A DNA stretch of 64,000 bases. It comes from an uncultured Alphaproteobacteria bacterium (GTDB taxonomy: Bacteria > Pseudomonadota > Alphaproteobacteria > UBA2966). Position numbers and translations under genes: made by a program. The stretch lies in NCBI GenBank assembly GCA_958295725.1, contig OY282368.1:806001-870000 (forward strand), in the 5' to 3' direction. The notes under the pieces were generated by a model. That model was not told the DNA's origin and made no database searches. It was given only the letters and a program-made list of their open reading frames with translations. Of this stretch, positions 1 to 64,000 are shown in pieces; within the stretch, counting starts at the first letter, position 1, and every line of letters starts with the position of its first letter.

Positions 1-177
1 TTGAGTCCGCCGGAAGCGGGCTCGACGCGCTGAACCGTTTCGGAGGGCTTGTCCGCCCGGTAACGACGCCGGGCGTGCACCGCCGATCTACGACATTCAG
101 TCGGTTTCGCGTTTCGTTCGCCTTATCCAATGCGGTCGGCTATGGGATGATGCCGCGTCCAGCATGACGTGAGGACC
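1..177. other. left edge, no gene recognised
   Basis: A short open frame runs in from the window edge and stops at 31-33; another ends at 164-166. Neither is recognisable. The end of an upstream gene and the dnaE leader are presumably here, but no clear promoter is seen. Confidence 0.4.
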
Positions 178-3100
178 ATGGCGCACGCGGATTTCGCTCA
201 TCTGAGGGTGCATACGGCGTACTCGTTGTCGGAGGGCGCCATCACCATCGGCGAACTCGTCGAACTCTGCGCGCGTCACGACATGCCGGCCGTGGCGGTC
301 ACCGACTCCGGAAACCTCTTCGGGGCGCTGGAATTTTCCATGGCCTGCGCCGAGGCGGGGATCCAGCCGGTCGTCGGTACGGTATTGGGCGTTTCATCGT
401 TCGCCGAGGCGGACCGCCGGCACAATCGATCCCAGGTCGACTCGGTGGTCCTGCTCGTACAGGACGAAACGGGTTATCGGAATCTCCTCAAGCTGTCCAG
501 CCAGGCATTCCTCGCCGCGGAGGACGGCGGCGCGCCGAGCGTCACGTATGCCGATCTGAGAGACCACGCCGGGGGGCTCATCGCCTTGACCGGCGGACCT
601 GTCGGTCCCGTCGACAAGCTGCTTGCCGCCCAGCAGCGCGAGGCCGCCGCGGCCAACTTGCGGGCCCTCGCGAACATGTTTCCGGGGCGCCTGTATGTCG
701 AATTGCAACGTCACGGGCCGCCCGAGGAAGGCCGGGTCGAAGGGGCCTTGGTCGATCTGGCTTATGAGTTGGAACTTCCGCTCGTGGCGACCAACGATGT
801 GTACTTTGCTGACGAGTCGATGCGGGAGGCGCACGATGCGCTGATCTGCATTTCCGACGGCACGTATCTCAGCCAGACCGACCGCCGGAAGTTTACGGCG
901 GAGCACCGCTTCAAATCGGCTCGCGAGATGCGGGAGCTCTTTCAGGATCTTCCCGAGGCCGTGGACAACACCCTCGTCATCGCCCGGCGGTGCTCGTTCC
1001 GCCCCCTGGAGCGCGAACCGATTTTCCCGGCCTATACGTCCCCCCGGGGCCTGGACGCGGAGACGGAAATCCGTCGGCAGGCGGAAGCGGGTCTGGAACG
1101 ACGCCTCGAACGGATCGTCTTTCCGCTCGCCGGCGGGAATGCCGATCGGGAAGCGATAGCGGCGCCCTACCGCGAGCGTCTCGACTACGAGCTGTCCGTG
1201 ATCGTCGACATGGGTTTCGCCGGGTACTTTCTCATCGTGGCCGATTTCATCGGTTTCGCGCGGAAGTCCGAAATCCCCATCGGCCCGGGACGGGGGTCGG
1301 GGGCCGGCTCGGTCGCGGCATGGTCGTTGGGCATCACCGATATCGATCCTCTGAGATTCGGCCTCCTGTTCGAGCGTTTCCTGAACCCGGGCCGGATCTC
1401 GATGCCGGACTTCGACGTCGATTTCTGCCAGGAGGGTCGCGACGAAGTCCTGCGCTACGTCGAGAAAAAGTACGGCCGGGACCGCGTCGCCCAGATCATC
1501 ACCTTCGGAAAGCTCCAGGCGCGTGCGGCGCTGCGCGACGTGGGGCGGGTCCTGGAGATGCCCTACGGTCAGGTCGACCGTATCTGCAAGATGGTCCCGA
1601 ACAACCCCGCGAATCCCGTGAAGCTCGCCGATGCGATCGGCGGAGAGCCGCGACTCCAGGAGATGCGCGATTCGGACGAGGCGGTCGCCCACCTGCTCGA
1701 CATCGCGCTGAAGCTCGAGGGTCTGTACCGGCATGCGTCCACGCACGCCGCGGGCGTGGTCATCGGGGATCGACCGCTCGACACGTTGATTCCGCTTTAC
1801 CGCGACCCGAGATCCACCATGCCGGTGACGCAGTTCTCCATGAAGTATGTCGACCGGGCGGGTCTGGTGAAGTTCGACTTCCTCGGTCTGAAGACGCTCA
1901 CCGTCTTGAACAAGACGCTGAGTCTCATCGACCGAAGGGACGGTGAGATCGAGTTGGAGAAGATACCTCTCGACGATCATGGGACGTTCGAGATGCTCGG
2001 GCGCGGCGAGACGGTCGGCGTCTTCCAGCTCGAAAGCTCGGGCATGCGTCAGGTGCTTTTCGATATGAAACCCGACGCGTTCGAGGACATCATCGCCCTT
2101 GTCGCGCTGTATCGCCCCGGACCGATGGAGAATATCCCCCGGTTCGTCGCCTGCAAGAAGGGCCAGGAGGAACCGGAAACGCTCCATCCGATGATCGCGC
2201 CCGTCCTTCGGGAAACATACGGTGTCATCGTCTACCAGGAGCAGGTCATGGAGATCGCCAAGGTCCTCGCTGGCTTCAGTTTGAGCGACGCGGACGTGCT
2301 CAGGTGGGCGATGGGTAAGAAGATCAAGTCCGAGATGGCCGCCCAACGCGAGAAATTCATCGACGGCGCCGTTGCGCGGGAGGTCGCGCGCGGTCGCGCG
2401 GCCTACATATTCGAGTTGGTCGAGAAGTTCGCCGGTTACGGATTCAACAAGTCTCACGCCGCTTGTTATGCGCTCATCGCATACCGGGCGGCGTGGCTGA
2501 AGGCCAACTACCCGGTGGAATTCCTGGCGGCGTCCATGACGCTCGACATGGGCAACACGGACAAGTTGGGTATTTTCAGAATGGAGGCGGAGCGCATGGG
2601 TATCGAGCTCCGCCATCCCGATATCAATCGATCCGATGTCGAATTCACCGTCGAGCGCGACGGCGAAGGGGAAAACGTGGTCGCCGGCATTCGGTATGCG
2701 CTCGCCGCGATCAAGGGCGTCGGCAGGCAGGCGATGGAATCCGTCGTGGCCGAGAGGAAGGAGAACGGTCCCTATCGCGGCCTTTCGGATTTCGCGGACC
2801 GTATCGATCCTCGGCTGATCAACAAGCGGCAACTCGAGAATCTGGCGAAGGCGGGCGCGTTCGACACGCTGAACCCCAACCGCGCCCAGGTCCTGGCCAC
2901 GACGGAACAGGTGCTTCGACACGCGCAGGCGGCGACCGAGTCCCGTGTGACCGGCCAGGAGAGCCTGTTCGGAGAGGCCACTGGCGACCTGCCCGCGATT
3001 CCCGTCCCGGAAATGGAAGATTGGCTGCCCATGGAACGCCTCGCCCAGGAGCGGGATGCCATGGGCTTCTACCTGTCCGCGCATCCCCTGGATGCGTTCC

Positions 3101-3672
3101 GGCTTCCCCTGCGACGGCTCCGCGTCCGAGGATTCGCGGATGTGGTCGGATTGCTGAATGGAGGTGGTCGGCGGTTGAGGCTCGCGGGAACCGTCGAGGG
3201 CGTTCAGGAGCGTATGTCGGCCAGGGGGAACCGGTTCGCTTTCGTGCAGCTGTCCGATACCACCGGCAGCTACGAGGTGACGGTATTCTCCGAACTGCTT
3301 TCATCACGCCGGGAACTACTGAGGGTCGGCGCCAACCTGCTCGTCGATGTCGAAGGTCGCTCGGACGGGGAATCTCCAAGGCTGACCGCCCAGTCGATTC
3401 AACCTCTTGAGGATGTGGCGTCCCGGACCGCGGCCGATGTGCGGATCGCCGTCGACCGGGAGGAGCCGATTTCGCATCTCGGCAATGTTCTGGGCTCTGG
3501 AAGAAACGGCGCCGGCGGCAACGGTGGCAATAGCAGAGTCAGCCTGCTTCTGCGGCTGGATGGCGGCCTTACGGAGGTGGAAGTCGAGTTGCCGGAGACA
3601 TTCACGGTCTCTCCCGAAACTCGGGGGGAACTCGCGCGAACGCCGGGTGTCCTGGCGGTTCGGGAAATTTGA
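178..3672 (+). CDS. dnaE: DNA polymerase III subunit alpha
   Basis: Replicative polymerase subunit that makes DNA within the Pol III holoenzyme. The N-terminus is a PHP domain (HLRVHTAYSL near residue 8). The polymerase core carries PGRGSGAG near residue 367 and the catalytic PDFDVDF near 408. The C-terminal third has the helix-hairpin-helix and OB-fold parts. QESLF near residue 926 fits a beta-clamp binding motif. At 1164 aa it has the normal DnaE1 length. I prefer ATG 178; GTG 169 is in frame, and GAGG at 171-174 is rather close to 178. The segment before the last 50 residues is a glycine/asparagine-rich linker. It is the first gene of the housekeeping block, 258 bases before rpsB, as in several alphaproteobacteria. 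Confidence 0.97.
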   Translation: MAHADFAHLRVHTAYSLSEGAITIGELVELCARHDMPAVAVTDSGNLFGALEFSMACAEAGIQPVVGTVLGVSSFAEADRRHNRSQVDSVVLLVQDETGYRNLLKLSSQAFLAAEDGGAPSVTYADLRDHAGGLIALTGGPVGPVDKLLAAQQREAAAANLRALANMFPGRLYVELQRHGPPEEGRVEGALVDLAYELELPLVATNDVYFADESMREAHDALICISDGTYLSQTDRRKFTAEHRFKSAREMRELFQDLPEAVDNTLVIARRCSFRPLEREPIFPAYTSPRGLDAETEIRRQAEAGLERRLERIVFPLAGGNADREAIAAPYRERLDYELSVIVDMGFAGYFLIVADFIGFARKSEIPIGPGRGSGAGSVAAWSLGITDIDPLRFGLLFERFLNPGRISMPDFDVDFCQEGRDEVLRYVEKKYGRDRVAQIITFGKLQARAALRDVGRVLEMPYGQVDRICKMVPNNPANPVKLADAIGGEPRLQEMRDSDEAVAHLLDIALKLEGLYRHASTHAAGVVIGDRPLDTLIPLYRDPRSTMPVTQFSMKYVDRAGLVKFDFLGLKTLTVLNKTLSLIDRRDGEIELEKIPLDDHGTFEMLGRGETVGVFQLESSGMRQVLFDMKPDAFEDIIALVALYRPGPMENIPRFVACKKGQEEPETLHPMIAPVLRETYGVIVYQEQVMEIAKVLAGFSLSDADVLRWAMGKKIKSEMAAQREKFIDGAVAREVARGRAAYIFELVEKFAGYGFNKSHAACYALIAYRAAWLKANYPVEFLAASMTLDMGNTDKLGIFRMEAERMGIELRHPDINRSDVEFTVERDGEGENVVAGIRYALAAIKGVGRQAMESVVAERKENGPYRGLSDFADRIDPRLINKRQLENLAKAGAFDTLNPNRAQVLATTEQVLRHAQAATESRVTGQESLFGEATGDLPAIPVPEMEDWLPMERLAQERDAMGFYLSAHPLDAFRLPLRRLRVRGFADVVGLLNGGGRRLRLAGTVEGVQERMSARGNRFAFVQLSDTTGSYEVTVFSELLSSRRELLRVGANLLVDVEGRSDGESPRLTAQSIQPLEDVASRTAADVRIAVDREEPISHLGNVLGSGRNGAGGNGGNSRVSLLLRLDGGLTEVEVELPETFTVSPETRGELARTPGVLAVREI

Positions 3673-3930
3673 GACGGGCGCTCCGGCTCGAGACGACCGC
3701 TTTCGAGTTCAGGGGGGTTACGACGCGGCCCGGCCGGAATTTCCTTGCATATGTGGCGTCCGGCGGCTATCCAGCGGTCTGAAGCGTCGGCCGTCGGGCT
3801 GGCGCGAGCCCTCACGCGGGATGCGGCCTTCCGACAATAGAGAACCGGAACGTCGATCCGGTGTTCGTCGGATCCAGGGGATCGCGACGGACCGAGACCC
3901 GCGGCGGATAAACCGGAGAAGGACACGGAG
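3673..3930 (+). other. dnaE-rpsB intergenic leader
   Basis: 258 bases without a convincing gene. It probably carries the promoter and 5' leader of the rpsB-tsf operon. No classic terminator with a T-tract is seen after dnaE. Confidence 0.5.
3745..3773 (+). promoter_or_regulatory. possible sigma-70 promoter of rpsB-tsf
   Basis: TTGCAT and TATCCA are separated by 17 bases, upstream of rpsB. The -10 box is weak, so this is only a candidate. Confidence 0.25.
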
Positions 3931-4818
3931 ATGGTTGCACCGACCTTCACGATGCGCCAGCTGTTGGAAGCTGGCGTGCATTTCGGGCATCAGACTCACC
4001 GTTGGAACCCGAGGATGTCCCAGTACATTTTCGGCGTGCGCAACGGAATCCATATCGTCGACCTCGAACAAACCGTGCCGATGCTCCATCGGGCGCTCGG
4101 CGCGGTGCGCGACATCGTGTCGTCCGGCGGTCGCGTGCTGTTCGTCGGGACCAAGCGCCAGGCGTCTCTGCCGGTGACGGAGGCGGCCCGGCGCTGCGGC
4201 CAGTATTACGTCAATCATCGCTGGCTGGGTGGCATGTTGACCAACTGGAGCACGATCTCCATCTCGATCAAGCGTCTCAAGGACCTGGACGGGATGCTGG
4301 CGGACGACAACGTCGGCCTGACGAAGAAGGAATTGCTTCGCCTGACTCGCGAACGTGATCGACTCGAACGCGCGCTCGGCGGAATCAAGGAAATGGGCGG
4401 TCTCCCGGATCTCCTGTTCGTGATCGACACGAACAGGGAAGACATCGCCATAAAGGAAGGGCGGAAGCTCGGCATTCCCGTGGTCGCGATCGTCGACAGC
4501 AACTCGGACCCCGTGGGAATTACTTACCCCATACCGGGCAACGACGATGCGCTGCGGGCTATCAACTTGTATTGCGACCTCGTGGTCCAGTCCGTGCTCG
4601 GTGGAATTCAGGCGGAAATGTCCGCGCGTGGCGAAGACGTGGGCCAGGCGGAAGTTCCCGTATCGGGGGCAATTCCCGGCGCCGGGGATACGGACGGCGC
4701 CGGCGCGGAGTCCGGTGACGCCGAACCGGAAGTGGGAAATGCGTCTTCCGAAGCTTCTCCCCGGGACTCCGAACCCGCCGACACGGGAGGGGAAGCGGCG
4801 CAGCCGGCCACCGGCTAG
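3931..4818 (+). CDS. rpsB: 30S ribosomal protein S2
   Basis: Small-subunit ribosomal protein needed for bS1 binding and late 30S assembly. The N-terminus ([19 protein letters not shown]) and the GGMLTNW and IDTNRE segments are typical of S2. The 295 aa are longer than the roughly 240 aa of E. coli S2 because of an acidic, Gly/Ala/Glu-rich tail after about residue 230, which is common in alphaproteobacteria. ATG 3931 is preceded by GGAG. It is followed by tsf after about 60 bases, the universal rpsB-tsf pair. Confidence 0.98.
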
Positions 4819-4879
4819 CTGGAACCCGGCATCGGGGCGGTCGACCGGAGTCGAACGCCGATCGTACATGGGTGAAAAC

Positions 4880-5806
4880 ATGGCAAGTATCTCGGCATCG
4901 GAGGTAAGGACCCTCCGGGAGCGTACCGGCGTCGGCATGATGGATTGTAAGCAGGCCCTCGTCGAAAACGATGGCGACATGGACGCGGCTGTCGACTGGC
5001 TTCGCGCCAAGGGTCTGGCCGCGGCGGCCGGGAAGGCGGGACGGGTCGCGGCGGAAGGCCTCGTGGGGATCGCGGTTTCCGGGCGCGCCGCCGCGGTCGT
5101 GGAAATCAACTCCGAAACCGATTTCGTGGCGCGGAACGACTCGTTCCAGGAATTCGTTCGATCCGTCGCCGATGTGGCATTGGCGAATCGGGGCGACTAC
5201 GACGCCACGTTGGCGGCGTCCTATCCGGGCGAGTCGTGTGCCGTCGGCGAGCAAGTTCGGCAAATGGTCGCGACGGTCGGCGAAAATATCCGCTTCCGCA
5301 GGGCCGACGCTCTTTCCGTGCGGTCGGGCGTGGTGGCGAGTTACGTCCACAACGCCGTGGCCCCCAATCTCGGCAAGATCGGCGTGCTCGTGGCCCTCGA
5401 GTCCGACGGCGACATGGAGGCGCTCTCGGAATTCGGCAAGCAGATCGCTATGCACGTCGCGGCCACCGCCCCCCTGTCCCTGTCGATCGAGGCGTTGGAC
5501 CCTGCGGTGGTCGAGCGGGAACGGGCGGTGCTGGCGGAACAGGCGCGCCAGTCCGGCAAGCCGGACGATATCGTCGCCAAAATGACGGAAGGACGTCTCC
5601 GCAAGTTTTACGAGGAATCGGTCCTGAACGAGCAGACCTTCGTCATCGACGGCGAGACGAAGGTATCCAGAGTCGTGGAGCGGGCCGCGAAGGACTTGGG
5701 TTCGGACATCGAGCTGACCGGGTTCGTGAGGTACGTCCTGGGCGAGGGCATCGAACGCGAAGAAACGGATTTCGCCGCCGAGGTCGCCGCTCAGGTGTCC
5801 GGCTAA
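4880..5806 (+). CDS. tsf: elongation factor Ts
   Basis: Guanine-nucleotide exchange factor that recycles EF-Tu-GDP. The N-terminal UBA-like domain has the family sequence [12 protein letters not shown] near residue 16, followed by the two dimerisation subdomains with [10 protein letters not shown] and the conserved C-terminal module. At 308 aa the length is normal. ATG 4880 (MASISASEV) is chosen; ATG 4868 is in frame and would add four residues. In most alphaproteobacteria pyrH follows directly. Here the next 3.4 kb are a foreign cassette. Confidence 0.98.
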
Positions 5807-5844
5807 CCGCTCGCGGCGAAGACTCTCCGCCTTGGTTCCGGCGA

Positions 5845-5859
5845 ATGTGAGACACGGGC
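5845..5859. repeat. IS-end-like 15-mer at left border of defence cassette
   Basis: The 15 bases ATGTGAGACACGGGC are identical to 26273-26287, where they adjoin an IS481-like transposase remnant. Related sequence occurs near 40990 and 53530. It lies between tsf and the DUF262 gene, so it may be a trace of the insertion. Confidence 0.5.
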
Positions 5860-5946
5860 TGTCGGGCGCGGGGGAACCGGGAGGCGTCCGACGCAGTGGT
5901 GGTGCGAGAACTGCTGTGATACTGCCGTGATGTGGAGGTACTCGAC

Positions 5947-7113
5947 ATGCCCGACGACACGAACGATGGAACATTCGTGGTTCCAGTATCCACTCCGCTT
6001 CCGGACGAGGAGGACGAGGATCGAGATAGCGGTGTGGAGCGGGATCGGGAGGATGAGGAGGCAGGGATTACCCCCCCGTTCGATCCCGAGAAAATCAAGG
6101 TCCGTGAGGCTAAGATCCTCGTGGAGCAGCTGGTCTCGCGCATCCGGCACGATGAAATCAATCTGGCGCCGGAGTTCCAGCGGCAATCGGGCCTCTGGAA
6201 AGAGAGAGAGCAGAGCCGCCTTGTGGAATCGCTCCTGCTGCGCATACCCCTGCCTGTCTTCTACGTCGCGGCGGACGAGAAAGAGAACTGGGCGGTGGTC
6301 GACGGTCTTCAGCGCATGTCCACCATCGACCGTTACGTCAATGGTAAACTCGCTCTCTCCAACCTGGAGTATCTGACTCCCCTGAAGGGGAAGAAATACG
6401 ATGACTTGAAGCGTCCCATGCAGCGACGGATCAACGAAACTCAACTCGTCGTGAATGTCATTGAACCGGAGACTCCAGATGAGGTGATGTTCAACATCTT
6501 CCGTCGTATCAATACGGGAGGAATGCAGCTTAACAGTCAGGAAATTCGTCATGCACTCGTTCCTGGTCTGATTCGAAATTACCTCAAGGAGTTATCTGAA
6601 AGCGAAGAGTTCTTGGAGGCAACTTGTGGTACGATCAAGACTAAGAGAATGGCAGACCGGGACTGTGTTCTGCGCTTTCTCGCCTTCCATATCGATGGTT
6701 GGGAGAACTACGCAGCTAACGATATAGACGGTTATCTTACAGACGTCATGAAACGGATCAACAAGATGACAGAGCGGGAACGTCGTTCAATCACCGCCGA
6801 TTTCAAAAAATCGATGCGGGCAGCTGTCGATATTTTCAGCAAATACGCTTTCCGAAAGCACTATCCGAATACTCCACGTCAATATCCCATAAACAAGCCA
6901 TTATTTGGGGCTTGGTCTGTCGGATTATCACGCAGGTCTCAGGAAAATATCGACGGGCTTGTTCGGAACCGTAAACGAGTCTTGAAAGGTTTCATGGCCC
7001 TGCTCAAGGATGACTGGGAATTCGAGAGGGCGATTTCCTACTCCACTGGAACGCCCGCCCGGGTTCGGAAGCAGTTCCAGGCGATTGACGACCTGATCAA
7101 GGAGTGCCTCTAG
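5947..7113 (+). CDS. DUF262 (GmrSD/ParB-nuclease-like) protein, first gene of putative defence cassette
   Basis: The 388 aa protein has a DUF262 fold like the N-domain of GmrSD-type enzymes. After an acidic N-terminus (residues 10-40) comes a region ending in VVDGLQRMSTI near residue 118, matching the D-G-Q-R motif that in this superfamily binds NTP and supports nuclease activity. There is no DUF1524 HNH domain, so it is the short single-domain form. ATG 5947 is chosen over GTG 5932 because GGAGG at 5934-5938 is 8 bases upstream. The stop is 2 bases before the next gene, so the genes are co-transcribed. The 3' half is less GC-rich than its neighbours, suggesting transfer. A role in anti-phage defence is inferred from partners and location. 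Confidence 0.8.
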   Translation: MPDDTNDGTFVVPVSTPLPDEEDEDRDSGVERDREDEEAGITPPFDPEKIKVREAKILVEQLVSRIRHDEINLAPEFQRQSGLWKEREQSRLVESLLLRIPLPVFYVAADEKENWAVVDGLQRMSTIDRYVNGKLALSNLEYLTPLKGKKYDDLKRPMQRRINETQLVVNVIEPETPDEVMFNIFRRINTGGMQLNSQEIRHALVPGLIRNYLKELSESEEFLEATCGTIKTKRMADRDCVLRFLAFHIDGWENYAANDIDGYLTDVMKRINKMTERERRSITADFKKSMRAAVDIFSKYAFRKHYPNTPRQYPINKPLFGAWSVGLSRRSQENIDGLVRNRKRVLKGFMALLKDDWEFERAISYSTGTPARVRKQFQAIDDLIKECL

Positions 7114-7115
7114 CG

Positions 7116-8255
7116 ATGCTCGCGCACCTGGGACTTTCGAATTTCAAATGTTTCGCGGGGCTGGAACTGGACTTTGCGCCGATAACCCTGCTGTGCGGGC
7201 TGAACGGCATGGGGAAAAGCAGCGCCATCCAGGCCCTGCTCGTGTTGCGGCAGTCCTATGAACTGCGTGTGTTGAGGGAGGGTATGATCGCATTGGGCGG
7301 TCGACTCGCCGATATCGGAACCGGCAGGGACGCGCTGTTCGAGGGGGCGGAGACCGACGTCATAGAATTCTCCCTGCGCCGCGACGACGTTACGGAGCCG
7401 TGCGTGCTCGCCTACGATTACGATTCCGCTTCCGACCGCCTGGACATGCGGCAGTCGGAGGCGGCGCCCGACCGGTTCGGCGGATTGGGCATCCCGGAAT
7501 CATGGCGGGATGCGCCGCCGTTCGGCGGGACCCTCCACTATGTCAACGCCGAGCGAGTCGGCCCCCGGAAAACCCACGCCCTTTCGGAGACGTTCGCGCG
7601 TAGCGGAGACCTCGGCACCCGTGGCGAGTATGCGCTGAACTATCTCAACGCTCACGGAGGCGATGTTCACGCGAGGGACGATCCACGTTTTGAAGGTTGC
7701 GAATCCCGGCGCTTGGTGGACGGAATCGAACGATGGCTCGCCGAGGTCAGCCCCGGCGCGCATCTCCGGCTGGAGTCGATCCCCGACGCCGACGCGCTCG
7801 TCGCCGGTTTCACCTTCGACCGGAAGGGCGACGTCGAAACGCAGCGCTTTCGTGCGACCAATGTGGGATTTGGCCTGTCCTATGTCCTGCCTTTGCTGGT
7901 GGCGATGTTCGCGCCGAAAGGCTCGTTGTGCCTGATCGAGAATCCGGAGGCGCACCTGCACCCCCGGGGGCAGACGAAGCTGGCGGACCTCGCGGTTCGC
8001 GCGACGAAGGCGGGGGTCCAGGTAATCGCCGAAACGCACAGCGACCATTTCATGGACGGGGTTCGTATCGCCGTTCGCGATGGTCTGATCGCGCCGGAGG
8101 ATGCCGTTTTCCATTATTTCGAGCGCGGAGATGAGGGCGCGGCGGTCGTGTCGTCGCCGCGAATCGACAGGGACGGACGCCTGTCGGAATGGCCCGTCGG
8201 CTTCTTCGACCAGCACGAAGAAAATCTTGCCCGGCTTCTGGCGCCTGTATCGTGA
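7116..8255 (+). CDS. AAA ATPase with DUF3696 domain
   Basis: OLD/RecF-like ABC ATPase of 379 aa. The N-terminus (LGLSNFKCFAGLEL) leads into a Walker A, GLNGMGKSS, near residue 28. The C-terminal part has IENPEAHLHP near 272 and ETHSDHFM near 306, typical of DUF3696 ATPases, which often appear in phage-defence operons. No TOPRIM nuclease domain is seen. The start ATG 7116 lies 2 bases after the DUF262 stop; GTG 7104 is the overlapping alternative. It is the presumed motor or sensor of the cassette, with DUF262 or the third protein as effector. Confidence 0.85.
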   Translation: MLAHLGLSNFKCFAGLELDFAPITLLCGLNGMGKSSAIQALLVLRQSYELRVLREGMIALGGRLADIGTGRDALFEGAETDVIEFSLRRDDVTEPCVLAYDYDSASDRLDMRQSEAAPDRFGGLGIPESWRDAPPFGGTLHYVNAERVGPRKTHALSETFARSGDLGTRGEYALNYLNAHGGDVHARDDPRFEGCESRRLVDGIERWLAEVSPGAHLRLESIPDADALVAGFTFDRKGDVETQRFRATNVGFGLSYVLPLLVAMFAPKGSLCLIENPEAHLHPRGQTKLADLAVRATKAGVQVIAETHSDHFMDGVRIAVRDGLIAPEDAVFHYFERGDEGAAVVSSPRIDRDGRLSEWPVGFFDQHEENLARLLAPVS

Positions 8256-8257
8256 TC

Positions 8258-9193
8258 ATGCGGGAAATGGTGCTCAACCACGCCAGCTTGGCGGCCGGAA
8301 ACCCTTACGCCGTAGTCGGCTTCCTGAAGGATGTCGTGCCCGGCATGGCGCAGCTCGTAGAAAAAGAGGTCACCGCCAAGGTCTTGCGGACCGTCCGGTA
8401 CCTTGCGGAAATTCCATGTGCGCCGGGATTCTCGTTGTACGATGCCATGGAACAGTTACGGCGGAACGGAGTACGCGAAGAATACTTGTTTCTCGCCACG
8501 ATGATGACGAAAGCACCGCTTCTGAGCGATGTCGAGGCGGATGTGAAGCATCGCTTTCTGACGTGCGAGGCCAGAGACTTGCTACCGGAAGACGGTAAAC
8601 CCCTCCTGTTGTGCGCCCTGATCGGTGGGATCGCAATTGGGTTTCCGACGAGCATGGAGTGGGACCGGGACAGGATCGCCGTCGTCTTCGACGAACTCCA
8701 AGGCGATGGAACGATCTTCAGCGAGGAAACTGAAGAGATCGACCACCTCGCGCGGGCCTCCCATGCCGCTCCGATTTACGACCGGCACCTGGAGCGTCTC
8801 CGCGTCGGTTCATCTCCTCGTGAGTTATGGAACAACCGGCAGGCGGTCTTCCCCGTTCTCGTCTTCGGATCCGACGTGGAAGCCCATCTCCGGAAGGTGT
8901 CGCGGCTTGACATCGTCGTCGAAAGGCTAGTCGAACTGAATAACGACGCCGAAAGATGGCGCCGCGACGGTGGGGCGATGCCCCAGTGGACCCGCAAGGT
9001 CGTTAACGAGAGCGAAAGCGTGCGGACCGATCCACGATTTAGGGAGGCCCGCCGGTTCAGATCCTGTTCTGGCAAGACCGAGCTGTTCCTATGGCACGTT
9101 CGCTTTGGGCAAGGTTGGCGCATCCACCTCCGCTTCGATGCGAAACGTCGAGAAGTCGAAGTTGGCTATATTGGACCTCATCTGCCGCTATAA
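8258..9193 (+). CDS. unknown third cassette protein with RelE/HigB-like C-terminal segment
   Basis: A 311 aa protein that I do not recognise as a named family over its full length. Residues 1-230 are mixed alpha/beta, with AIGFPTSMEWDRD and AVFPVLVFGSDVEAHLR. The last 40 residues (FLWHVRFGQGWRIHLRF then VEVGYIGPHLP) resemble the strand-rich core of RelE/HigB/Gp49-like toxins. ATG 8258 begins 2 bases after the ATPase stop, so it is in the same operon. The order DUF262, DUF3696 ATPase and a Gp49-like protein recalls the three-gene Menshen system, but that comparison is from memory. The toxin resemblance is weak and needs structure prediction. Confidence 0.65.
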   Translation: MREMVLNHASLAAGNPYAVVGFLKDVVPGMAQLVEKEVTAKVLRTVRYLAEIPCAPGFSLYDAMEQLRRNGVREEYLFLATMMTKAPLLSDVEADVKHRFLTCEARDLLPEDGKPLLLCALIGGIAIGFPTSMEWDRDRIAVVFDELQGDGTIFSEETEEIDHLARASHAAPIYDRHLERLRVGSSPRELWNNRQAVFPVLVFGSDVEAHLRKVSRLDIVVERLVELNNDAERWRRDGGAMPQWTRKVVNESESVRTDPRFREARRFRSCSGKTELFLWHVRFGQGWRIHLRFDAKRREVEVGYIGPHLPL

Positions 9194-9523
9194 GGCCGAA
9201 GCTCTGGCTACAACTGAGGTGACGTGTGACTTGTTTCGGACATATTTGCCCTGCATTAACTTCCCGATTGTCCGATGTGCCGTCTTCTCACCCTGCCGGG
9301 GGTATGAACGGACCCGGCGACGGCGAAGCCCACAGCCCACCCCATACAGCACTCTCATCGTTGGATGAGTCTTGCGGGTGAGCAGAAATCCAAAAGCATT
9401 GTCCTGAGCGCGAAGCCCCTTCTCTTCGCGACACGACACGAATGTTGTAGGGTGCGCTCTCGGGTGCGCCTGGTCGATCCATGGCCGGAACGACTCGATG
9501 ACCACCTTCCGTCTGGGAGCGCC
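9194..9523. other. 330-base gap between cassette and pyrH, with hairpin
   Basis: No gene is seen. A perfect 7-bp stem (CGCGAAG at 9409-9415, CTTCGCG at 9424-9430) has an 8-base loop. It must hold the right junction of the cassette and the pyrH leader. No strong promoter is visible. Confidence 0.4.
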
Positions 9524-10261
9524 ATGTCGCGTGTCGCCAAGTTCCGGCGAGTCCTGCTGAAAGCATCGGGCGAGGCGCTTCTCGGCGACTCCGCCAATGC
9601 CATCGACTTTTCGACGGTCGATCGAATCTCGCGCGACGTCAAGGCTGTCCGGGATCTCGGCGTCGAGGTATGCGTCGTGATCGGGGGCGGGAATATCTTC
9701 CGCGGGGTTTCGGGCGCCGCCGCCGGGTTGGACAGGGCCAGCGCCGATTACATGGGTATGTTGGCGACGGTCATCAATGCCGTCGCGATACAGGGCATGC
9801 TCGAGGCGTGCGGAGTCGACACGCGGGTGTTGTCGGCCATTCCGATGACGACGATCTGCGAGCCCTACATACGTCGCCGGGCGGTGCGTCACCTGGAGAA
9901 GGGCCGGGTGGTCATCTTCGCGGGCGGGACCGGAAATCCGTTCTTCACCACGGATACCGCCGCCGCCCTGCGCGCCACCGAGATGGGATGCGATGCCTTG
10001 CTGAAGGGCACGCGGGTCGATGGCGTCTATTCGGCCGACCCGCGGAAGAGCGAGGACGCCCGGAGATATGATACCTTGAGCTACATGGACGTGCTGTCCG
10101 AGGACCTCAAGGTGATGGACGCTACGGCGATTTCCCTGGCGCGTGAAAACGCGATCCCGATCCTCGTGTTTTCTATTCGGGCGGCGGGTTCGTTTGCTGA
10201 CGTGGTGTGCGGCCAAGGTACGTACACGACGATCGGCGAGGAGGAACGGGAGTATGGCTGA
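9524..10261 (+). CDS. pyrH: uridylate kinase (UMP kinase)
   Basis: Hexameric cytosolic enzyme phosphorylating UMP to UDP for pyrimidine nucleotide synthesis. It has the amino-acid-kinase fold with KASGEAL near the N-terminus, GGGNIFRG near residue 52, and [13 protein letters not shown] in the UMP-binding region. The 245 aa length is normal. ATG 9524 follows GGGAG and is preferred over upstream in-frame starts, which lack homology. The stop overlaps the frr start (frr ATG at 10254), so pyrH and frr are translationally linked. Confidence 0.97.
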
Positions 10262-10811
10262 TCCGGATATAGATGGAATTCAACGTCGCATGGCGGGTGC
10301 GCTGGACGTTCTGAAACAGGAATTCGCCGGTCTTCGCACGGGCCGAGCCTCGGCCAGCTTGCTGGAGCCGATCACGGTCGATGCCTATGGCGGTCAGATG
10401 CCGCTGAACCAACTGGCGCACATCAACGTCCCCGAACCGCGTCTCCTGACGGTCCAGGTGTGGGACAAGGGCGCGGTCAAGGCGGTCGAAAAGGCTATCC
10501 TGACATCGGGATTGGGCCTCAATCCCGTCGTCGACGGTCAGTTGATCCGTGTTCCCATTCCGGAACTCAACGAGGAGCGTCGCCAGGAACTCACCAGGGT
10601 CGCGGGCAAATACGCGGAACAGGCTCGGGTGGCCGTGCGCAACGTGCGGCGCGATGGAATGGACTCGCTCAAGCGGATGGAGAAGGATGGCGAGATGTCG
10701 CGGGACGAACATCGGGCCTGGGCGGATGAAATCCAGCAGTTGACGGACGAAATGGTGGCCAGGATCGACGAGACCGCGGCCGCCAAGGAAGAGGAGATTC
10801 TGCGGGTCTAG
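10254..10811 (+). CDS. frr: ribosome recycling factor
   Basis: Splits post-termination ribosomes together with EF-G. At 185 aa it has the normal size, with the signature [10 protein letters not shown] near the N-terminus, [10 protein letters not shown] in domain II and the C-terminal helices ([16 protein letters not shown]). ATG 10254 lies inside the end of pyrH and is preceded by GGGAG. uppS follows after 3 bases. Confidence 0.98.
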
Positions 10812-10814
10812 TCG

Positions 10815-11546
10815 ATGCGGGCATTCGATTCCGAGCGATTTGCGGAGCCACCCACGCACATCGCCATCATCATGGACGGCAACGGGCGCTGGGCGAAAGC
10901 CCGGGGGCTTCCCAGAGCGGCCGGACACCAGAGAGGCGCCGAAGCCGTCCGGGTGGCGGTGGAGAGTTGCGGGAAGCTCGGGGTCTCCTATCTCACGCTC
11001 TACGCATTTTCGTCGGAGAACTGGAAACGTCCCCCTTCCGAGGTGGACGACCTGATGGCGCTGCTTCGACATTATCTGACGCGGGAAGTAAACGTGCTTC
11101 ACGGTAACGGCGTTCGGTTGCGTTTTATCGGAGACCGTGCATCGCTCGCTGGCGATATCAAGTCGCTGATCGAGGAAGCGGAAACGAAGACGCGCGCGAA
11201 TGCCGGCCTGACCCTGACGGTCGCCATCAACTACGGCAGCCACAACGAAATCCTCGGTGCGTGCAAACGCATCGCGCGGGCCGTGTCGGAAGGTGCGTTG
11301 AGCTCCGACTCCATTACCGAGGACGTATTCGAAGACTTTCTCGATACGGCGAATATGCCGCCTCCCGACCTTCTGATTCGGACCAGCGGCGAACAACGCC
11401 TCAGCAACTTCCTGCTTTGGCAGCTCGCCTATTCCGAGCTCGTTTTCACGGATACCCTGTGGCCCGATTTCACCAAACGAAGCCTTGAGGAAGCCGTCGG
11501 CGAATATCACGGTCGCGACCGGCGGTACGGCACCAGACGTGGCTGA
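10815..11546 (+). CDS. uppS: isoprenyl (undecaprenyl) diphosphate synthase
   Basis: Cis-prenyltransferase making C55-PP, the lipid carrier for peptidoglycan and O-antigen. The family motif IMDGNGRWA lies near residue 19 with its catalytic Asp. SSENWKRP and the C-terminal IRTSGEQRLSNFLLWQ with LVFTDTLWP are all present. The 243 aa length is normal. It sits between frr and cdsA in the usual order. Confidence 0.97.
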   Translation: MRAFDSERFAEPPTHIAIIMDGNGRWAKARGLPRAAGHQRGAEAVRVAVESCGKLGVSYLTLYAFSSENWKRPPSEVDDLMALLRHYLTREVNVLHGNGVRLRFIGDRASLAGDIKSLIEEAETKTRANAGLTLTVAINYGSHNEILGACKRIARAVSEGALSSDSITEDVFEDFLDTANMPPPDLLIRTSGEQRLSNFLLWQLAYSELVFTDTLWPDFTKRSLEEAVGEYHGRDRRYGTRRG

Positions 11547-12351
11547 ACGTGTGTCCAGCGAACTCTTTCGACGTGTGGTCTCCGCGATAATCCTCGTTCC
11601 CGTCGCCTTGGCGGCTGTCTATTTCGGAGATTGGGCGTTCTTGCTCCTCGCGGCCGTCGCGGTCACGTTCATGGCGTGCGAATGGGAGCGGGTCACGGGT
11701 GGGGGGGGAGTGGGGCGCCATGCCTTCATCGGGATCGTCACGGTCCTGACCGCGTTGGCGGTCGTCTCGACCGGTGGCGTCGAACCGGCCTTGGCTCTCG
11801 TCGGAGTCGGCGCGTTCGTCGATCTCGTCGTTCCCCGAAAGGACGGTACGTATTCCCGCTGGCCGACGGCCGGCCTGATTGTCGTGGGCGTGCCCGCGGT
11901 CTGTCTGGTATGGCTGCGAGGCGCTGGCGGGGGGATGACGGTGATCGCATGGTTGTTGGTCGTGTTGTGGGCGACGGACAGCGGCGCCTACGTCGTGGGC
12001 AAGTGGGCCGGCGGACCGCGTCTCGCGCCGGCGATCAGCCCGGGCAAGACGTGGGCCGGTTGTGTCGGTGGGACGGGCGCTGGTGCCTTGATCGGCTTGG
12101 CGACGGCGATCCTGCTGCCGGACACATCGACGATCAGGACGGTTCTGGCCAGTATTCTGGTCTCGTTGGCCGGGCAGGGCGGTGACTTGGCGGTCTCGGC
12201 GGTGAAACGCCGCTTCGGCGTAAAGGATATGGGCGCCGTCATTCCGGGGCACGGCGGGGTTCTCGATCGCCTGGACAGCCTGTTGTTCGGCGCTATGGCC
12301 GTCGCCGCGATGGCCGTGGCGAGCGAAGGGACCGTGCCTTTATGGCCGTGA
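11539..12351 (+). CDS. cdsA: phosphatidate cytidylyltransferase
   Basis: Integral membrane enzyme making CDP-diacylglycerol from CTP and phosphatidate for phospholipid synthesis. Multiple hydrophobic segments are followed by the C-terminal CDS signature (SAVKRRFGVKDMGAVIPGHG, then GVLDRLDS). From GTG 11539 (VAERVSSELFRR) it is 270 aa and overlaps uppS by 8 bases. TTG 11485 and GTG 11551 are alternatives, and none has a clear ribosome site. An 8-G run at 11701-11708 lies in the coding frame. The end overlaps dxr. Confidence 0.95.
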   Translation: MAERVSSELFRRVVSAIILVPVALAAVYFGDWAFLLLAAVAVTFMACEWERVTGGGGVGRHAFIGIVTVLTALAVVSTGGVEPALALVGVGAFVDLVVPRKDGTYSRWPTAGLIVVGVPAVCLVWLRGAGGGMTVIAWLLVVLWATDSGAYVVGKWAGGPRLAPAISPGKTWAGCVGGTGAGALIGLATAILLPDTSTIRTVLASILVSLAGQGGDLAVSAVKRRFGVKDMGAVIPGHGGVLDRLDSLLFGAMAVAAMAVASEGTVPLWP

Positions 12352-13580
12352 CGATGCCAGACGCGGACAGCGCGGCGCGGACGGTCACGGTGCTCGGTTC
12401 GACGGGTTCGGTGGGTCGCAACACGTTGGATCTGATCGCCAGAAGCTCCGGCGAGTACGCCGTCGAGGCGCTTACTGCGAACACGAACTGCGCGCTTCTG
12501 GCCGAGCAGGCGTTGCGGTTCAGGCCGAAACTCGCCGTGATCGCGGACAAGGCCAGGTATTCGGAACTGAAGACCGGATTGTCGGGGACGGGCATTCGGG
12601 TGGAGGCGGGGCGGGACGCGCTCGTTGAGGCGGCGGGACGCCCCGCCGAATGGGTCATGGCTGCCATTGTGGGCGCGGCGGGATTGGAACCCACACTGGC
12701 GGCGGCCCGACGCGGCGCCATTGTCGCGCTCGCCAACAAGGAGTGCCTCGTCAGCGCGGGGACGTTGTTGATGGAGGAGATCGAATCCGGTGGCGGAACC
12801 CTTCTCCCCGTCGATTCCGAGCACAACGCCATCTTTCAGGTATTCGACTTCGATCGTCGTGACACGGTCGAGCGCGTGATCCTGACGGCGTCGGGCGGAC
12901 CGTTCAGGACGCTCGATCCCGAGGTCATGGCGCACGTCACCCCGGCCCAGGCCGTGGCGCATCCCACGTGGAAAATGGGCGCGAAAATCTCCGTCGATTC
13001 GGCGACGATGATGAACAAGGGGCTCGAGTTGATCGAGGCCCACCACATCTTTCAGCTTCCCGAAGACGGAATAGAGGTCCTGATCCACCCGCAGTCGGTG
13101 GTGCACAGCTTGGTCGCCTATGTCGACGGTTCCGTCCTGGCGCAACTCGGTATGCCCGACATGCGAACGCCCATCGCCTATGCCTTGGGCTGGCCGTCCC
13201 GGATGCGGACGCCGGCGGCGCGGCTCGATCTCGCCGAGCTGGGCCAGCTCACGTTCGAGCGACCCGACGCGAACCGGTTCCCGGCGTTGCGTTTGGCGAG
13301 AGCGGCGCTAAAACAGGGGGGGGGGGCGCCGGCCGTCCTCAACGCGGCGAACGAAGTGGCGGTGGAGGGATTTCTCGGCGGTTTGCTGGGTTTCCTGAGA
13401 ATCGCCGAGATCGTCGAACGTGTCTTGGACGCGATGGTTGGCAGGGACGTAAATTCTCTGGAAGATGTGCTCGCGGTCGATCGCGAAGCTCGCGGGATCG
13501 CGCGCGAATACGTGGGGCGGGGGCACGCGGATGCAGGGGATGACGTGCGCCGGATTCCTCCAGGGCGAAGGCTCGGCTGA
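12342..13580 (+). CDS. dxr: 1-deoxy-D-xylulose 5-phosphate reductoisomerase
   Basis: NADPH enzyme forming MEP, the committed step of the non-mevalonate isoprenoid pathway. It has the N-terminal nucleotide motif GSTGSVGRNTLD, the substrate loop ALANKECLVSAG and metal-site PVDSEHNA. The hinge/loop region has NKGLELIEAHH and HPQSVVHS, and the C-terminal domain has AVLNAANEVAVE. The 412 aa length is typical. An 11-G tract at 13316-13326 encodes the Gly run just before APAVLNAANE. The frame is intact as read, but one slippage event would destroy the last fifth of the enzyme. It is directly followed by rseP. Confidence 0.97.
   Translation: MAVTMPDADSAARTVTVLGSTGSVGRNTLDLIARSSGEYAVEALTANTNCALLAEQALRFRPKLAVIADKARYSELKTGLSGTGIRVEAGRDALVEAAGRPAEWVMAAIVGAAGLEPTLAAARRGAIVALANKECLVSAGTLLMEEIESGGGTLLPVDSEHNAIFQVFDFDRRDTVERVILTASGGPFRTLDPEVMAHVTPAQAVAHPTWKMGAKISVDSATMMNKGLELIEAHHIFQLPEDGIEVLIHPQSVVHSLVAYVDGSVLAQLGMPDMRTPIAYALGWPSRMRTPAARLDLAELGQLTFERPDANRFPALRLARAALKQGGGAPAVLNAANEVAVEGFLGGLLGFLRIAEIVERVLDAMVGRDVNSLEDVLAVDREARGIAREYVGRGHADAGDDVRRIPPGRRLG
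13316..13326. repeat. 11-G homopolymer inside dxr
   Basis: Eleven consecutive G on the coding strand in the codons for Gly-Gly-Gly and the first base of Ala. The reading frame is consistent with the family on both sides. Confidence 0.95.
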
Positions 13581-14714
13581 ATGGAATTCCTGAACGGTAT
13601 CTGGACCTATCTGGCGCCGTTTCTTTTCGTACTGACGGTGCTGGTGTTCGTGCACGAGATGGGCCACTACCTCGTGGCGCGCTGGTGTGGCGTCGCCGTT
13701 CAGACCTTCTCCATAGGATTTGGTCGTGAAATCTGCCACTGGCGCGACTCCAGGGGTACGCGGTGGCGTATCGGCTGGTTGCCCCTGGGCGGATACGTGA
13801 CGTTTCTCGGGGACTCGGACGCCGCCTCGGTACGAAACGCGCGGGAGTCGGAGCCGTCCGCAGAACGCGGAGGTCGGTATTTGGAGGACGAGCCGTTGAG
13901 GGTGCGAACCGCGGTCGTGTCGGCCGGCCCCATCGCGAACTTCCTGCTTGCCGTGGTGCTTCTGGCTGGACTCTTCGCGGTTGTCGGGCAGCCGTTCACG
14001 CCCCCCGTCATCCACGAGGTCATCTCCGACACGGCGGCGGCGGAGGCGGGGTTCCGGGCCGGCGACAGGGTGGTCGAGATCGACGGCCGGGACATCGAGC
14101 GGTTTGAAGAGATGCAGCAGCTCGTCCTGGCGAGTCCGGGTCGGCCACTCGTCGTGCTCGTGGCGCGAGACGGCCGCCGGCTGAAACTGAACGTGACGCC
14201 GGGAGTACGGACGCTCACCGACCGGTTCGGTAACGCGCATGAGGTCGGATTTCTCGGTGTTCAGCGAAGCGGCGTCGATTTCATCCGTCATGACCCGCTG
14301 AGCGCGGTCTGGTACGCCGCGAGGCAGACGTACACGTTCACCGTCATGACCCTGCGGTATGTCGGTCAAATGATCGTCGGGTCGCGACCACCCGACGACT
14401 TGCGCGGGCCCATCGGTATCGTGCAGATGTCGGGTCAGGCGGCCCAGATCGGGGTGGCTTCGGTCGTTCAATTCATGGCCGTTCTGTCGATCAGCCTGGG
14501 GCTGATCAACCTGTTCCCCATACCGGTTCTGGATGGCGGCCACCTCTTGTTCTACGCGCTCGAGGCGCTGCGGGGAAAACCTCTGGGCGCGAGAGCGCGG
14601 GAATACGGTTTTCGTGTCGGACTGGCCCTGGTGGTGGCCTTGATGATGGTGGCGACGTGGAACGATCTCGTTCAATTGGAAGTATTCGAATACATGGCTG
14701 GGTTTTTCTCGTGA
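13581..14714 (+). CDS. rseP: site-2 zinc protease RseP
   Basis: Inner-membrane metalloprotease that cleaves anti-sigma factors and signal-peptide remnants in the bilayer. Zinc-binding HEMGH lies in the first membrane segment (near residue 25), a PDZ domain spans roughly residues 130-210, and the second metal-site region NLFPIPVLDGGHLL is near residue 310. The 377 aa form has the short, single-PDZ architecture common outside Gammaproteobacteria. Its stop overlaps the bamA start by one base (TGATG). Confidence 0.97.
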   Translation: MEFLNGIWTYLAPFLFVLTVLVFVHEMGHYLVARWCGVAVQTFSIGFGREICHWRDSRGTRWRIGWLPLGGYVTFLGDSDAASVRNARESEPSAERGGRYLEDEPLRVRTAVVSAGPIANFLLAVVLLAGLFAVVGQPFTPPVIHEVISDTAAAEAGFRAGDRVVEIDGRDIERFEEMQQLVLASPGRPLVVLVARDGRRLKLNVTPGVRTLTDRFGNAHEVGFLGVQRSGVDFIRHDPLSAVWYAARQTYTFTVMTLRYVGQMIVGSRPPDDLRGPIGIVQMSGQAAQIGVASVVQFMAVLSISLGLINLFPIPVLDGGHLLFYALEALRGKPLGARAREYGFRVGLALVVALMMVATWNDLVQLEVFEYMAGFFS

Positions 14715-17053
14715 TGTCGACGTTTCGTCGAACTCTGGGCGGTTGCCGCGCCTTCGTGGCGGCGGCGCTGGTCGTCGTCCCGTTGATGACGCCCCTTCCC
14801 GCAGTCGCCCAATCCGACGCCTCGTTCGTCGTCGGCGAGGTTCTCGTGCGAGGGAGTCAGCGCATCGAGGAAGGCACGGTCCGATCGTACGTCGGGGTCG
14901 CCGTCGGAGACCGCGTCGGCGCTTCGGAGATCGACGAAGCCCTGAAGTCACTCTATGCGACGGGGCTGTTCGCCGACATCGGTATTCATCGGGAGGGCGA
15001 TGCCCTCGTGGTCGACGTGATCGAGAACCCGATCGTCAACCGGCTGGCGTTCGAGGGAAACCGCCGGATCGAGGATGAATCTCTGGAGGCGGAGGTTCAG
15101 CTTCGACCGAGAATCGTCTACACGCGTTCGCGCGTTCAGGGCGACGTCCAGAGACTCGTCCAAGTCTATCGGCGTAGCGGTCGGTTCGCCGCCACCGTCG
15201 AGCCCAAAGTCATTCGGCTTCCTCAAAACCGCGTCGATCTCGTGTTCGAGATCTCCGAGGGTCCGCTCACCGAAATCAGAAAGATAAGTTTCATTGGCAA
15301 CCGGATATTCTCCGACAGGCGACTGCGGTCGGTGATATCCACCAAGGAATCCCGCTGGTACCGGTTTTTCACGTCGGCCGACAAATACGATCCAGATCGC
15401 CTGAACTTCGACCGTGAGCTTCTTCGACGACATTACCTGGCGAATGGCTACGCGGATTTCCGCGTCATTTCCGCCGTCGCGGAACTGGACCGGAATCGGG
15501 CCGACTTCTTCGTCACGATCGCCATCGAGGAAGGCGAGCACTATACATTCGGCGACATCGACCTGTCGACCGAGTTGCGGGGGGTCGACACCGAGACCCT
15601 GCGCCCGTTGCTGACGACCGTTCCGGGCGAGACATACGACGCCGACAAGGTCGAGGACTCCATCCAGGAGCTGACGTTCGAGCTCGGTCGGTTGGGCTAC
15701 GCCTTCGTCGATGTGCGACCGCAAATCGATCGGGATCGTGAAGAACGCCGGATTTCCATCAACTACAACATCGACGAAGGACCCCGTGTCTACGTCGATC
15801 GTATCGACATCGTCGGTAACATTCGGACCCTGGATCGCGTGGTGAGGCGCGAAATGCGCTTGGCCGAGGGCGATGCGTTCAACGCCGCCAAATTGCGTCG
15901 ATCCCGGCAGCGGATACAAGGGTTGGGTTTCTTCCAGAAGGTTGAGGTCAGGGATGAAAAGGGCCTTCTCGACAGAAAGGCGCTGGGAGGCGCGGACGAT
16001 ACCTTCGCCGACGACCGGACCTCGATCACCATCGAGGTGGAGGAACAATCGACCGGAGAGCTCTCCTTCGGCGTCGGGTACTCCTCGAGCGACCAGGTCG
16101 GAGGCGAGATCAGCATACGCGAACGGAATCTGCTTGGACGGGGACAGGATCTGCGTCTGTCGTTGGCGGTCTCCAAGCGCCGTCAGGATATCGATCTGGC
16201 GTTCACCGAGCCCTATTTTCTGAACCGTGACCTGGCCGCCGGCATTGACGTTTTCAACAGGAAGCGGGAGCAGGAAAACGCGTCTTTCAAGAGGGATTCC
16301 ACCGGTTTCACCCTTCGCGCCGGATACCCGTTTGCGGAAAGGTTGCGCCATGCCGTGCGCTACACGTTGCGCGACGATCGCATTGAGGATGTCGAGGCGA
16401 CCGCGTCCCGCTTCATCAAGGATCAGGAGGGAACGCGGCTGTCGTCCTCGATCGGACATACCGTCACATACGATCTGCGTGACAGCCGCTTCCTCCCGAC
16501 GGAAGGTTATGTCGTTCGGTTTGCCCAGGATCTGGCTGGCTTGGGCGGAGACGTTCATTACCTCAGACACAGGCTCGACTACGCCTACCACCGGCGTTTG
16601 TGGCGTGACTGGATTGGAACGCTGGCGCTCGAGGAGGGGCATATCCTGGGGCTCGGCGAGCGGGTCGCTCTCGCCGACCGGTTCTTCATCGGGGGCAATT
16701 CCTTCCGCGGCTTCGCTGTCGGCGGGGTCGGACCCCGTGACACGCGCACGCTCGACTCTCTCGGCGGTACCGTTTACTACGTGGGTACCTCCGAAGTTTC
16801 CGCTCCGCTGGGTAATCTGCGGGAATTGGGGTTTTTCGGTAGTTTGTTCCTGCATGTGGGCAGCCTCGCGGAACCCGACTTGGTTTCCGAGGAGAACGTG
16901 TTCGATTCCGGAAAGCCCAGGATGTCGACGGGGTTCGGTTTCTCGTGGCGATCGCCATTGGGTCCCATTCGCACGGACTTCGCGTGGGCCTTGAAAAAGG
17001 AACCGCTCGACCGCGACGAGGTCTTCAGATTCAGCTTTGGCACTAGGTTCTGA
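14714..17053 (+). CDS. bamA: outer membrane protein assembly factor BamA
   Basis: Core of the beta-barrel assembly machine in the outer membrane. From ATG 14714 the 779 aa protein has a signal peptide (hydrophobic AAALVVVPLMTPLPAVAQ), five POTRA repeats (about residues 30-420) and a 16-strand barrel ending in a terminal Phe (SFGTRF). The conserved barrel loop FFIGGNSFRGF near residue 656 corresponds to the lid/VRGF region. Gene context rseP-bamA-skp-lpxD is the usual envelope cluster. Confidence 0.98.
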   Translation: MSTFRRTLGGCRAFVAAALVVVPLMTPLPAVAQSDASFVVGEVLVRGSQRIEEGTVRSYVGVAVGDRVGASEIDEALKSLYATGLFADIGIHREGDALVVDVIENPIVNRLAFEGNRRIEDESLEAEVQLRPRIVYTRSRVQGDVQRLVQVYRRSGRFAATVEPKVIRLPQNRVDLVFEISEGPLTEIRKISFIGNRIFSDRRLRSVISTKESRWYRFFTSADKYDPDRLNFDRELLRRHYLANGYADFRVISAVAELDRNRADFFVTIAIEEGEHYTFGDIDLSTELRGVDTETLRPLLTTVPGETYDADKVEDSIQELTFELGRLGYAFVDVRPQIDRDREERRISINYNIDEGPRVYVDRIDIVGNIRTLDRVVRREMRLAEGDAFNAAKLRRSRQRIQGLGFFQKVEVRDEKGLLDRKALGGADDTFADDRTSITIEVEEQSTGELSFGVGYSSSDQVGGEISIRERNLLGRGQDLRLSLAVSKRRQDIDLAFTEPYFLNRDLAAGIDVFNRKREQENASFKRDSTGFTLRAGYPFAERLRHAVRYTLRDDRIEDVEATASRFIKDQEGTRLSSSIGHTVTYDLRDSRFLPTEGYVVRFAQDLAGLGGDVHYLRHRLDYAYHRRLWRDWIGTLALEEGHILGLGERVALADRFFIGGNSFRGFAVGGVGPRDTRTLDSLGGTVYYVGTSEVSAPLGNLRELGFFGSLFLHVGSLAEPDLVSEENVFDSGKPRMSTGFGFSWRSPLGPIRTDFAWALKKEPLDRDEVFRFSFGTRF

Positions 17054-17059
17054 ACGGAG

Positions 17060-17647
17060 ATGCATTGGAAGGTGGTTTCGGGGCTGACCAAGTGGATGCT
17101 CGCCCTCAATTGGATGTTCGTCCTCTGTGTCGGGCTCGGGATTCCCGGCGCCGTGGGGGCGCAGGTTCTCTCGGGAACGGTGGTCGCCGTGATCGACTTC
17201 CAGCGGCTCGAACGGGATGCGCTTGCTGCGAAGAATATCCGCGCCCAGGTCGAGACCTATCGGTCGCGGTACGCGGCCGTCATCGGCGAGGAAGAGGAGC
17301 AACTCCGCCAACAGGAGCAGGAACTCCAGCGGCAGCGTGCCATCCTGTCTCCCGAGGCGTTCGCCCAGCGCCGCAGGGAGTTCGAGGACAATGTCGCGAG
17401 CCTCCAGCGTCAGGTGCAGAACCGCACCCGACGTCTCGAGCGTAGCATTGAGACCGCGCTGGCCTCGGTAAATCAGGTTCTCGGCCCGATCATCGAGAGC
17501 CTTTCGGCCGAGCTGGGTTTTACCCTGGTGCTCGACAAGCGCCAGGTGCGTTACGTGGACGATCGCTTCGACATCACGACGATCGTATTGCAGCGTCTGG
17601 ACGAGCGACTGCCTCTGGTCACGGTTCCATCGCCCGAAGGCGAATAA
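17060..17647 (+). CDS. skp: OmpH/Skp-family periplasmic chaperone
   Basis: Trimeric chaperone carrying unfolded outer-membrane proteins to BamA. An N-terminal hydrophobic export segment ends near GAVGAQ (residue 35). Then comes the strand [10 protein letters not shown], long charged helices forming the tentacles ([17 protein letters not shown]) and the C-terminal strand [11 protein letters not shown]. The 195 aa fit the family. ATG 17060 follows GGAG; the stop overlaps the lpxD start by one base. Confidence 0.92.
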
Positions 17648-18681
17648 TGGCCGATCCGCGTTTCTATTCGCCCAGCGGACCGTTCTCGCTCCGGGTTCTC
17701 GCCGAGTTGAGCGGCTCCACGCTCGCCGCCGGAGCCGACTCCGAAGCGATGATCCGGGATGTGGCTCCCCTGGAACGCGCGGGTCCCGAGGAGCTCTCCT
17801 TCCTGGACAATCCCAGGTATCTGTCGTCCTTTCGGGACAGCCGGGCGGGCGCGTGCATCGTGCGGCCGCGTCACACGGACCGATCCCCGCGTGGCATGGT
17901 GCTTCTGGTTTCGGAAGATCCTTACCGGGCCTATGCCTTGGCGGCGCGGGCCTTCTATCCCGTGCCTCCGTCATCCGGTTGGATCTCGCCGTCGGCGCAT
18001 GTGGCGCCAACCGCCGAAATCGGAGAGGGGAGCGAAATTTCGCCGGGCGCCGTGGTGGGCGACCACGCGCGGGTCGGCGCGGACTGCCGCGTCGGCGCGA
18101 ATGCCGTGATCGGCCCGGGAGTGGAGATCGGCGACGCGACCGTCATCGGGACGGGCGTTTCCCTCAGCCACTGCGTCGTCGGCGCTCGAGTGACCGTCCA
18201 TCCGGGCGCGCGCATCGGTCAGGACGGATTCGGTTTCGCAACCGGTCCGGCGGGATACATCAAGATGCCGCAACTGGGCCGGGTCGTCGTTCACGATGAC
18301 GTGGAGATCGGCGCGAACACCACGATCGATCGGGGGAGCGGTCCGGATACGGAGATTGGGGCGGGGTGCTGGATCGACAATCTCGTCCAGATCGCCCACA
18401 ACGTCGTACTCGAAGAAGGGTGCGTGATCGCCGCGCAGGTGGGGATCTCGGGAAGCGCGAAACTGGAGCGTCGGGTGATGGTCGGGGGCCAGGCGGGTTT
18501 CGCGGGACATCTGACCGTCGGTGCCGGCGCGCGCGTGGCGGGGAAATGCGGGGTCACGCGGGACGTGCCCGCAGGTGCGACGATCGCCGGCATGCCCGCG
18601 CAACCCATCCGGGACTGGCACCGCCAGACAGTGCTGCTGGGGCGCATGGTTCGAGAGAAGGGAAAACGAAGTGGCGACTGA
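17647..18681 (+). CDS. lpxD: UDP-3-O-acylglucosamine N-acyltransferase
   Basis: Third step of lipid A synthesis, adding the N-linked acyl chain to the glucosamine. The N-terminal domain (about residues 1-105) is followed by left-handed beta-helix hexapeptide repeats. NTTIDRGSG and the presumed catalytic His in [10 protein letters not shown] (near residue 250) are visible. The 344 aa length is normal. It overlaps fabZ by 11 bases and belongs to the lpxD-fabZ-lpxA-lpxI run. Confidence 0.97.
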
Positions 18682-19153
18682 AGGCGACGTGCCGGCGACG
18701 GAGCTGCATGTAGCGGAGATTCTTCGGGTCATGGAGATGCTCCCCCACCGGTTTCCTATGCTCATGGTGGACAAGATCGTCGACATCGTGTCCGACGAGT
18801 CGGCGGTCGGAATCAAAAACGTCACGATCAACGAGCCGTATTTTCAGGGACACTTCCCCCAGCGTCCCGTCATGCCGGGCGTGATGATTGTCGAGGCTAT
18901 GGCGCAAACGGCGGCGGTTCTCGTGGTTCACACGTTGGGAGGACTCGCCGAGGGTCAACTCGTCTATTTCATGGCGATAGAGAACGCCCGTTTCAGAAAA
19001 CCCGTCGGTCCGGGCGATACCCTGCGTATCCGGGTCACGAAACGGCAAAGCCGCCGCAACGTGTGGAAATTCTCCGCCGAGGCGAGGGTCGATGGCGCCG
19101 TCGTCGCCGAGGCCACCTATACGGCGATGATTGTGAACGACGGAGACGGTTGA
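18671..19153 (+). CDS. fabZ: 3-hydroxyacyl-ACP dehydratase FabZ
   Basis: Hot-dog-fold dehydratase of fatty acid elongation. The catalytic His is in [14 protein letters not shown] (near residue 60) and the catalytic Glu is in IVEAMAQ (near 74). From GTG 18671 (VATEGDV) it has 160 aa; GAGAAGGG lies upstream, and the extra N-terminus fits homologues better than ATG 18731. It competes with LpxA and LpxD for hydroxyacyl-ACP, which explains its place in the lpx cluster. Confidence 0.96.
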
Positions 19154-19956
19154 TGGCGACCCGGATACATGCGACGGCCATCGTCGAGGACGGCGCGAGC
19201 CTTGGCGAAAACGTTGCCGTCGGGGCGTATTCGTGCGTCGGAGCGGACGTCGAGTTGGGCGATGGCGTCGAGGTCGATTCCCACGTCGTCGTGGCTGGCG
19301 CAACGCGCGTCGGTCAGGATTGCCGGATGTTTCCCTTCGCCTCGATCGGCAAGCCGCCACAGGATCTGAAATACCGCGGGGAGCCGTCGCGTCTCGAGAT
19401 CGGCGCGAACAACACGATCCGCGAATACGTCACCATGAACCCGGGGACCGAACACGGTGGCATGGTGACCCGCGTCGGAAGCGGTTGCATGTTCATGATG
19501 GGAGCCCACGTTGCCCACGACTGCATCATCGGCGACGGCGTGATAATGGCGAATTACGCTTCGCTCGGAGGGCACGTCCACGTGGGCGAACACGCGATCA
19601 TCGGCGGACTCGCGGCCATACATCAGTTCGTCCGAATCGGCCCACATGCTATAATCGGCGGGATGTCGGGCGTCGAGCATGATGTCATACCCTATGGTTC
19701 GGTCATGGGCGATCGTGCGGCGCTCTGCGGTCTGAACGTCACCGGACTGAAGCGCAGGGGGTTTTCGCGGGACAGCATTCGACGCATGCGGGAAGCGTAT
19801 CGCCAGTTGTTCGCGTCCCGGGGGACCCTCAAGCAACGGGTGGCGCAGGTGGGGGCGACGTTCTCCGAGACGCCGGAAGTCGTGGACATCGTGAATTTCC
19901 TGGCCGCCGAATCGGTCCGGTCGTTCTGTTTGCCGCGGGAGGGTCGTGGCTCCTAA
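19153..19956 (+). CDS. lpxA: acyl-ACP--UDP-N-acetylglucosamine O-acyltransferase
   Basis: First step of lipid A synthesis. Left-handed beta-helix of hexapeptide repeats through about residue 190, then a helical C-terminus. The catalytic His is in MGAHVAHDC (near residue 122), and IREYVTMNPGTE is typical. The 267 aa length is normal. ATG 19153 overlaps the fabZ stop by one base. Confidence 0.97.
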   Translation: MATRIHATAIVEDGASLGENVAVGAYSCVGADVELGDGVEVDSHVVVAGATRVGQDCRMFPFASIGKPPQDLKYRGEPSRLEIGANNTIREYVTMNPGTEHGGMVTRVGSGCMFMMGAHVAHDCIIGDGVIMANYASLGGHVHVGEHAIIGGLAAIHQFVRIGPHAIIGGMSGVEHDVIPYGSVMGDRAALCGLNVTGLKRRGFSRDSIRRMREAYRQLFASRGTLKQRVAQVGATFSETPEVVDIVNFLAAESVRSFCLPREGRGS

Positions 19957-20776
19957 GCTGGGCATTCTGGCCGGAGACGGCGAACTCCCGATCAAGCTGG
20001 TGGAAGTTTGCCGCGCGACGGGCCGGGAGGTTTTCGTCGTCGTGTTCGACGGCGAGTCGAACCCCGCCTGCGTGGATGGCGCGCCTCACGTATGGCTCGA
20101 TCTCGGCGCCGTCGGAAGCGTCATACGGGCGCTGAAGGAAGCGGAGTGTCGGGACGTCGTCCTGGCCGGGCCGATCCGGCGACCCAGGCTGACGTCGATG
20201 CGGCTCGACAGGCGCGGCGCGGCGATGGTGCCGAGGCTTCTCCGCGCGCGCGGCGACGATGCCTTGTTGACCATCGTGATCGACGAGCTCGAAGGCGAAG
20301 GGTTCAACGTGGTGGGGGCCGATGACGTGTTTTCCGGCCTCCTGGCGGCGGAGGGCGTGCTCGGCGTCTGTCAGCCCAACGCCGGTGAGTGGAGCGATAT
20401 CGCGCGCGGCGTGGAAGTGGTCAGAGCCATTGGCGCGATCGATGTCGGTCAGGCCGCCGTTGTTCACGATGGATACGTTCTCGGCGTCGAAGCGGCCGAA
20501 GGAACCGACGCCCTGATCGATCGGGTCGCTTCTCTCCGGCGCGAGGAACGGGGAGGCGTTCTCGCCAAGCTGAGAAAGCCGGGTCAGGATCGGCGCGCCG
20601 ACCTGCCCACCATCGGGATCGGGACGATCGAACGCGCGTCGGCGGCGGGGCTCACGGGAATCGCGGTGGAAGCGGGCGAAACGCTTGTTCTCGACCTGGA
20701 TGCGGTGATCGGGGGTGCGGACGCCTCCGAAATGTTCCTGGTCGGGGTCGTTGCGGCGGGCGCGGATGGCGGATAA
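19946..20776 (+). CDS. lpxI: UDP-2,3-diacylglucosamine pyrophosphatase LpxI
   Basis: Hydrolyses UDP-2,3-diacylglucosamine to lipid X; the alphaproteobacterial substitute for LpxH. The N-terminal Rossmann-like part (LGILAGDGELPI) and the C-terminal DUF1009 domain (GAIDVGQAAVV, then LPTIGIGTIERASAAGL) are clear. The 276 aa length is usual. GTG 19946 overlaps lpxA by 11 bases. lpxB commonly comes next but is not here. Confidence 0.95.
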   Translation: MAPKLGILAGDGELPIKLVEVCRATGREVFVVVFDGESNPACVDGAPHVWLDLGAVGSVIRALKEAECRDVVLAGPIRRPRLTSMRLDRRGAAMVPRLLRARGDDALLTIVIDELEGEGFNVVGADDVFSGLLAAEGVLGVCQPNAGEWSDIARGVEVVRAIGAIDVGQAAVVHDGYVLGVEAAEGTDALIDRVASLRREERGGVLAKLRKPGQDRRADLPTIGIGTIERASAAGLTGIAVEAGETLVLDLDAVIGGADASEMFLVGVVAAGADGG

Positions 20777-20883
20777 GACATGCGCGGGCCGTGCGTCGCG
20801 GCGATCCGCCGGGCCTCTATTGCGCCGCGCCCGTCCGATGCGCGATACTTGGCCGAACGGCAACAGGAAAAGGCTTCGCAGCG

Positions 20884-21282
20884 ATGTCAGACAGTTTTCG
20901 GCTGATGCACACCATGATCCGGGTCAAGGATCAGGACAAGGTGATCGATTTCTACACCCGCTTGCTCGGCATGAAGGTGCTGCGCCAGAGCGATAACGAG
21001 GCCGGCAAGTATACGAACACGTTTCTCGGCTACGGCGACGAGTATGCCAACACGGTTCTCGAGCTCACGTACAACTGGGGCCACGAGGAGCCTTATGAAC
21101 TCGGGCGGGCTTACGGCCATGTGGCGATCGGCGTTCCCGATGTCGCCGCGACCTGCGAATCCCTCGCCAGGGAGGGCGTGCCGATCCCGAGACCGGCGGG
21201 ACCGGTCAAGGGCGGGACGACCGTTATCGCTTTCGTCGAGGATCCCGACGGCCGCTCGGTCGAATTGATCCAGACGGGGTAG
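20884..21282 (+). CDS. gloA: lactoylglutathione lyase (glyoxalase I)
   Basis: Metal-dependent isomerase converting the methylglyoxal-glutathione hemithioacetal to S-lactoylglutathione. Two VOC-fold repeats carry the expected ligands: His in MHTMIRV, Glu in VLELTYN, His in YGHVAIGV and Glu in SVELIQ. The 132 aa length is normal. ATG 20884 is 107 bases after lpxI; it may have its own promoter. It converges on gltA. Confidence 0.96.
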   Translation: MSDSFRLMHTMIRVKDQDKVIDFYTRLLGMKVLRQSDNEAGKYTNTFLGYGDEYANTVLELTYNWGHEEPYELGRAYGHVAIGVPDVAATCESLAREGVPIPRPAGPVKGGTTVIAFVEDPDGRSVELIQTG

Positions 21283-21290
21283 GTCGGTCG

Positions 21291-21317
21291 CCGCCGGTCG
21301 GTCGTCGGGGCCGGCGG
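21291..21317. terminator. hairpin between convergent gloA and gltA
   Basis: CCGCCGG (21291-21297) pairs with CCGGCGG (21311-21317) across a 13-base loop. No T-tract follows. It could act in both directions because the flanking genes converge. Confidence 0.35.
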
Positions 21318-21331
21318 TCCGCAGCCCCGAA

Positions 21332-22651
21332 TCAGGATCGCCGGTCGATGGGCGTGTAGTCCCGTTCCGTCGGCCCCGTATACAGTTGACGCGGTCGGCC
21401 GATTCTCTGGTCCGGATCCTCGATCATCTCCTTCCATTGGGCGATCCAGCCCACGGTCCGAGCCAGCGCGAACATCACCGTGAACATGGATACCGGAATG
21501 CCCATGGCCCGGAATATGATTCCGGAATAGAAATCGACGTTCGGGAACAGCTTTCTTTCCACGAAATACTCGTCGTTCAGCGCGATCCGTTCGAGCTCCA
21601 TCGCGAGTTCGAGCAGGGGTTCGTTTCCGACGCCGAGCTCCTTGAGCACGGCGTGGGCGCTTTCGCGAAGAACCGCGGCGCGCGGGTCGTAGTTCTTGTA
21701 GACCCGATGTCCGAACCCCATGAGGCGGAACGGATCGTCGCGGTCCTTGGCCCGATCGATGAACTGCGGGATGTTCTCGACCGAACCGATCTCGCCGAGC
21801 ATCGCGAGAACGGCCTCGTTGGCGCCGCCGTGGGCCGGTCCCCACAGGCAGGCAATGCCGGCGGCGATGCACGCGAACGGGTTGGCGCCGGAGGATCCCG
21901 CGAGACGCACGGTCGAGGTCGAGGCGTTTTGCTCGTGGTCCGCGTGCAGAATGAAAATCCGGTCGATGGCCTTGGCCAGGACCGGGTTCACCTCGTACTC
22001 CTCGGTCGGGACGCCGAACATCATGTGGAGGAAGTTCTCGGCGTAGGACAGCGCGTTTCGGGGGTACATGAACGGCTGGCCGATGGAGTACTTGTAGGCC
22101 ATGGCCGCGATCGTGGGCATCTTGGCGATCAATCGGTAGGACGCCACCATGCGGTGGCGCGGGTCATCGATGTCGAGGCTGTCGTGGTAGAACGCGCTCA
22201 GGGCGCCGATGACCCCGACCATGATCGCCATCGGATGGGCGTCCCGCCGGAACCCGCTGAACAGCCGGGTCAACTGGTCGTGGATCATGCTGTAGCGCTT
22301 GAGGGCGTTCTCGAAATCGGAGAGCTCCCGGGCACTGGGCAGTTCCCCGTTCAACAGGAGGAACGCGACCTCGGTGAACGTGCTGTTTTCCGCGAGCTGC
22401 TGAATGGGGTATCCCCGGTGAAGCAGGATCCCCTCCTCGCCGTCTATGTAGGTGAGCCGCGATGCGCAACTCGCCGTCGCAACGAATCCCGGATCGTAGG
22501 TAAAGCAGCCGAGATCCGAGTAGAGCCTGCGGATATCGACGACGTCCGGTCCGATCGTGCCCTGGAGGCGCGGGAGACCGAGCGAATCCCCGCCGCCGGA
22601 AGACAGCAGGAAATCATTGCCGTTCGTCGGGCTCTCGGATTTCTGAGCCAT
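21332..22651 (-). CDS. gltA: citrate synthase (type II)
   Basis: Condenses acetyl-CoA and oxaloacetate to start the TCA cycle. At 439 aa it is the hexameric type, with an N-terminal domain ([11 protein letters not shown] near residue 50), catalytic region [23 protein letters not shown] and [17 protein letters not shown] 22651 is preceded by GGAAGG at a good distance. It lies downstream of gltX in the same direction; a candidate -10 box lies between them. Confidence 0.97.
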
Positions 22652-22712
22652 GCGATATCCTTCCCGGGGTGACGTTCGGTTGGCGAGCGACCCGGCGGGC
22701 GCGGTCGCCGGG

Positions 22713-22718
22713 ATTATA
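22713..22718 (-). promoter_or_regulatory. candidate -10 box for gltA
   Basis: TATAAT reads on the minus strand in the gltX-gltA gap, 62 bases before the gltA ATG. No convincing -35 is visible, so this is a weak candidate. Confidence 0.25.
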
Positions 22719-22756
22719 CGACGGGATGCGGGAGCCACGATACCGGGGCGCGGTAT

Positions 22757-24160
22757 CTACCCTTCTCCGGCGTCGCCGATGCGCCCCAGGCTTTCCCCCT
22801 TGCCCAATATGGCCAGGACGTCGAATATCCCGGGAGAGGTGGTTCTTCCCGTCAGACTCGCCCTCAAGGGCTGAGCCACCGCGCCGAGCCTGATTCCGTT
22901 CTCGGCGACATATCCCCGGATCGCGGTCTCGATCGCCGACGGGTTCCAGTCGCCGAGTGTCTCCAGAACCCCGGCGAGATCGCGGAGCAGGGATTTGGCG
23001 TCCGCATCCAGCAGTTCGGCCGCCTTCTCGTCGATTTCGATAGGCCTGTCGCGAACGACGAACAGGGCGCCCTCGACGAGTTCCGGTATCGACTTGGCCC
23101 GAGGCTTCAATTCCGGCATCGCGGCCGTCAGGCGTTCCAGGTCGCGATCCTTCAGAGCACGGCCGCGCCGTTCCGCCAGTGGACCGCGAATCGCCTCGAC
23201 CAGACGACTGTCCCGGGCCTGTTGAATGTGGTGCGCGTTCACGCTCCGCAGCTTGTCGAGGTCGAATCTGGCCGCGCCGCGGCCGACCCGGTCCAGGTCG
23301 AACCACTCGACGGCCTGTTCGGTCGTGAAAAGTTCCTCGTCCCCGCGGCTCCAGCCCAGACGGGCGAGATAGTTCCGTATCGCCTCCGGCAGGTATCCTT
23401 CGTCCCGATATGTCTCGACGCCCACGGCGCCGTGGCGTTTGGACAGCTTCGTGCCGTCGGCTCCATGGATCAACGGGACGTGGGCGAACTCGGGAACGGT
23501 CCAGCCCAGGGCCTGGAACAGGATCGCCTGTCTCGCGGCGTTGTTGAGATGGTCGTCGCCGCGAATGACGTGCGTCACCCTCATGTCGTGGTCGTCGACG
23601 ACTGCGGACAGCATGTACGTCGCCGTTCCGTCGCTCCTCGACAGAACCATGTCGTCGAGCTGCCGGTTGGCGACGGTGACCGTGCCCTGGACGCGGTCCT
23701 TGATGACGGTCTCGCCCGCAAGGGGCGACTTTATGCGGATCGTGGACGATACGCCCACCGGCGCCTCGGACGGGTCGCGGTCGCGCCAGCGGCCATCGTA
23801 GAGGACCGGGCTTCCTCGCTCTCTCGCCGCCTCTCGCATTTCCGCCAGCTCCTCCGGAGTGCAGTAGCAGCGGTAGGCCTTACCCTCCTTGAGAAGTCGT
23901 CGGGCGATCTCGGCGTGACGTTCCATGCGCTCCGATTGGCGCACGATTTCGCCGTCCCAGTCGAGACCGAGCCAGGCGAGACCGTCGATAATCGCCGAAA
24001 CCGCCTCCTCCGTAGAGCGTTTCCGATCGGTGTCCTCCAGCCTGAGGAGGAACTTGCCCCCATGGTGGCGGGCGTACAGCCAGTTGAACAGGGCGACTCG
24101 GGCAGTCCCCAGATGTAGAAGCCCGGTCGGCGACGGCGCGAACCGCGTGACGACGGTCAT
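22757..24160 (-). CDS. gltX: glutamate--tRNA ligase
   Basis: Class I aminoacyl-tRNA synthetase charging tRNA-Glu (possibly also tRNA-Gln). The HIGH-equivalent is HLGTA near residue 16 and the KMSKS-equivalent is TKLSKRHG near residue 237. The C-terminal anticodon-binding helices follow. Length 467 aa is normal. It is encoded upstream of gltA, a common alphaproteobacterial arrangement; the comEC-lexA genes often seen nearby are not found here. Confidence 0.97.
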
Positions 24161-24237
24161 CCGTCGCTACCGGCCGCAATGGTCGACGGCGGTGGGGAAT
24201 CCCCGGCCCGCGCCTGGAAACCGGCACGTGGGGCCGC

Positions 24238-25620
24238 TCAATCGTCGGTCTCGGGCATGAGGACGAATTCGGGATAGGCCTCGACGCCGAGTTCCGCTAT
24301 GTCCTGGCCCAGGGCCTCGACCGTCGGCGAGATGCGGGCGCCCATCGTCCGGTCGATGACCAGCCATGTCGCCATCGAGGCCCCGAACACGAAGACGCCG
24401 ATCGCCGCGATCCCGGCGATCTGCACCAGCGGGTCGCCGCCGGCCGCGATACACACGGCCAGCGTCCCCCACACCCCGGCGAACAGGTGTGCCGGCACCG
24501 CGCCAACCACGTCGTCGATCCGCAGACGCTCCATCGCCTTCAGGCCCGCCACGCACAGTGCGCCGCCGACGGCGCCGATGACCACGGCCCAGTAGTGATC
24601 GACGATGTCGGGGCCTGCCGTGATCGCCACCAGCCCCGCGATAGCCCCGTTCAGACCGGCCAGCAGGTCGATCCGCCCCAGAATCGGTCGCGACAGGATG
24701 ATCGCCGCCATCACCCCCGCCGCCGCCGCGAGATTGGTGTTGGCCAGGACGTTGCTCACCGCCACCGCGTCGGCGGCTCCGCTCAGGGCCAGTTGCGAGC
24801 CGCCGTTGAAGCCGAACCAGCCGAGCCAGAGGATGAAAACCCCCAGCGTCACCACCGGCACGTTCGACGGCGGCGTCGACCTGACCTCGCCGCCCTCGCG
24901 GAACTTGCCCTTGCGCGGACCCACCACCAGCGCCCCCGCCAGAGCCGCCCAGCCGCCCGTCGAGTGGACGATGGTCGATCCCGCGAAATCCTGGAAGCCC
25001 AGAGCCGACAGCCAGCCGCCGCCCCATGTCCACGCGCCGATGATCGGGTAGATGAGGGCCGTCAGAACCGTGATGAAGACGAAGAAGGACCACAGCTTCA
25101 CACGCTCCGCCAGGGCCCCCGACACGATCGAGGCCGTCGTCGCCACGAACACCATCTGGAAAAACCAGTCCGACATCACGGCCTGGCCGTTCTCCACCAC
25201 GGCGGCTGTGGCCTCCTCCCGACCGTCCAGAAGCGCGATCTCGTCGGCCGACGTACCGTAGAGAAACGCGAACGACCCAACCCAGCCGCCGTCCTCGACG
25301 CCGACGTACATGAGGTTGTAGCCGACCAGGTAGAAGGTCAGCCCGGCGATGGAATAGAGGCCGATGTTCTTCAGGCAGATGACCGAGGCGTTCTTGGTGC
25401 GCACCGATCCCGACTCGAGCATGGTGAAGCCGGCGCACATCCACATGACCAGCACGCCCCAGACCAGGAACGAGAAGCTGTTGAGGACGAAATGCGCCTC
25501 GGCGTCGAGGGCCGCCCGCGCCTCCGTTGGCAGGAGCGCGAACAGGCCGGCGGCCGCGAGACAGCCGAACCCGACCGCATGGCGTCGGGCGATGGAATGG
25601 GAGAAGTTCATTGGAGTCAT
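24238..25620 (-). CDS. amtB: ammonium transporter (Amt family)
   Basis: Inner-membrane channel for ammonium uptake, 460 aa from ATG 25620 (MTPMNF). An N-terminal signal-like segment ends in EARAALDAE, then about 11 membrane segments. The twin pore histidines fit VHSTGGWAAL and PAHLFAGVWG, and CAGFTMLESGSVRTKN is a family signature. An in-frame start further upstream (25698) would add 26 residues encoded partly by an 18-bp tandem duplication; I think that part is untranslated. No glnK/glnB lies beside it. Confidence 0.93.
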   Translation of the reverse strand: MTPMNFSHSIARRHAVGFGCLAAAGLFALLPTEARAALDAEAHFVLNSFSFLVWGVLVMWMCAGFTMLESGSVRTKNASVICLKNIGLYSIAGLTFYLVGYNLMYVGVEDGGWVGSFAFLYGTSADEIALLDGREEATAAVVENGQAVMSDWFFQMVFVATTASIVSGALAERVKLWSFFVFITVLTALIYPIIGAWTWGGGWLSALGFQDFAGSTIVHSTGGWAALAGALVVGPRKGKFREGGEVRSTPPSNVPVVTLGVFILWLGWFGFNGGSQLALSGAADAVAVSNVLANTNLAAAAGVMAAIILSRPILGRIDLLAGLNGAIAGLVAITAGPDIVDHYWAVVIGAVGGALCVAGLKAMERLRIDDVVGAVPAHLFAGVWGTLAVCIAAGGDPLVQIAGIAAIGVFVFGASMATWLVIDRTMGARISPTVEALGQDIAELGVEAYPEFVLMPETDD

Positions 25621-25621
25621 G

Positions 25622-25657
25622 TCTATACCGTTGTTCGTTTCTATACCGTTGTTCGTT
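25622..25657. repeat. 18-bp tandem duplication upstream of amtB
   Basis: TCTATACCGTTGTTCGTT occurs twice in tandem (25622-25639 and 25640-25657), immediately before the amtB start. It may change leader length or promoter spacing. Confidence 0.9.
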
Positions 25658-25824
25658 CCCGCTTGGGTTGAGTCGGGCCCCGAGCCGTTCGAGCCCATCC
25701 CAGCCGACGGATGGGGAGTACGTTCATCGGGCGCGAGGGGCCGGACGACGATGCGCCGGTCGGGCCGCTATGTATTCGAACCCGGTCGGGCAGTCAACAG
25801 GGTGTCCTGAACCAGGACACGGTC

Positions 25825-25853
25825 TTGCCAAACTTTGTCAATGCCGCTACCTT
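25825..25853 (+). promoter_or_regulatory. candidate parD promoter
   Basis: TTGCCA and TACCTT with exact 17-base spacing, just upstream of parD. TA promoters are usually autoregulated by the antitoxin, and the palindrome at 25803-25819 could also be an operator. Confidence 0.4.
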
Positions 25854-25868
25854 CGGCCCGTGAGCACG

Positions 25869-26099
25869 ATGAATATATCGCTTCCCGAGGCTCTCAAGTC
25901 CTTCGTGGACGATCAGGTCAGCGCGGGCGGCTACAGCACTTCAAGCGAGTATGTCCGCGAATTGATCCGCAAGGATCAGGACCGTCAGCACTTGCGCGGC
26001 CTGCTTCTCGAAGGCGCCGCGTCGCCGCAGGCGGCCACGGCCGATGCAGACCACTTCGACCGGCTCCGCGGTCGGATCCGCGAAGCCGGCCGGCGGTGA
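25869..26099 (+). CDS. parD: ParD-family type II antitoxin
   Basis: A 76 aa ribbon-helix-helix protein (MNISLPEALKSFVDDQV, then STSSEYVRELIRKDQ). Family members bind the operon promoter and neutralise ParE gyrase toxins through the C-terminal tail. ATG 25869 is used; GTG 25860 is in frame. The stop overlaps a GTG that opens a recognisable but truncated parE, so this looks like an orphan antitoxin. Confidence 0.85.
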   Translation: MNISLPEALKSFVDDQVSAGGYSTSSEYVRELIRKDQDRQHLRGLLLEGAASPQAATADADHFDRLRGRIREAGRR

Positions 26100-26170
26100 G
26101 CGGAAAACCAGTTGTCCTGCGCGAGCGCGGCTTGAGGCGGTTGCGGTCCGCCATCCTCTGCCATCGGTAG
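26096..26170 (+). pseudogene. truncated parE toxin gene
   Basis: GTG 26096 overlaps the parD stop and reads SGKPVVLRERGLR, which matches the start of ParE toxins. After about 12 codons the sequence changes to the antisense of a transposase HTH and stops at 26170. The rest of parE is missing. Confidence 0.6.
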
Positions 26171-26273
26171 AGGGTCGCCCGCGACACGCCGACGGCATGG
26201 GCCGCGCCGGCGGCGCTCAAACCGTTGTCGCGGGCGCGACGCCAGCGCTTCAGGACTGTCCTGGTTCAGGACA
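26120..26273 (-). mobile_element. remnant of IS481-like transposase N-terminus and its end
   Basis: The minus strand from about 26256 downward encodes RWRRARDNGLSAAGAAHAV then GVSRATLYRWQR and KPRSRR. That is a helix-turn-helix like those opening IS481-family transposases. The catalytic DDE domain is absent and the frame runs into parE sequence at about 26125. The adjoining palindrome and 15-mer probably represent the IS end. Family assignment is by motif only. Confidence 0.55.
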
Positions 26274-26365
26274 TGTGAGACACGGGCCAGCGGGCCAGCG
26301 GGTATCCGGTCTTGCCACTCGGGCGGCGCGGTGCCATGCTGATCGCGTCAACTCGGGAGGCAGAC

Positions 26366-27349
26366 ATGATGGATACGACAGGCGGGCTGCAAGGTGCGCT
26401 TTCGCCCGCCGCCGGTGGCATTCCGGAGACACTGCTGGAGGAGGCGGCGTACGAGGCCCATCGTCTCGCGGCCACGACGTTGCCCGACGATGTCAAGCGG
26501 GCCTTCGTCGGTATGCGCGACCGCGAACGGGAAGAGTTGCCCAAACGTGTGCTTGAGGCGATCGTCGACAACTTTCACGCGGCCGAGGACGATCAGCGTC
26601 CCGTCTGCGCCGATGTTGGTGTGCCGCGTATCTACGCGGTCATCGGCAACGAAACGGCGATCGCCGGTGGCTTCGTCTCGTTCGAGCGCGCCGTGCGCCG
26701 CGCGACCGAGCGCATCACCGGCGATCTGGCTCTGCGTTCGAACCGCTGCCATCCCATCACCCGGCGCAATCCCGGCAACAACGTCGGCGTGTTCGCGCCC
26801 AACATCGAGTACCGGGTCGAGCCGGACGCCGATTACATCGAGATCTGTGCCGTCCACAAGGGCGGCGCCTTCGGGACGGACTTCCGCATGTTGGTGGACG
26901 GTGACGGGCTGGCGGGCATCCGCAAGGCCGTGCTCGATGCCATCGCGGAATTCGGCCGCCGCGGTCTGACCTGTCCGCCGGTCGTGATCGGAGTCGGTCT
27001 CGGCGGGACGAAGGACCAGTCCTTCAGTATCGCCAAGCAAGCCGCGCAACTCCGCCCCATCGGAAGCCGTCATCCCGACCCGGACGTGGCGGCGCTTGAG
27101 GACGAGCTCCTCGAGATGGCCAACTCGCTGGGGATCGGTGCCATGGGCTACGTAGGCACGGCCGGATACGCCACCGACGTTCATGTCGAGATCGCGTATA
27201 CCCACAGCGCGCTGACGCCGATGGGCGTCCATCAGCTCTGCCAAGCCACCCGCCGCGGCGTCGTTCGCGTGTATATGGACGGTCGCACGGAGACGCGCCC
27301 CGCGCCGTCGTGGTTCTCGGGCTACTCCCGCCGCATGGGCGTCGAGTAG
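26366..27349 (+). CDS. fumarate hydratase class I / L(+)-tartrate dehydratase, alpha subunit
   Basis: 327 aa subunit of an Fe-S hydro-lyase acting on fumarate or tartrate. Likely cluster cysteines are in CADVGVPRIY, RSNRCHPITR and LTCPPVVIG; GLGGTKDQS and NNVGVFAPNIEY are typical of TtdA/FumA. GGGAGG at 26355-26360 lies 5 bases from ATG 26366 and 8 from ATG 26369; either may be used. The beta subunit follows after 12 bases. The specific substrate cannot be settled from sequence; neighbouring carboxylate carriers fit either. Confidence 0.9.
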   Translation: MMDTTGGLQGALSPAAGGIPETLLEEAAYEAHRLAATTLPDDVKRAFVGMRDREREELPKRVLEAIVDNFHAAEDDQRPVCADVGVPRIYAVIGNETAIAGGFVSFERAVRRATERITGDLALRSNRCHPITRRNPGNNVGVFAPNIEYRVEPDADYIEICAVHKGGAFGTDFRMLVDGDGLAGIRKAVLDAIAEFGRRGLTCPPVVIGVGLGGTKDQSFSIAKQAAQLRPIGSRHPDPDVAALEDELLEMANSLGIGAMGYVGTAGYATDVHVEIAYTHSALTPMGVHQLCQATRRGVVRVYMDGRTETRPAPSWFSGYSRRMGVE

Positions 27350-27361
27350 GGAGGCCGGGAC

Positions 27362-28057
27362 GTGGCGACGCACAGGCTTTCCATCCCGCTCCAGGAGGAC
27401 GATGTCCGGCGACTCCGCATCGGCGACGTCGTTCATCTCGATGGCACGATCCACACCGGCAGGGCCCTGGTCTACGAGCACGTGCTCCGGGACGGGAACC
27501 AGCCGCCTCTCGACCTCGCGAACGAGAGCAACGTGCAGATGCACGGCGCTCCCGCCGCGGTGGAGGACGCTCCCGGCGAGTATCGTCTGTCGTCGATCCA
27601 GGCCACGGCGAGCTTCCGTTACTGGAAATACGTGCCCGACTACGTCGAACGCTTCGGAATACGGGCGATCATCGGCAAGGGCGGCATGGACAAATGGGTC
27701 TACGAGGACGTCTTCGCCAGAACGGGAACCGTATTCCTGACGACCGTCGGCTACGGCATCGCCGCTCTCTACGGCCGCGCGGTGAAACGGGTCGTCGATG
27801 TGCACTGGAAGGAGGAGCTCGGTCTGCCCGAAGCCATGTGGGTGCTCGACGTGGAGAACTTCGGCCCCTTCATCGTGGACGGGGACTGCACCGGCGCCAG
27901 CCTCGCCGCGGAGCATGTCGAGTCGGTCAACGAGAACTTCGCCCGCGAATACGCCAAGCTGCCGGAATACGTCCTCAAGCGTATCGGCGAGATCGACCAT
28001 TCGCTCGCCGACGAGGTCATCGTCGGAAGGCCGACGGACGACCGGAACCGGAACTGA
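27362..28057 (+). CDS. fumarate hydratase class I / L(+)-tartrate dehydratase, beta subunit
   Basis: 231 aa partner of the preceding alpha subunit, with the C-terminal swivelling domain of class I fumarases. IGDVVHLDGTIHTGRALVYEH is typical at the N-terminus (residues about 20-40), and IIGKGGMDK, TVGYGIAALYG and NFGPFIVDGDC complete the substrate site. GTG 27362 follows GGGAGG. The two-gene operon converges on the MFS gene with a 42-base gap. Confidence 0.9.
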   Translation: MATHRLSIPLQEDDVRRLRIGDVVHLDGTIHTGRALVYEHVLRDGNQPPLDLANESNVQMHGAPAAVEDAPGEYRLSSIQATASFRYWKYVPDYVERFGIRAIIGKGGMDKWVYEDVFARTGTVFLTTVGYGIAALYGRAVKRVVDVHWKEELGLPEAMWVLDVENFGPFIVDGDCTGASLAAEHVESVNENFAREYAKLPEYVLKRIGEIDHSLADEVIVGRPTDDRNRN

Positions 28058-28099
28058 GAACTCCGTCGCTTCCCGCCTCGGGGTAGAACCGGTCCCGCG

Positions 28100-29332
28100 T
28101 CAGCTTCCTCTCGTCCGCGCGCCGACGTGGCGTATTTCCGGCACGAACCAGAACAGCGCGGCGGCCACGAACAGGGCTGCCAGCGACAGGATGAAGGTCG
28201 CGCCGTAGCCGCCGGTGGCATCGTGCAGGCCGCCGGCGATCCAGGTCCCTGCCGCCGCGCCGATTCCCTGTCCCGTCTGGATCGAACCGTAGATCGATGC
28301 CATGCCCCGGCCGCGAAACAGCTGGGCCGCCAGCGTGGCGATCACCGGGCTGCGGACGCCCAGCGACAGACCGAAACAGGCGACGAACACCAGGACCGCC
28401 GTGGCGACGGGCAACCAGGGCAACAGCCACAACGCCAGTATCCCGATCATGCCGAGGCCGTAGCTCAGAACGGCGATCACGCGACGGTCCCAGCGGTCCG
28501 CGGCGATACCCGTGACGAGCATGCCCACGATGGAAAGTCCGCCGGCGACGCCGAACGCGGTCGCCGCGTCGAGCGGGTCCATGCCATTTTCCACCATGTA
28601 GGTGACGGACTGGAGGCTGACGGCGTACATCCCCACCGAGGTGGCGAAGAACGCTCCCCAGAGGGCCCAGAAGGCTCGCCCGGACGCCGCTTCGCGCAGA
28701 CTCGGCCCGCCGCTGGCGCCCACCGGTCGGACCGGGCCTACGGCGATGCGGCGCCAGGGCAGGAGCACCACGGCGCCAGCGAGCACCACGATGGCGGCAC
28801 CCATGATCTCAAGCGCGCCGCGCCACTCGAACGCGTCGATAAGCACCTGAGACAGGGGGGCCAGACACAGGGTGCCGAAACCGAGACCTGCCGAGGCGAA
28901 GGCCATGGCGGCCGCCAAGTTGCGGTCGAACCAGCGGCTGATCAAGGACTGGGCGGGAACCATGCCGATCGCCGCGGCTCCCAGACCACCGCAGACGCCG
29001 ACGGCGAGATGGAACTGCCAAACGGATTCCAGTCGGGACGCGGCGAAAAACCCGCCCCCGAGCATGAGCAGTCCGACCGTGTACACGGCGCGCGGTCCGA
29101 AGCGGTCGTGAGCCAGCCCGGTCAGGACGCCACCGAGGCCGAACACCATCATCAGGACCGAATAGACCGAGGCGACTCCGGCGCGACCCCATCCCAGGCC
29201 GGACTGCACCGGGGAGAGGAAAACCGGCCAAGTCTCGATCATGCCGCGCGCCAGCGTGAACAAGGCGAACACCAGCAGGAGCACGGCGACGGCGGCCGCG
29301 GCGGACCTCGTAGCGGGGACCTCGACGCTCAT
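28100..29332 (-). CDS. MFS transporter
   Basis: A 410 aa 12-helix major facilitator. The cytoplasmic loop HDRFGPRAVY between helices 2 and 3 is the usual MFS signature. The overall pattern is like the oxalate/formate and monocarboxylate group (GMIETWPVFLSPVQSGLGW near the N-terminus). It converges on the fumarase/tartrate dehydratase pair and is divergent from the BASS-type gene, with starts only 9 bases apart, so regulatory signals must overlap coding sequence. A carboxylate substrate is inferred. Confidence 0.85.
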   Translation of the reverse strand: MSVEVPATRSAAAAVAVLLLVFALFTLARGMIETWPVFLSPVQSGLGWGRAGVASVYSVLMMVFGLGGVLTGLAHDRFGPRAVYTVGLLMLGGGFFAASRLESVWQFHLAVGVCGGLGAAAIGMVPAQSLISRWFDRNLAAAMAFASAGLGFGTLCLAPLSQVLIDAFEWRGALEIMGAAIVVLAGAVVLLPWRRIAVGPVRPVGASGGPSLREAASGRAFWALWGAFFATSVGMYAVSLQSVTYMVENGMDPLDAATAFGVAGGLSIVGMLVTGIAADRWDRRVIAVLSYGLGMIGILALWLLPWLPVATAVLVFVACFGLSLGVRSPVIATLAAQLFRGRGMASIYGSIQTGQGIGAAAGTWIAGGLHDATGGYGATFILSLAALFVAAALFWFVPEIRHVGARTRGS

Positions 29333-29341
29333 GGCGCGCGC

Positions 29342-30295
29342 ATGTTAACCGCTTCGGTCATGCTGGATCGGATCTCCCGGTGGCTGGCTCGCCACGCCAC
29401 GAAACTTCTCGTCTTGTCGATCGCGGCCGGGATCGGCATTCCGCCTCTCGCCGCGGCGTTCCGTCCCTGTCTCACCGAAATTGTCTGGGCTCTTCTGTTC
29501 TTCGCCGCGATGCGGGTGGACTGGGACGCCATCGGCCGACACGCGCATCGGCCCGTACCGGTCCTGCTCGCGGCCGCGTGGGTCGTACTCGGCACGCCGG
29601 TCGCGCTGTCGGCGATCGTCACGCCCCTCGAACTGCCCGCGGGCATCGAGGCGGCGCTCGTACTTTCCGCGGCGTCGGCGCCCATCCTGTCGTCGCCCGC
29701 GCTCTGCATGATCCTCGGACTGGACGCGGCGCTGTGCCTCCTGGTGATGGCGCTGACCACGCTGGTCGTTCCGTTCAGCCTGCCGACGGTCGCCATCGAG
29801 TTGCTCGATCTGGAGCTCGGCGTGACCGCCCGCGAGCTGATGTGGCGGCTGGGCATTCTCATCGGCGGCGCGACAGCCGCGGCCGCGGCAGTCCGAAAGC
29901 TGCTGGGACGCGAGCGCGTGACCGCCGCCGCGGGTCTGCTCGATTCGTGCATGCTGATCGTCCTGGCGGTCTTCGCGATCGCCATCATGCACGGGATCGG
30001 CGCGGTCATGATCGACCGGCCGATATACGTCATGGCCATCGTGGCGCTGTCGTTCGTCGCCAACGCGGGGATGCAGGTCTACGCGGCCGCGCCCTTCGTC
30101 GTTCACGGCAGGCGGCGCGCGCTCACCGTCGCGTTCTGCGCCGGCAACCGGAACATGGCCATCATCCTCGTGATGATCCCGGCGGGCGTCATGCCCGACC
30201 TCGAGCTCTACCTCGTTCTCGCGCAAGTGCCGATGTTCGTGCTGCCGGCCCTGATGGGTCCTCTCTACAGGAGGGTGTTCGCCGCGGAGGCGTGA
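29342..30295 (+). CDS. bile acid:sodium symporter (BASS)-like membrane protein
   Basis: A 317 aa protein with about nine or ten hydrophobic segments, resembling the BASS/ArsB-like carrier fold. Conserved small-residue stretches are AASAPILSSPALCMIL and FCAGNRNMAIILVMIP (the latter near residue 265), in the positions where such carriers have discontinuous helices. ATG 29342 or 29360. The substrate is unknown. It ends 8 bases from the convergent TRAP operon. Confidence 0.7.
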   Translation: MLTASVMLDRISRWLARHATKLLVLSIAAGIGIPPLAAAFRPCLTEIVWALLFFAAMRVDWDAIGRHAHRPVPVLLAAAWVVLGTPVALSAIVTPLELPAGIEAALVLSAASAPILSSPALCMILGLDAALCLLVMALTTLVVPFSLPTVAIELLDLELGVTARELMWRLGILIGGATAAAAAVRKLLGRERVTAAAGLLDSCMLIVLAVFAIAIMHGIGAVMIDRPIYVMAIVALSFVANAGMQVYAAAPFVVHGRRRALTVAFCAGNRNMAIILVMIPAGVMPDLELYLVLAQVPMFVLPALMGPLYRRVFAAEA

Positions 30296-30303
30296 GGCGG
30301 GTG

Positions 30304-31620
30304 CTACCCACTGCCCAGCATTACCTCGGGGAGCCAGAGCGCGATCTGTGGGTAGACCGTGATGACCGCGATACCGACGCACATCAGGACGAAGAACGGA
30401 AAAGCGGCGACGGCGACCCGGCCGACGGGATGGCCGGTGAGGCCCTGAAGCACGAACAGATTGAAGCCGATGGGCGGCGTGATCTGGGCCAGTTCGACCA
30501 TCACCACCAGGAAAACGCCGAACCAGATCGGATCGAACCCCGCTTGCAGGATCAGGGGCAGGGTGATGGGCAGGCTCATCACGGTGATCGAGATACCGTC
30601 GAGGAACAGCCCGAGCACGATGTAGAACAGGCCGAGAATGAAGATCAGCTCGTAGCGGGTCAGGTCGAGCGTCGCGATCCAGTCCGCCAGCTCCGCCGGA
30701 ACGTGAAGATAACCCATGGCGGTCGACAGGAACGCCGCCGACACCAGGATCGAGCAGACCATGCACGAGATCTTCACCGCGCCCATCAGGGACTCGACGA
30801 AGATCGGCCAGGTCAACTGACCCATGCCGAGGCTCATGACGACCGTGGCCGCAACGCCGACCGCCGCGGCCTCCGACGGGGTCGCCAAGCCCGAATAGAT
30901 GCCGCCGAGCACGAGTACGACGAGGACGAGAACCGGGAGCAGGTCGAACGCACCCCGCGCGCGGTCGCTCCAGGAGTAGGTCTCCCCGCCGGCGGGCGCG
31001 TGCTCCGGTCGGAACAGGCAGCGGACACCGATATAGCCGGAATAGAGTCCGGCGATCACCAGTCCAGGGAGTACGCCGGCCGCGAACAGCTTGGCGATGG
31101 AGACCTCCGCGAGGACGCCGTAGATGATCATGACGATGGACGGCGGGATGAGCAGGCCGAGGCTGCCCGCGCCGGCCAGCGAACCGATGGCGAGATCGGT
31201 ATCGTAACGCCGTTCGGTCAGGGCGGTCGCGGTTATCTTGCCTACCGTCGCGGTCGTCGCGGTGCTCGACCCGCTTACCGCGGCGAACAGGGTGCAACCC
31301 GCGACGTTGGTGTGGAGGAGGCGTCCGGGCACGGCATCCACCAGCGGCGACAGGCCGCGGAACAGGCGCTCCGAAATATCGGTGCGGAAGATGATCTCGC
31401 CCATCCACACGAACATCGGGATGGCGGCGAGCTCCCAGGTGCTGGCGCTGCGCCAGACGATCGGCTGGACGATGGCGCCGATACGGTCGAGGGGAAAGTC
31501 GACGAGGAAGTAGAGGCCGGTGACGCTCACCAGCATCAGGCCCGAGAACACCCAGGCGCCGAGGCCCAGATACAGGAACACGAGCAGCAGCGTCACGGCG
31601 CCGGTGAACAGGGCTTCCAT
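30304..31620 (-). CDS. dctM: TRAP transporter large permease (DctM)
   Basis: A 438 aa, 12-helix permease that uses the sodium gradient to import substrate delivered by DctP. Typical motifs are GLLIPPSIVMIIYG, GLATPSEAAAVGV and ITPPIGFNLFVLQG. From ATG 31620 (MEALFTGAV). It is 4 bases downstream of dctQ and last in the dctPQM operon. Confidence 0.95.
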   Translation of the reverse strand: MEALFTGAVTLLLVFLYLGLGAWVFSGLMLVSVTGLYFLVDFPLDRIGAIVQPIVWRSASTWELAAIPMFVWMGEIIFRTDISERLFRGLSPLVDAVPGRLLHTNVAGCTLFAAVSGSSTATTATVGKITATALTERRYDTDLAIGSLAGAGSLGLLIPPSIVMIIYGVLAEVSIAKLFAAGVLPGLVIAGLYSGYIGVRCLFRPEHAPAGGETYSWSDRARGAFDLLPVLVLVVLVLGGIYSGLATPSEAAAVGVAATVVMSLGMGQLTWPIFVESLMGAVKISCMVCSILVSAAFLSTAMGYLHVPAELADWIATLDLTRYELIFILGLFYIVLGLFLDGISITVMSLPITLPLILQAGFDPIWFGVFLVVMVELAQITPPIGFNLFVLQGLTGHPVGRVAVAAFPFFVLMCVGIAVITVYPQIALWLPEVMLGSG

Positions 31621-31624
31621 GAAC

Positions 31625-32149
31625 CTACCGCGTGCCGAGGTCCACGGAACGATCCACGCCCATGGGCTGCTCACCCCCGAGCAATCGGAGGAGGTAGGCC
31701 AGCAACTGGACGGCGAACAGGCCGAGGCCGACGAACACCAGCGCCTCGGGGATCCACAACGGGGTCTCCGCCATGGACTCGCTGACCGCGCCACGGTCCC
31801 AGTTCCGCTTGACGCTGCGCCAGAAGAAGGCCGCGACGAAGACCGTGACGCCCAGTGTCGCGACGACGCAGAAATACTCGACGATACGCCGGAGCCGCCC
31901 GCGCAGCCGGACGAGCACCAGACTGACGCGGATCAGGGATCCCTCCTCGAAGGCGTAGGCCAGGGAGAGATAGGTCATGGCGGCGACACCGTAGCCGACG
32001 TATTCGTCGAGCACGAAGGTCGATGTGTGGAAGAAGCCGCGCAGGACGATCTCGAGAATGATGTGCGCCACCATCGCGACGAGAATCACCGCGGAAACGC
32101 GTCCCGCGAGCTTCGAGACGGCGAACACGGCGGCCTGAAACCGTCGCAT
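31625..32149 (-). CDS. dctQ: TRAP transporter small permease (DctQ)
   Basis: A 174 aa, four-helix membrane subunit scaffolding DctM. RGFFHTSTFVLDEYVGYGVA in the first loop region fits the DctQ family (substrate-site W/E region), and GSLIRVSLVL is also typical. ATG 32149; GTG 32158 would add three residues. It lies between dctP and dctM. Confidence 0.9.
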   Translation of the reverse strand: MRRFQAAVFAVSKLAGRVSAVILVAMVAHIILEIVLRGFFHTSTFVLDEYVGYGVAAMTYLSLAYAFEEGSLIRVSLVLVRLRGRLRRIVEYFCVVATLGVTVFVAAFFWRSVKRNWDRGAVSESMAETPLWIPEALVFVGLGLFAVQLLAYLLRLLGGEQPMGVDRSVDLGTR

Positions 32150-32210
32150 GGCGGTCACGGCGAGACGCGGCGGCGCCCGTGCCGGGCGGTCGGTGCGGAC
32201 CGGGCGGGCC

Positions 32211-33215
32211 TCAGCCGCTTTCGAGACGCTTGCGGTATTCGGCCATGATCGCTTCGCCGTCGCCGCCCATCTTTCCGTACCAGTCGTCGAGCGCTTCCCG
32301 GCCCGCCTTGCCGAGCGTCGTCAGGTAGGCCGGCGGCACGCGGGTGACGACGGTGACGCCATTCTTCTCGAGCGTCTTGTAGTTCACCCGCTGCCGCGTG
32401 ACGACCTCCCGCCAGTTGCGATCATTGGCGGCGTCCGCAGACGCCTTGACCGCTTTCTTCAGGTTGTCGGGCAGGCCGTCGAATACATCCTTGTTCATGT
32501 GGACCATGCTGAGCGGCATCGCGTAGTTGATCTCGGTGAAGTGGTCGAGATGCTCCCAGAACTTGGCGTTCACGCCCCCTTCCGCCGAGGTCAGCACGGC
32601 CTGGATGCCACCGGTGCCGAGCTGCGGGACGACGTCCGCCCAGCTCAGCTTGACGGCCGCCGCTCCCGCCGCCTTGAGCGTGATGGTGCCGTTGCGGTCG
32701 TAGGTGCGGATCTTGAGGTTCTTCAATGCGCCGATGTTGTCGACAGGCTGCTTGGCCCAGATGCCGCTCGGTGGCCAGGGTGACGCGTAGAGCAGGATCT
32801 GGTCGTGCTTGGCGAAGACGCGCTCGAAGTGCGGGCGGGCCACTTCGAAGAGCGTCCTCGCTTCCTTCGTCGTCCTGGCGAGGAACGGCAGGGACGGCAG
32901 CAGGAAAATAGGATCGATGCCGCCGAACGCGCCGACGTAGCTGTCGGCGATCGGTACCGCGCCATCGCCCACAGCGTCGAGTTGCTGCGCCGATTTGTAG
33001 CCCAGCGCCCCGCCGAAATGGTGGACGATCTCGATCTCGCCGCCTGTCGTGTCCTTGAGGAACTTCGAGAACCATCTGTCGCCCTCGCCGTGGATCGAGG
33101 TCGCCTGGTATTCGTTCGGCATGTCCCACTTGATGTCGCCGGCCGAGGCTGTGCCAACGCACACGGCCACCCCGAGGCCGGTCGCGGCCGCGGTCGTCAT
33201 CAGTCGTTCGAGCAT
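32211..33215 (-). CDS. dctP: TRAP transporter substrate-binding protein (DctP)
   Basis: Periplasmic binding protein, 334 aa, with signal peptide (LMTTAAATGLGVAVCVGTAS). The conserved Arg that binds the substrate carboxylate fits KNLKIRTYDRN (near residue 156); GGIQAVLTS and WEHLDHFTEINY are typical of the fold. ATG 33215 has a near-perfect AAGGAGG 8 bases upstream. The ligand is an organic acid by family rule, but its identity is not readable. Confidence 0.93.
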   Translation of the reverse strand: MLERLMTTAAATGLGVAVCVGTASAGDIKWDMPNEYQATSIHGEGDRWFSKFLKDTTGGEIEIVHHFGGALGYKSAQQLDAVGDGAVPIADSYVGAFGGIDPIFLLPSLPFLARTTKEARTLFEVARPHFERVFAKHDQILLYASPWPPSGIWAKQPVDNIGALKNLKIRTYDRNGTITLKAAGAAAVKLSWADVVPQLGTGGIQAVLTSAEGGVNAKFWEHLDHFTEINYAMPLSMVHMNKDVFDGLPDNLKKAVKASADAANDRNWREVVTRQRVNYKTLEKNGVTVVTRVPPAYLTTLGKAGREALDDWYGKMGGDGEAIMAEYRKRLESG

Positions 33216-33365
33216 GTTGGATGTCCTCCTTATCGACGGAACCCGATCCCGCGCGGTCACGCGGACCCGCTGCCGCGTACATGCCGTCCCGCCGAGATAT
33301 AGATATGACGTCCTTCTTCCGTCCGAGACACTCGGAAATCCCGGACCGATTAGCGCACAGACCCC

Positions 33366-33680
33366 GTGGAGGGTCAACGAACGCGCGGGGCGGGGTCGAA
33401 GGCCGCGAGCCTGATGCCCTTCTACAACCAGATCGCGAATATCCCCCCGCTCGTTTATCCCTCCGACTTCGTGGACCAGGGCGGCGAGCGCCGGACGGCG
33501 TCGGTCCAGACCATCGACATCATGCCTACCCTTCTCGACATGTTCGGCGTCGCCACGAACGCCACGGATGGGCGGTATACCTGCTTCCGCTATACCGGTG
33601 GGCCTCGCGACGCAGGAGTTGCACGAGTACACACTCGCGCCCGAAAAAAATTTCGCACGGGACATGGTCCCGGCGCTTGA
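33366..33680 (+). pseudogene. sulfatase remnant
   Basis: Within this frame, NIPPLVYPSD, then QTIDIMPTLLDMFGV and RYTCFRY match pieces of the C-terminal half of alkaline-phosphatase-superfamily sulfatases. The active-site Cys/Ser region is missing. The segment between FGV and RYTCFRY is much shorter than in intact enzymes, so there is internal deletion. No promoter or complete start is seen. Confidence 0.55.
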
Positions 33681-34327
33681 ATGAATTGTTTGGAATCAAT
33701 GAGTTGGTCCGATCCTGTGGACAGCTTGTGAATAATGACTGGATAAGTCAAACAGATTATCCCCAAGAAATTTGCGATGAACCGTTCTATTCGATTGCGG
33801 TAACCCGGAAGACGTCTAGAATACGTATCGGGTCATGTGGCCTTCGGGTTGCTTGACTTGGGATCGCAAAGCCTTCGGGCGATGCGATCCGGGACCGCGA
33901 AACCTCCGGGTAGCGTGGTCCGGAAGAGGCGTCAGGAGTACTCTTCGGAGTGCGCGCAAAGACCCCGCGTCGGAGCACTTGGCGCCTCTTCCTACTTCTC
34001 CTGAAATTCCCATTCGGGATCGCAATGTAGCGGCGGACAAGGCCCGTCCCATTCCCCTGTGGGCTCCGGGACTGCGCCGTCTTCCCTTCGACATCCTTGC
34101 CCGGACGAGGAAAGGCCCGGCGCAACTCCATCGGAGGAAGCCGCCACCGGACCTTTCGGCGTCAGGCAATGCACCCGCGTCAATGCACTTGAGCGGAACT
34201 ATCGTTACCGACCGGAATCTACTCTGTCAACAATATATTGCGGTATTGGCGCCAATATCGAACATATATGGTGCGGGAAGACGGGCAGCGCCCTCCTGGC
34301 GCATGACCGCGATGGGGGGGCGAGCAC
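33681..34327. other. 647-base stretch without a recognisable gene
   Basis: The first 130 bases are clearly more AT-rich than the neighbourhood. Then comes a cluster of strong hairpins (see 33831-33992). From 34000 to 34327 only short open frames without recognisable content occur. An AT-rich patch at 34225-34270 could hold the promoter of the following hydrolase gene. Confidence 0.5.
33831..33992. ncRNA. tandem UNCG-loop hairpins plus 10-bp long-range stem
   Basis: Three adjacent modules of about 30 bases fold separately. Module 2 (33861-33890) has perfect arms GGATCGCA/TGCGATCC around GCC-TTCG-GGC. Module 1 (33831-33859) and module 3 (33891-33921) have similar arms and centres CCTTCGGG and CCTCCGGG. 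They are followed by a perfect 10-bp stem, GGAAGAGGCG (33922-33931) with CGCCTCTTCC (33983-33992), enclosing smaller stems. It may be a structured RNA or a palindromic repeat cluster. Function and strand are unknown. Confidence 0.4.
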
Positions 34328-35215
34328 ATGTTCGAAGGTTTCGAGACCGGCCGCGCGAAGGCCAACGGCATCGAGATCAATTACCGGAAAGGCGGCGAGG
34401 GACCGCCTCTCCTGCTGTTGCACGGATACCCGCAGACCCACGTCATGTGGCACAAGATCGCGCCCGATCTCGCGCGGCGGTTCACCGTCGTGGCCTCGGA
34501 CCTGCGCGGCTACGGCGACTCCGAGAAGCCGCCCGCGGGCGAGGAGAACGTCGGCTATTCCAAGCGGACGCTGGCCCGTGATCAGGTCGAGGTCATGGCC
34601 AGCCTGGGCTTCGACGGTTTCTTCCTCGTCGGGCATGATCGTGGCTCGCGCGTGGCGCACCGCATGGCGCTCGATTACCCCGACCGCGTCGAAAAGGTGG
34701 TCATGCTCGACACCGTCCCCGTCGACACGGCCTTCGAGAACGTCAACGCGGACCTCGCCACCGCATGGTTCCACTGGTTCTTCATGCGGCGCCCGGCGCC
34801 GTTCCCGGAGACCATGATCGACGGCAACGTCGAGTTCTACATGCGTCACCTGATGGAGTCGTGGAGCGTCGTCGCGGACGCGTTCACCGACGAGGCCTGG
34901 ACCGAATATCTGCGTTGCTTCGAGAAGCCCGAGACCATCCATGCATCCTGCGAGGAATACCGGGCCATCGCCATCGACCTCGAGCATCACGCGGCGGACC
35001 GCGACAAGAAGGTCAAGTGTCCGCTTCTGGTCCTCTGGGGCGGCGGCCGGGACACGCATCCCGGTTGGTCGACCAACGTCGTCGACCCGCTCGCGGCGTG
35101 GCGCGAGCGGTGCGAGGACGCCCGCGGTCGCCCTCTGGACTGCGGACATTTCCTGGCCGAGGAAAAACCCGCGGAGACTCTCCAGGAGATTTTGACGTTT
35201 CTTGCCGAGCCATAG
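34328..35215 (+). CDS. alpha/beta hydrolase, haloacetate dehalogenase-like
   Basis: A 295 aa hydrolase. The nucleophile Asp is in GHDRGSRVAHRMALDYP (near residue 104), with two Arg that in fluoroacetate dehalogenases hold the carboxylate. DLRGYGDSEKP, the His-Trp pair in WFHWFFM (near residue 149) and the terminal catalytic His in DCGHFLAEE agree with that subgroup, where His and Trp bind the halide. Defluorination or dechlorination of a haloacid is therefore likely, but a related epoxide or ester hydrolase cannot be excluded. A G-rich ribosome site precedes ATG 34328. Confidence 0.75.
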   Translation: MFEGFETGRAKANGIEINYRKGGEGPPLLLLHGYPQTHVMWHKIAPDLARRFTVVASDLRGYGDSEKPPAGEENVGYSKRTLARDQVEVMASLGFDGFFLVGHDRGSRVAHRMALDYPDRVEKVVMLDTVPVDTAFENVNADLATAWFHWFFMRRPAPFPETMIDGNVEFYMRHLMESWSVVADAFTDEAWTEYLRCFEKPETIHASCEEYRAIAIDLEHHAADRDKKVKCPLLVLWGGGRDTHPGWSTNVVDPLAAWRERCEDARGRPLDCGHFLAEEKPAETLQEILTFLAEP

Positions 35216-35260
35216 CGGGAGAGGCCGTATCGCCCGACGGGGCGAAGACCGGCTTCCATC

Positions 35261-36265
35261 TCAAGGCAGCAATACCGTCGACCCCGTCGTCGCGCGGGCC
35301 TCGAGGGCGCGGTGAGCCTCGGCGGCGTCGGCGAGCGCGAACGTCTGGTTCACCTCGATCTTGACCGCGCCGGACTCGACGACCTCGATCAGGGCGCCCG
35401 ATGCCTCCGCGAGATCGGCGGGCGTCGTCACATAGTTGAACACGCCGGCGCGGGTCAGGAACACCGACCCGGCCCATTGCAGGCGCGCGATGTCGAACGG
35501 CGGGACGGGACCGGAGGCGCCGCCGAACACCGCCAGGGTACCGAGGGGCTGGACACACTTGAGCGAACCGTCGAACGTATCCCTGCCCACGGAATCGTAC
35601 ACCACAGGCACGCCTTTGCCGTCGGTGATCTCCTTGACACGGTCGACGAAGTTCTCGCGAGTGTAAATGATCGGATGGTCACAGCCGTGCGCGCGGGCGA
35701 GTTCGGCCTTTTCGTCCGAACCGACGGTCCCGATCACGGTGGCGCCGAGGGACTTGGCCCATTGACAGGCGATGAGGCCGACGCCGCCCGCCACCGCGTG
35801 GAACAGGATGGAATCGCCGGCTTTCACCTCGTAAGTGCGCCGCAGAAGCATATGGACCGTCAGGCCCTTCAGCATCATCGCGGCGGCGGTCCGGTCGTCG
35901 ATGGAGCCGGGCAGCTTGATCAGGCGGTCGGCCCGGAAGTTGCGGACCTCGGCGTAGGCGCCCGGCGGCGGCAGACCGTAGGCCACCCGATCGCCGACGG
36001 CCACGGTGTCCACCTGGTCACCGACCGCCACGACGACGCCGGCGCCCTCCACCCCCGGCACGAAGGGCATGACACTGCCGCCGCCCAGGCTGGCGAAGGC
36101 GTCGACGGGGTAGAGGCCGGAACGGAAGTAGCAGTCGATGAAATTGAGACCGATGGCGGCATTGCGCACCTGTGCCTCGTTCGGACCCGGTGCGGGAAGG
36201 TCGATATCCTCGTATTTCAGGACCTCGGGGCCACCCGTCTCGTGAAATCTTGCTGCCATGACCAT
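35261..36265 (-). CDS. NADPH:quinone oxidoreductase (zeta-crystallin type)
   Basis: A 334 aa medium-chain reductase without the zinc ligands of alcohol dehydrogenases. The N-terminus (FHETGGPEVLKYEDIDLP) and NFIDCYFRSGLYP are typical of quinone reductases; the nucleotide-binding segment is HAVAGGVGLIACQWAK near residue 147. ATG 36265 with AGAAGGA upstream is chosen; ATG 36259 is possible. It is divergent from the 2OG oxygenase gene, 82 bases apart. Confidence 0.9.
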   Translation of the reverse strand: MVMAARFHETGGPEVLKYEDIDLPAPGPNEAQVRNAAIGLNFIDCYFRSGLYPVDAFASLGGGSVMPFVPGVEGAGVVVAVGDQVDTVAVGDRVAYGLPPPGAYAEVRNFRADRLIKLPGSIDDRTAAAMMLKGLTVHMLLRRTYEVKAGDSILFHAVAGGVGLIACQWAKSLGATVIGTVGSDEKAELARAHGCDHPIIYTRENFVDRVKEITDGKGVPVVYDSVGRDTFDGSLKCVQPLGTLAVFGGASGPVPPFDIARLQWAGSVFLTRAGVFNYVTTPADLAEASGALIEVVESGAVKIEVNQTFALADAAEAHRALEARATTGSTVLLP

Positions 36266-36347
36266 GGATGTCGTCCTTCTTTTACCCTTGACCGCCGGCC
36301 GGCGTCCTTCTTGGCCCCGGCCGCCAGCTATACGGTAACATGGCGCC

Positions 36348-36995
36348 ATGGCCCCGGAAGCCCCGCTCTCGGCCCCGTTCCCCGTCGGCGACGCGCTCGC
36401 GGACGCCCTGTCCCATCTGGGCCGCGCGGACGCCCTCGCCGTGCCTTACTTGGACGAAGCGACATGCGCGGTGCTGGCCGGCTGTTGCGCGGCGCTCGCG
36501 TTCCGCGACGCACGCCCGGTTCTCGGCGGGCCTGGACGGGAGGTCTACCAGGACCTCGAGCTGACCACCGACATCCCGGAAGACAGTCCGCTCCGCGCGC
36601 TGGCGAAGCGGCTGCAGTCGGATCTGCGAACCGCCCTCGACCGGATGGAGCCGCCGCCGCTCGGTTACCCGTTCGTCATCAACGATTTCATCGTGCAGCG
36701 CTACGCGTCCGGGCGGCGGGGCATCACTCCGCACCGCGATCATGCGCGGTACCGCGGTCTGGTGGCGATCGTCGTGCTCCGCGGGACGGGCAGGTTCTGG
36801 GTCTGCGACAACCGGGAGGGGGCGGACCGGCGCGATGTTCCGGCGTCGCCGGGATCGCTTCTCCTCATGCGGGCGCCGGACTTCGCCGGCCGCGCGGATC
36901 GTCCCTTCCACGCCCTTTCCGACATCACCGAGACGCGCTACAGCTTCGGTATGCGCTACGACGCGTCGAGGTCGCTGGCGGGAAATCCCGGATGA
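36348..36995 (+). CDS. 2OG-Fe(II) oxygenase
   Basis: A 215 aa jelly-roll dioxygenase. The iron ligands fit PHRDH (H-x-D, near residue 128) and the distal His in RPFHALSD (near 188), with the 2-oxoglutarate Arg in TRYSFGMR. NDFIVQRYASG before the first motif resembles AlkB-like proteins, so DNA/RNA demethylation or small-molecule hydroxylation are both possible. The next gene starts 73 bases downstream. Confidence 0.75.
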   Translation: MAPEAPLSAPFPVGDALADALSHLGRADALAVPYLDEATCAVLAGCCAALAFRDARPVLGGPGREVYQDLELTTDIPEDSPLRALAKRLQSDLRTALDRMEPPPLGYPFVINDFIVQRYASGRRGITPHRDHARYRGLVAIVVLRGTGRFWVCDNREGADRRDVPASPGSLLLMRAPDFAGRADRPFHALSDITETRYSFGMRYDASRSLAGNPG

Positions 36996-37068
36996 TCGAA
37001 CGGGAAACCCGTCCCGGTACGCGCGAGCCCGGGGCTGGCTCCCACATGCCGGTCCGGGTAGCGGTCGC

Positions 37069-37956
37069 GTGAAGCCAGCACCGTTCGAGTATTTCGCGCC
37101 GGAGACGGCGGAAGAGGCGCTGGCCCTGTTGGCCGAATACGGCATGGACGCGAGGCCGCTCGCCGGCGGGCAGAGCCTCGTTCCGCTGATCAACATGCGC
37201 ATGGCGCAGCCGGCGGTACTGGTCGACCTGAACCATTGCTGCGAGCTCGCGTATCTTCGCGAGGAGGAGAAGATGCTCGTCAGCGGCCCCATGACCCGGC
37301 AGCGCGAGTTGGAGATCTCGAACACCGTCCGCGCCCATTGCCCGCTCATCGCCGAGGCGGTACCGCATATGGGCCACGCCACCATCCGCAACCGCGGCAC
37401 CGTTGGCGGTAGCTTGAGCCACGCCGACCCGTCCGCCGAGCTCCCGGGCGTTGCGGTGGCGCTGGATGCCGAGATGGTCGCGGACGGACCGAACGGCCGT
37501 CGCACCGTGCCGGCGACGGAGTTCTTCCTCGCCGAGCTGACGACCGCTCTGGAGCCGGATGAAGTGCTCCGCGAGATCAGATTCCCCAAGGCCCCGTCCG
37601 GATCCCGGGCCGCCTTCGCCGAGGTCGGCAGTCATTTCGGTGGACTGGCCCTCGTCGGCGTCGCCGCTCGTGTGGATCTCGATTCCGCTGGTCGTTGCGC
37701 CGCGGTGGCGCTGGCCGCCATCGGTGCCGGGGAACGGCCGGCGCGCCTGTCCTCCGCCGAGACCGTCCTGATGGGCGAGGTCCTGGGGGAGCAGGTGATC
37801 GCCGAGGCCTCCGAGGCCGCGGTGATCGACGTGGATCCCCTGGCGGACCTGCACGCCACGGCTCACTGGCGACGGCGCGCGGTCGTCGCCATGACAGCGC
37901 GGGCTCTGCGCGAGATCGCGGATGGGGGAGAAGGGGTCGCGGAGGTGCGGCGGTGA
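37069..37956 (+). CDS. molybdenum hydroxylase FAD-binding subunit (CoxM type)
   Basis: The 295 aa flavoprotein subunit of a xanthine-dehydrogenase-family complex passes electrons from the 2Fe-2S subunit to an acceptor. FAD-binding motifs are LAGGQSLVP (near residue 31) and the GHATIRNRGTVGGSL then ADPSAELP region (near residue 105). GTG 37069. It overlaps coxS by 4 bases; order M-S-L. Confidence 0.92.
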   Translation: MKPAPFEYFAPETAEEALALLAEYGMDARPLAGGQSLVPLINMRMAQPAVLVDLNHCCELAYLREEEKMLVSGPMTRQRELEISNTVRAHCPLIAEAVPHMGHATIRNRGTVGGSLSHADPSAELPGVAVALDAEMVADGPNGRRTVPATEFFLAELTTALEPDEVLREIRFPKAPSGSRAAFAEVGSHFGGLALVGVAARVDLDSAGRCAAVALAAIGAGERPARLSSAETVLMGEVLGEQVIAEASEAAVIDVDPLADLHATAHWRRRAVVAMTARALREIADGGEGVAEVRR

Positions 37957-38444
37957 CGGCGCGTCGCGATGTCCGCGTCACGGTCAACGGCCGCGCGTAT
38001 ACGCGGAACGTCGAGCCCCGGATGCTGTTGGTCGATTTTCTGCGCCACGAATGCGGCCTGACGGGGACGCATGTGGGTTGTGCGCACGGGGTCTGCGGCG
38101 CCTGCACCATCCTGCTGGACGACGTCTCGATCCGGAGCTGCCTCGCCTTCGCCGTTCAGGCGGAAGGAAAGGAGATCACGACCGTCGAAGGCTTGGCGGA
38201 CGGCGAGTCGCCGAACGCCTTGCAGCGGGCCTTTCACGAGAACCACGCGCTTCAGTGCGGCTACTGCACGCCCGGCTTCCTCATGTCGCTGACGGAGTTT
38301 CTGCGGGAAACGCCGGATCCGAACGAAGCCCAGATCCGCGAACGTCTCTCGGGCAACCTGTGCCGCTGCACGGGATACGCGAACATCGTGCGCGCCGTGC
38401 GGGCGGCCGCACGGCGTCCGCGCGATGAGGATTGCGCACCGTGA
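37953..38444 (+). CDS. molybdenum hydroxylase 2Fe-2S subunit (CoxS type)
   Basis: A 163 aa iron-sulfur subunit. The plant-type cluster cysteines are in CAHGVCGACT (plus a later Cys), and the second cluster cysteines in CGYCTPGFLMS and NLCRCTGY. GTG 37953 and the downstream overlap with the large subunit show tight coupling. Confidence 0.95.
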   Translation: MTARRDVRVTVNGRAYTRNVEPRMLLVDFLRHECGLTGTHVGCAHGVCGACTILLDDVSIRSCLAFAVQAEGKEITTVEGLADGESPNALQRAFHENHALQCGYCTPGFLMSLTEFLRETPDPNEAQIRERLSGNLCRCTGYANIVRAVRAAARRPRDEDCAP

Positions 38445-40825
38445 GCGCCCGGGGAGACGATGGCGGGGCCGGGACGTGGGTCGGCAGACCCGTTCCGCGC
38501 AAGGAGGATCCACGTCTGCTGCGCGGTATCGGCACCTATATCGACGACGTCCCCGAGCCACGCGGCACGCTGCATCTCGCCGTGCTGCGCAGCCCTTATG
38601 CCCATGCCCGGATCGGCGCTGTCGACGCCTCCGAGGCCGAGGCGCTGGAGGGAGTCGTCGCGGTCGTCACCGGCGCCGACATCGCCGACCTGATTCCGCC
38701 GTTCACGGCGGATTACGAAAGACCCGGGTTCAAGGTCTCGCGCCGGTCGGTTCTGGCTACCGACAAGGCGCGGTTCGTCGGCGACGGCGTGGCGCTGATC
38801 CTGGCGGAGAACGCGTACGTCGCCGAGGACGCCCTCGGCCTCGTCCTCGTGGACTACGAGCAGCTTCCGGCCGTTTCCGACATCGAGGACGCGCTGAAGC
38901 CCGATGCGCCCCGTGTCCACGAGGAGTTGGCGGACAATGTCCTCGTCGAGGGCGGTCACGGGACCGAGGGTTTCAACGAAGTCTTCGAGGCGGCCGATCA
39001 CGTCCTGCGCGAGCGGTTCCGCGTCAACCGGGTGGCCGGCGTGGCGATGGAGCCGCGAGGCTGTCTCGCCGTCTACGAGAAATCCGACGACGCGGTCACG
39101 TTATGGACGGGGACGCAGGTCCCCCACATGCTGCGCGTCGGCATTGCCCGTTGTCTCGGCTGGCCGGAGAGCAGGGTCCGCGTGGTGGCGCCCGACGTGG
39201 GCGGTGGTTTCGGCCCCAAGATGTATCTCTACCCCGAGGAGCTTCTCGCGGTCGCCATGGCGCGCGAATACCGATGTCCCGTCAAATGGATCGAGGATCG
39301 GCTCGAGGATTTCCTGACCACCCTTCAGGCCCGCGACCACGTTTACGAGGTGGCGGTCGCCTTCGACGGCGACGGCGTCGTCAAGGCCGTCTCGGTCGAC
39401 GCGTTGGTGAACTCCGGCGCCTATTCGACCTATCCCATGGGGGTGGGTCTCGAGCCGTTCCAGGGCCCCTTGAACATGCCGGGACCTTATCGCTTCCGTC
39501 AGTTCGCCTTCACCTGCAAGGGAATCGCGACCAACACCTGCTCGACGGGCGCGTATCGGGGCGTATCGGCGCCGGGCGTCGCCATGGCCATGGAAGGCAT
39601 GATGGACCGCGTCGCGCGCCGCCTGGGACTGGACCGGGTGGAGGTCCGCCGCCGCAATCTCGTCGGGCCGGACGAGTTCCCCTACGTCAACGTGGTCGAT
39701 CAGCTTTACGTCACGGGAAGCTACGTCGAATGTATGAACCGGGCCCTGGAGATGGTGGACTACGAGGGTTATCTGGCGGCGCGGCCGCCGGAGCGGCTGG
39801 TCGACGGCAAGTACCGCGGCATCGGGGTCGCCGTGGTGACCGAGCTCGGGGGGCAGGGGGCGGCGCGGTACAAGGCGCGGGGTCTTTCCGATCTGCCGGG
39901 ATTCGACACGGCCCGCGTCGAGCTTGGACCCGATGGACGGGTGCTCGCCACGACCAGCTTCTCGAGCCAGGGCCAGGGGCACGAGACTGTCTTCGCCCAG
40001 ATCGTCGCGGACGAGCTCGGAGTCCCCGTCGACGACGTCACGGTCCGGGGCGGCGACACCGGCGCCTCGCCGTTCGGCACCGGAACGTTCGCGAGTCGCG
40101 GGGCCGTAGTCGGCGGCGGCGCCGTCATGCGCGCTTCCGGCGAGCTGCGAGAAAAGGTCAGGAGGTTCGCGGCGCACCTTCTGGAGGCGAGTCCCGACGA
40201 TATCGTGCTGGAAGGCGGCCACGCCCATGTCCGGGGCGTTCGCCAGATGCGCATCGGTTTCCGCGATGTCGCGCGGGCGGCCCATGGTCTTACCGAGTCG
40301 ATGCAGCTTCCGGAAGGCGAGGAGTTCGGGTTGGAGGCGGCTGCCACCTACGATCCAGAGGCATCCTCCGTCTCCAACGCCTGCCACATCGCCTGCGTCG
40401 GCGTCGATGCGGCGACGGGGCTCGTCGAAGTGGAGCGTTATATCGTCGTTCACGACTGCGGCCGCGTGGTCAACCCGCTTCTCGTCAAGGGCCAGATCCA
40501 GGGCGGAGTGGCGCAGGGCCTCGGGCAGGTCCTGTTCGAGGAGATCCTCTACGACGCGGAAGGACAGATGCTGTCGGGAACCCTGATGGATTACATGGTC
40601 CCGACCGCTCTCGACGTCCCGACCCTGGAGATGGAGCACGTCGAGTCTCCGGCGACGGACAACATCGGCGGATTCAAGGGCGCCGGCGAGGGAGGCGTCA
40701 TCGGCGCGCTGCCCGCGGTCGCCTGCGCCGTGGGCGATGCGCTGGCGCCCCTGGGGGCCAATGTGAACCGGCTGCCCTTGCGGCCGGACACGGTTCTCGG
40801 CCTGATCGAAGGCGTGGGGGCGTAA
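38441..40825 (+). CDS. molybdenum hydroxylase large (molybdopterin) subunit
   Basis: A 794 aa catalytic subunit binding molybdopterin cytosine dinucleotide. GGGFGPKMYLYPEE, the active-site loop TGAYRGVSAPG and the C-terminal GFKGAGEGGV with the catalytic Glu are present. The loop lacks the AYxCSFR sequence of true CO dehydrogenase, so it is one of the broad CoxL-like enzymes oxidising aldehydes, purines or aromatics. GTG 38441 overlaps coxS by 4 bases. No maturation genes are adjacent. Confidence 0.93.
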   Translation: MSARGDDGGAGTWVGRPVPRKEDPRLLRGIGTYIDDVPEPRGTLHLAVLRSPYAHARIGAVDASEAEALEGVVAVVTGADIADLIPPFTADYERPGFKVSRRSVLATDKARFVGDGVALILAENAYVAEDALGLVLVDYEQLPAVSDIEDALKPDAPRVHEELADNVLVEGGHGTEGFNEVFEAADHVLRERFRVNRVAGVAMEPRGCLAVYEKSDDAVTLWTGTQVPHMLRVGIARCLGWPESRVRVVAPDVGGGFGPKMYLYPEELLAVAMAREYRCPVKWIEDRLEDFLTTLQARDHVYEVAVAFDGDGVVKAVSVDALVNSGAYSTYPMGVGLEPFQGPLNMPGPYRFRQFAFTCKGIATNTCSTGAYRGVSAPGVAMAMEGMMDRVARRLGLDRVEVRRRNLVGPDEFPYVNVVDQLYVTGSYVECMNRALEMVDYEGYLAARPPERLVDGKYRGIGVAVVTELGGQGAARYKARGLSDLPGFDTARVELGPDGRVLATTSFSSQGQGHETVFAQIVADELGVPVDDVTVRGGDTGASPFGTGTFASRGAVVGGGAVMRASGELREKVRRFAAHLLEASPDDIVLEGGHAHVRGVRQMRIGFRDVARAAHGLTESMQLPEGEEFGLEAAATYDPEASSVSNACHIACVGVDAATGLVEVERYIVVHDCGRVVNPLLVKGQIQGGVAQGLGQVLFEEILYDAEGQMLSGTLMDYMVPTALDVPTLEMEHVESPATDNIGGFKGAGEGGVIGALPAVACAVGDALAPLGANVNRLPLRPDTVLGLIEGVGA

Positions 40826-40903
40826 GCGCGCCGGTCACGCTCCGGCGCCGGGCCCGATCCTTCGCCTTCGAAGCGAGGCGACGGCGCGTGTAACACGACG
40901 AGG

Positions 40904-40918
40904 CGGGCCAAAGGCCCG
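40904..40918 (+). terminator. possible terminator after the molybdenum hydroxylase operon
   Basis: A perfect 6-bp G+C stem with a 3-base loop, but no T-tract. Confidence 0.3.
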
Positions 40919-40972
40919 TACAGCGGCCCTCCTGCAAGCTGTCTGTCTCGAACCGACAGCGTCGGGGACCTC

Positions 40973-41020
40973 CAACCCTCCTTCACGGGCCGTGTCTCAG
41001 GTCTGTCTGAACCAGACCGG
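40973..41020. repeat. 48-bp IS-end-like repeat, copy A
   Basis: Aligns without gaps to 53509-53556 in the same orientation, 37 of 48 bases identical by eye, core TCTCANNTCTGTCTGAAC. It ends in a palindrome (GGTCTG/CAGACC) analogous to the one at 26257-26273. It lies just beyond the 3' end of the type IIG enzyme gene. Confidence 0.7.
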
Positions 41021-41057
41021 TCCGCGGCTTCGTGTTTCTCCGGACGACGGGAGCTCG

Positions 41058-44000
41058 TCAGCCCCTCAGCAGCTCGGTCGCCGACGACTCCAGCCGCGCC
41101 GCGATGCCGTGCTCGGCGAGCGCAGCGCGAACCCGCCGGCGCGTGCGCGTGAAGTATTCGCCTTCCTTCTCGGGAACCATGCCAGCGACTTCCTCCGCCG
41201 TCCCGGCCACGTCCGCCAGCTGGCGATGAAGCGCGTCGCCGGCATCGAAGCGCGGGATCGGCAGATTGAAGACATACTTGTCGAAATCTCGCGGGCCCCA
41301 CTGACCCTGCGATTGATACCGCTTCACGCCGGCGCGCAGGGTTTCGCTGTTGAGGACGCCGCAGAGATAGCGGGCCTCCTCGATGCTCTCCGTCGCGGCC
41401 CAATAGAGCTTGTGATCGATCACCGCCGCTCGGTCCCGGAGGATCGCCGCCGCGAGATTGGTCCCGGCCTTCGTATACACGACGCGGGTCAGCGCGATGG
41501 GGAACTGGCGGGACAACTTCCCGTAATAATCGCACTGTTCGAGGAAGCTCAGACCGTTCCGCTTGTCCTGCCTCCACAGCGCTTCGGATTGTTCGAGCCA
41601 TCGCGCCAGCCTCGGGTAGCCCCGGCTGATCGCCGTCTTCGCATCCATCAGTTCGCCTCGCTCCGCGTCCCACGGAATGACGGCCCGTTGCGGCGCCAGC
41701 ACGCGGAACGGCGCGATGGACTCGCCGAGCAACGCCGGGCGCAGGAACTCCCTGTCGACAGGGCCTTGCGGCGGTTCCACGTCCTTCCAGGGCGCCTTGT
41801 CCTGGTTGCCGGTTCGCCCGCGAACCAGCGGAAACACGGGGTTGGGCGGCAGCATCCCCGCCGCCGGCGTGGTCTCGACGAGCACCAGACGCCGGGGCAC
41901 CAGGGTCGCGCCCTGTCGGAACGCTCGGTGATAGAACGAGATATCCCGATCGGCGGCCTTGGTTGGCCAGGATGCCGCCGTTTCCGTCAGGCTCGCATCC
42001 GCTTCGGATTCATCGGCGTTCCGCTTCGGCAGCGTCCCGGCGAACGCCGCCACTTGGGCGGGTAACGGCGCGGCGAGCGGGCGGTCGTGGACCTGGGCGA
42101 ACAATACGCAGCTCGGCACGGGGAAGAGCGGCTGGACCTTCGGTCCGAACGTCCATGCCGCGGTGAAGCGAAGACGGAATTCGACGTCGCCGGATCGTGC
42201 GGCCTCGCCCCGGCGGAACTTCGCGTAGGCTTGGCGCGACAGGGCCGCGTAGGGCATCACCAGGGCGATCCGCCCCGTCCGGCGCATGTAGAGCAGGGCC
42301 GTGCGCATGTAGAAATAGCTTGAAAGATCCTGATGGGTCGCGACCTTGCCGCCGACCCAGAGCCGCGCCGCCTCACATTCCCGGCGAAAGCGGCTCTGGT
42401 ATTCCTCGCTCATGTAGCGGAACGACACCCAGGGCGGGTTGCCGATCACAACGTCGGCCTTGCGGGCGTCGGACGCGAGCCATACGGGTCGGGCGAGATT
42501 GCGCGCGATATAGCCCCAGATGTGGTCTCGGCCTTCGTTCCGAAGACGGCGCATGACCTTGTAGGTCTCGCGAAGAACATCCCTGTCCCCGGGGGATACG
42601 GAGTCCTCCCGTTCCATCCAGGCGGCGAAGTCAGTGGCGGTTTCCGACCGCGCTCCGAACTCGATCATGGCGTTCAGTGTCCGGTCGAAGAGCCCCGCGT
42701 CGGACGCGACATCCGCCGGAAAGAGGAGCGTCGCCGCGTCGAGGCGTCGGGGGTTCGGCGCGCCCAGCGTAATCGCGGGAACGGATATCTCCAGGGCGTC
42801 GTCGCCGGCGAGCAGATCGGGTTGTCCTCCGTTCTCGCCCTTTCCAACCAGATTCCATTGCAGCGCGTCGCCGAGATAGACCGGCAGGGTCACATGACCC
42901 GGATGTTCCTCGCGCAACGCTGGCATCAGCGCCAGCAGGAAGGTGACGCGGGCGAAGATGACGGCCACGGGGTGGATGTCGATTCCGGCGACGTTCTCGG
43001 TCGCGCGTCGCGCCGCTTCCGCCGCCGGCAGACCGGCCGCGTCGGCCGCGTCGAGCACGGCACGCGCCGCGTGGAACAGGAACGTTCCCGAGCCGCAGGC
43101 CGGATCCATGACCCGCTGTTCCAGCGGGTCGTCCACGGCGGCCGCGACCACGCGGGCGGCGAGCCAGTCGGGAGTGTAGTATTCCCCAAGGTCGTGGCGG
43201 GTTTCCGGATCGATCAGGTTCTCGTAGAGCGCCTTGAGGATGTCCACCCGGATATCGCGCAGGCGGAACCGGTTCACCTGCCGCGCGATCCGCATGACCA
43301 GTTCCGCGCCGTCCTCGGCGGCCAGCGCCCAGTCGAAGAAATCGGGATCGCCCTGGCCGGTAATACCGAGGCCCGAGAACGCCGCGCCGTGAAGCAATGC
43401 GGTCGCGTCCCGGGGTGGAGCGTCGACCATCGCCGCCCACGCCACCGCCTTGGCGACGACGGCGAGATAGGTATGTCGTAGGAACAAAGTGTCGTCGCCG
43501 ACCTCGGCCCCGTAGGCGAGGCCCAGGAGCCTGTCCCACAGATCGCGTTTCAGGCGCGCCCCGGGCGTATGTCCGATGCTGTCCCAGAGGTCGCCCAGGC
43601 CGTCGAGGGCGCGCCGCGCGGCCAGGCTCCCGCGCCCGAACTCGCGTTCGATAATATGCGGGTCGGGCAAGAGATCGTCGCCGATGGCGACGGCGCCTCG
43701 CAGCCAAGCCAGCAGCTCTCGGGAGGCTTCCGCGTTCGCGCGGTGAGCGTCCACCTCCACCGCGCGGCCGTCCCGAAGGAAGAAAGCGACGAAATCCGCG
43801 CCGTCCGCGGCGATGCCCACGTATCTCTCGCCGGTCCGGCTCTCGCGCTCCGTCAGATACCGCGTCAGCCCCTCCTCGGCGTCCCGGCGCTCGCGTCTCA
43901 GATCGGATTTCAACTCGAACACGGTCCGCCCGAGCAAGGCGTCGATCCGGCCATGTACTTCGGGCGCTGGCTTCTCGAAGTTGATGTCCCGGCTGTCGGC

Positions 44001-44108
44001 GCCGAGCCCGCCGACGAGAAGCCGATGCAGCAGCGCGCGGACCTTCTCGTGACCGGGACGCGCGGCGAGCTCGGAAACCAGCGTGTCTCGTTCTTCCGCC
44101 GTCAGCAT
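41058..44108 (-). CDS. type IIG restriction-modification enzyme (nuclease-methyltransferase fusion)
   Basis: A single 1016 aa chain. The N-terminal part has a PD-(D/E)xK-like site (GRIDALLGRTVFELKSDL near residue 55). A helical linker follows, then an N6-adenine methyltransferase with motif I DPACGSGTFL (near residue 323) and motif IV NPPW (near residue 562). The C-terminal 350 residues are a probable target-recognition domain ending in LCGVLNSETL and FNLPIPRFD. ATG 44108 overlaps the end of the DUF721 gene by 7 bases, so it may be co-expressed with that housekeeping gene. No separate specificity subunit is seen. Confidence 0.88.
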   Translation of the reverse strand: MLTAEERDTLVSELAARPGHEKVRALLHRLLVGGLGADSRDINFEKPAPEVHGRIDALLGRTVFELKSDLRRERRDAEEGLTRYLTERESRTGERYVGIAADGADFVAFFLRDGRAVEVDAHRANAEASRELLAWLRGAVAIGDDLLPDPHIIEREFGRGSLAARRALDGLGDLWDSIGHTPGARLKRDLWDRLLGLAYGAEVGDDTLFLRHTYLAVVAKAVAWAAMVDAPPRDATALLHGAAFSGLGITGQGDPDFFDWALAAEDGAELVMRIARQVNRFRLRDIRVDILKALYENLIDPETRHDLGEYYTPDWLAARVVAAAVDDPLEQRVMDPACGSGTFLFHAARAVLDAADAAGLPAAEAARRATENVAGIDIHPVAVIFARVTFLLALMPALREEHPGHVTLPVYLGDALQWNLVGKGENGGQPDLLAGDDALEISVPAITLGAPNPRRLDAATLLFPADVASDAGLFDRTLNAMIEFGARSETATDFAAWMEREDSVSPGDRDVLRETYKVMRRLRNEGRDHIWGYIARNLARPVWLASDARKADVVIGNPPWVSFRYMSEEYQSRFRRECEAARLWVGGKVATHQDLSSYFYMRTALLYMRRTGRIALVMPYAALSRQAYAKFRRGEAARSGDVEFRLRFTAAWTFGPKVQPLFPVPSCVLFAQVHDRPLAAPLPAQVAAFAGTLPKRNADESEADASLTETAASWPTKAADRDISFYHRAFRQGATLVPRRLVLVETTPAAGMLPPNPVFPLVRGRTGNQDKAPWKDVEPPQGPVDREFLRPALLGESIAPFRVLAPQRAVIPWDAERGELMDAKTAISRGYPRLARWLEQSEALWRQDKRNGLSFLEQCDYYGKLSRQFPIALTRVVYTKAGTNLAAAILRDRAAVIDHKLYWAATESIEEARYLCGVLNSETLRAGVKRYQSQGQWGPRDFDKYVFNLPIPRFDAGDALHRQLADVAGTAEEVAGMVPEKEGEYFTRTRRRVRAALAEHGIAARLESSATELLRG

Positions 44109-44632
44109 GCGCGCGTCCCCGAAGGTGTGTCCGGCGGGCCGGCCCGGAGATGCTTGCCCAGCGCCGCCAGGGCCTTCCGCAACTCGGGGTCGCGGGTCCG
44201 GGCGACGCTGGCGTCGATACCCTCCGGCAGTCCCTGACCCCGGTCGGGACGATCGTCCTCCGCTGGCGTGGAGTGCGCCCCGGAGGAGCCCGGCGCCGCC
44301 CCCGTCCCGCCCTGGGTCAGCCGCACGGCGCCGATGGCGTGGTAGCCGAAATAGGCGTTGACCCGCTCGATGATCAGGGGGGTCATGTGCTGAAGCTCCG
44401 TCGCCTGCGCGCCTTCGACGCGCACGTGCAGCACGCCGGGTTCGGCCCGCCGGGTCGGCCACGAGATGCGCCGCGGCGCGCTCGCGCGCGACAGTTCCTC
44501 CCCGACGATGGCGCTCCACCGGTTGACGATCCCGGCGTGGACGAAGCCGCGCTTGCGCAGCGCCGGGGTGGTGATCCTGCCGATGACGCGCCCCAGGCGC
44601 TGGAGGCCCCGGCGTTCGCCCTTGTCGGTCAT
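44102..44632 (-). CDS. DUF721/DciA-family protein
   Basis: A 176 aa protein. The DUF721 domain (GRITTPALRKRGFVHAGIV, then WSAIVGEELSRAS) covers the first half; family members (DciA) help load the replicative helicase in bacteria without DnaC. The C-terminal half is less conserved and Gly/Pro-rich. It is divergent from mutY, the common alphaproteobacterial pairing; the start at 44632 is 68 bases from the mutY start. Confidence 0.85.
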   Translation of the reverse strand: MTDKGERRGLQRLGRVIGRITTPALRKRGFVHAGIVNRWSAIVGEELSRASAPRRISWPTRRAEPGVLHVRVEGAQATELQHMTPLIIERVNAYFGYHAIGAVRLTQGGTGAAPGSSGAHSTPAEDDRPDRGQGLPEGIDASVARTRDPELRKALAALGKHLRAGPPDTPSGTRAC

Positions 44633-44700
44633 ACGGCTATCTTGAGCGAGAGCCGCCCTTCCGTCATGCGAAATCGTGGCCTCCGTGGTTAACTGCGCCC

Positions 44701-45756
44701 GTGCGCCTCTCCGCGAAGCTTCTGAAGTGGTACGACCGGCACCGCCGCGACCTGCCGTGGCGCGCCCCACCCGGCGTGCGTCCCGATCCCTATCGCGTCT
44801 GGTTGAGCGAGATCATGCTACAGCAGACGACCGTGCCGACGGTCGCGCCCTACTTTCATACCTTTGTCGCGCGCTGGGCCACGGTCGCGGATCTCGCCGC
44901 GGCGGAGCTCGACGACGTACTCGCCGCCTGGGCCGGTCTCGGCTACTACGCGCGGGCCCGCAACCTCCACGAATGCGCGCGCGCCGTCGCGGCCGCCGGA
45001 GGACGGTTTCCCGAAACGCCGTCCGGGCTTCAGGCGCTGCCGGGCATCGGTCCCTACACGGCCGGGGCCATTGCGGCCATTGCCTTCGATGTCCCCGTCG
45101 CCGCCGTGGACGGTAACGTCGAGCGGGTGATCGCCCGTCTCCACGGCATCGAGGATCCCCTGCCGGGCGCCAGGGCGCGGGTGTGGAACCTGAGCCGGGA
45201 GCTCGTGCCCGAAGATCGCCCCGGCGATTTCGCGCAAGCCCTCATGGACCTCGGCGCGACCGTGTGCGCGCCCAGGCGTCCCGTGTGCGACCGTTGCCCC
45301 TGGGCGACGGAGTGCGTGGCGAGACGGAAGGGGATCGTTGAGGACCTGCCGCGCAAGGCCCCCAGACCCGACCGTCCGCTGCGTCACGCGACGGCGTTCT
45401 GGGTCGCCGACGCCGACGGGCGCGTCTTGCTGCGCCGGCGTCCGCGTTCGGGATTGCTCGGGGGCATGACGGAGATCCCGTCCACGCCCTGGACGGACCG
45501 GCCCTGGACGGTGGTCGCGGCGCGCGGGGAAGCGCCCCTGCGCGCGCGTTGGGAACGCGTGCCGGGCGTCGTGATCCACGGCTTCACCCACTTCCGGATC
45601 GAGTTCCGTCTGCTCCGCGCTCGCCTGCCGCGCCGGCTCGAGGGAATCGACGCGGGAGCGTTCTGGTGTCCGTTGCCGGAACTCGACCGACAGGCCCTGC
45701 CGACCTTGATGCGCAAGCTCGCGCGCCACGCGCTGGAACACGGTCATGGCGCATAG
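44701..45756 (+). CDS. mutY: A/G-specific adenine glycosylase
   Basis: Removes adenine opposite 8-oxoguanine. The helix-hairpin-helix LPGIGPYTAGAIAAIAF near residue 118, catalytic Asp in AVDGNVERV and the 4Fe-4S cysteines in CAPRRPVCDRCPWATEC are all present. The C-terminal NUDIX-like domain recognises the 8-oxoG. The 351 aa length is normal. GTG 44701. Confidence 0.96.
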   Translation: MRLSAKLLKWYDRHRRDLPWRAPPGVRPDPYRVWLSEIMLQQTTVPTVAPYFHTFVARWATVADLAAAELDDVLAAWAGLGYYARARNLHECARAVAAAGGRFPETPSGLQALPGIGPYTAGAIAAIAFDVPVAAVDGNVERVIARLHGIEDPLPGARARVWNLSRELVPEDRPGDFAQALMDLGATVCAPRRPVCDRCPWATECVARRKGIVEDLPRKAPRPDRPLRHATAFWVADADGRVLLRRRPRSGLLGGMTEIPSTPWTDRPWTVVAARGEAPLRARWERVPGVVIHGFTHFRIEFRLLRARLPRRLEGIDAGAFWCPLPELDRQALPTLMRKLARHALEHGHGA

Positions 45757-45834
45757 GACTGGCGGTTGCGCGGAGACCGGCGAAGACACTATCTTCCGTC
45801 TGGAATTCGATCCCGGAAACCAGATGAGAATTCG

Positions 45835-47262
45835 ATGAGTCCCGTGGCGCTCGCCGAGACCGTCCACGACACGCGACCCGGCCCGGACCCCATCAAAGGA
45901 TCGGGTCCCGCCCCGGATACGGCCCGGAGAATCGGCATCATCGGCGCCGGCGCGTCGGGGCTGTGCGCGGCGAAGCACTTGCTGGAGGTCGGCTTCGACG
46001 TCACGGTCTTCGAGATCGGCACCCAGGTCGGTGGCCTGTGGTGCTACATGAACGACAGCGGACGATCCTCCGCCTACCGCACGCTCCACATCAACACCGC
46101 CAAGAACGTGACCAATTTCCGCGATTTCCCCTTCGACGAGGAAGTCCAGCGCTTCCCCAGCCACGAGGACATGCACGCCTACCTGAAGCGCTATGCGGAG
46201 CATTTCGGGGTGATGGAGCGCATCCGCTTCAATTCCGAGGTCGCCGAGCTGGTCCCGCTGTTCGATCCCGGCAAGGAGGATCCGAAGTGGCGGATCGTCA
46301 CGGTCGCCGGCGACGAGCATGTTTTCGACACCGTTTGCGTCTGCACCGGCCACCTGACCAAGCCGGTGCATGTGCCCGAGTTCCAGAAGGGCTTCGCCGG
46401 CGCGTACATGCATTCCCACGATTACAAGGAGCCCGAGCCGATGGTCGGCAAGCGGGTCTGCGTGGTCGGGATCGGCAATTCCGCGGTGGACGTCGCCAGC
46501 GACGTCTGCGTCAACGCCGAGCGCTGCGTTCTGGTCGCTCGCTCCGGCGTCTGGATCGCTCCCAAGATGGTGTTCGGCGTGGCGTTCACGGACCTCACCG
46601 ACTGGTTCATGAAACGCTGGGTGCCCACTTGGCTGCGCAAGAAGCTCCTCGTCTTCCTCGTCTGGTGCGTGCACGGCAGGCCGGAACAGCTTGGCCTGCC
46701 GCCGGTAACGGAGCGTGTCCACGCCACCAGCAGCGGCACCGTCGTCAACGACATCGCCTACCGCCGCATCGAGGTGAAGCACGGCATCGCCCGCATCGAT
46801 GGTCGGACGATCCATTTCACGGACGGGACGTCGGACGAGTTCGACGTTCTCGTCGCCGCGACCGGCTACCTGATCGACCTGCCGTTCCTGTCCGAGGACA
46901 TCGTGCCGCGGGCGAACAACGACATCCGGCTATGGAAGCGCGTGATCCCGCCGGAATGGCCGGGGCTCTACTTCGTGGGGATGCTCAACGTGGTGTCCCA
47001 CTCCAACCTCTGGGCCTACGAGCGCCAGGTTCGCTGGCTGCGCGAGTTCATCCTCGGCAACGCCGTGCCGCCGTCGGTCGAGGAGATGAACCGCGACAAC
47101 GACGCCAAGGACAGGTATATCGCTCGCGAGTTCAAGCAGACGATCCGCCATACCATCGAGGAGGAGCCGATCCGCTACTTCCCGGAGCTCGACAAGGCCC
47201 TGAAGGCGGCCAGGCGCCGGGCCAGGCATCGCGACCGCGGCGGGGCTGCCGGCGCCGCCTGA
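45835..47262 (+). CDS. flavin-containing monooxygenase
   Basis: A 475 aa NAD(P)H and FAD enzyme that oxygenates soft nucleophiles or ketones. FAD site GIIGAGASGLCAAK (near residue 32), NADP site VVGIGNSAVDVAS (near 214), and the FMO signature FAGAYMHSHDY (F-x-G-x3-H-x3-Y, near 188) are all visible. LVAATGYLIDLPF fits the C-terminal D/ATGY motif. Its natural substrate is unknown. A Rieske oxygenase gene follows in the same direction after 179 bases. Confidence 0.9.
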   Translation: MSPVALAETVHDTRPGPDPIKGSGPAPDTARRIGIIGAGASGLCAAKHLLEVGFDVTVFEIGTQVGGLWCYMNDSGRSSAYRTLHINTAKNVTNFRDFPFDEEVQRFPSHEDMHAYLKRYAEHFGVMERIRFNSEVAELVPLFDPGKEDPKWRIVTVAGDEHVFDTVCVCTGHLTKPVHVPEFQKGFAGAYMHSHDYKEPEPMVGKRVCVVGIGNSAVDVASDVCVNAERCVLVARSGVWIAPKMVFGVAFTDLTDWFMKRWVPTWLRKKLLVFLVWCVHGRPEQLGLPPVTERVHATSSGTVVNDIAYRRIEVKHGIARIDGRTIHFTDGTSDEFDVLVAATGYLIDLPFLSEDIVPRANNDIRLWKRVIPPEWPGLYFVGMLNVVSHSNLWAYERQVRWLREFILGNAVPPSVEEMNRDNDAKDRYIAREFKQTIRHTIEEEPIRYFPELDKALKAARRRARHRDRGGAAGAA

Positions 47263-47441
47263 TCGTCCTTGCTCCGGGAGCCCGACCTGAAACTCTCGTG
47301 GGTTCCACCCTGTCCGCCGCGTACCTCTGGACTACGGCAACCGGATGGATATCATCTTCCCGGAGGCGGTCGCGGACGCCGGCATGGCTTGACGAAACCG
47401 CTATGCTCGTGTCCCGACGCTTTCCGGGAGAGGAATCGACC

Positions 47442-48857
47442 ATGAGCAGAGACAAGCCCGTCCACATGCCCTACGGCGCCTATCACAAGACCAAGGTCCC
47501 CGAGCACGACCCGGAACTCACCCACACCGGTCCCGGCACGCCGATGGGCGAGGTCATGCGCAGGCAGTGGCAGCCGGTCTGCATGTCGGAACGGCTCACC
47601 GACGTCCCGCTCGCCATCCGCATCATGGGCGAGGACCTCGTCGCCTTCCGCGACCGCTCGGGCCGCGTCGGGGTGCTGCAACGGCATTGCAGCCACCGGG
47701 GCGCGTCGCTGGAATACGGCATTATCCAGCCCCGGGGCATCCGCTGCTGCTACCACGGCTGGGTCTACGACATCGACGGGACCATCCTGGAGATGCCGGC
47801 CGAACCCGAGGACAGCCGGATCTACGGGAGGGTCTGGCACGGCGCCTATCCGGCGTTCGAGCGCGACGGGCTCGTGTTCGCCTACATGGGGCCGCCGGAG
47901 GAGAAGCCGGAGTTTCCCGACTTCGACACCTATCATCGGCCCGAAGGCAACAGGCTGGTGCCGATGTCGATTTTCAGCCCGTGCAACTGGCTGCAGGTCT
48001 ACGAGAACATCATGGACCACCTCCATGTCGGCACCCTGCACAACCCGCAGATGATGACGGTGGAGGGCGTGAACGCCTCCGAGATCGAGGGCATGGACTA
48101 CGCGGCGCCCATGGGCTTCACGGAGCGCCCGGCGCTCGACTGGGAGCCGACCCGCGGCGGGAACGGCATGTGCTTCATCGCCAGCCGCCGCAATCCCGAC
48201 CGGCGGACGGTATGGGTCCGCATCGTCGAGACAATCTTTCCGAACTACCTTCAGATCGGCTGCACGTTCCCGTCGGCGCGGACATCGCGACGCTCGCAGA
48301 CCGTGTGGACGCGCTGGCACGTTCCCGTCGACGACGAGAACATGCTCGTTCTCGGCTGGCGCCACTTCAACGACGAGGTCGATCCGCTCGGCCTCGGCAG
48401 GGAAGAGGAGGTCGGCTACGAGAAGCTCGACTTCCTCGGCGGCGTCGTGGGCAACCGCACCTACGAGGAAGGCCAGCGCGCGCCCGGCGACTACGAGGCG
48501 CTGACCGGCCTGCGCGCCATCGCCGTTCACGACTGCGAGAACCCCGGTTCTTCCGACGCCGGCGTCTACCTGTGCCGCAAGCTCCTGCGCGAATACGTCC
48601 GCGGGAACACGCCGCCGCACAAGTCCCTGGAGGTCGACGGGAACGGCGAGGACAAGCTCCACATCTACACCCAGGACTCCGTGATCAACGCGCCGCCGGA
48701 GCCGGGCAGGGACGATCTGGAGTTGATGCGCGGCGTCGGCCAGCGAGTCTTCGCCATCGTGCGGGAAGGCGACGAGACGCCCAGCGCGGACCGCGAACGG
48801 CGCATCCGCGCGCGGTTCGACGAGCTGGACGGCGGCTGGCTCCAGGCGGCGGAATAG
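47442..48857 (+). CDS. Rieske non-heme iron oxygenase, alpha subunit (first copy)
   Basis: A 471 aa ring- or side-chain-hydroxylating oxygenase. The Rieske cluster ligands are HCSHRG and CCYHGW (near residues 83-102). The catalytic iron motif is in ENIMDHLHVGTLH (near 191). The long C-terminal extension is of the phthalate/toluenesulfonate-like group. ATG 47442 has GGGAGAGG upstream. A paralogue with the same N-terminal TGPGTPMGE lies at 55210-56595. No reductase partner is adjacent. Confidence 0.9.
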   Translation: MSRDKPVHMPYGAYHKTKVPEHDPELTHTGPGTPMGEVMRRQWQPVCMSERLTDVPLAIRIMGEDLVAFRDRSGRVGVLQRHCSHRGASLEYGIIQPRGIRCCYHGWVYDIDGTILEMPAEPEDSRIYGRVWHGAYPAFERDGLVFAYMGPPEEKPEFPDFDTYHRPEGNRLVPMSIFSPCNWLQVYENIMDHLHVGTLHNPQMMTVEGVNASEIEGMDYAAPMGFTERPALDWEPTRGGNGMCFIASRRNPDRRTVWVRIVETIFPNYLQIGCTFPSARTSRRSQTVWTRWHVPVDDENMLVLGWRHFNDEVDPLGLGREEEVGYEKLDFLGGVVGNRTYEEGQRAPGDYEALTGLRAIAVHDCENPGSSDAGVYLCRKLLREYVRGNTPPHKSLEVDGNGEDKLHIYTQDSVINAPPEPGRDDLELMRGVGQRVFAIVREGDETPSADRERRIRARFDELDGGWLQAAE

Positions 48858-48879
48858 GAGACGCGTTCGGGCCGGGCTC

Positions 48880-50223
48880 GTGCGACGCGACGACCGTGGC
48901 CTGGAACTGACGACGTCGAGCGCCGACGCCGCCGAGGCGCTGAGCCGCGCGGCGACGAGCCTTGTCGGCCACAGGCTGGACGCCATGGCGCACGTGAACG
49001 TGGCGCTGGACGCGGATCCCGGCTGCGTGCTGGCGCATGCCATGAAGGGTCTGCTCGTCGTCGGTGTCCGATTGCCCGGTCGCTATCCCGAGGCGCAAGC
49101 CGAGCTGGAGGCCGCGGAGACGGCGAGCGATCGCGCCAACGAGCGGGAAAAGGGCTATCTGGCGGCGCTCTCGGCCCTGATTCGCGGCCGCACGCTGGAC
49201 GCGGTAAGCCACTACGAAACGATCCTGGCGGCCTGTCCCCGCGACTTGCTGGCCCACCGACTGGTCCAGTTCGAGCTGTTCTGGATCGGCGAATCGACGT
49301 GGATGCGCGATATCGTCGAGCGCGCCGCGCCGGCGTGGTCCGCCGACGTGCCCGGCTTCGGCGCCTTTCAGGCGCTGCGCGCCTTCGGCTGCGAGGAGAA
49401 CGGATTCCACGCCGACGCCGAGCGCTACGGGCGCGATTCGGTGGAGCGCGATCCCGCGAACGGCTGGGGCGCGCACGCGGTCGCCCACGTCATGGAGATG
49501 CAGGGACGCGACGAGGACGGCATCGCCTGGCTCGACGGTCTCAAGGGCCACTGGTCGGAGCTCAACAACTTCGTGCATCACCTGTGGTGGCACCGAAGCC
49601 TGTTCCATCTGTCGCGAGGCGAGTTCGGCGCGGTCCTGGAGTTCTACGACCGCGAGGTCCGCGATCCCGAATCGCCGCTGATCGAGGCCAACCCCGGCCA
49701 CTACGGCGATTTCCAGAACGCCGTCGACCTGTTGAAGCGCCTGGACATGTACGGCTGCGACGTGGGCGACCGCTGGGAGGCGATAGCCGATCTCGCCGAG
49801 GACCGTATCGGCAATCACGCCGCGCCGCTCTCCAGCGGCCACGTCGCGACGGCCCTGGCGGCGGCGGGCCGCGATTCGGCCGTGGAAGCCTACCTGGCGG
49901 CGCTGCGCGGCTATGCGTCCACGGACGAGACCGACAACGCGGCCCGCGTCCGGTCGGCGGTCCTACCGGCGGCGGAAGGTGCCATCGCGCATCAGCGCGG
50001 CGACCACGAGGCGGCGCTGGGCCATCTGCTGCCGGCGCGGCGCGGCCTGTGGCGGATCGGCGGCAGTCACGCCCAGCGCGATCTGTTCACGCGGATCCTG
50101 GCCGATTCGGCGCGGCGCTTGGGGCGGAACGACGTCGTCGACATACTGCTGGAGGAGATGTCCCGGACCGGATTCGCGCGTCCCGCGGAGCGCCTTCGTC
50201 CTCCGGGCGTGGCGAAGCATTGA
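48880..50223 (+). CDS. TTC38-like tetratricopeptide protein
   Basis: A 447 aa all-helical protein with degenerate TPR units across its length. HAVAHVMEMQGRDEDGIAWL (near residue 200) and NNFVHHLWWHRSLFHLSRGE (near 228) are characteristic of the TTC38 family. The function of the family in bacteria is unclear. It is 22 bases downstream of the Rieske oxygenase and probably in its operon. Its 3' end overlaps the mcrC 3' end on the other strand by 137 bases. Confidence 0.85.
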   Translation: MRRDDRGLELTTSSADAAEALSRAATSLVGHRLDAMAHVNVALDADPGCVLAHAMKGLLVVGVRLPGRYPEAQAELEAAETASDRANEREKGYLAALSALIRGRTLDAVSHYETILAACPRDLLAHRLVQFELFWIGESTWMRDIVERAAPAWSADVPGFGAFQALRAFGCEENGFHADAERYGRDSVERDPANGWGAHAVAHVMEMQGRDEDGIAWLDGLKGHWSELNNFVHHLWWHRSLFHLSRGEFGAVLEFYDREVRDPESPLIEANPGHYGDFQNAVDLLKRLDMYGCDVGDRWEAIADLAEDRIGNHAAPLSSGHVATALAAAGRDSAVEAYLAALRGYASTDETDNAARVRSAVLPAAEGAIAHQRGDHEAALGHLLPARRGLWRIGGSHAQRDLFTRILADSARRLGRNDVVDILLEEMSRTGFARPAERLRPPGVAKH

Positions 50224-51607
50224 CGATCCGCGCCGCCGAATTCATCGGGCCACCGTTTCCGCGGATCCAGGTCGTCATTCCCCCGGCTTGACCAGAGGAA
50301 TGACGGCCTGAGGGGGTCGGGAGGGGGTGCCCGCCGGCGGCATGTCCCGGACCCGCGAGAAACCCGCGGAGAGCGCCCACGACCGTATCCGGGCGGCCCA
50401 CGTCGACGGTCGCGATGTCCAGGGGGCGTCCGGTCCCGCGCACCCTCCATTCGCCGACGATCCCTGGCTCGTCCATCCCGCGATGCCACGGGTAGACGAG
50501 AACGAGGCGCCCGGCGTCCCAGGCTTCGGCGTAGGCGAGCATCTGGTAGACGTCGGACTGCGCCACGCCGAGCGTCTCTTCGTCGGGGCGGAGTTCCTTC
50601 CACTTGGTGTCGAGAACGACGGCCCCCTCCGCTTTCTCGATCACCGCGTCGGGGCGCAAGGCGAACAGCCGGCGGCCGTCCGCGTCGGCCAGCGCGTGAC
50701 GTCCGCGGGCCTGGAGGCGGACTCGCACGGGCTGGCGTACAAGGGCGCGTCGCAGGCAGCGCCCGACGAACCTCTCGAACAGGTCGTTCATCGGGAACAG
50801 CAGGGCGAAGCCCGCCGCGCGGCCGCTCACCGTGCTCTGCCACTCCCCCTCCAGGAACAGGCGGGCGAGGCGGTGGAGATCGTGGAAGGCGGCGTTGGTC
50901 CGGTCGAGCCGCACGGGTTCGCGGAGCGGGTCGGGGCTGTCGCCCACGGACTCGAAGCGGGCGGTGAGCTCCGCTAGCAGCCGGGCATTGGCGGCGGTTC
51001 GCGCGAGGCGGGCGAGCCGCGACACCGCGGCCTTGAGGACGCGGTTGAGCGGCGTGTCCTCGGACAGCTCGTCGAAGCGGCAGGCGAGCCGATCCGGCCG
51101 GACGGCGAGATGCGTTATCTGGCGCGTGACGTGGAGCCTCCCGCGCAGCAGCCGCAGATCGTCTTCCCGCGCGACGTAGCGGCGGGGCAGGCCGCGCCGG
51201 ACCGCGGCCAGCAGCCGCTCGGCGAACAGCCGGACGAGGAGCTCCAGCAAGTCGCGCCGTTGCGTGTCCAGGGCGCCGAGATCGCCTTCGGCGATGCGGA
51301 GGTCGCACGCCACCGCCAGCATCCGGACGAGGGCCGCACGCACCGTGTCGTCCTTGCCGTCGATCTTGGGCAGGATCTCGACGGTCCGCCCCGGAACCGC
51401 GAGGATACCGACGATTTGCCCCGCCTTCAGGCCCCGGTGGGTGCGGGTCAGCACCGCGGTCCCGAGCCGCCGGGCGGCCCGCTCGGCGAGGGCGTGGAGC
51501 CGCCGGGCCTCGGCCTCGGTCAAGCCGCCTTCGCAGACCGGTAGATGGCCCCATTCCCGGCAGGTGAAGGACTCGGACGGCGGCCTATTCCGCTTCGGTT
51601 TCGGCAT
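50087..51607 (-). CDS. mcrC: McrC-like nuclease subunit of a McrBC system
   Basis: A 506 aa endonuclease subunit of a modification-dependent restriction system. The N-terminal domain (residues 1-170) is followed by a PD-(D/E)xK nuclease core: RPDAVIE then VVLDTKWKEL (near residues 320-340). From about residue 425 to the end the protein is Pro/Gly/Arg-rich and not like McrC. This tail reads over a strong extragenic hairpin and into the antisense of the TTC38-like gene, suggesting that the native stop was lost. ATG 51607 overlaps the mcrB stop by 23 bases. Confidence 0.85.
   Translation of the reverse strand: MPKPKRNRPPSESFTCREWGHLPVCEGGLTEAEARRLHALAERAARRLGTAVLTRTHRGLKAGQIVGILAVPGRTVEILPKIDGKDDTVRAALVRMLAVACDLRIAEGDLGALDTQRRDLLELLVRLFAERLLAAVRRGLPRRYVAREDDLRLLRGRLHVTRQITHLAVRPDRLACRFDELSEDTPLNRVLKAAVSRLARLARTAANARLLAELTARFESVGDSPDPLREPVRLDRTNAAFHDLHRLARLFLEGEWQSTVSGRAAGFALLFPMNDLFERFVGRCLRRALVRQPVRVRLQARGRHALADADGRRLFALRPDAVIEKAEGAVVLDTKWKELRPDEETLGVAQSDVYQMLAYAEAWDAGRLVLVYPWHRGMDEPGIVGEWRVRGTGRPLDIATVDVGRPDTVVGALRGFLAGPGHAAGGHPLPTPSGRHSSGQAGGMTTWIRGNGGPMNSAARIVNASPRPEDEGAPRDARIRSGTSPPAVCRRRRSAPSAAPNRPGSA
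50269..50309. repeat. 13-bp-stem palindrome of the GTCATTCC type
   Basis: The arms at 50269-50281 and 50297-50309 pair over 13 bp with one G-U wobble and a 15-base loop. This type of palindrome is common between genes in alphaproteobacteria. Here it falls inside the mcrC tail, just after the TTC38-like stop, and could serve as its terminator. Confidence 0.7.
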
Positions 51608-53435
51608 CCGGCGCCCTGCCCGAGACGAGGCGGTCGTAGGCGCCGGCCGCGAAACCGTCCCGCACCGTCGTCCAGCGGTAGCGCTCCTCGCCCGTGTCGT
51701 CGTCCAGGCCCGGCGGCGGGTCGAGCCGTTCCCTTCGCACGAAATCGTCGCCGCCGCCGAGGACGGCGCGGACCTTGTTCCAGTCGTCGTGAAAGTACTC
51801 GGCGATGAGCGGGATGATCTTGCGCCGCATGATGTGGTCGACGGCTTCCCTGTTCTTCGCTCCCATGAACCAGGCGTGACCGATCAGGTGATCGCGGTCG
51901 ATCAGGTATTCCAGACGCTTGTTGATGGCGCCGAGCACGGCGGGCAGGTCGATGCCGTCGACCGTATTCAGGAGATCGGGATCGGGCGACATTTCCTCGA
52001 GCTCGAAGCGGCGGCGGAGCGCGGTGTCGAGCAGGGCGATCGACCGGTCGGCGGTGTTCATCGTGCCGAGGATGTGGAGGTTCGCGGGCAGGGTGAAGGG
52101 GTCGTCGGAATAGGGCAGGGTGACGGCGGTTTCGTTCTCCGCGCCCTCCCGCTTGTCTTCCTCCAGCAGGGTGACGAGCTCTCCCATCACCTTCGAGACG
52201 TTGGCGCGGTTGATCTCGTCGATGACGAGGACGTGAGGCGGGCGGTCTTCGGACTTTCGGGCGCGTTTCGCGATGCGCTTGAGCACGCCGTCCTTCGCGG
52301 TGAGGCGAAAGCCCGCTCCCTCACCCGTCTCGGGGCGCAGGCCCTCGACGAACTCCTCGTAGCCGTAGGACTGATGGAAGGTGATGAACTCCACCCGACC
52401 TTCTTTGAGAAGCTCGCCGTAGCGGCGGTGGATATCGGCGTCCGATCGCTCTGCCGGCCCGTCGCAGATCTCGACGCAGAGCCGGGCGGTGGCGTAGGTC
52501 TTCCCGGTGCCCGGCGGGCCGTAGAGAATCGTGTTGAGGGAAAATTTGTTGGGAGGTGTCCCGTCGCCAGGAGTTTCGTCGAAATAGAAAAGCTCGTCGA
52601 ACGTGGTAGACGGGTACGATTTCTGCTTCCACAGATCCACGAGCGGTGGATCGTAGAAGTCGAGCTCGTGTCTCCTGTATTCCTTCTCCAGATTCTTGCG
52701 TATCTCATAAAGAGCTCGGTCGAGATCAATCGGAGGAATTGAGTCCTCGAATTGGAACTCACCCGGTAGCCGATGTTTCAACGCTTCGAATATCGATTGT
52801 TTGTGAGGCCCGCTCACGCTCCGTTCCAGATGATCGGGGAACAGGAAATACAGGATCGCGTGGCGTATCTGGCGCCAGACCGAATTGCCGGTTTCGTCGA
52901 GCCATGCGACGAAGCCCCAGGGCGGATCTTCCGCCATCAACTCGGATCGTCGAGGCTCTGACCTCCACCGTTCCAGCACCTGACAAAGATACCCCAGCTC
53001 CCGATAGCGGTACGTCATATATGCCCGTCCGGGATTCCCGACACCCTTGAGCGCCCGTTCTTTCAGGTAATCGCTGTCCGGGAGACTCGATCCGGACCAC
53101 TCCCAAACCAGTTTGATGGAGTTGAGCTTTGTCTCCGGTTTCATCGCTCGCGAATGCGGGTACAAGTACAGAAACCACAGGGCCTCCGCCGCCAATCTTT
53201 TGATTTGGGGGGGCGCAGGCTTCAATTGCTTCTCAAATATGTCGATGAACCTGTCCTTGCCTGGGACAGGGTCGTCGATGACGCGGCGCCTCAGTTCTCG
53301 AACGTTGTCGAGTGTCCACAGGTTTTCGTCGCCGAATAGCGAACCGTCGGCCATGAAACACCTGTCACGCCACGCCCCGGCGGCGGCGAGTACGTCGACG
53401 ATATGGTCGTTATCAGGACCGATCCAGCGAGCCAT
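51585..53435 (-). CDS. mcrB: McrB-like AAA+ GTPase
   Basis: A 616 aa motor and DNA-recognition subunit of McrBC. Walker A GPPGTGKTYA (near residue 308), Walker B HVLVIDEINRAN (near 402) and the McrB signature GTMNTADRS (near 450) are all present. The first 290 residues are an uncommon recognition domain unlike the E. coli McrB N-domain by eye. ATG 53435 has no strong ribosome site. With mcrC it would cut modified invading DNA; this assignment rests on the family. Confidence 0.9.
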   Translation of the reverse strand: MARWIGPDNDHIVDVLAAAGAWRDRCFMADGSLFGDENLWTLDNVRELRRRVIDDPVPGKDRFIDIFEKQLKPAPPQIKRLAAEALWFLYLYPHSRAMKPETKLNSIKLVWEWSGSSLPDSDYLKERALKGVGNPGRAYMTYRYRELGYLCQVLERWRSEPRRSELMAEDPPWGFVAWLDETGNSVWRQIRHAILYFLFPDHLERSVSGPHKQSIFEALKHRLPGEFQFEDSIPPIDLDRALYEIRKNLEKEYRRHELDFYDPPLVDLWKQKSYPSTTFDELFYFDETPGDGTPPNKFSLNTILYGPPGTGKTYATARLCVEICDGPAERSDADIHRRYGELLKEGRVEFITFHQSYGYEEFVEGLRPETGEGAGFRLTAKDGVLKRIAKRARKSEDRPPHVLVIDEINRANVSKVMGELVTLLEEDKREGAENETAVTLPYSDDPFTLPANLHILGTMNTADRSIALLDTALRRRFELEEMSPDPDLLNTVDGIDLPAVLGAINKRLEYLIDRDHLIGHAWFMGAKNREAVDHIMRRKIIPLIAEYFHDDWNKVRAVLGGGDDFVRRERLDPPPGLDDDTGEERYRWTTVRDGFAAGAYDRLVSGRAPDAETEAE

Positions 53436-53508
53436 CGGCTACGCCTCGGCGGCCGGAGAACGGGGGGCGGAAAGCGGAGGCATCGCGACGGCACTATAGG
53501 CGTCGCCC

Positions 53509-53556
53509 CACCCCTCTTTCAAGGACCGCGTCTCACATCTGTCTGAACGAGGTCAG
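53509..53556. repeat. 48-bp IS-end-like repeat, copy B
   Basis: Direct repeat of 40973-41020 (37 of 48 by eye). It lies 73 bases before the mcrB start. With copy A it encloses 12.5 kb including both restriction systems. Confidence 0.7.
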
Positions 53557-53654
53557 TCATTGTCTTGGTTCGCTACACGCGGGACGTCGAGAACTCGTCG
53601 GCCGCGCGGTCGGTGGAGTGCCGAGCCGGGGTTCATCCGCCGGATCCGTTCATA

Positions 53655-53680
53655 CTTCTCCCCCTTGGTCAGGGGGGAAG
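53655..53680. terminator. G/C-rich hairpin
   Basis: CCCCCT and AGGGGG arms, extended with one wobble and one bulge, around a TGGTC loop. It may be a terminator or a dispersed palindromic repeat. Confidence 0.3.
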
Positions 53681-53819
53681 TCGGGAGGGGGGGCCATAGT
53701 CCCGCGACTCGGCGAGGATCGCCTCTACAACTCCCTCGACGATACCATATATCGATATTCATGACACAGGAAATACAACATATAGTGGTTCGATCTGGAA
53801 TGCTCCGCAGGGTCCGACG

Positions 53820-54345
53820 GTGTGCGGATTGTGCGGATCGCCGCGCCGGGTTCGACCCTCGAAGGGTGTGCGGATTGTGCGGATCGCCGCGCCGGGTTCG
53901 ACCCCCGAAGGGTGTGCGGATTGTGCGGATCGCCACGCCGGGCTCGACCCCCGGAGAGTGTGCGGATCGTGCGGATCGCCGCGCCGGGTTCGACCCCCGG
54001 AGGGTGTGCGGATCGTGCGGATCGCCGCGCCGGGCTCGACCCCCGGAGGGTGTGCGGATCGTGCGGATCGCCGCGCCGGGTTCGACCCCCGGAGGGTGTG
54101 CGGATCGTGCGGATCGCCACGCCGGGCTCGACCCCCGGAGGGTGTGCGGATCGTGCGGATCGCCGCGCCGGGTTCGACCCCCGGAGGGTGTGCGGATTGT
54201 GCGGATCGCCGCGCCGGGCTCGACCCCCGGAGGGTGTGCGGATTGTGCGGATCGCCACGCCGGGTTCGACCCTCGAAGGGTGTGCGGATTGTGCGGATCG
54301 CCACGCCGGGTTCGACCCCCGGAGAGTGTGCGGATCGTGCGGATC
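53820..54345. repeat. 46-bp tandem repeat array, 11 full copies plus a partial one
   Basis: Full units start at 53820, 53866, 53912, 53958, 54004, 54050, 54096, 54142, 54188, 54234 and 54280, then a 20-base partial. Each begins GTGTGCGGAT-T/C-GTGCGGATC and contains a CCGGG/CCCGG stem around a TTCGACC-type loop. Only about six positions vary (T/C, G/A). Because 46 is not a multiple of 3 and the unit lacks stops, long false open frames appear in several frames on both strands. There are no unique spacers, so it is not CRISPR. Confidence 0.95.
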
Positions 54346-54404
54346 CGCCGACCGGCGGTCAAGTCACGGTACGGGACGATTTTCCCCATCGCGGAATTTT
54401 CCGC

Positions 54405-54437
54405 TTGACTCGCCCCACAATTGTTCCTATATTGTTC
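54405..54437 (+). promoter_or_regulatory. LexA box overlapping a sigma-70 promoter
   Basis: TTGACT (54405-54410), a 17-base spacer and TATATT (54428-54433) form a good promoter. GTTC (54423-54426), 7 bases and GTTC (54434-54437) match the alphaproteobacterial LexA operator and cover the -10. This is the layout of an SOS promoter. No intact plus-strand gene follows; the next 270 bases are the antisense of a GST fragment. Confidence 0.6.
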
Positions 54438-54461
54438 TCGGAACGGGACGACGAATCCGGT

Positions 54462-54728
54462 TCAGAAGTCGGGAACGGTGTCGGCGAAGGCGGGGAGCGC
54501 GTCGCAGGCGGCGGAGAGCGCATCGAGGTTGGGATAGCGCCCCTCGGGCATGAGCTCGGGGCAGGTCAGGGCGATGTGGCCGCAGAGGACTCCCAGGGTG
54601 ACGTCGGCCTGGGTGATGGCGGTCCCGGCGAGCCACGGCCCCGGCTCGAACCTGTCGAGCTCGGCGAGGCCCGCCGCCGCCTGATTCTCGCAGCGGTCGA
54701 TCCAGGCCCGTTCGACGTACCCGTCGGG
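54462..54728 (-). pseudogene. 3' fragment of a glutathione S-transferase gene
   Basis: The minus frame ending at TGA 54464-54462 reads GYVERAWIDRCENQAAAGL, then WLAGTAITQADVTLGVL, GRYPNLDALSAACDALPAFA. This is the C-terminal helical domain of a GST. The N-terminal thioredoxin domain is missing; upstream sequence belongs to a different, AT-richer gene in another frame. Confidence 0.8.
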
Positions 54729-55066
54729 TCGGCGTCGCGTCCGCCGGTCTCGCCGTTGTCGGCAGTTCTAGTATCAGACGCCGATGTTATAGGGCTCATG
54801 GAATTATTTTCTTCAGCTGGCGTATCATCTGGATTGAGTATCTCGATTCGTGTCGTCTGCCTGTCTGTGACAGGATCATTTTCTACCGTCTTTATGACCT
54901 GAAACCCCTTCTTTTTTACCTGCTTCAGGAGGTTGATCCTTGTTTCCCCGTCCTTAAGCCTAAATTCCCGACGTATATCCCCATACGTGGCTCCCCCAGG
55001 GCGAGCGTAGAGAGCCGCTACTTCCGAGCGTTGCGTCCCTACCGTGAACCCGAACTTGTCTTTCAT
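54566..55066 (-). CDS. small winged-helix-like protein fused at its end to out-of-frame GST sequence
   Basis: From ATG 55066 the first ~85 residues (MKDKFGFTVGTQRSEVAALY, GGATYGDIRREFRLKDGE, INLLKQVKKKGFQVIKT) look like a small DNA-binding winged helix. A polar Ser/Thr/Asp-rich stretch follows. After about residue 115 the frame enters the GST fragment in the wrong frame and ends after 166 residues. The first part is less GC-rich than its surroundings, so it is probably acquired. The original stop has probably been lost at the junction near 54730. Family unknown. Confidence 0.55.
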   Translation of the reverse strand: MKDKFGFTVGTQRSEVAALYARPGGATYGDIRREFRLKDGETRINLLKQVKKKGFQVIKTVENDPVTDRQTTRIEILNPDDTPAEENNSMSPITSASDTRTADNGETGGRDADPTGTSNGPGSTAARIRRRRASPSSTGSSRGRGSPGPPSPRPTSPWESSAATSP

Positions 55067-55209
55067 CCCGCGCCCCACCGCTTGCTACCTGTTGGTCACA
55101 CCGTCGCCAGCGCAAGCTTCTGACTCGCCGCGCCAAAGGGGCCGCCATCCACGTGCGCATCGCCGACGCGGGTCGCCGGTCCGCCCTCCGTCGAGGCCGA
55201 TCCGCCTCC

Positions 55210-56595
55210 TTACCCCCGGTGCCTGGCTTCGATCTTCTTGATCTCGCCGACGATCCAGTCGACGCGTTCGTTGCCGTCGTACCGGTCGCTGCCTTCGATG
55301 ACGGCGGCGGCGATCTCCTCGCCCACCGTGGTCAGGAGGTCCCAATCCTCGTCCGAACCGGCGCGCCGGGCGACGTTGATCACCGAATCCTGGGCCAGGA
55401 CCTTTCTGACGCCTGGCGCCTCCCCGTCGCCCCTGGCCGGCTCCGGCCACGCCGCCGGCACGTCGCCCTCGAGGATCTCGCGCAACTGCCGGCGCATCAT
55501 GACGACGCCGGTGTCGGTCGTTCCCTTGTGCTCGATGGCGGGACGCGGCACGCCGTACCAGATGCTGCCCTGCGCTTCGAAGTCCCCGGCCTTGCGCTGC
55601 GCCGCCTCGTAGGAGGGACGCCGGGTCTGGCCGTCGACGTCCGTCAGGTTCCAGCCGTTGCGGGTGTGATCGGGGCCGATGACGCGGTCCGTGCCGTAAG
55701 CCCGCCAGCCGAACAGGATCGACCGCCGGTCGTCGACGGGAATGTGCTGACGAAGGTAGATCGCCGCGTTGTAGTAGGTCGGCTTGGGCAACTCGATGGT
55801 CGTCGGCACGTAGCTCTCGAAGGGCATGTGACAGTAGTTCATGCGCGCCCAGATCCAGTCGTCGTCGAGACGGCGCACGGACATGTAGACCATGCCGCTG
55901 CCCGCGCCCGTGATCCGCCACTCGATGTTGGGGCGCAGGCCGATCGACGGGTTCTGGAAGTGCTGGCCGTCGGTGCCGTGCAGGAACACGGCATGGAACG
56001 GGTCCATGGAGTTTTCCTGCGAGTTCAGCCAGTTGCTCTTGTAGGGCAGGGCGAAGGGGATGAGCTTGACGCCCGGCATCTCGAAGAAGTCGAGGCGCGG
56101 CTTGTCCGGGATCAGGTCGGGCGGGCCCATGTAGGCCCAGACCATGCCGTGGATCTCGGTCGCCGGATAGGCGCCGTGAAACAGGCCGTCCTTCAGCTTC
56201 GAGTCCGACGGCTCGCCCGGCGTTTCCAGGATGGTGCCGTCGACGTCGAAAAGCCAGCCGTGATAGCAGCAGCGGATGCCCCGCTCCGAGACGATGCCGT
56301 ACTCCAGCGACGTGCCGCGATGGCTGCAATGCCGGTGCAGAACGCCGGCCCGGCCGGACTTGTCCCGGAAGGCGACGAGGTCCTCGCCGAGCGTCTTCAC
56401 CGCCTTGGGCAGGTCGCCGAGGTGGTCCGACAGGCAGACGGGCAGCCAGAAGCGCCGGAAATACTCACCCATCGGCGTACCCGGCCCGGTCTCCGTCAGC
56501 AGGGCGTCGGGTTCCGTGATCTCCCGCGAATGATAGCCGCTGAACGGCTTCTTCCGGAGTTCGCGCCGGCTGGAGTCGATTTCCACGACGGTCAT
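55210..56595 (-). CDS. Rieske non-heme iron oxygenase, alpha subunit (second copy)
   Basis: A 461 aa paralogue of the enzyme at 47442. Rieske ligands HCSHRG and CCYHGW lie near residues 88-107; the catalytic iron motif is in NSMDPFHAVFLH (near residue 194). The N-terminal TETGPGTPMGEYFRRFW matches the first copy in position. ATG 56595 has GGGGAGG upstream. No ferredoxin reductase gene is adjacent. tRNA-Val lies 86 bases upstream on the same strand. Confidence 0.9.
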   Translation of the reverse strand: MTVVEIDSSRRELRKKPFSGYHSREITEPDALLTETGPGTPMGEYFRRFWLPVCLSDHLGDLPKAVKTLGEDLVAFRDKSGRAGVLHRHCSHRGTSLEYGIVSERGIRCCYHGWLFDVDGTILETPGEPSDSKLKDGLFHGAYPATEIHGMVWAYMGPPDLIPDKPRLDFFEMPGVKLIPFALPYKSNWLNSQENSMDPFHAVFLHGTDGQHFQNPSIGLRPNIEWRITGAGSGMVYMSVRRLDDDWIWARMNYCHMPFESYVPTTIELPKPTYYNAAIYLRQHIPVDDRRSILFGWRAYGTDRVIGPDHTRNGWNLTDVDGQTRRPSYEAAQRKAGDFEAQGSIWYGVPRPAIEHKGTTDTGVVMMRRQLREILEGDVPAAWPEPARGDGEAPGVRKVLAQDSVINVARRAGSDEDWDLLTTVGEEIAAAVIEGSDRYDGNERVDWIVGEIKKIEARHRG

Positions 56596-56681
56596 CTCGT
56601 TCGCCTCCCCCCCTGTCGCGTCGCCCGGACCGTGGCCGCGATCCCGGCACACGCCCGGCGAATCGGGTTGAACCGGGAAAG

Positions 56682-56756
56682 TGGTGGGCGCGGTAAGGAT
56701 TGAACTTACGACCCCTTCGATGTCACCGAAGTGCTCTCCCGCTGAGCTACGCGCCC
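56682..56756 (-). tRNA. tRNA-Val (anticodon GAC)
   Basis: A complete cloverleaf on the minus strand: acceptor GGGCGCG/CGCGCCC, D-arm GCTC/GAGC, anticodon arm CTTCG-GTGACAT-CGAAG giving anticodon GAC, T-arm GTAAG-TTCAATC-CTTAC, discriminator A and encoded CCA (56684-56682). 72 nt plus CCA. Confidence 0.97.
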
Positions 56757-56966
56757 ACGCGCCGCGCCTGTCCGCCCGGCGCGATCCAGCGTGAAGCCTG
56801 CCGGACGATACGGGACACGACGAATCGCGTTTTAATTCGGTCGCGTGGACGAGGCAAGGCCCGGTGCGTCCATGCCGCCCGCGATTCGGTGGGTGGAGGC
56901 GAAAAACGTCGCCCGGCCCGCGCTTTCGCTTGCCCGCGGGAGCGCCGCGTCCTACATAGTCGGTTC

Positions 56967-57854
56967 ATGGCTGCCGTGCTCGAGGCGGCGATGGATCCCA
57001 TCCCGCCACCGTTCGAGGTGCTCGCGCCGCGAAGGGCGTCGTCGCCTTACGTCTTCGCCTCGCCGCACAGCGGTTCCGACTATCCGGACGACCTTCTCGC
57101 GGCCTCGCGCCTCGATCCCCACAGCCTGAGAAGGTCCGAGGACAGTTTCGTCGACGAGTTGTTCGAGGGCGCGCCGTCCCGCGGCGTTCCCCTGATCCGC
57201 GCGAACTTTCCGCGCGCCTATATGGACGTCAACCGGGAAGCCTGGGAGCTCGACCCGGCGATGTTCGAAGAAGAGCTGCCGGACTACGTGAATACGCGGT
57301 CCTACAGGGTGGCCGGAGGCCTCGGGACCATCGCCCGCGTCGTCTCGAACGGCGCCGAGATCTACGCCGGCAAGCTTCGTTTCGCGGACGCCGTGCGGCG
57401 CGTCAACGAGCTCTACCTGCCCTTCCACCGCGCCCTCTCCGACCTGCTGGGCTCGACGCGCCACGCCTTCGACCACGCGGTGCTCATCGACTGCCATTCG
57501 ATGCCCTCGGTGGGCGGTCCCATGGACCGGGACTCGGGTCTCGAACGGGCGGACATCGTCCTCGGTGACCGGTATGGCACGAGCTGCCTGCCCGCTCTCA
57601 CGGATGCCGTCGAGGAGCTGCTGACCTCTCTCGGGTACGCCGTGCGCCGTAACGCGCCCTACGCCGGGGGCTACATCACCCGTCATTACGGCAAGCCGGC
57701 GGAGGGCGTGCATGCCCTCCAGATCGAGATCAACCGGGCGATCTACATGGACGAGGCCGAAATCCGGCGGCTTCCCCGGATGCTGACCGTGAAATCCCAT
57801 ATGGCGAAGTTCATTGAGACCCTGTGCGCCCTCCGGATACCGGAGCTCGCCTGA
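56967..57854 (+). CDS. N-formylglutamate amidohydrolase
   Basis: A 295 aa zinc hydrolase. It releases formate from N-formylglutamate in histidine breakdown, or acts on related N-acyl amino acids. FASPHSGSDYP (near residue 37), DCHSMPS (near 180) and ALQIEINRAIYMDE (near 252) carry the expected metal and substrate residues. ATG 56967 is used; ATG 56991 (MDPIPPPF), preceded by GAGGCGG, is equally plausible. No hut genes are nearby. A small gene and two amidases follow. Confidence 0.9.
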   Translation: MAAVLEAAMDPIPPPFEVLAPRRASSPYVFASPHSGSDYPDDLLAASRLDPHSLRRSEDSFVDELFEGAPSRGVPLIRANFPRAYMDVNREAWELDPAMFEEELPDYVNTRSYRVAGGLGTIARVVSNGAEIYAGKLRFADAVRRVNELYLPFHRALSDLLGSTRHAFDHAVLIDCHSMPSVGGPMDRDSGLERADIVLGDRYGTSCLPALTDAVEELLTSLGYAVRRNAPYAGGYITRHYGKPAEGVHALQIEINRAIYMDEAEIRRLPRMLTVKSHMAKFIETLCALRIPELA

Positions 57855-57894
57855 CCCCGGCGGCGGATGGCGGGGGTGAAAAAAGGAGAGAGTC

Positions 57895-58089
57895 ATGAAG
57901 ATCGACGGCAAGCTCATTCGCGAGGAGGCCCGGCGGAAGCATGGCATCGATCTCGACGCCGACCGGGCGGACGAGCTCGCCCGGGAAGTCGACCGCCTCA
58001 ACACGGCCACCGCGGAGGCGGCCAGGTCGATCGGCCTCGACGACGATCCCACCGTATTCACCGCGGTGCTCCGCGGACTGCGACGGTAG
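57895..58089 (+). CDS. small protein, possibly AtzG/GatC-like amidase partner
   Basis: A 64 aa, mostly helical, charged protein (DLDADRADELAREVDRLNTA) ending in DDDPTVFTAVLRGLRR. A strong AAAGGAGAG precedes ATG 57895, and it lies 7 bases before the first amidase. Small helical proteins of the AtzG/GatC group pair with amidases of this family, so a stabilising subunit is plausible. The sequence match alone is too short to be sure. Confidence 0.6.
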   Translation: MKIDGKLIREEARRKHGIDLDADRADELAREVDRLNTATAEAARSIGLDDDPTVFTAVLRGLRR

Positions 58090-58096
58090 AGGCGTC

Positions 58097-59527
58097 GTGA
58101 CCGACGACATCGCGGGGATGTCGCTCACCGACGTGTCCACGGCGCTTCGGCGCGGCGCGGTCTCCTCGACGGAAGCGACCCGCGCGTGCCTCGCGCGAAT
58201 CGAGAGCCAACAGCCCCGTATCAATTGTTTCGTCTCGATCGACGTGGACGGCGCCCTGTCCGCCGCCGCCCGCGCCGACGAGGAGATCGCGGCCGGCGGT
58301 TGGCGCGGCCCGTTGCACGGCGTGCCGCTCGCCCACAAGGATATGTTCTACCGCGCGGGCGAGGTCAGCGGCTTCGGTTCCAGGATCTGCCGGGACCGTG
58401 TGGCCGACGATACATCCGAGGTCATGGAGCGAGTCGACGCGGGCGGAGCGATAGACCTCGGTCCCCTCCATATGACGGAGTTCGCCGTCGGCCATACGGG
58501 CGCTCACGCGCACCTGGGCTCTTGCCGCAACCCCTGGAACACGGCACACGTCCCGGGCGGATCGTCCAGTGGTTCCGGCGCGGCGGTCGCATCGAGGCTG
58601 ATCTATGGATCGGTGGCCTCGGACACGGGCGGGTCCTGCCGTCTTCCGGCCGCCATGTGCGGTGTCGTCGGTATCAAGCCCACCTTCGGCCTGGTCAGCC
58701 GCCACGGCGGCATGCCCCGAGCCTGGTCCCTCGACGTGTTCGGCGTTTATGCGAGAAGCGTCGACGATGCCGCGGCGTTGCTCGACGTCATTGCCGGCGA
58801 GGATCAACGGGATCCGGCGACGCTCGGTTCGTCCGGGTATGGGAACGGCGGAGGGTCGGCGCGGGACGTCCGCGGACTCAGGATCGGGGTGCCGGTCGGA
58901 GAGGCCGTATTCGAGGCCGAGCCGGCCCTGAAGCCCGTGTTGGAAGCGGCGCTGGAGCGGTTCGGGTCGCTGGGCTGCGAGGTCATGGAGATCGCGTTGC
59001 CCGATCTGCAAACGATCGGAGCGCTTTCCGGCACGGTTCTGCTCGCCGAGGCGGCGGCCATCCATGACGAATGGACCCGGGAGATCCCGGACCAGTACGC
59101 GGATTCCGCGGTGTGGCGGTTGCAGCAGGGACGTCACATCCCGGCGACGCGTTACTTGCAGGCGTTGCGGCTGCGGCCCAGGATCACGAAGGCGTTCGTG
59201 TCCGAGGTCTTCGCGGCCGTCGACGCCGTCTTCACGCCGACCGTCACGATGCCGGTTCCGGACTTCGACAGCGCTCAGGCCTTCACCTCCGCCGAGGCGC
59301 CCGAGGCCATATTCGAGACCACGAAGTGCACGGTGTGGGCGAACTATCTGGGCCTGCCGGCGATCTCGCTCCCCTGCGGATTCACGGACGGCAACCTGCC
59401 CGTCGGCTGTCAGCTCGTGGCCCGCCCGTTCGGCGAAAGCACGCTTCGGGCGCTGGGCTGCGCCTACCAGACATGCACGGACTGGCACCTGAAGCGTCCG
59501 CCCGACTCGGACGGGGCGGCGGCGTGA
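58097..59527 (+). CDS. amidase (amidase-signature family), copy 1
   Basis: A 476 aa Ser-cisSer-Lys amidase. The catalytic Lys is in LAHKDMFY (near residue 78), cis-Ser in GGSSSGSGAAV (near 157) and the nucleophile Ser in SDTGGSCRLP (near 180). It hydrolyses an amide; related enzymes include GatA, AtzE and aryl-acylamidases. No gatB lies nearby, so it is not the tRNA amidotransferase. GTG 58097. It overlaps copy 2 by 4 bases. Confidence 0.93.
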   Translation: MTDDIAGMSLTDVSTALRRGAVSSTEATRACLARIESQQPRINCFVSIDVDGALSAAARADEEIAAGGWRGPLHGVPLAHKDMFYRAGEVSGFGSRICRDRVADDTSEVMERVDAGGAIDLGPLHMTEFAVGHTGAHAHLGSCRNPWNTAHVPGGSSSGSGAAVASRLIYGSVASDTGGSCRLPAAMCGVVGIKPTFGLVSRHGGMPRAWSLDVFGVYARSVDDAAALLDVIAGEDQRDPATLGSSGYGNGGGSARDVRGLRIGVPVGEAVFEAEPALKPVLEAALERFGSLGCEVMEIALPDLQTIGALSGTVLLAEAAAIHDEWTREIPDQYADSAVWRLQQGRHIPATRYLQALRLRPRITKAFVSEVFAAVDAVFTPTVTMPVPDFDSAQAFTSAEAPEAIFETTKCTVWANYLGLPAISLPCGFTDGNLPVGCQLVARPFGESTLRALGCAYQTCTDWHLKRPPDSDGAAA

Positions 59528-60936
59528 GCCGGATGCCGACCGACATGACGTTGGCGGCGGCGTCCGAGGCGGTGCGTACCCGCGCGGTGTCTTCCGTGGA
59601 GCTGGTGGACGCTTGCCTGGCGCGCATCGAACGGGTTCAGCCGACGCTCAATTGCTTCATATCGGTCGAGGCCGAGGAGGCCCTGGCCGCCGCCGAACGG
59701 GCGGACATCGAGATCGCGCGGGGCGAGTGGCGGAGTCCGCTGCACGGTGTCCCGTTGGCGCACAAGGACATGTTCTACCGTGCCGGCAGGGTCAGCACCT
59801 TCGGTTCCGCGATCCTCCGCGACCATGTTCCGGATTACACGTCAACGGTCATGACGCGGCTGGCGGACGCTGGCGCCATCCATCTCGGCAGCCTCAACAT
59901 GGCGGAGTTCGCCGCCGGTCCGGTGGGCCAGAACGATCACTTCGGCCAGGTTCGCAATCCTTGGAACACCGGCCACATCCCGGGGGGATCGTCGAGCGGG
60001 TCGGGCGCGGCCGTCGCGGCGCGGGCATGCTTCGGATCCTTGGGATCGGACACCGGCGCCTCCTGCCGACTGCCGGGCGCCATGTGCGGGGTGGTGGGTT
60101 TGAAGCCCACCTACGGTCTGGTCAGCCGCCATGGCGTACTGGCGCGTTGCTGGAGTCTCGACTGCGTCGGTCCGCTGGCGCGGACCGCCCGCGATGCCGC
60201 CATGATCCTCCAGGCGGTCGCCGGGCGCGACGAGGACGATCCGACGACCGCGCGCGACGGCGTTCCCGATTACCTCGCCGGGCTCGAAAGCGGCGTGGAC
60301 GGGCTGAGAGTCGGGGTTCCCGGGAATCACCTCTACCCGGACGTGGATCCCGAATTGAGGCCGGCGCTCGAGACGGCGTTGTCGGCGCTTCGGGACCTCG
60401 GTTGCGAATTGGTGGATCTCGATATGCCCGACCCGGACCGGATGTATGTGCTGACCGAGGTCATCCACAAGTGCGAGGCCGCGGCGTTGCACGACGAGTG
60501 GATTCGCACGCGCCCGCGGGACTACTCGGTCTCGGTCCGCGCCCGTCTGGAGGCGGGATACTTCCTCCCGGCGACCCGATACATCCAGGCCCAGCGACTG
60601 AGGCCCAGGATGTTGTCCGAGTTCGACGAGGCGGTGTTCGCCCGCGCCGATGTCCTGTTCACGCCGGTAACGCCGATTCCCGTTCCCCGGATCGAGGATG
60701 TCGCCATCACCCGTTCCGGAGACGCGCCCCGCATCGTCGAGACGATCACTCGCTGTACGCGCTGGGTGAACTATCTGGGGCTTCCCGCCCTCTCGGTCCC
60801 GTGCGGGTTCACAGAGAACGGACTCCCCGTCGGTTTCCAGCTCGTTGGCAGGCCCTTCGACGAATCCCTGTTGCTGCGACTCGCGGAATCGTACCAGTCG
60901 GATACCGATTGGCACGTCCGGACCCCTCCGCTTTGA
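59524..60936 (+). CDS. amidase (amidase-signature family), copy 2
   Basis: A 470 aa paralogue of copy 1 with the same triad: Lys in LAHKDMFY (near 82), cis-Ser in GGSSSGSGAAV and nucleophile in SDTGASCRLP. It is alike throughout, so it probably arose by tandem duplication followed by divergence. GTG 59524 overlaps the stop of copy 1 (GTGA), implying coupled translation. Two different substrates or a heteromeric enzyme are possible. Confidence 0.93.
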   Translation: MSRMPTDMTLAAASEAVRTRAVSSVELVDACLARIERVQPTLNCFISVEAEEALAAAERADIEIARGEWRSPLHGVPLAHKDMFYRAGRVSTFGSAILRDHVPDYTSTVMTRLADAGAIHLGSLNMAEFAAGPVGQNDHFGQVRNPWNTGHIPGGSSSGSGAAVAARACFGSLGSDTGASCRLPGAMCGVVGLKPTYGLVSRHGVLARCWSLDCVGPLARTARDAAMILQAVAGRDEDDPTTARDGVPDYLAGLESGVDGLRVGVPGNHLYPDVDPELRPALETALSALRDLGCELVDLDMPDPDRMYVLTEVIHKCEAAALHDEWIRTRPRDYSVSVRARLEAGYFLPATRYIQAQRLRPRMLSEFDEAVFARADVLFTPVTPIPVPRIEDVAITRSGDAPRIVETITRCTRWVNYLGLPALSVPCGFTENGLPVGFQLVGRPFDESLLLRLAESYQSDTDWHVRTPPL

Positions 60937-61084
60937 GAGCGGTTCGGTCTGGGCCGGAATCGCTCCGGTGATCCTCTCGTCCGCAAGGCGGGAAAGAGCC
61001 GAACAGGAAACAGAACAGCAGTTTGTTTCTTGACGGATCCGGCGTCGAATCCCGATAATGCCGAAAAATCGTCGAGAGAGCGGA

Positions 61085-62293
61085 ATGATACACCGTTTCT
61101 ACGTAAGGAACATCCAATCGGTCCGCGAGGGGGTGGAGCTCGATTTCCGCGTCCCGGGAACGACTCCCGACCATCCGCGCTTCCGAAGGCGCGCGTCCCC
61201 CCCCGGCGTGCGGCTGCCCTCGGTGATCGTATTGATCGGCCCCAACGGATCGGGGAAGACGACCTTGCTGCGGACCATGATCTCTATCGTGAATTTCATG
61301 GCTCGGTCCTTCGACTACCGCTCCGACGAAGAGGTTCTGGATTTTTTCGCTTTCGAGTCCCACGAGAGTCGTCGCAAACCGACCCGGGTCGAGATCGATT
61401 TCGACACCGAGTGGTCACCGTTCGGTTCCGATGGCCGTTCGGTGCTCCGTTACACGCTCGAGCTTCTCCGTGACGAGAACGGGCACAGCCAGGCTTCTCG
61501 GGTGGGATACGAGGCCCTTCATGCCTTCCCGAACGGTCGGCCCCGCAGGGTCTTCGAGAGACGCGGCGGGGGGCCTGTCCATGTCGCGAAGGATCTGGGG
61601 CTTCGGCCGGGAGACGACCGTCTTGCCTCCATTCCGCCCAATGCATCGGTCATTGCGACCCTCGCGAAACTGGGCGTCGCGCCGTTCATGGCCTTGGCGC
61701 AGGATGTCGGGGCCCTCCAGTCGAACATCGCGGGTTCCGATCGCTGGCATCCGCCCGACGATGTGGCGGTGCGCACCTACCAGGAGCTGCCGGAATTCGT
61801 CGAGAAGGTATCGGACGTGTTGCCGCGTTTCGACCTGGGAATCGAGGAAATGAAGGTCTATGAGCTGTCTGGTGGACCTGTCCTCGGCTTCAACCATCGC
61901 GGCCTGGATACTCCCGTTCTCCTCGCGGGGGAGTCGTCCGGCACCCGCCACCTGATTCGAACGTTCCCCATCCTTCAATTCGCCTTGAAACTTGGAAGCC
62001 TCGCGGTGCTGGACGACTTCGACGCCGAGTTCCACGCCGACTTGGCGGCCGAAATCCTGCGCTGGTTCCAGAGTGAAGACCGCAATCCGCGCGGAGCGCA
62101 ACTCATCTGCTCCACCCACAATCTTTCCCTCCTGGACGATCTGGAGAAGGAAGAGGTCTTCATCGCCGAGAAGAACCGGGACGGCGCCACCCGCGCATAC
62201 GGCGTCCGGCAAGTCGCCGGCGTGCGCCGCGCCGAGAACCTCCAGAAGCTCTACCGTAGCGGCGCGCTGGGTGGGATTCCGACCTTCGGTTGA
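61085..62293 (+). CDS. RloA/AbiLi-like AAA ATPase
   Basis: A 402 aa OLD/RecF-like ATPase. Walker A IGPNGSGKTTLL lies near residue 51; the signature-like LLAGESSGTRHL and the D-loop/Walker B region LAVLDDFDAEFHADLAAE (near 305) precede ICSTHNLSLLDD. There is no TOPRIM domain. ATG 61085 is preferred over ATG 61058. The RloB-like gene follows after 10 bases. The RloA-RloB pair corresponds to AbiL-type abortive-infection modules, so phage defence is the best guess. Confidence 0.8.
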   Translation: MIHRFYVRNIQSVREGVELDFRVPGTTPDHPRFRRRASPPGVRLPSVIVLIGPNGSGKTTLLRTMISIVNFMARSFDYRSDEEVLDFFAFESHESRRKPTRVEIDFDTEWSPFGSDGRSVLRYTLELLRDENGHSQASRVGYEALHAFPNGRPRRVFERRGGGPVHVAKDLGLRPGDDRLASIPPNASVIATLAKLGVAPFMALAQDVGALQSNIAGSDRWHPPDDVAVRTYQELPEFVEKVSDVLPRFDLGIEEMKVYELSGGPVLGFNHRGLDTPVLLAGESSGTRHLIRTFPILQFALKLGSLAVLDDFDAEFHADLAAEILRWFQSEDRNPRGAQLICSTHNLSLLDDLEKEEVFIAEKNRDGATRAYGVRQVAGVRRAENLQKLYRSGALGGIPTFG

Positions 62294-62303
62294 CCGGACG
62301 ACA

Positions 62304-62840
62304 ATGGCTGGTCGGCCGATACCGAGGCGAAGGCGCATCTTCATCGGGGCCGAGGGAGAAAGTGAACGTGCGTTCGCGGCTTGGTTGCAGCGCCTTTGCG
62401 ACGACGAGGGTCGTCATCTTCATCTGGACGTCTTCGTCGCCGGAGGAGGAGACGGGGTGAGTGTCGTAGGACGCTGCGCCGAGAGAGTATGGAAGAAAAG
62501 GCCATATGCTCGTCGTCTCGTTCTCCTGGATTCCGACAGGCTTGCGGAAGACCGGCGGAACGGACGCGACCCGGCGCCGGTCGCCGCAAAGACGAAAATC
62601 GACCTCGTTTCCCTCCAGCCGAACCTCGAAGGGCTGATCTTGCGCCTGCATGAGGGGCAGGAAACGCGAAAGCTGGCGCGGGAAAGTGTGGCGAACGACC
62701 TGAAGAAGCTCTGGCCGGGCTATCGCAAGCCGCCGTCCGCCGACGATCTGGAAGGGTGGTTCAGCATTGACGATCTGCGGCGCGCGGCGCGGTACGATGA
62801 ATATCTACGGACGCTTCTGAAGGCGCTGGAGTTGGCGTGA
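62304..62840 (+). CDS. RloB/AbiLii-like protein
   Basis: A 178 aa protein beginning with RRRIFIGAEGESERAFAAWL, the glutamate-containing motif of the RloB family (TOPRIM-like core), followed by RRLVLLDSDRLAED with a likely metal-binding acidic pair. NLEGLILRLHEG in the middle is also typical. It would be the effector nuclease partner of the preceding ATPase. ATG 62304. Family assignment is by motif and gene pairing. Confidence 0.8.
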   Translation: MAGRPIPRRRRIFIGAEGESERAFAAWLQRLCDDEGRHLHLDVFVAGGGDGVSVVGRCAERVWKKRPYARRLVLLDSDRLAEDRRNGRDPAPVAAKTKIDLVSLQPNLEGLILRLHEGQETRKLARESVANDLKKLWPGYRKPPSADDLEGWFSIDDLRRAARYDEYLRTLLKALELA

Positions 62841-62960
62841 CGGATGCGCGCCCGCATAGCCGGGCGGGCGCCAGGCATCCCCGGTGTGTTCCCGGCCGCG
62901 CCGGGATGGTAGAAACCGGCGCCGCGCCGGCCGGACATGGAAACGACATGGGGAGACGAC

Positions 62961-63644
62961 ATGGCTGATACCCGACCCACTCTCGCGATACTCGGCGGCA
63001 CCGGCGACCTTGGATGGGGCCTCGCCATCCGGTGGCTCAAGGCGGGCTACGATATTGTCGTCGGCTCCCGCTCCGGGGAGAGGGCGGAGGAGGCCGCCGA
63101 CAAGCTGGCCGGGTTCGGGTTTCCGGGTACGGCGCGCGGGCTGGAGAACGCGGAGGCGACGGCGGCGGCGGATATCGTCGTCCTCACGGTTCCGTTCGTC
63201 AATCGCCAGGTCGTGCTCGAGACCGTCAAGGACGCGGTTCAAGGCAAGGTCTTCGTGGATGTCACGGTGCCGCTCGTCCCGCCCCGGGTGAGCCGGGTGC
63301 AGTTGCCGCCGGAGGGGTCCGCTGCGCGCGGATCGCAGGAGTTTCTCGGCGAGGAGGTGCGAGTGGTCTCCGCCTTTCAGAACGTCGCGGCCGACCACTT
63401 GGCCGATATCGAGCACGATATCGATTGCGACGTCCTGGTCAGCGGCAACGACAAGGCGGCGCGCGAAACGGTGCTGGGGCTCGTCGAGGCCGCCGGCATG
63501 AAGGGTTGGCACGCGGGTCCCGTGGACAACTCGGCGGCGGCCGAGGCTCTGACGTCGGTGCTGATCTTCCTGAACAGGACCTACGGGATCGACGGTGCCG
63601 GGATCCGGATCACCGGCGAGCCCCGTTCCGGCGCCGACCGATAG
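62961..63644 (+). CDS. npdG: NADPH-dependent F420 reductase
   Basis: A 227 aa enzyme exchanging hydride between F420H2 and NADP. Nucleotide motif LAILGGTGDLGWGLAIRW is near residue 8, VVGSRSGERAEE fits the NADP phosphate loop, and the C-terminus has NSAAAEALTSVLIFLNRTYG, typical of the family. ATG 62961 with GGGGAG upstream; ATG 62937 is possible. The following cofE supports an F420 role. Confidence 0.9.
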   Translation: MADTRPTLAILGGTGDLGWGLAIRWLKAGYDIVVGSRSGERAEEAADKLAGFGFPGTARGLENAEATAAADIVVLTVPFVNRQVVLETVKDAVQGKVFVDVTVPLVPPRVSRVQLPPEGSAARGSQEFLGEEVRVVSAFQNVAADHLADIEHDIDCDVLVSGNDKAARETVLGLVEAAGMKGWHAGPVDNSAAAEALTSVLIFLNRTYGIDGAGIRITGEPRSGADR

Positions 63645-63664
63645 CCCCGGGGGATGCGGGCACC

Positions 63665-64000
63665 GTGGCGCCACGGTCTCTCGAGTTGTTCGCCCCGCCG
63701 GGCGTTCCTCTGGTGGCGCCCGGCGACGATATCGCCGCCCTGATCGCGGAAGCTGTCTCGCGTGCCGACGAGTCCCTGCGGGACGGCGATGTCGTCGTGA
63801 TCGCCCAGAAAGTCGTTTCCAAGTCCGAGGACAGGTTCGTCGCGCTCGGCGACGTGACCCCCTCGGAGGAGGCGTTCGGGCTGGCGCGGGAAACCGGCAA
63901 GGACGCCCGGCTCGTGGAATTGATTCTGTCGGAGAGCGAGCGTGTCCTGCGTTATCGCCGGGGGGTTCTGATCGTCGCGCATCGATTGGGCTTCGTCCTC
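63665..64000 (+). CDS. cofE: coenzyme F420-0:L-glutamate ligase (partial, runs off the window)
   Basis: The first 112 codons are visible. GTG 63665 reads APPGVPLVAPGDDIAALI, then DGDVVVIAQKVVSKSEDRF, DARLVELILSESERVL and LIVAHRLGFVL, as in the N-terminus of CofE/FbiB, which add glutamates to F420-0. It lies 20 bases after npdG. The frame is open to the last base. Confidence 0.9.
   Translation, partial: MAPRSLELFAPPGVPLVAPGDDIAALIAEAVSRADESLRDGDVVVIAQKVVSKSEDRFVALGDVTPSEEAFGLARETGKDARLVELILSESERVLRYRRGVLIVAHRLGFVL

Follow-up and report, generated by a model that had tools for sequence, protein, structure and literature searches.

The published LexA motif of the Alphaproteobacteria is the direct repeat GTTC-N7-GTTC (PMC8565304). 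In another direction, putative mobile promoters have been described under the term 'promoter propagation' (Matus-Garcia et al., 2012; van Passel et al., 2014; both as cited in PMC8049555), and the transposon Tn5/IS50 carries a weak LexA site in the promoter of its transposase (PMC4265352). Dispersed promoters and a transposon promoter with a LexA site are thus each known separately, as presented in these last two sources. In the literature on LexA sites in dispersed repeats we found nothing closer than Tn5, and a search that was thin in subscription papers did not turn up a description of a LexA-type dispersed promoter combined with a TerS-like gene and tandem arrays. The locus considered here, in a 64,000-nucleotide stretch of genomic DNA (the window), probably belongs to just such an arrangement: its sequence points to an SOS-regulated repeat family that has expanded in one species and is represented in the window by a gene-less copy.

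The original prediction, namely a TTGACT-N17-TATATT promoter with GTTC-N7-GTTC over its -10 element and no gene behind it, is borne out in these particulars (Table 1). The + strand at 54405-54437 reads, in order, TTGACT, CGCCCCACAATTGTTCC, TATATT and GTTC, and a search for + strand gene starts downstream found none, the only feature there being an antisense fragment of a GST gene. Accordingly, a host SOS promoter standing at its native place was rejected, no SOS gene being directly downstream. The promoter matches the sigma-70 consensus at 10 of 12 positions; the 12-base pattern has one perfect match in the window, where 0.38 would be expected at up to two mismatches, and TTGAC-N13-GTTC-N7-GTTC likewise occurs once with no mismatch (1.18 expected at up to two).

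Table 1. Coordinates of the promoter, the repeat copy and the adjoining GST fragment, in window positions.
Feature	Position	Strand	Basis or remark
Sigma-70-type promoter TTGACT-N17-TATATT	54405..54433	+	sequence; sole exact match in window
-35 element TTGACT	54405-54410	+	sequence; 17-nt spacer to -10
-10 element TATATT	54428-54433	+	sequence
LexA-type direct-repeat box GTTCCTATATTGTTC over -10	54423..54437	+	same or nearly the same box in the genome's 15 copies
Weak terminator-like hairpin	54860..54874	+	sole candidate 3' end found for the promoter's transcript; no better than chance expectation
Whole repeat element, gene-less 'B' type	53559..54455 (about)	+	copies aligned in pairs; left and right ends examined in five of them
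Tandem array, period 46 bp, 11.5 copies, unit GGTGTGCGGATCGTGCGGATCGCCGCGCCGGGTTCGACCCCCGGAG	53819..54350	+	TRF
3' fragment of GST gene, convergent with promoter	54462..54735	-	about 95% identity to intact locus

The genome has the regulator to which such a box would answer: a lexA gene (at 2619906 of G000:C1, a contig of this genome) with a LexA_DNA_bind match of 1.8e-14 and a Peptidase_S24 domain, itself preceded by the box GAACCAAACTAGAAC. The window has the arrangement that marks alphaproteobacterial LexA-regulated promoters, a GTTC-N7-GTTC repeat at a sigma-70 promoter, and its resemblance to the boxes of established SOS genes goes further. The recA box of this genome, GTACCCATTTTGTTC when read in the GTTC orientation, differs at three positions from the window box and at two from another form found in the family, GTTCCCATATTGTTC; recA boxes of the form GAAC-N7-GTAC are kept in most of the relatives examined. 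In two genomes of the same order (G008 and G009) dinB, recognised by eye, has the architecture TTGAC..GTTCCCTTTATGTTC, and the identical box GTTCCCTTTATGTTC stands at a DUF5131 gene in the present genome. Against a profile built from only 12 sites, namely recA, dinB, lexA and DUF5131 boxes, the two commonest repeat boxes, with the inner bases CTATATT (the window copy) and CCATATT, rank among the best-scoring 0.6-1.1% of random sequence, so that the likeness to the LexA boxes of the clade extends beyond the GTTC halves in these forms; it is weaker for the copies with CCACATT or TCACATT, whose scores are only moderate (5-6% of random sequence).

The direct repeat by itself is less telling. The window contains GTTC-N7-GTTC alone about as often as chance predicts (3 sites against 2.45 expected), and the motif is common genome-wide, with 149 sites. 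This abundance, and the circumstance that TATATT alone accounts for part of the box, lend some support to the alternative of a strong constitutive promoter carried by the repeat, whose box would be a -10 element coincidentally flanked by GTTC. Several aspects of the copies nevertheless make this rather improbable. Neither GTTC half overlaps the -10 hexamer, and both have stayed constant despite divergence of the spacer: subfamilies A and B show 40% identity in the spacer but 100% in the -35 element and the two GTTC halves, a figure biased by the choice of copies by pattern. Both halves are kept in 8 of 9 promoter-end copies found by homology rather than by the box and in all six copies found via the TerS homology, though, the copies being related, agreement between close ones says little. 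The copy at 2392504 retains both GTTC halves beside a poor -10 (TGTATC), and the inner bases of the box resemble those of real LexA boxes. Given its nearness to the recA box, the dinB-like architecture in the same order and the retention of both GTTC halves across diverged spacers, the window box is very probably of the LexA type. The SOS-type character originally predicted for the promoter is thereby upheld, by the same dinB architecture and the close recA box.

The same cannot be said of its supposed uniqueness as an 'orphan', for the window promoter belongs to a set of 15 repeat copies. The pattern TTGAC-N11..15-GTTC-N7-GTTC has 15 sites in this genome and none in a reversed control, and all 15 form one family with homology extending beyond the box. 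Each of 14 relatives has 0-1 sites of the same -35/box pattern, and among 385 genomes of the class, the 384 others have at most four promoters each. The repeat element itself was searched for in the 14 relatives and not found. Near-identical copies at unrelated places and their absence from relatives are as expected of a mobile promoter or dispersed repeat, and of all the genomes searched, only those of this species contained the family. A phage origin of the promoter was rejected, since viral contigs gave no matches to the promoter pattern and no relative of the TerS-like protein.

The window promoter forms the right-hand end of a gene-less element with a sharp left end at ATTGTC, a border common to five copies with differing flanks, and a right end near ACGGGACGACG. 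Judged together with the other copies, a complete family member probably consists of a tandem array of 46- or about 116-bp units, the sigma-70 promoter with its LexA-type box, a 5' leader and a gene for a TerS-like helix-turn-helix protein; several copies are remnants with no recognisable gene of their own behind the promoter. We rejected an insertion sequence or transposon: no transposase gene was recognisable within the window element, and no terminal inverted repeats or target-site duplications were recognised by eye at the borders of the five copies. At the left border of two other copies (L021 and L028) the element begins within an earlier copy of the same element that is interrupted at GGTCAAGTC, a pattern suggestive of nested insertions at a favoured site. 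L028, at about 2283 kb, also has a second, inverted box-like stretch, CCGGTTCGGGAACAATATGAGAC, tens of bases past the promoter. In the window, the element is adjoined by genes for McrC-like and AAA_5 (McrB-like) proteins, a restriction pair of the McrBC type (50087-53435).

In six copies the promoter is followed by the TerS-like gene, with the ATG invariably 41 nt from the start of the box. Its product matches the Pfam family Sf6_terminase (PF20901) at 5.1e-7, above the cut-off, and the terminase small subunit family PHROG 4044 (phrog_4044) at 4.8e-39; it also has weak helix-turn-helix matches and, in most copies, an acidic, repetitive C-terminal tail. The named relatives of the protein belong to the Sphingomonadales or their kin. 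In the TerS domain dN is lower than dS in every pair of copies. No gene for a terminase large subunit was seen beside the copies inspected, whose flanks are unrelated genes; in several relatives a terL-like ORF, identified by eye, directly follows TerS.

In phages, the terminase small subunit binds sites close to its own gene. The direct repeat might, then, be the operator of the element's own TerS-like protein, its likeness to a LexA box being convergent, a proposal also favoured by the position of the box at the promoter of the gene in six copies and by the helix-turn-helix matches. We regard it as unlikely. The box has the same spacing as, and a sequence similar to, the recA, dinB and DUF5131 boxes of the clade; the copy in front of rnhB, described below, has the promoter without a TerS gene; and the array, with its repeated GTGTGCGGATTGTGC, would seem a more natural site for a TerS-like protein. 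That such a box is common to TerS genes in general was rejected: it was missing in front of the more distantly related TerS genes that were inspected, and the one decayed TerS-like gene of the sister species G001 also lacks it, so that gene and box do not always go together.

The original prediction had offered two accounts of the site, a deleted SOS gene or an RNA driven across the GST remnant. The deletion account, in which a host SOS gene once stood here and left its promoter behind, draws on the architecture seen at dinB in G008 and G009 and on the lack of a gene after the window promoter. It is nonetheless highly improbable, in view of the 15 homologous promoters in the genome, the continuity of the promoter with the repeat element and its array, the failure to find the element in the 14 relatives, and the surroundings of the promoter. 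The element end together with about 270 bp of the GST 3' end matches a second locus, at about 950 kb of G000:C1, with about 95% identity; there the GST gene is intact, with GST Pfam domains, and is faced by the promoter in the same way as in the window. The recurrence of this junction beside an intact gene indicates that the window fragment, whose end lies at 54462 and whose break is near 54735, is part of a segmental copy, and since the window promoter lies within the copied block, no host SOS gene need have stood here. The gene that is missing behind the promoter is the repeat's own TerS-like gene. The neighbouring Rieske gene was the only gene common to both in a comparison of synteny with the relative G002; this Rieske-type oxygenase (55210-56652) has 30 matches in the genome and 60-67 in two relatives of the genus. 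The - strand at 54740-55078 carries the beginning of a short ORF (MGRGMKDKFGFTVGTQRSEV...), which continues into the GST fragment; no family matched it above the cut-off.

Antisense transcription from the window promoter is possible. The stronger proposal, a living antisense or small-RNA promoter that drives a damage-induced RNA across the GST end and is under selection, would find encouragement in the near-consensus promoter, in the intact GST gene faced by the same promoter at the 950-kb locus and in the terminator-like hairpin at 54860. We consider it quite improbable: the target in the window is merely a GST fragment, the hairpin is of chance quality, and copying alone accounts for the arrangement.

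Two other copies show the promoter ahead of enzyme-coding genes. At G000:C1:1679988-1680019 (L019/L079) an SOS-type promoter unit of about 113 bp stands in front of rnhB, whose product matches RNase HII in Pfam at 1.2e-41. In the relative G002, rnhB lacks the promoter: other sequence takes the place of the unit, and the upstream region and N-terminus differ, implying either acquisition of the promoter in this lineage or its loss from that of G002. At L018 (G000:C1:1486400-1490400) a 9.5-copy array of 116-bp units precedes a shortened TerS-like gene under the promoter, followed in the same direction by a gene for an HD-domain dGTPase-like protein.

Returning to the LexA-controlled repeat family, we envisage that LexA would repress the repeat-borne promoters and that its cleavage upon DNA damage would activate the whole set at once. 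The TerS-like protein would then be made from six copies, one of them truncated and with the dGTPase-like gene following in the same direction, and another copy would drive rnhB, while the gene-less copies, that of the window included, would yield no more than an RNA antisense to the sequence behind them. A more speculative extension, which we hold to be doubtful, is that the family has rewired the SOS regulon of the species, with 15 copies firing at once, TerS-like proteins acting on the tandem arrays, possibly as a means of spread, and rnhB and the dGTPase-like gene placed under SOS control. If LexA does bind, a selfish or domesticated repeat would have multiplied consensus-spaced LexA-type promoters beyond the numbers in the 384 other genomes of the class and placed additional genes under the control of DNA damage, which would be a naturally occurring example of a regulon rewired by dispersed promoters. 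More generally, 'orphan' regulatory sites should be checked for membership in a repeat before a lost gene is assumed.

Set against the described systems, the family resembles each in some features and differs in others. With the terminase small subunits of phages and gene transfer agents (GTA) it shares a sequence family (Sf6_terminase, PHROG 4044), the gene being present in six copies; here, however, it is multicopy, has the acidic repetitive tail and lacks a neighbouring terL in the copies inspected. Like Tn5/IS50 (PMC4265352), it is a repeat element with a LexA site in its promoter, of LexA type by sequence in the present case, but no transposase or terminal repeats were found and its gene is TerS-like. 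As with the putative mobile promoters in the account given by PMC8049555, many copies of one promoter stand before different genes, and at rnhB a unit of about 113 bp occupies a place where G002 has other sequence; most copies here, in contrast, lie in a larger element with a tandem array, a gene and a LexA-type box. Finally, it has in common with the alphaproteobacterial LexA promoters of recA, lexA and dinB a TTGAC promoter whose -10 is covered by this direct-repeat box, the recA box of this genome being 2-3 bases off the commonest family forms, but deploys the box on a dispersed repeat, in 15 copies, mostly before non-SOS genes or none.
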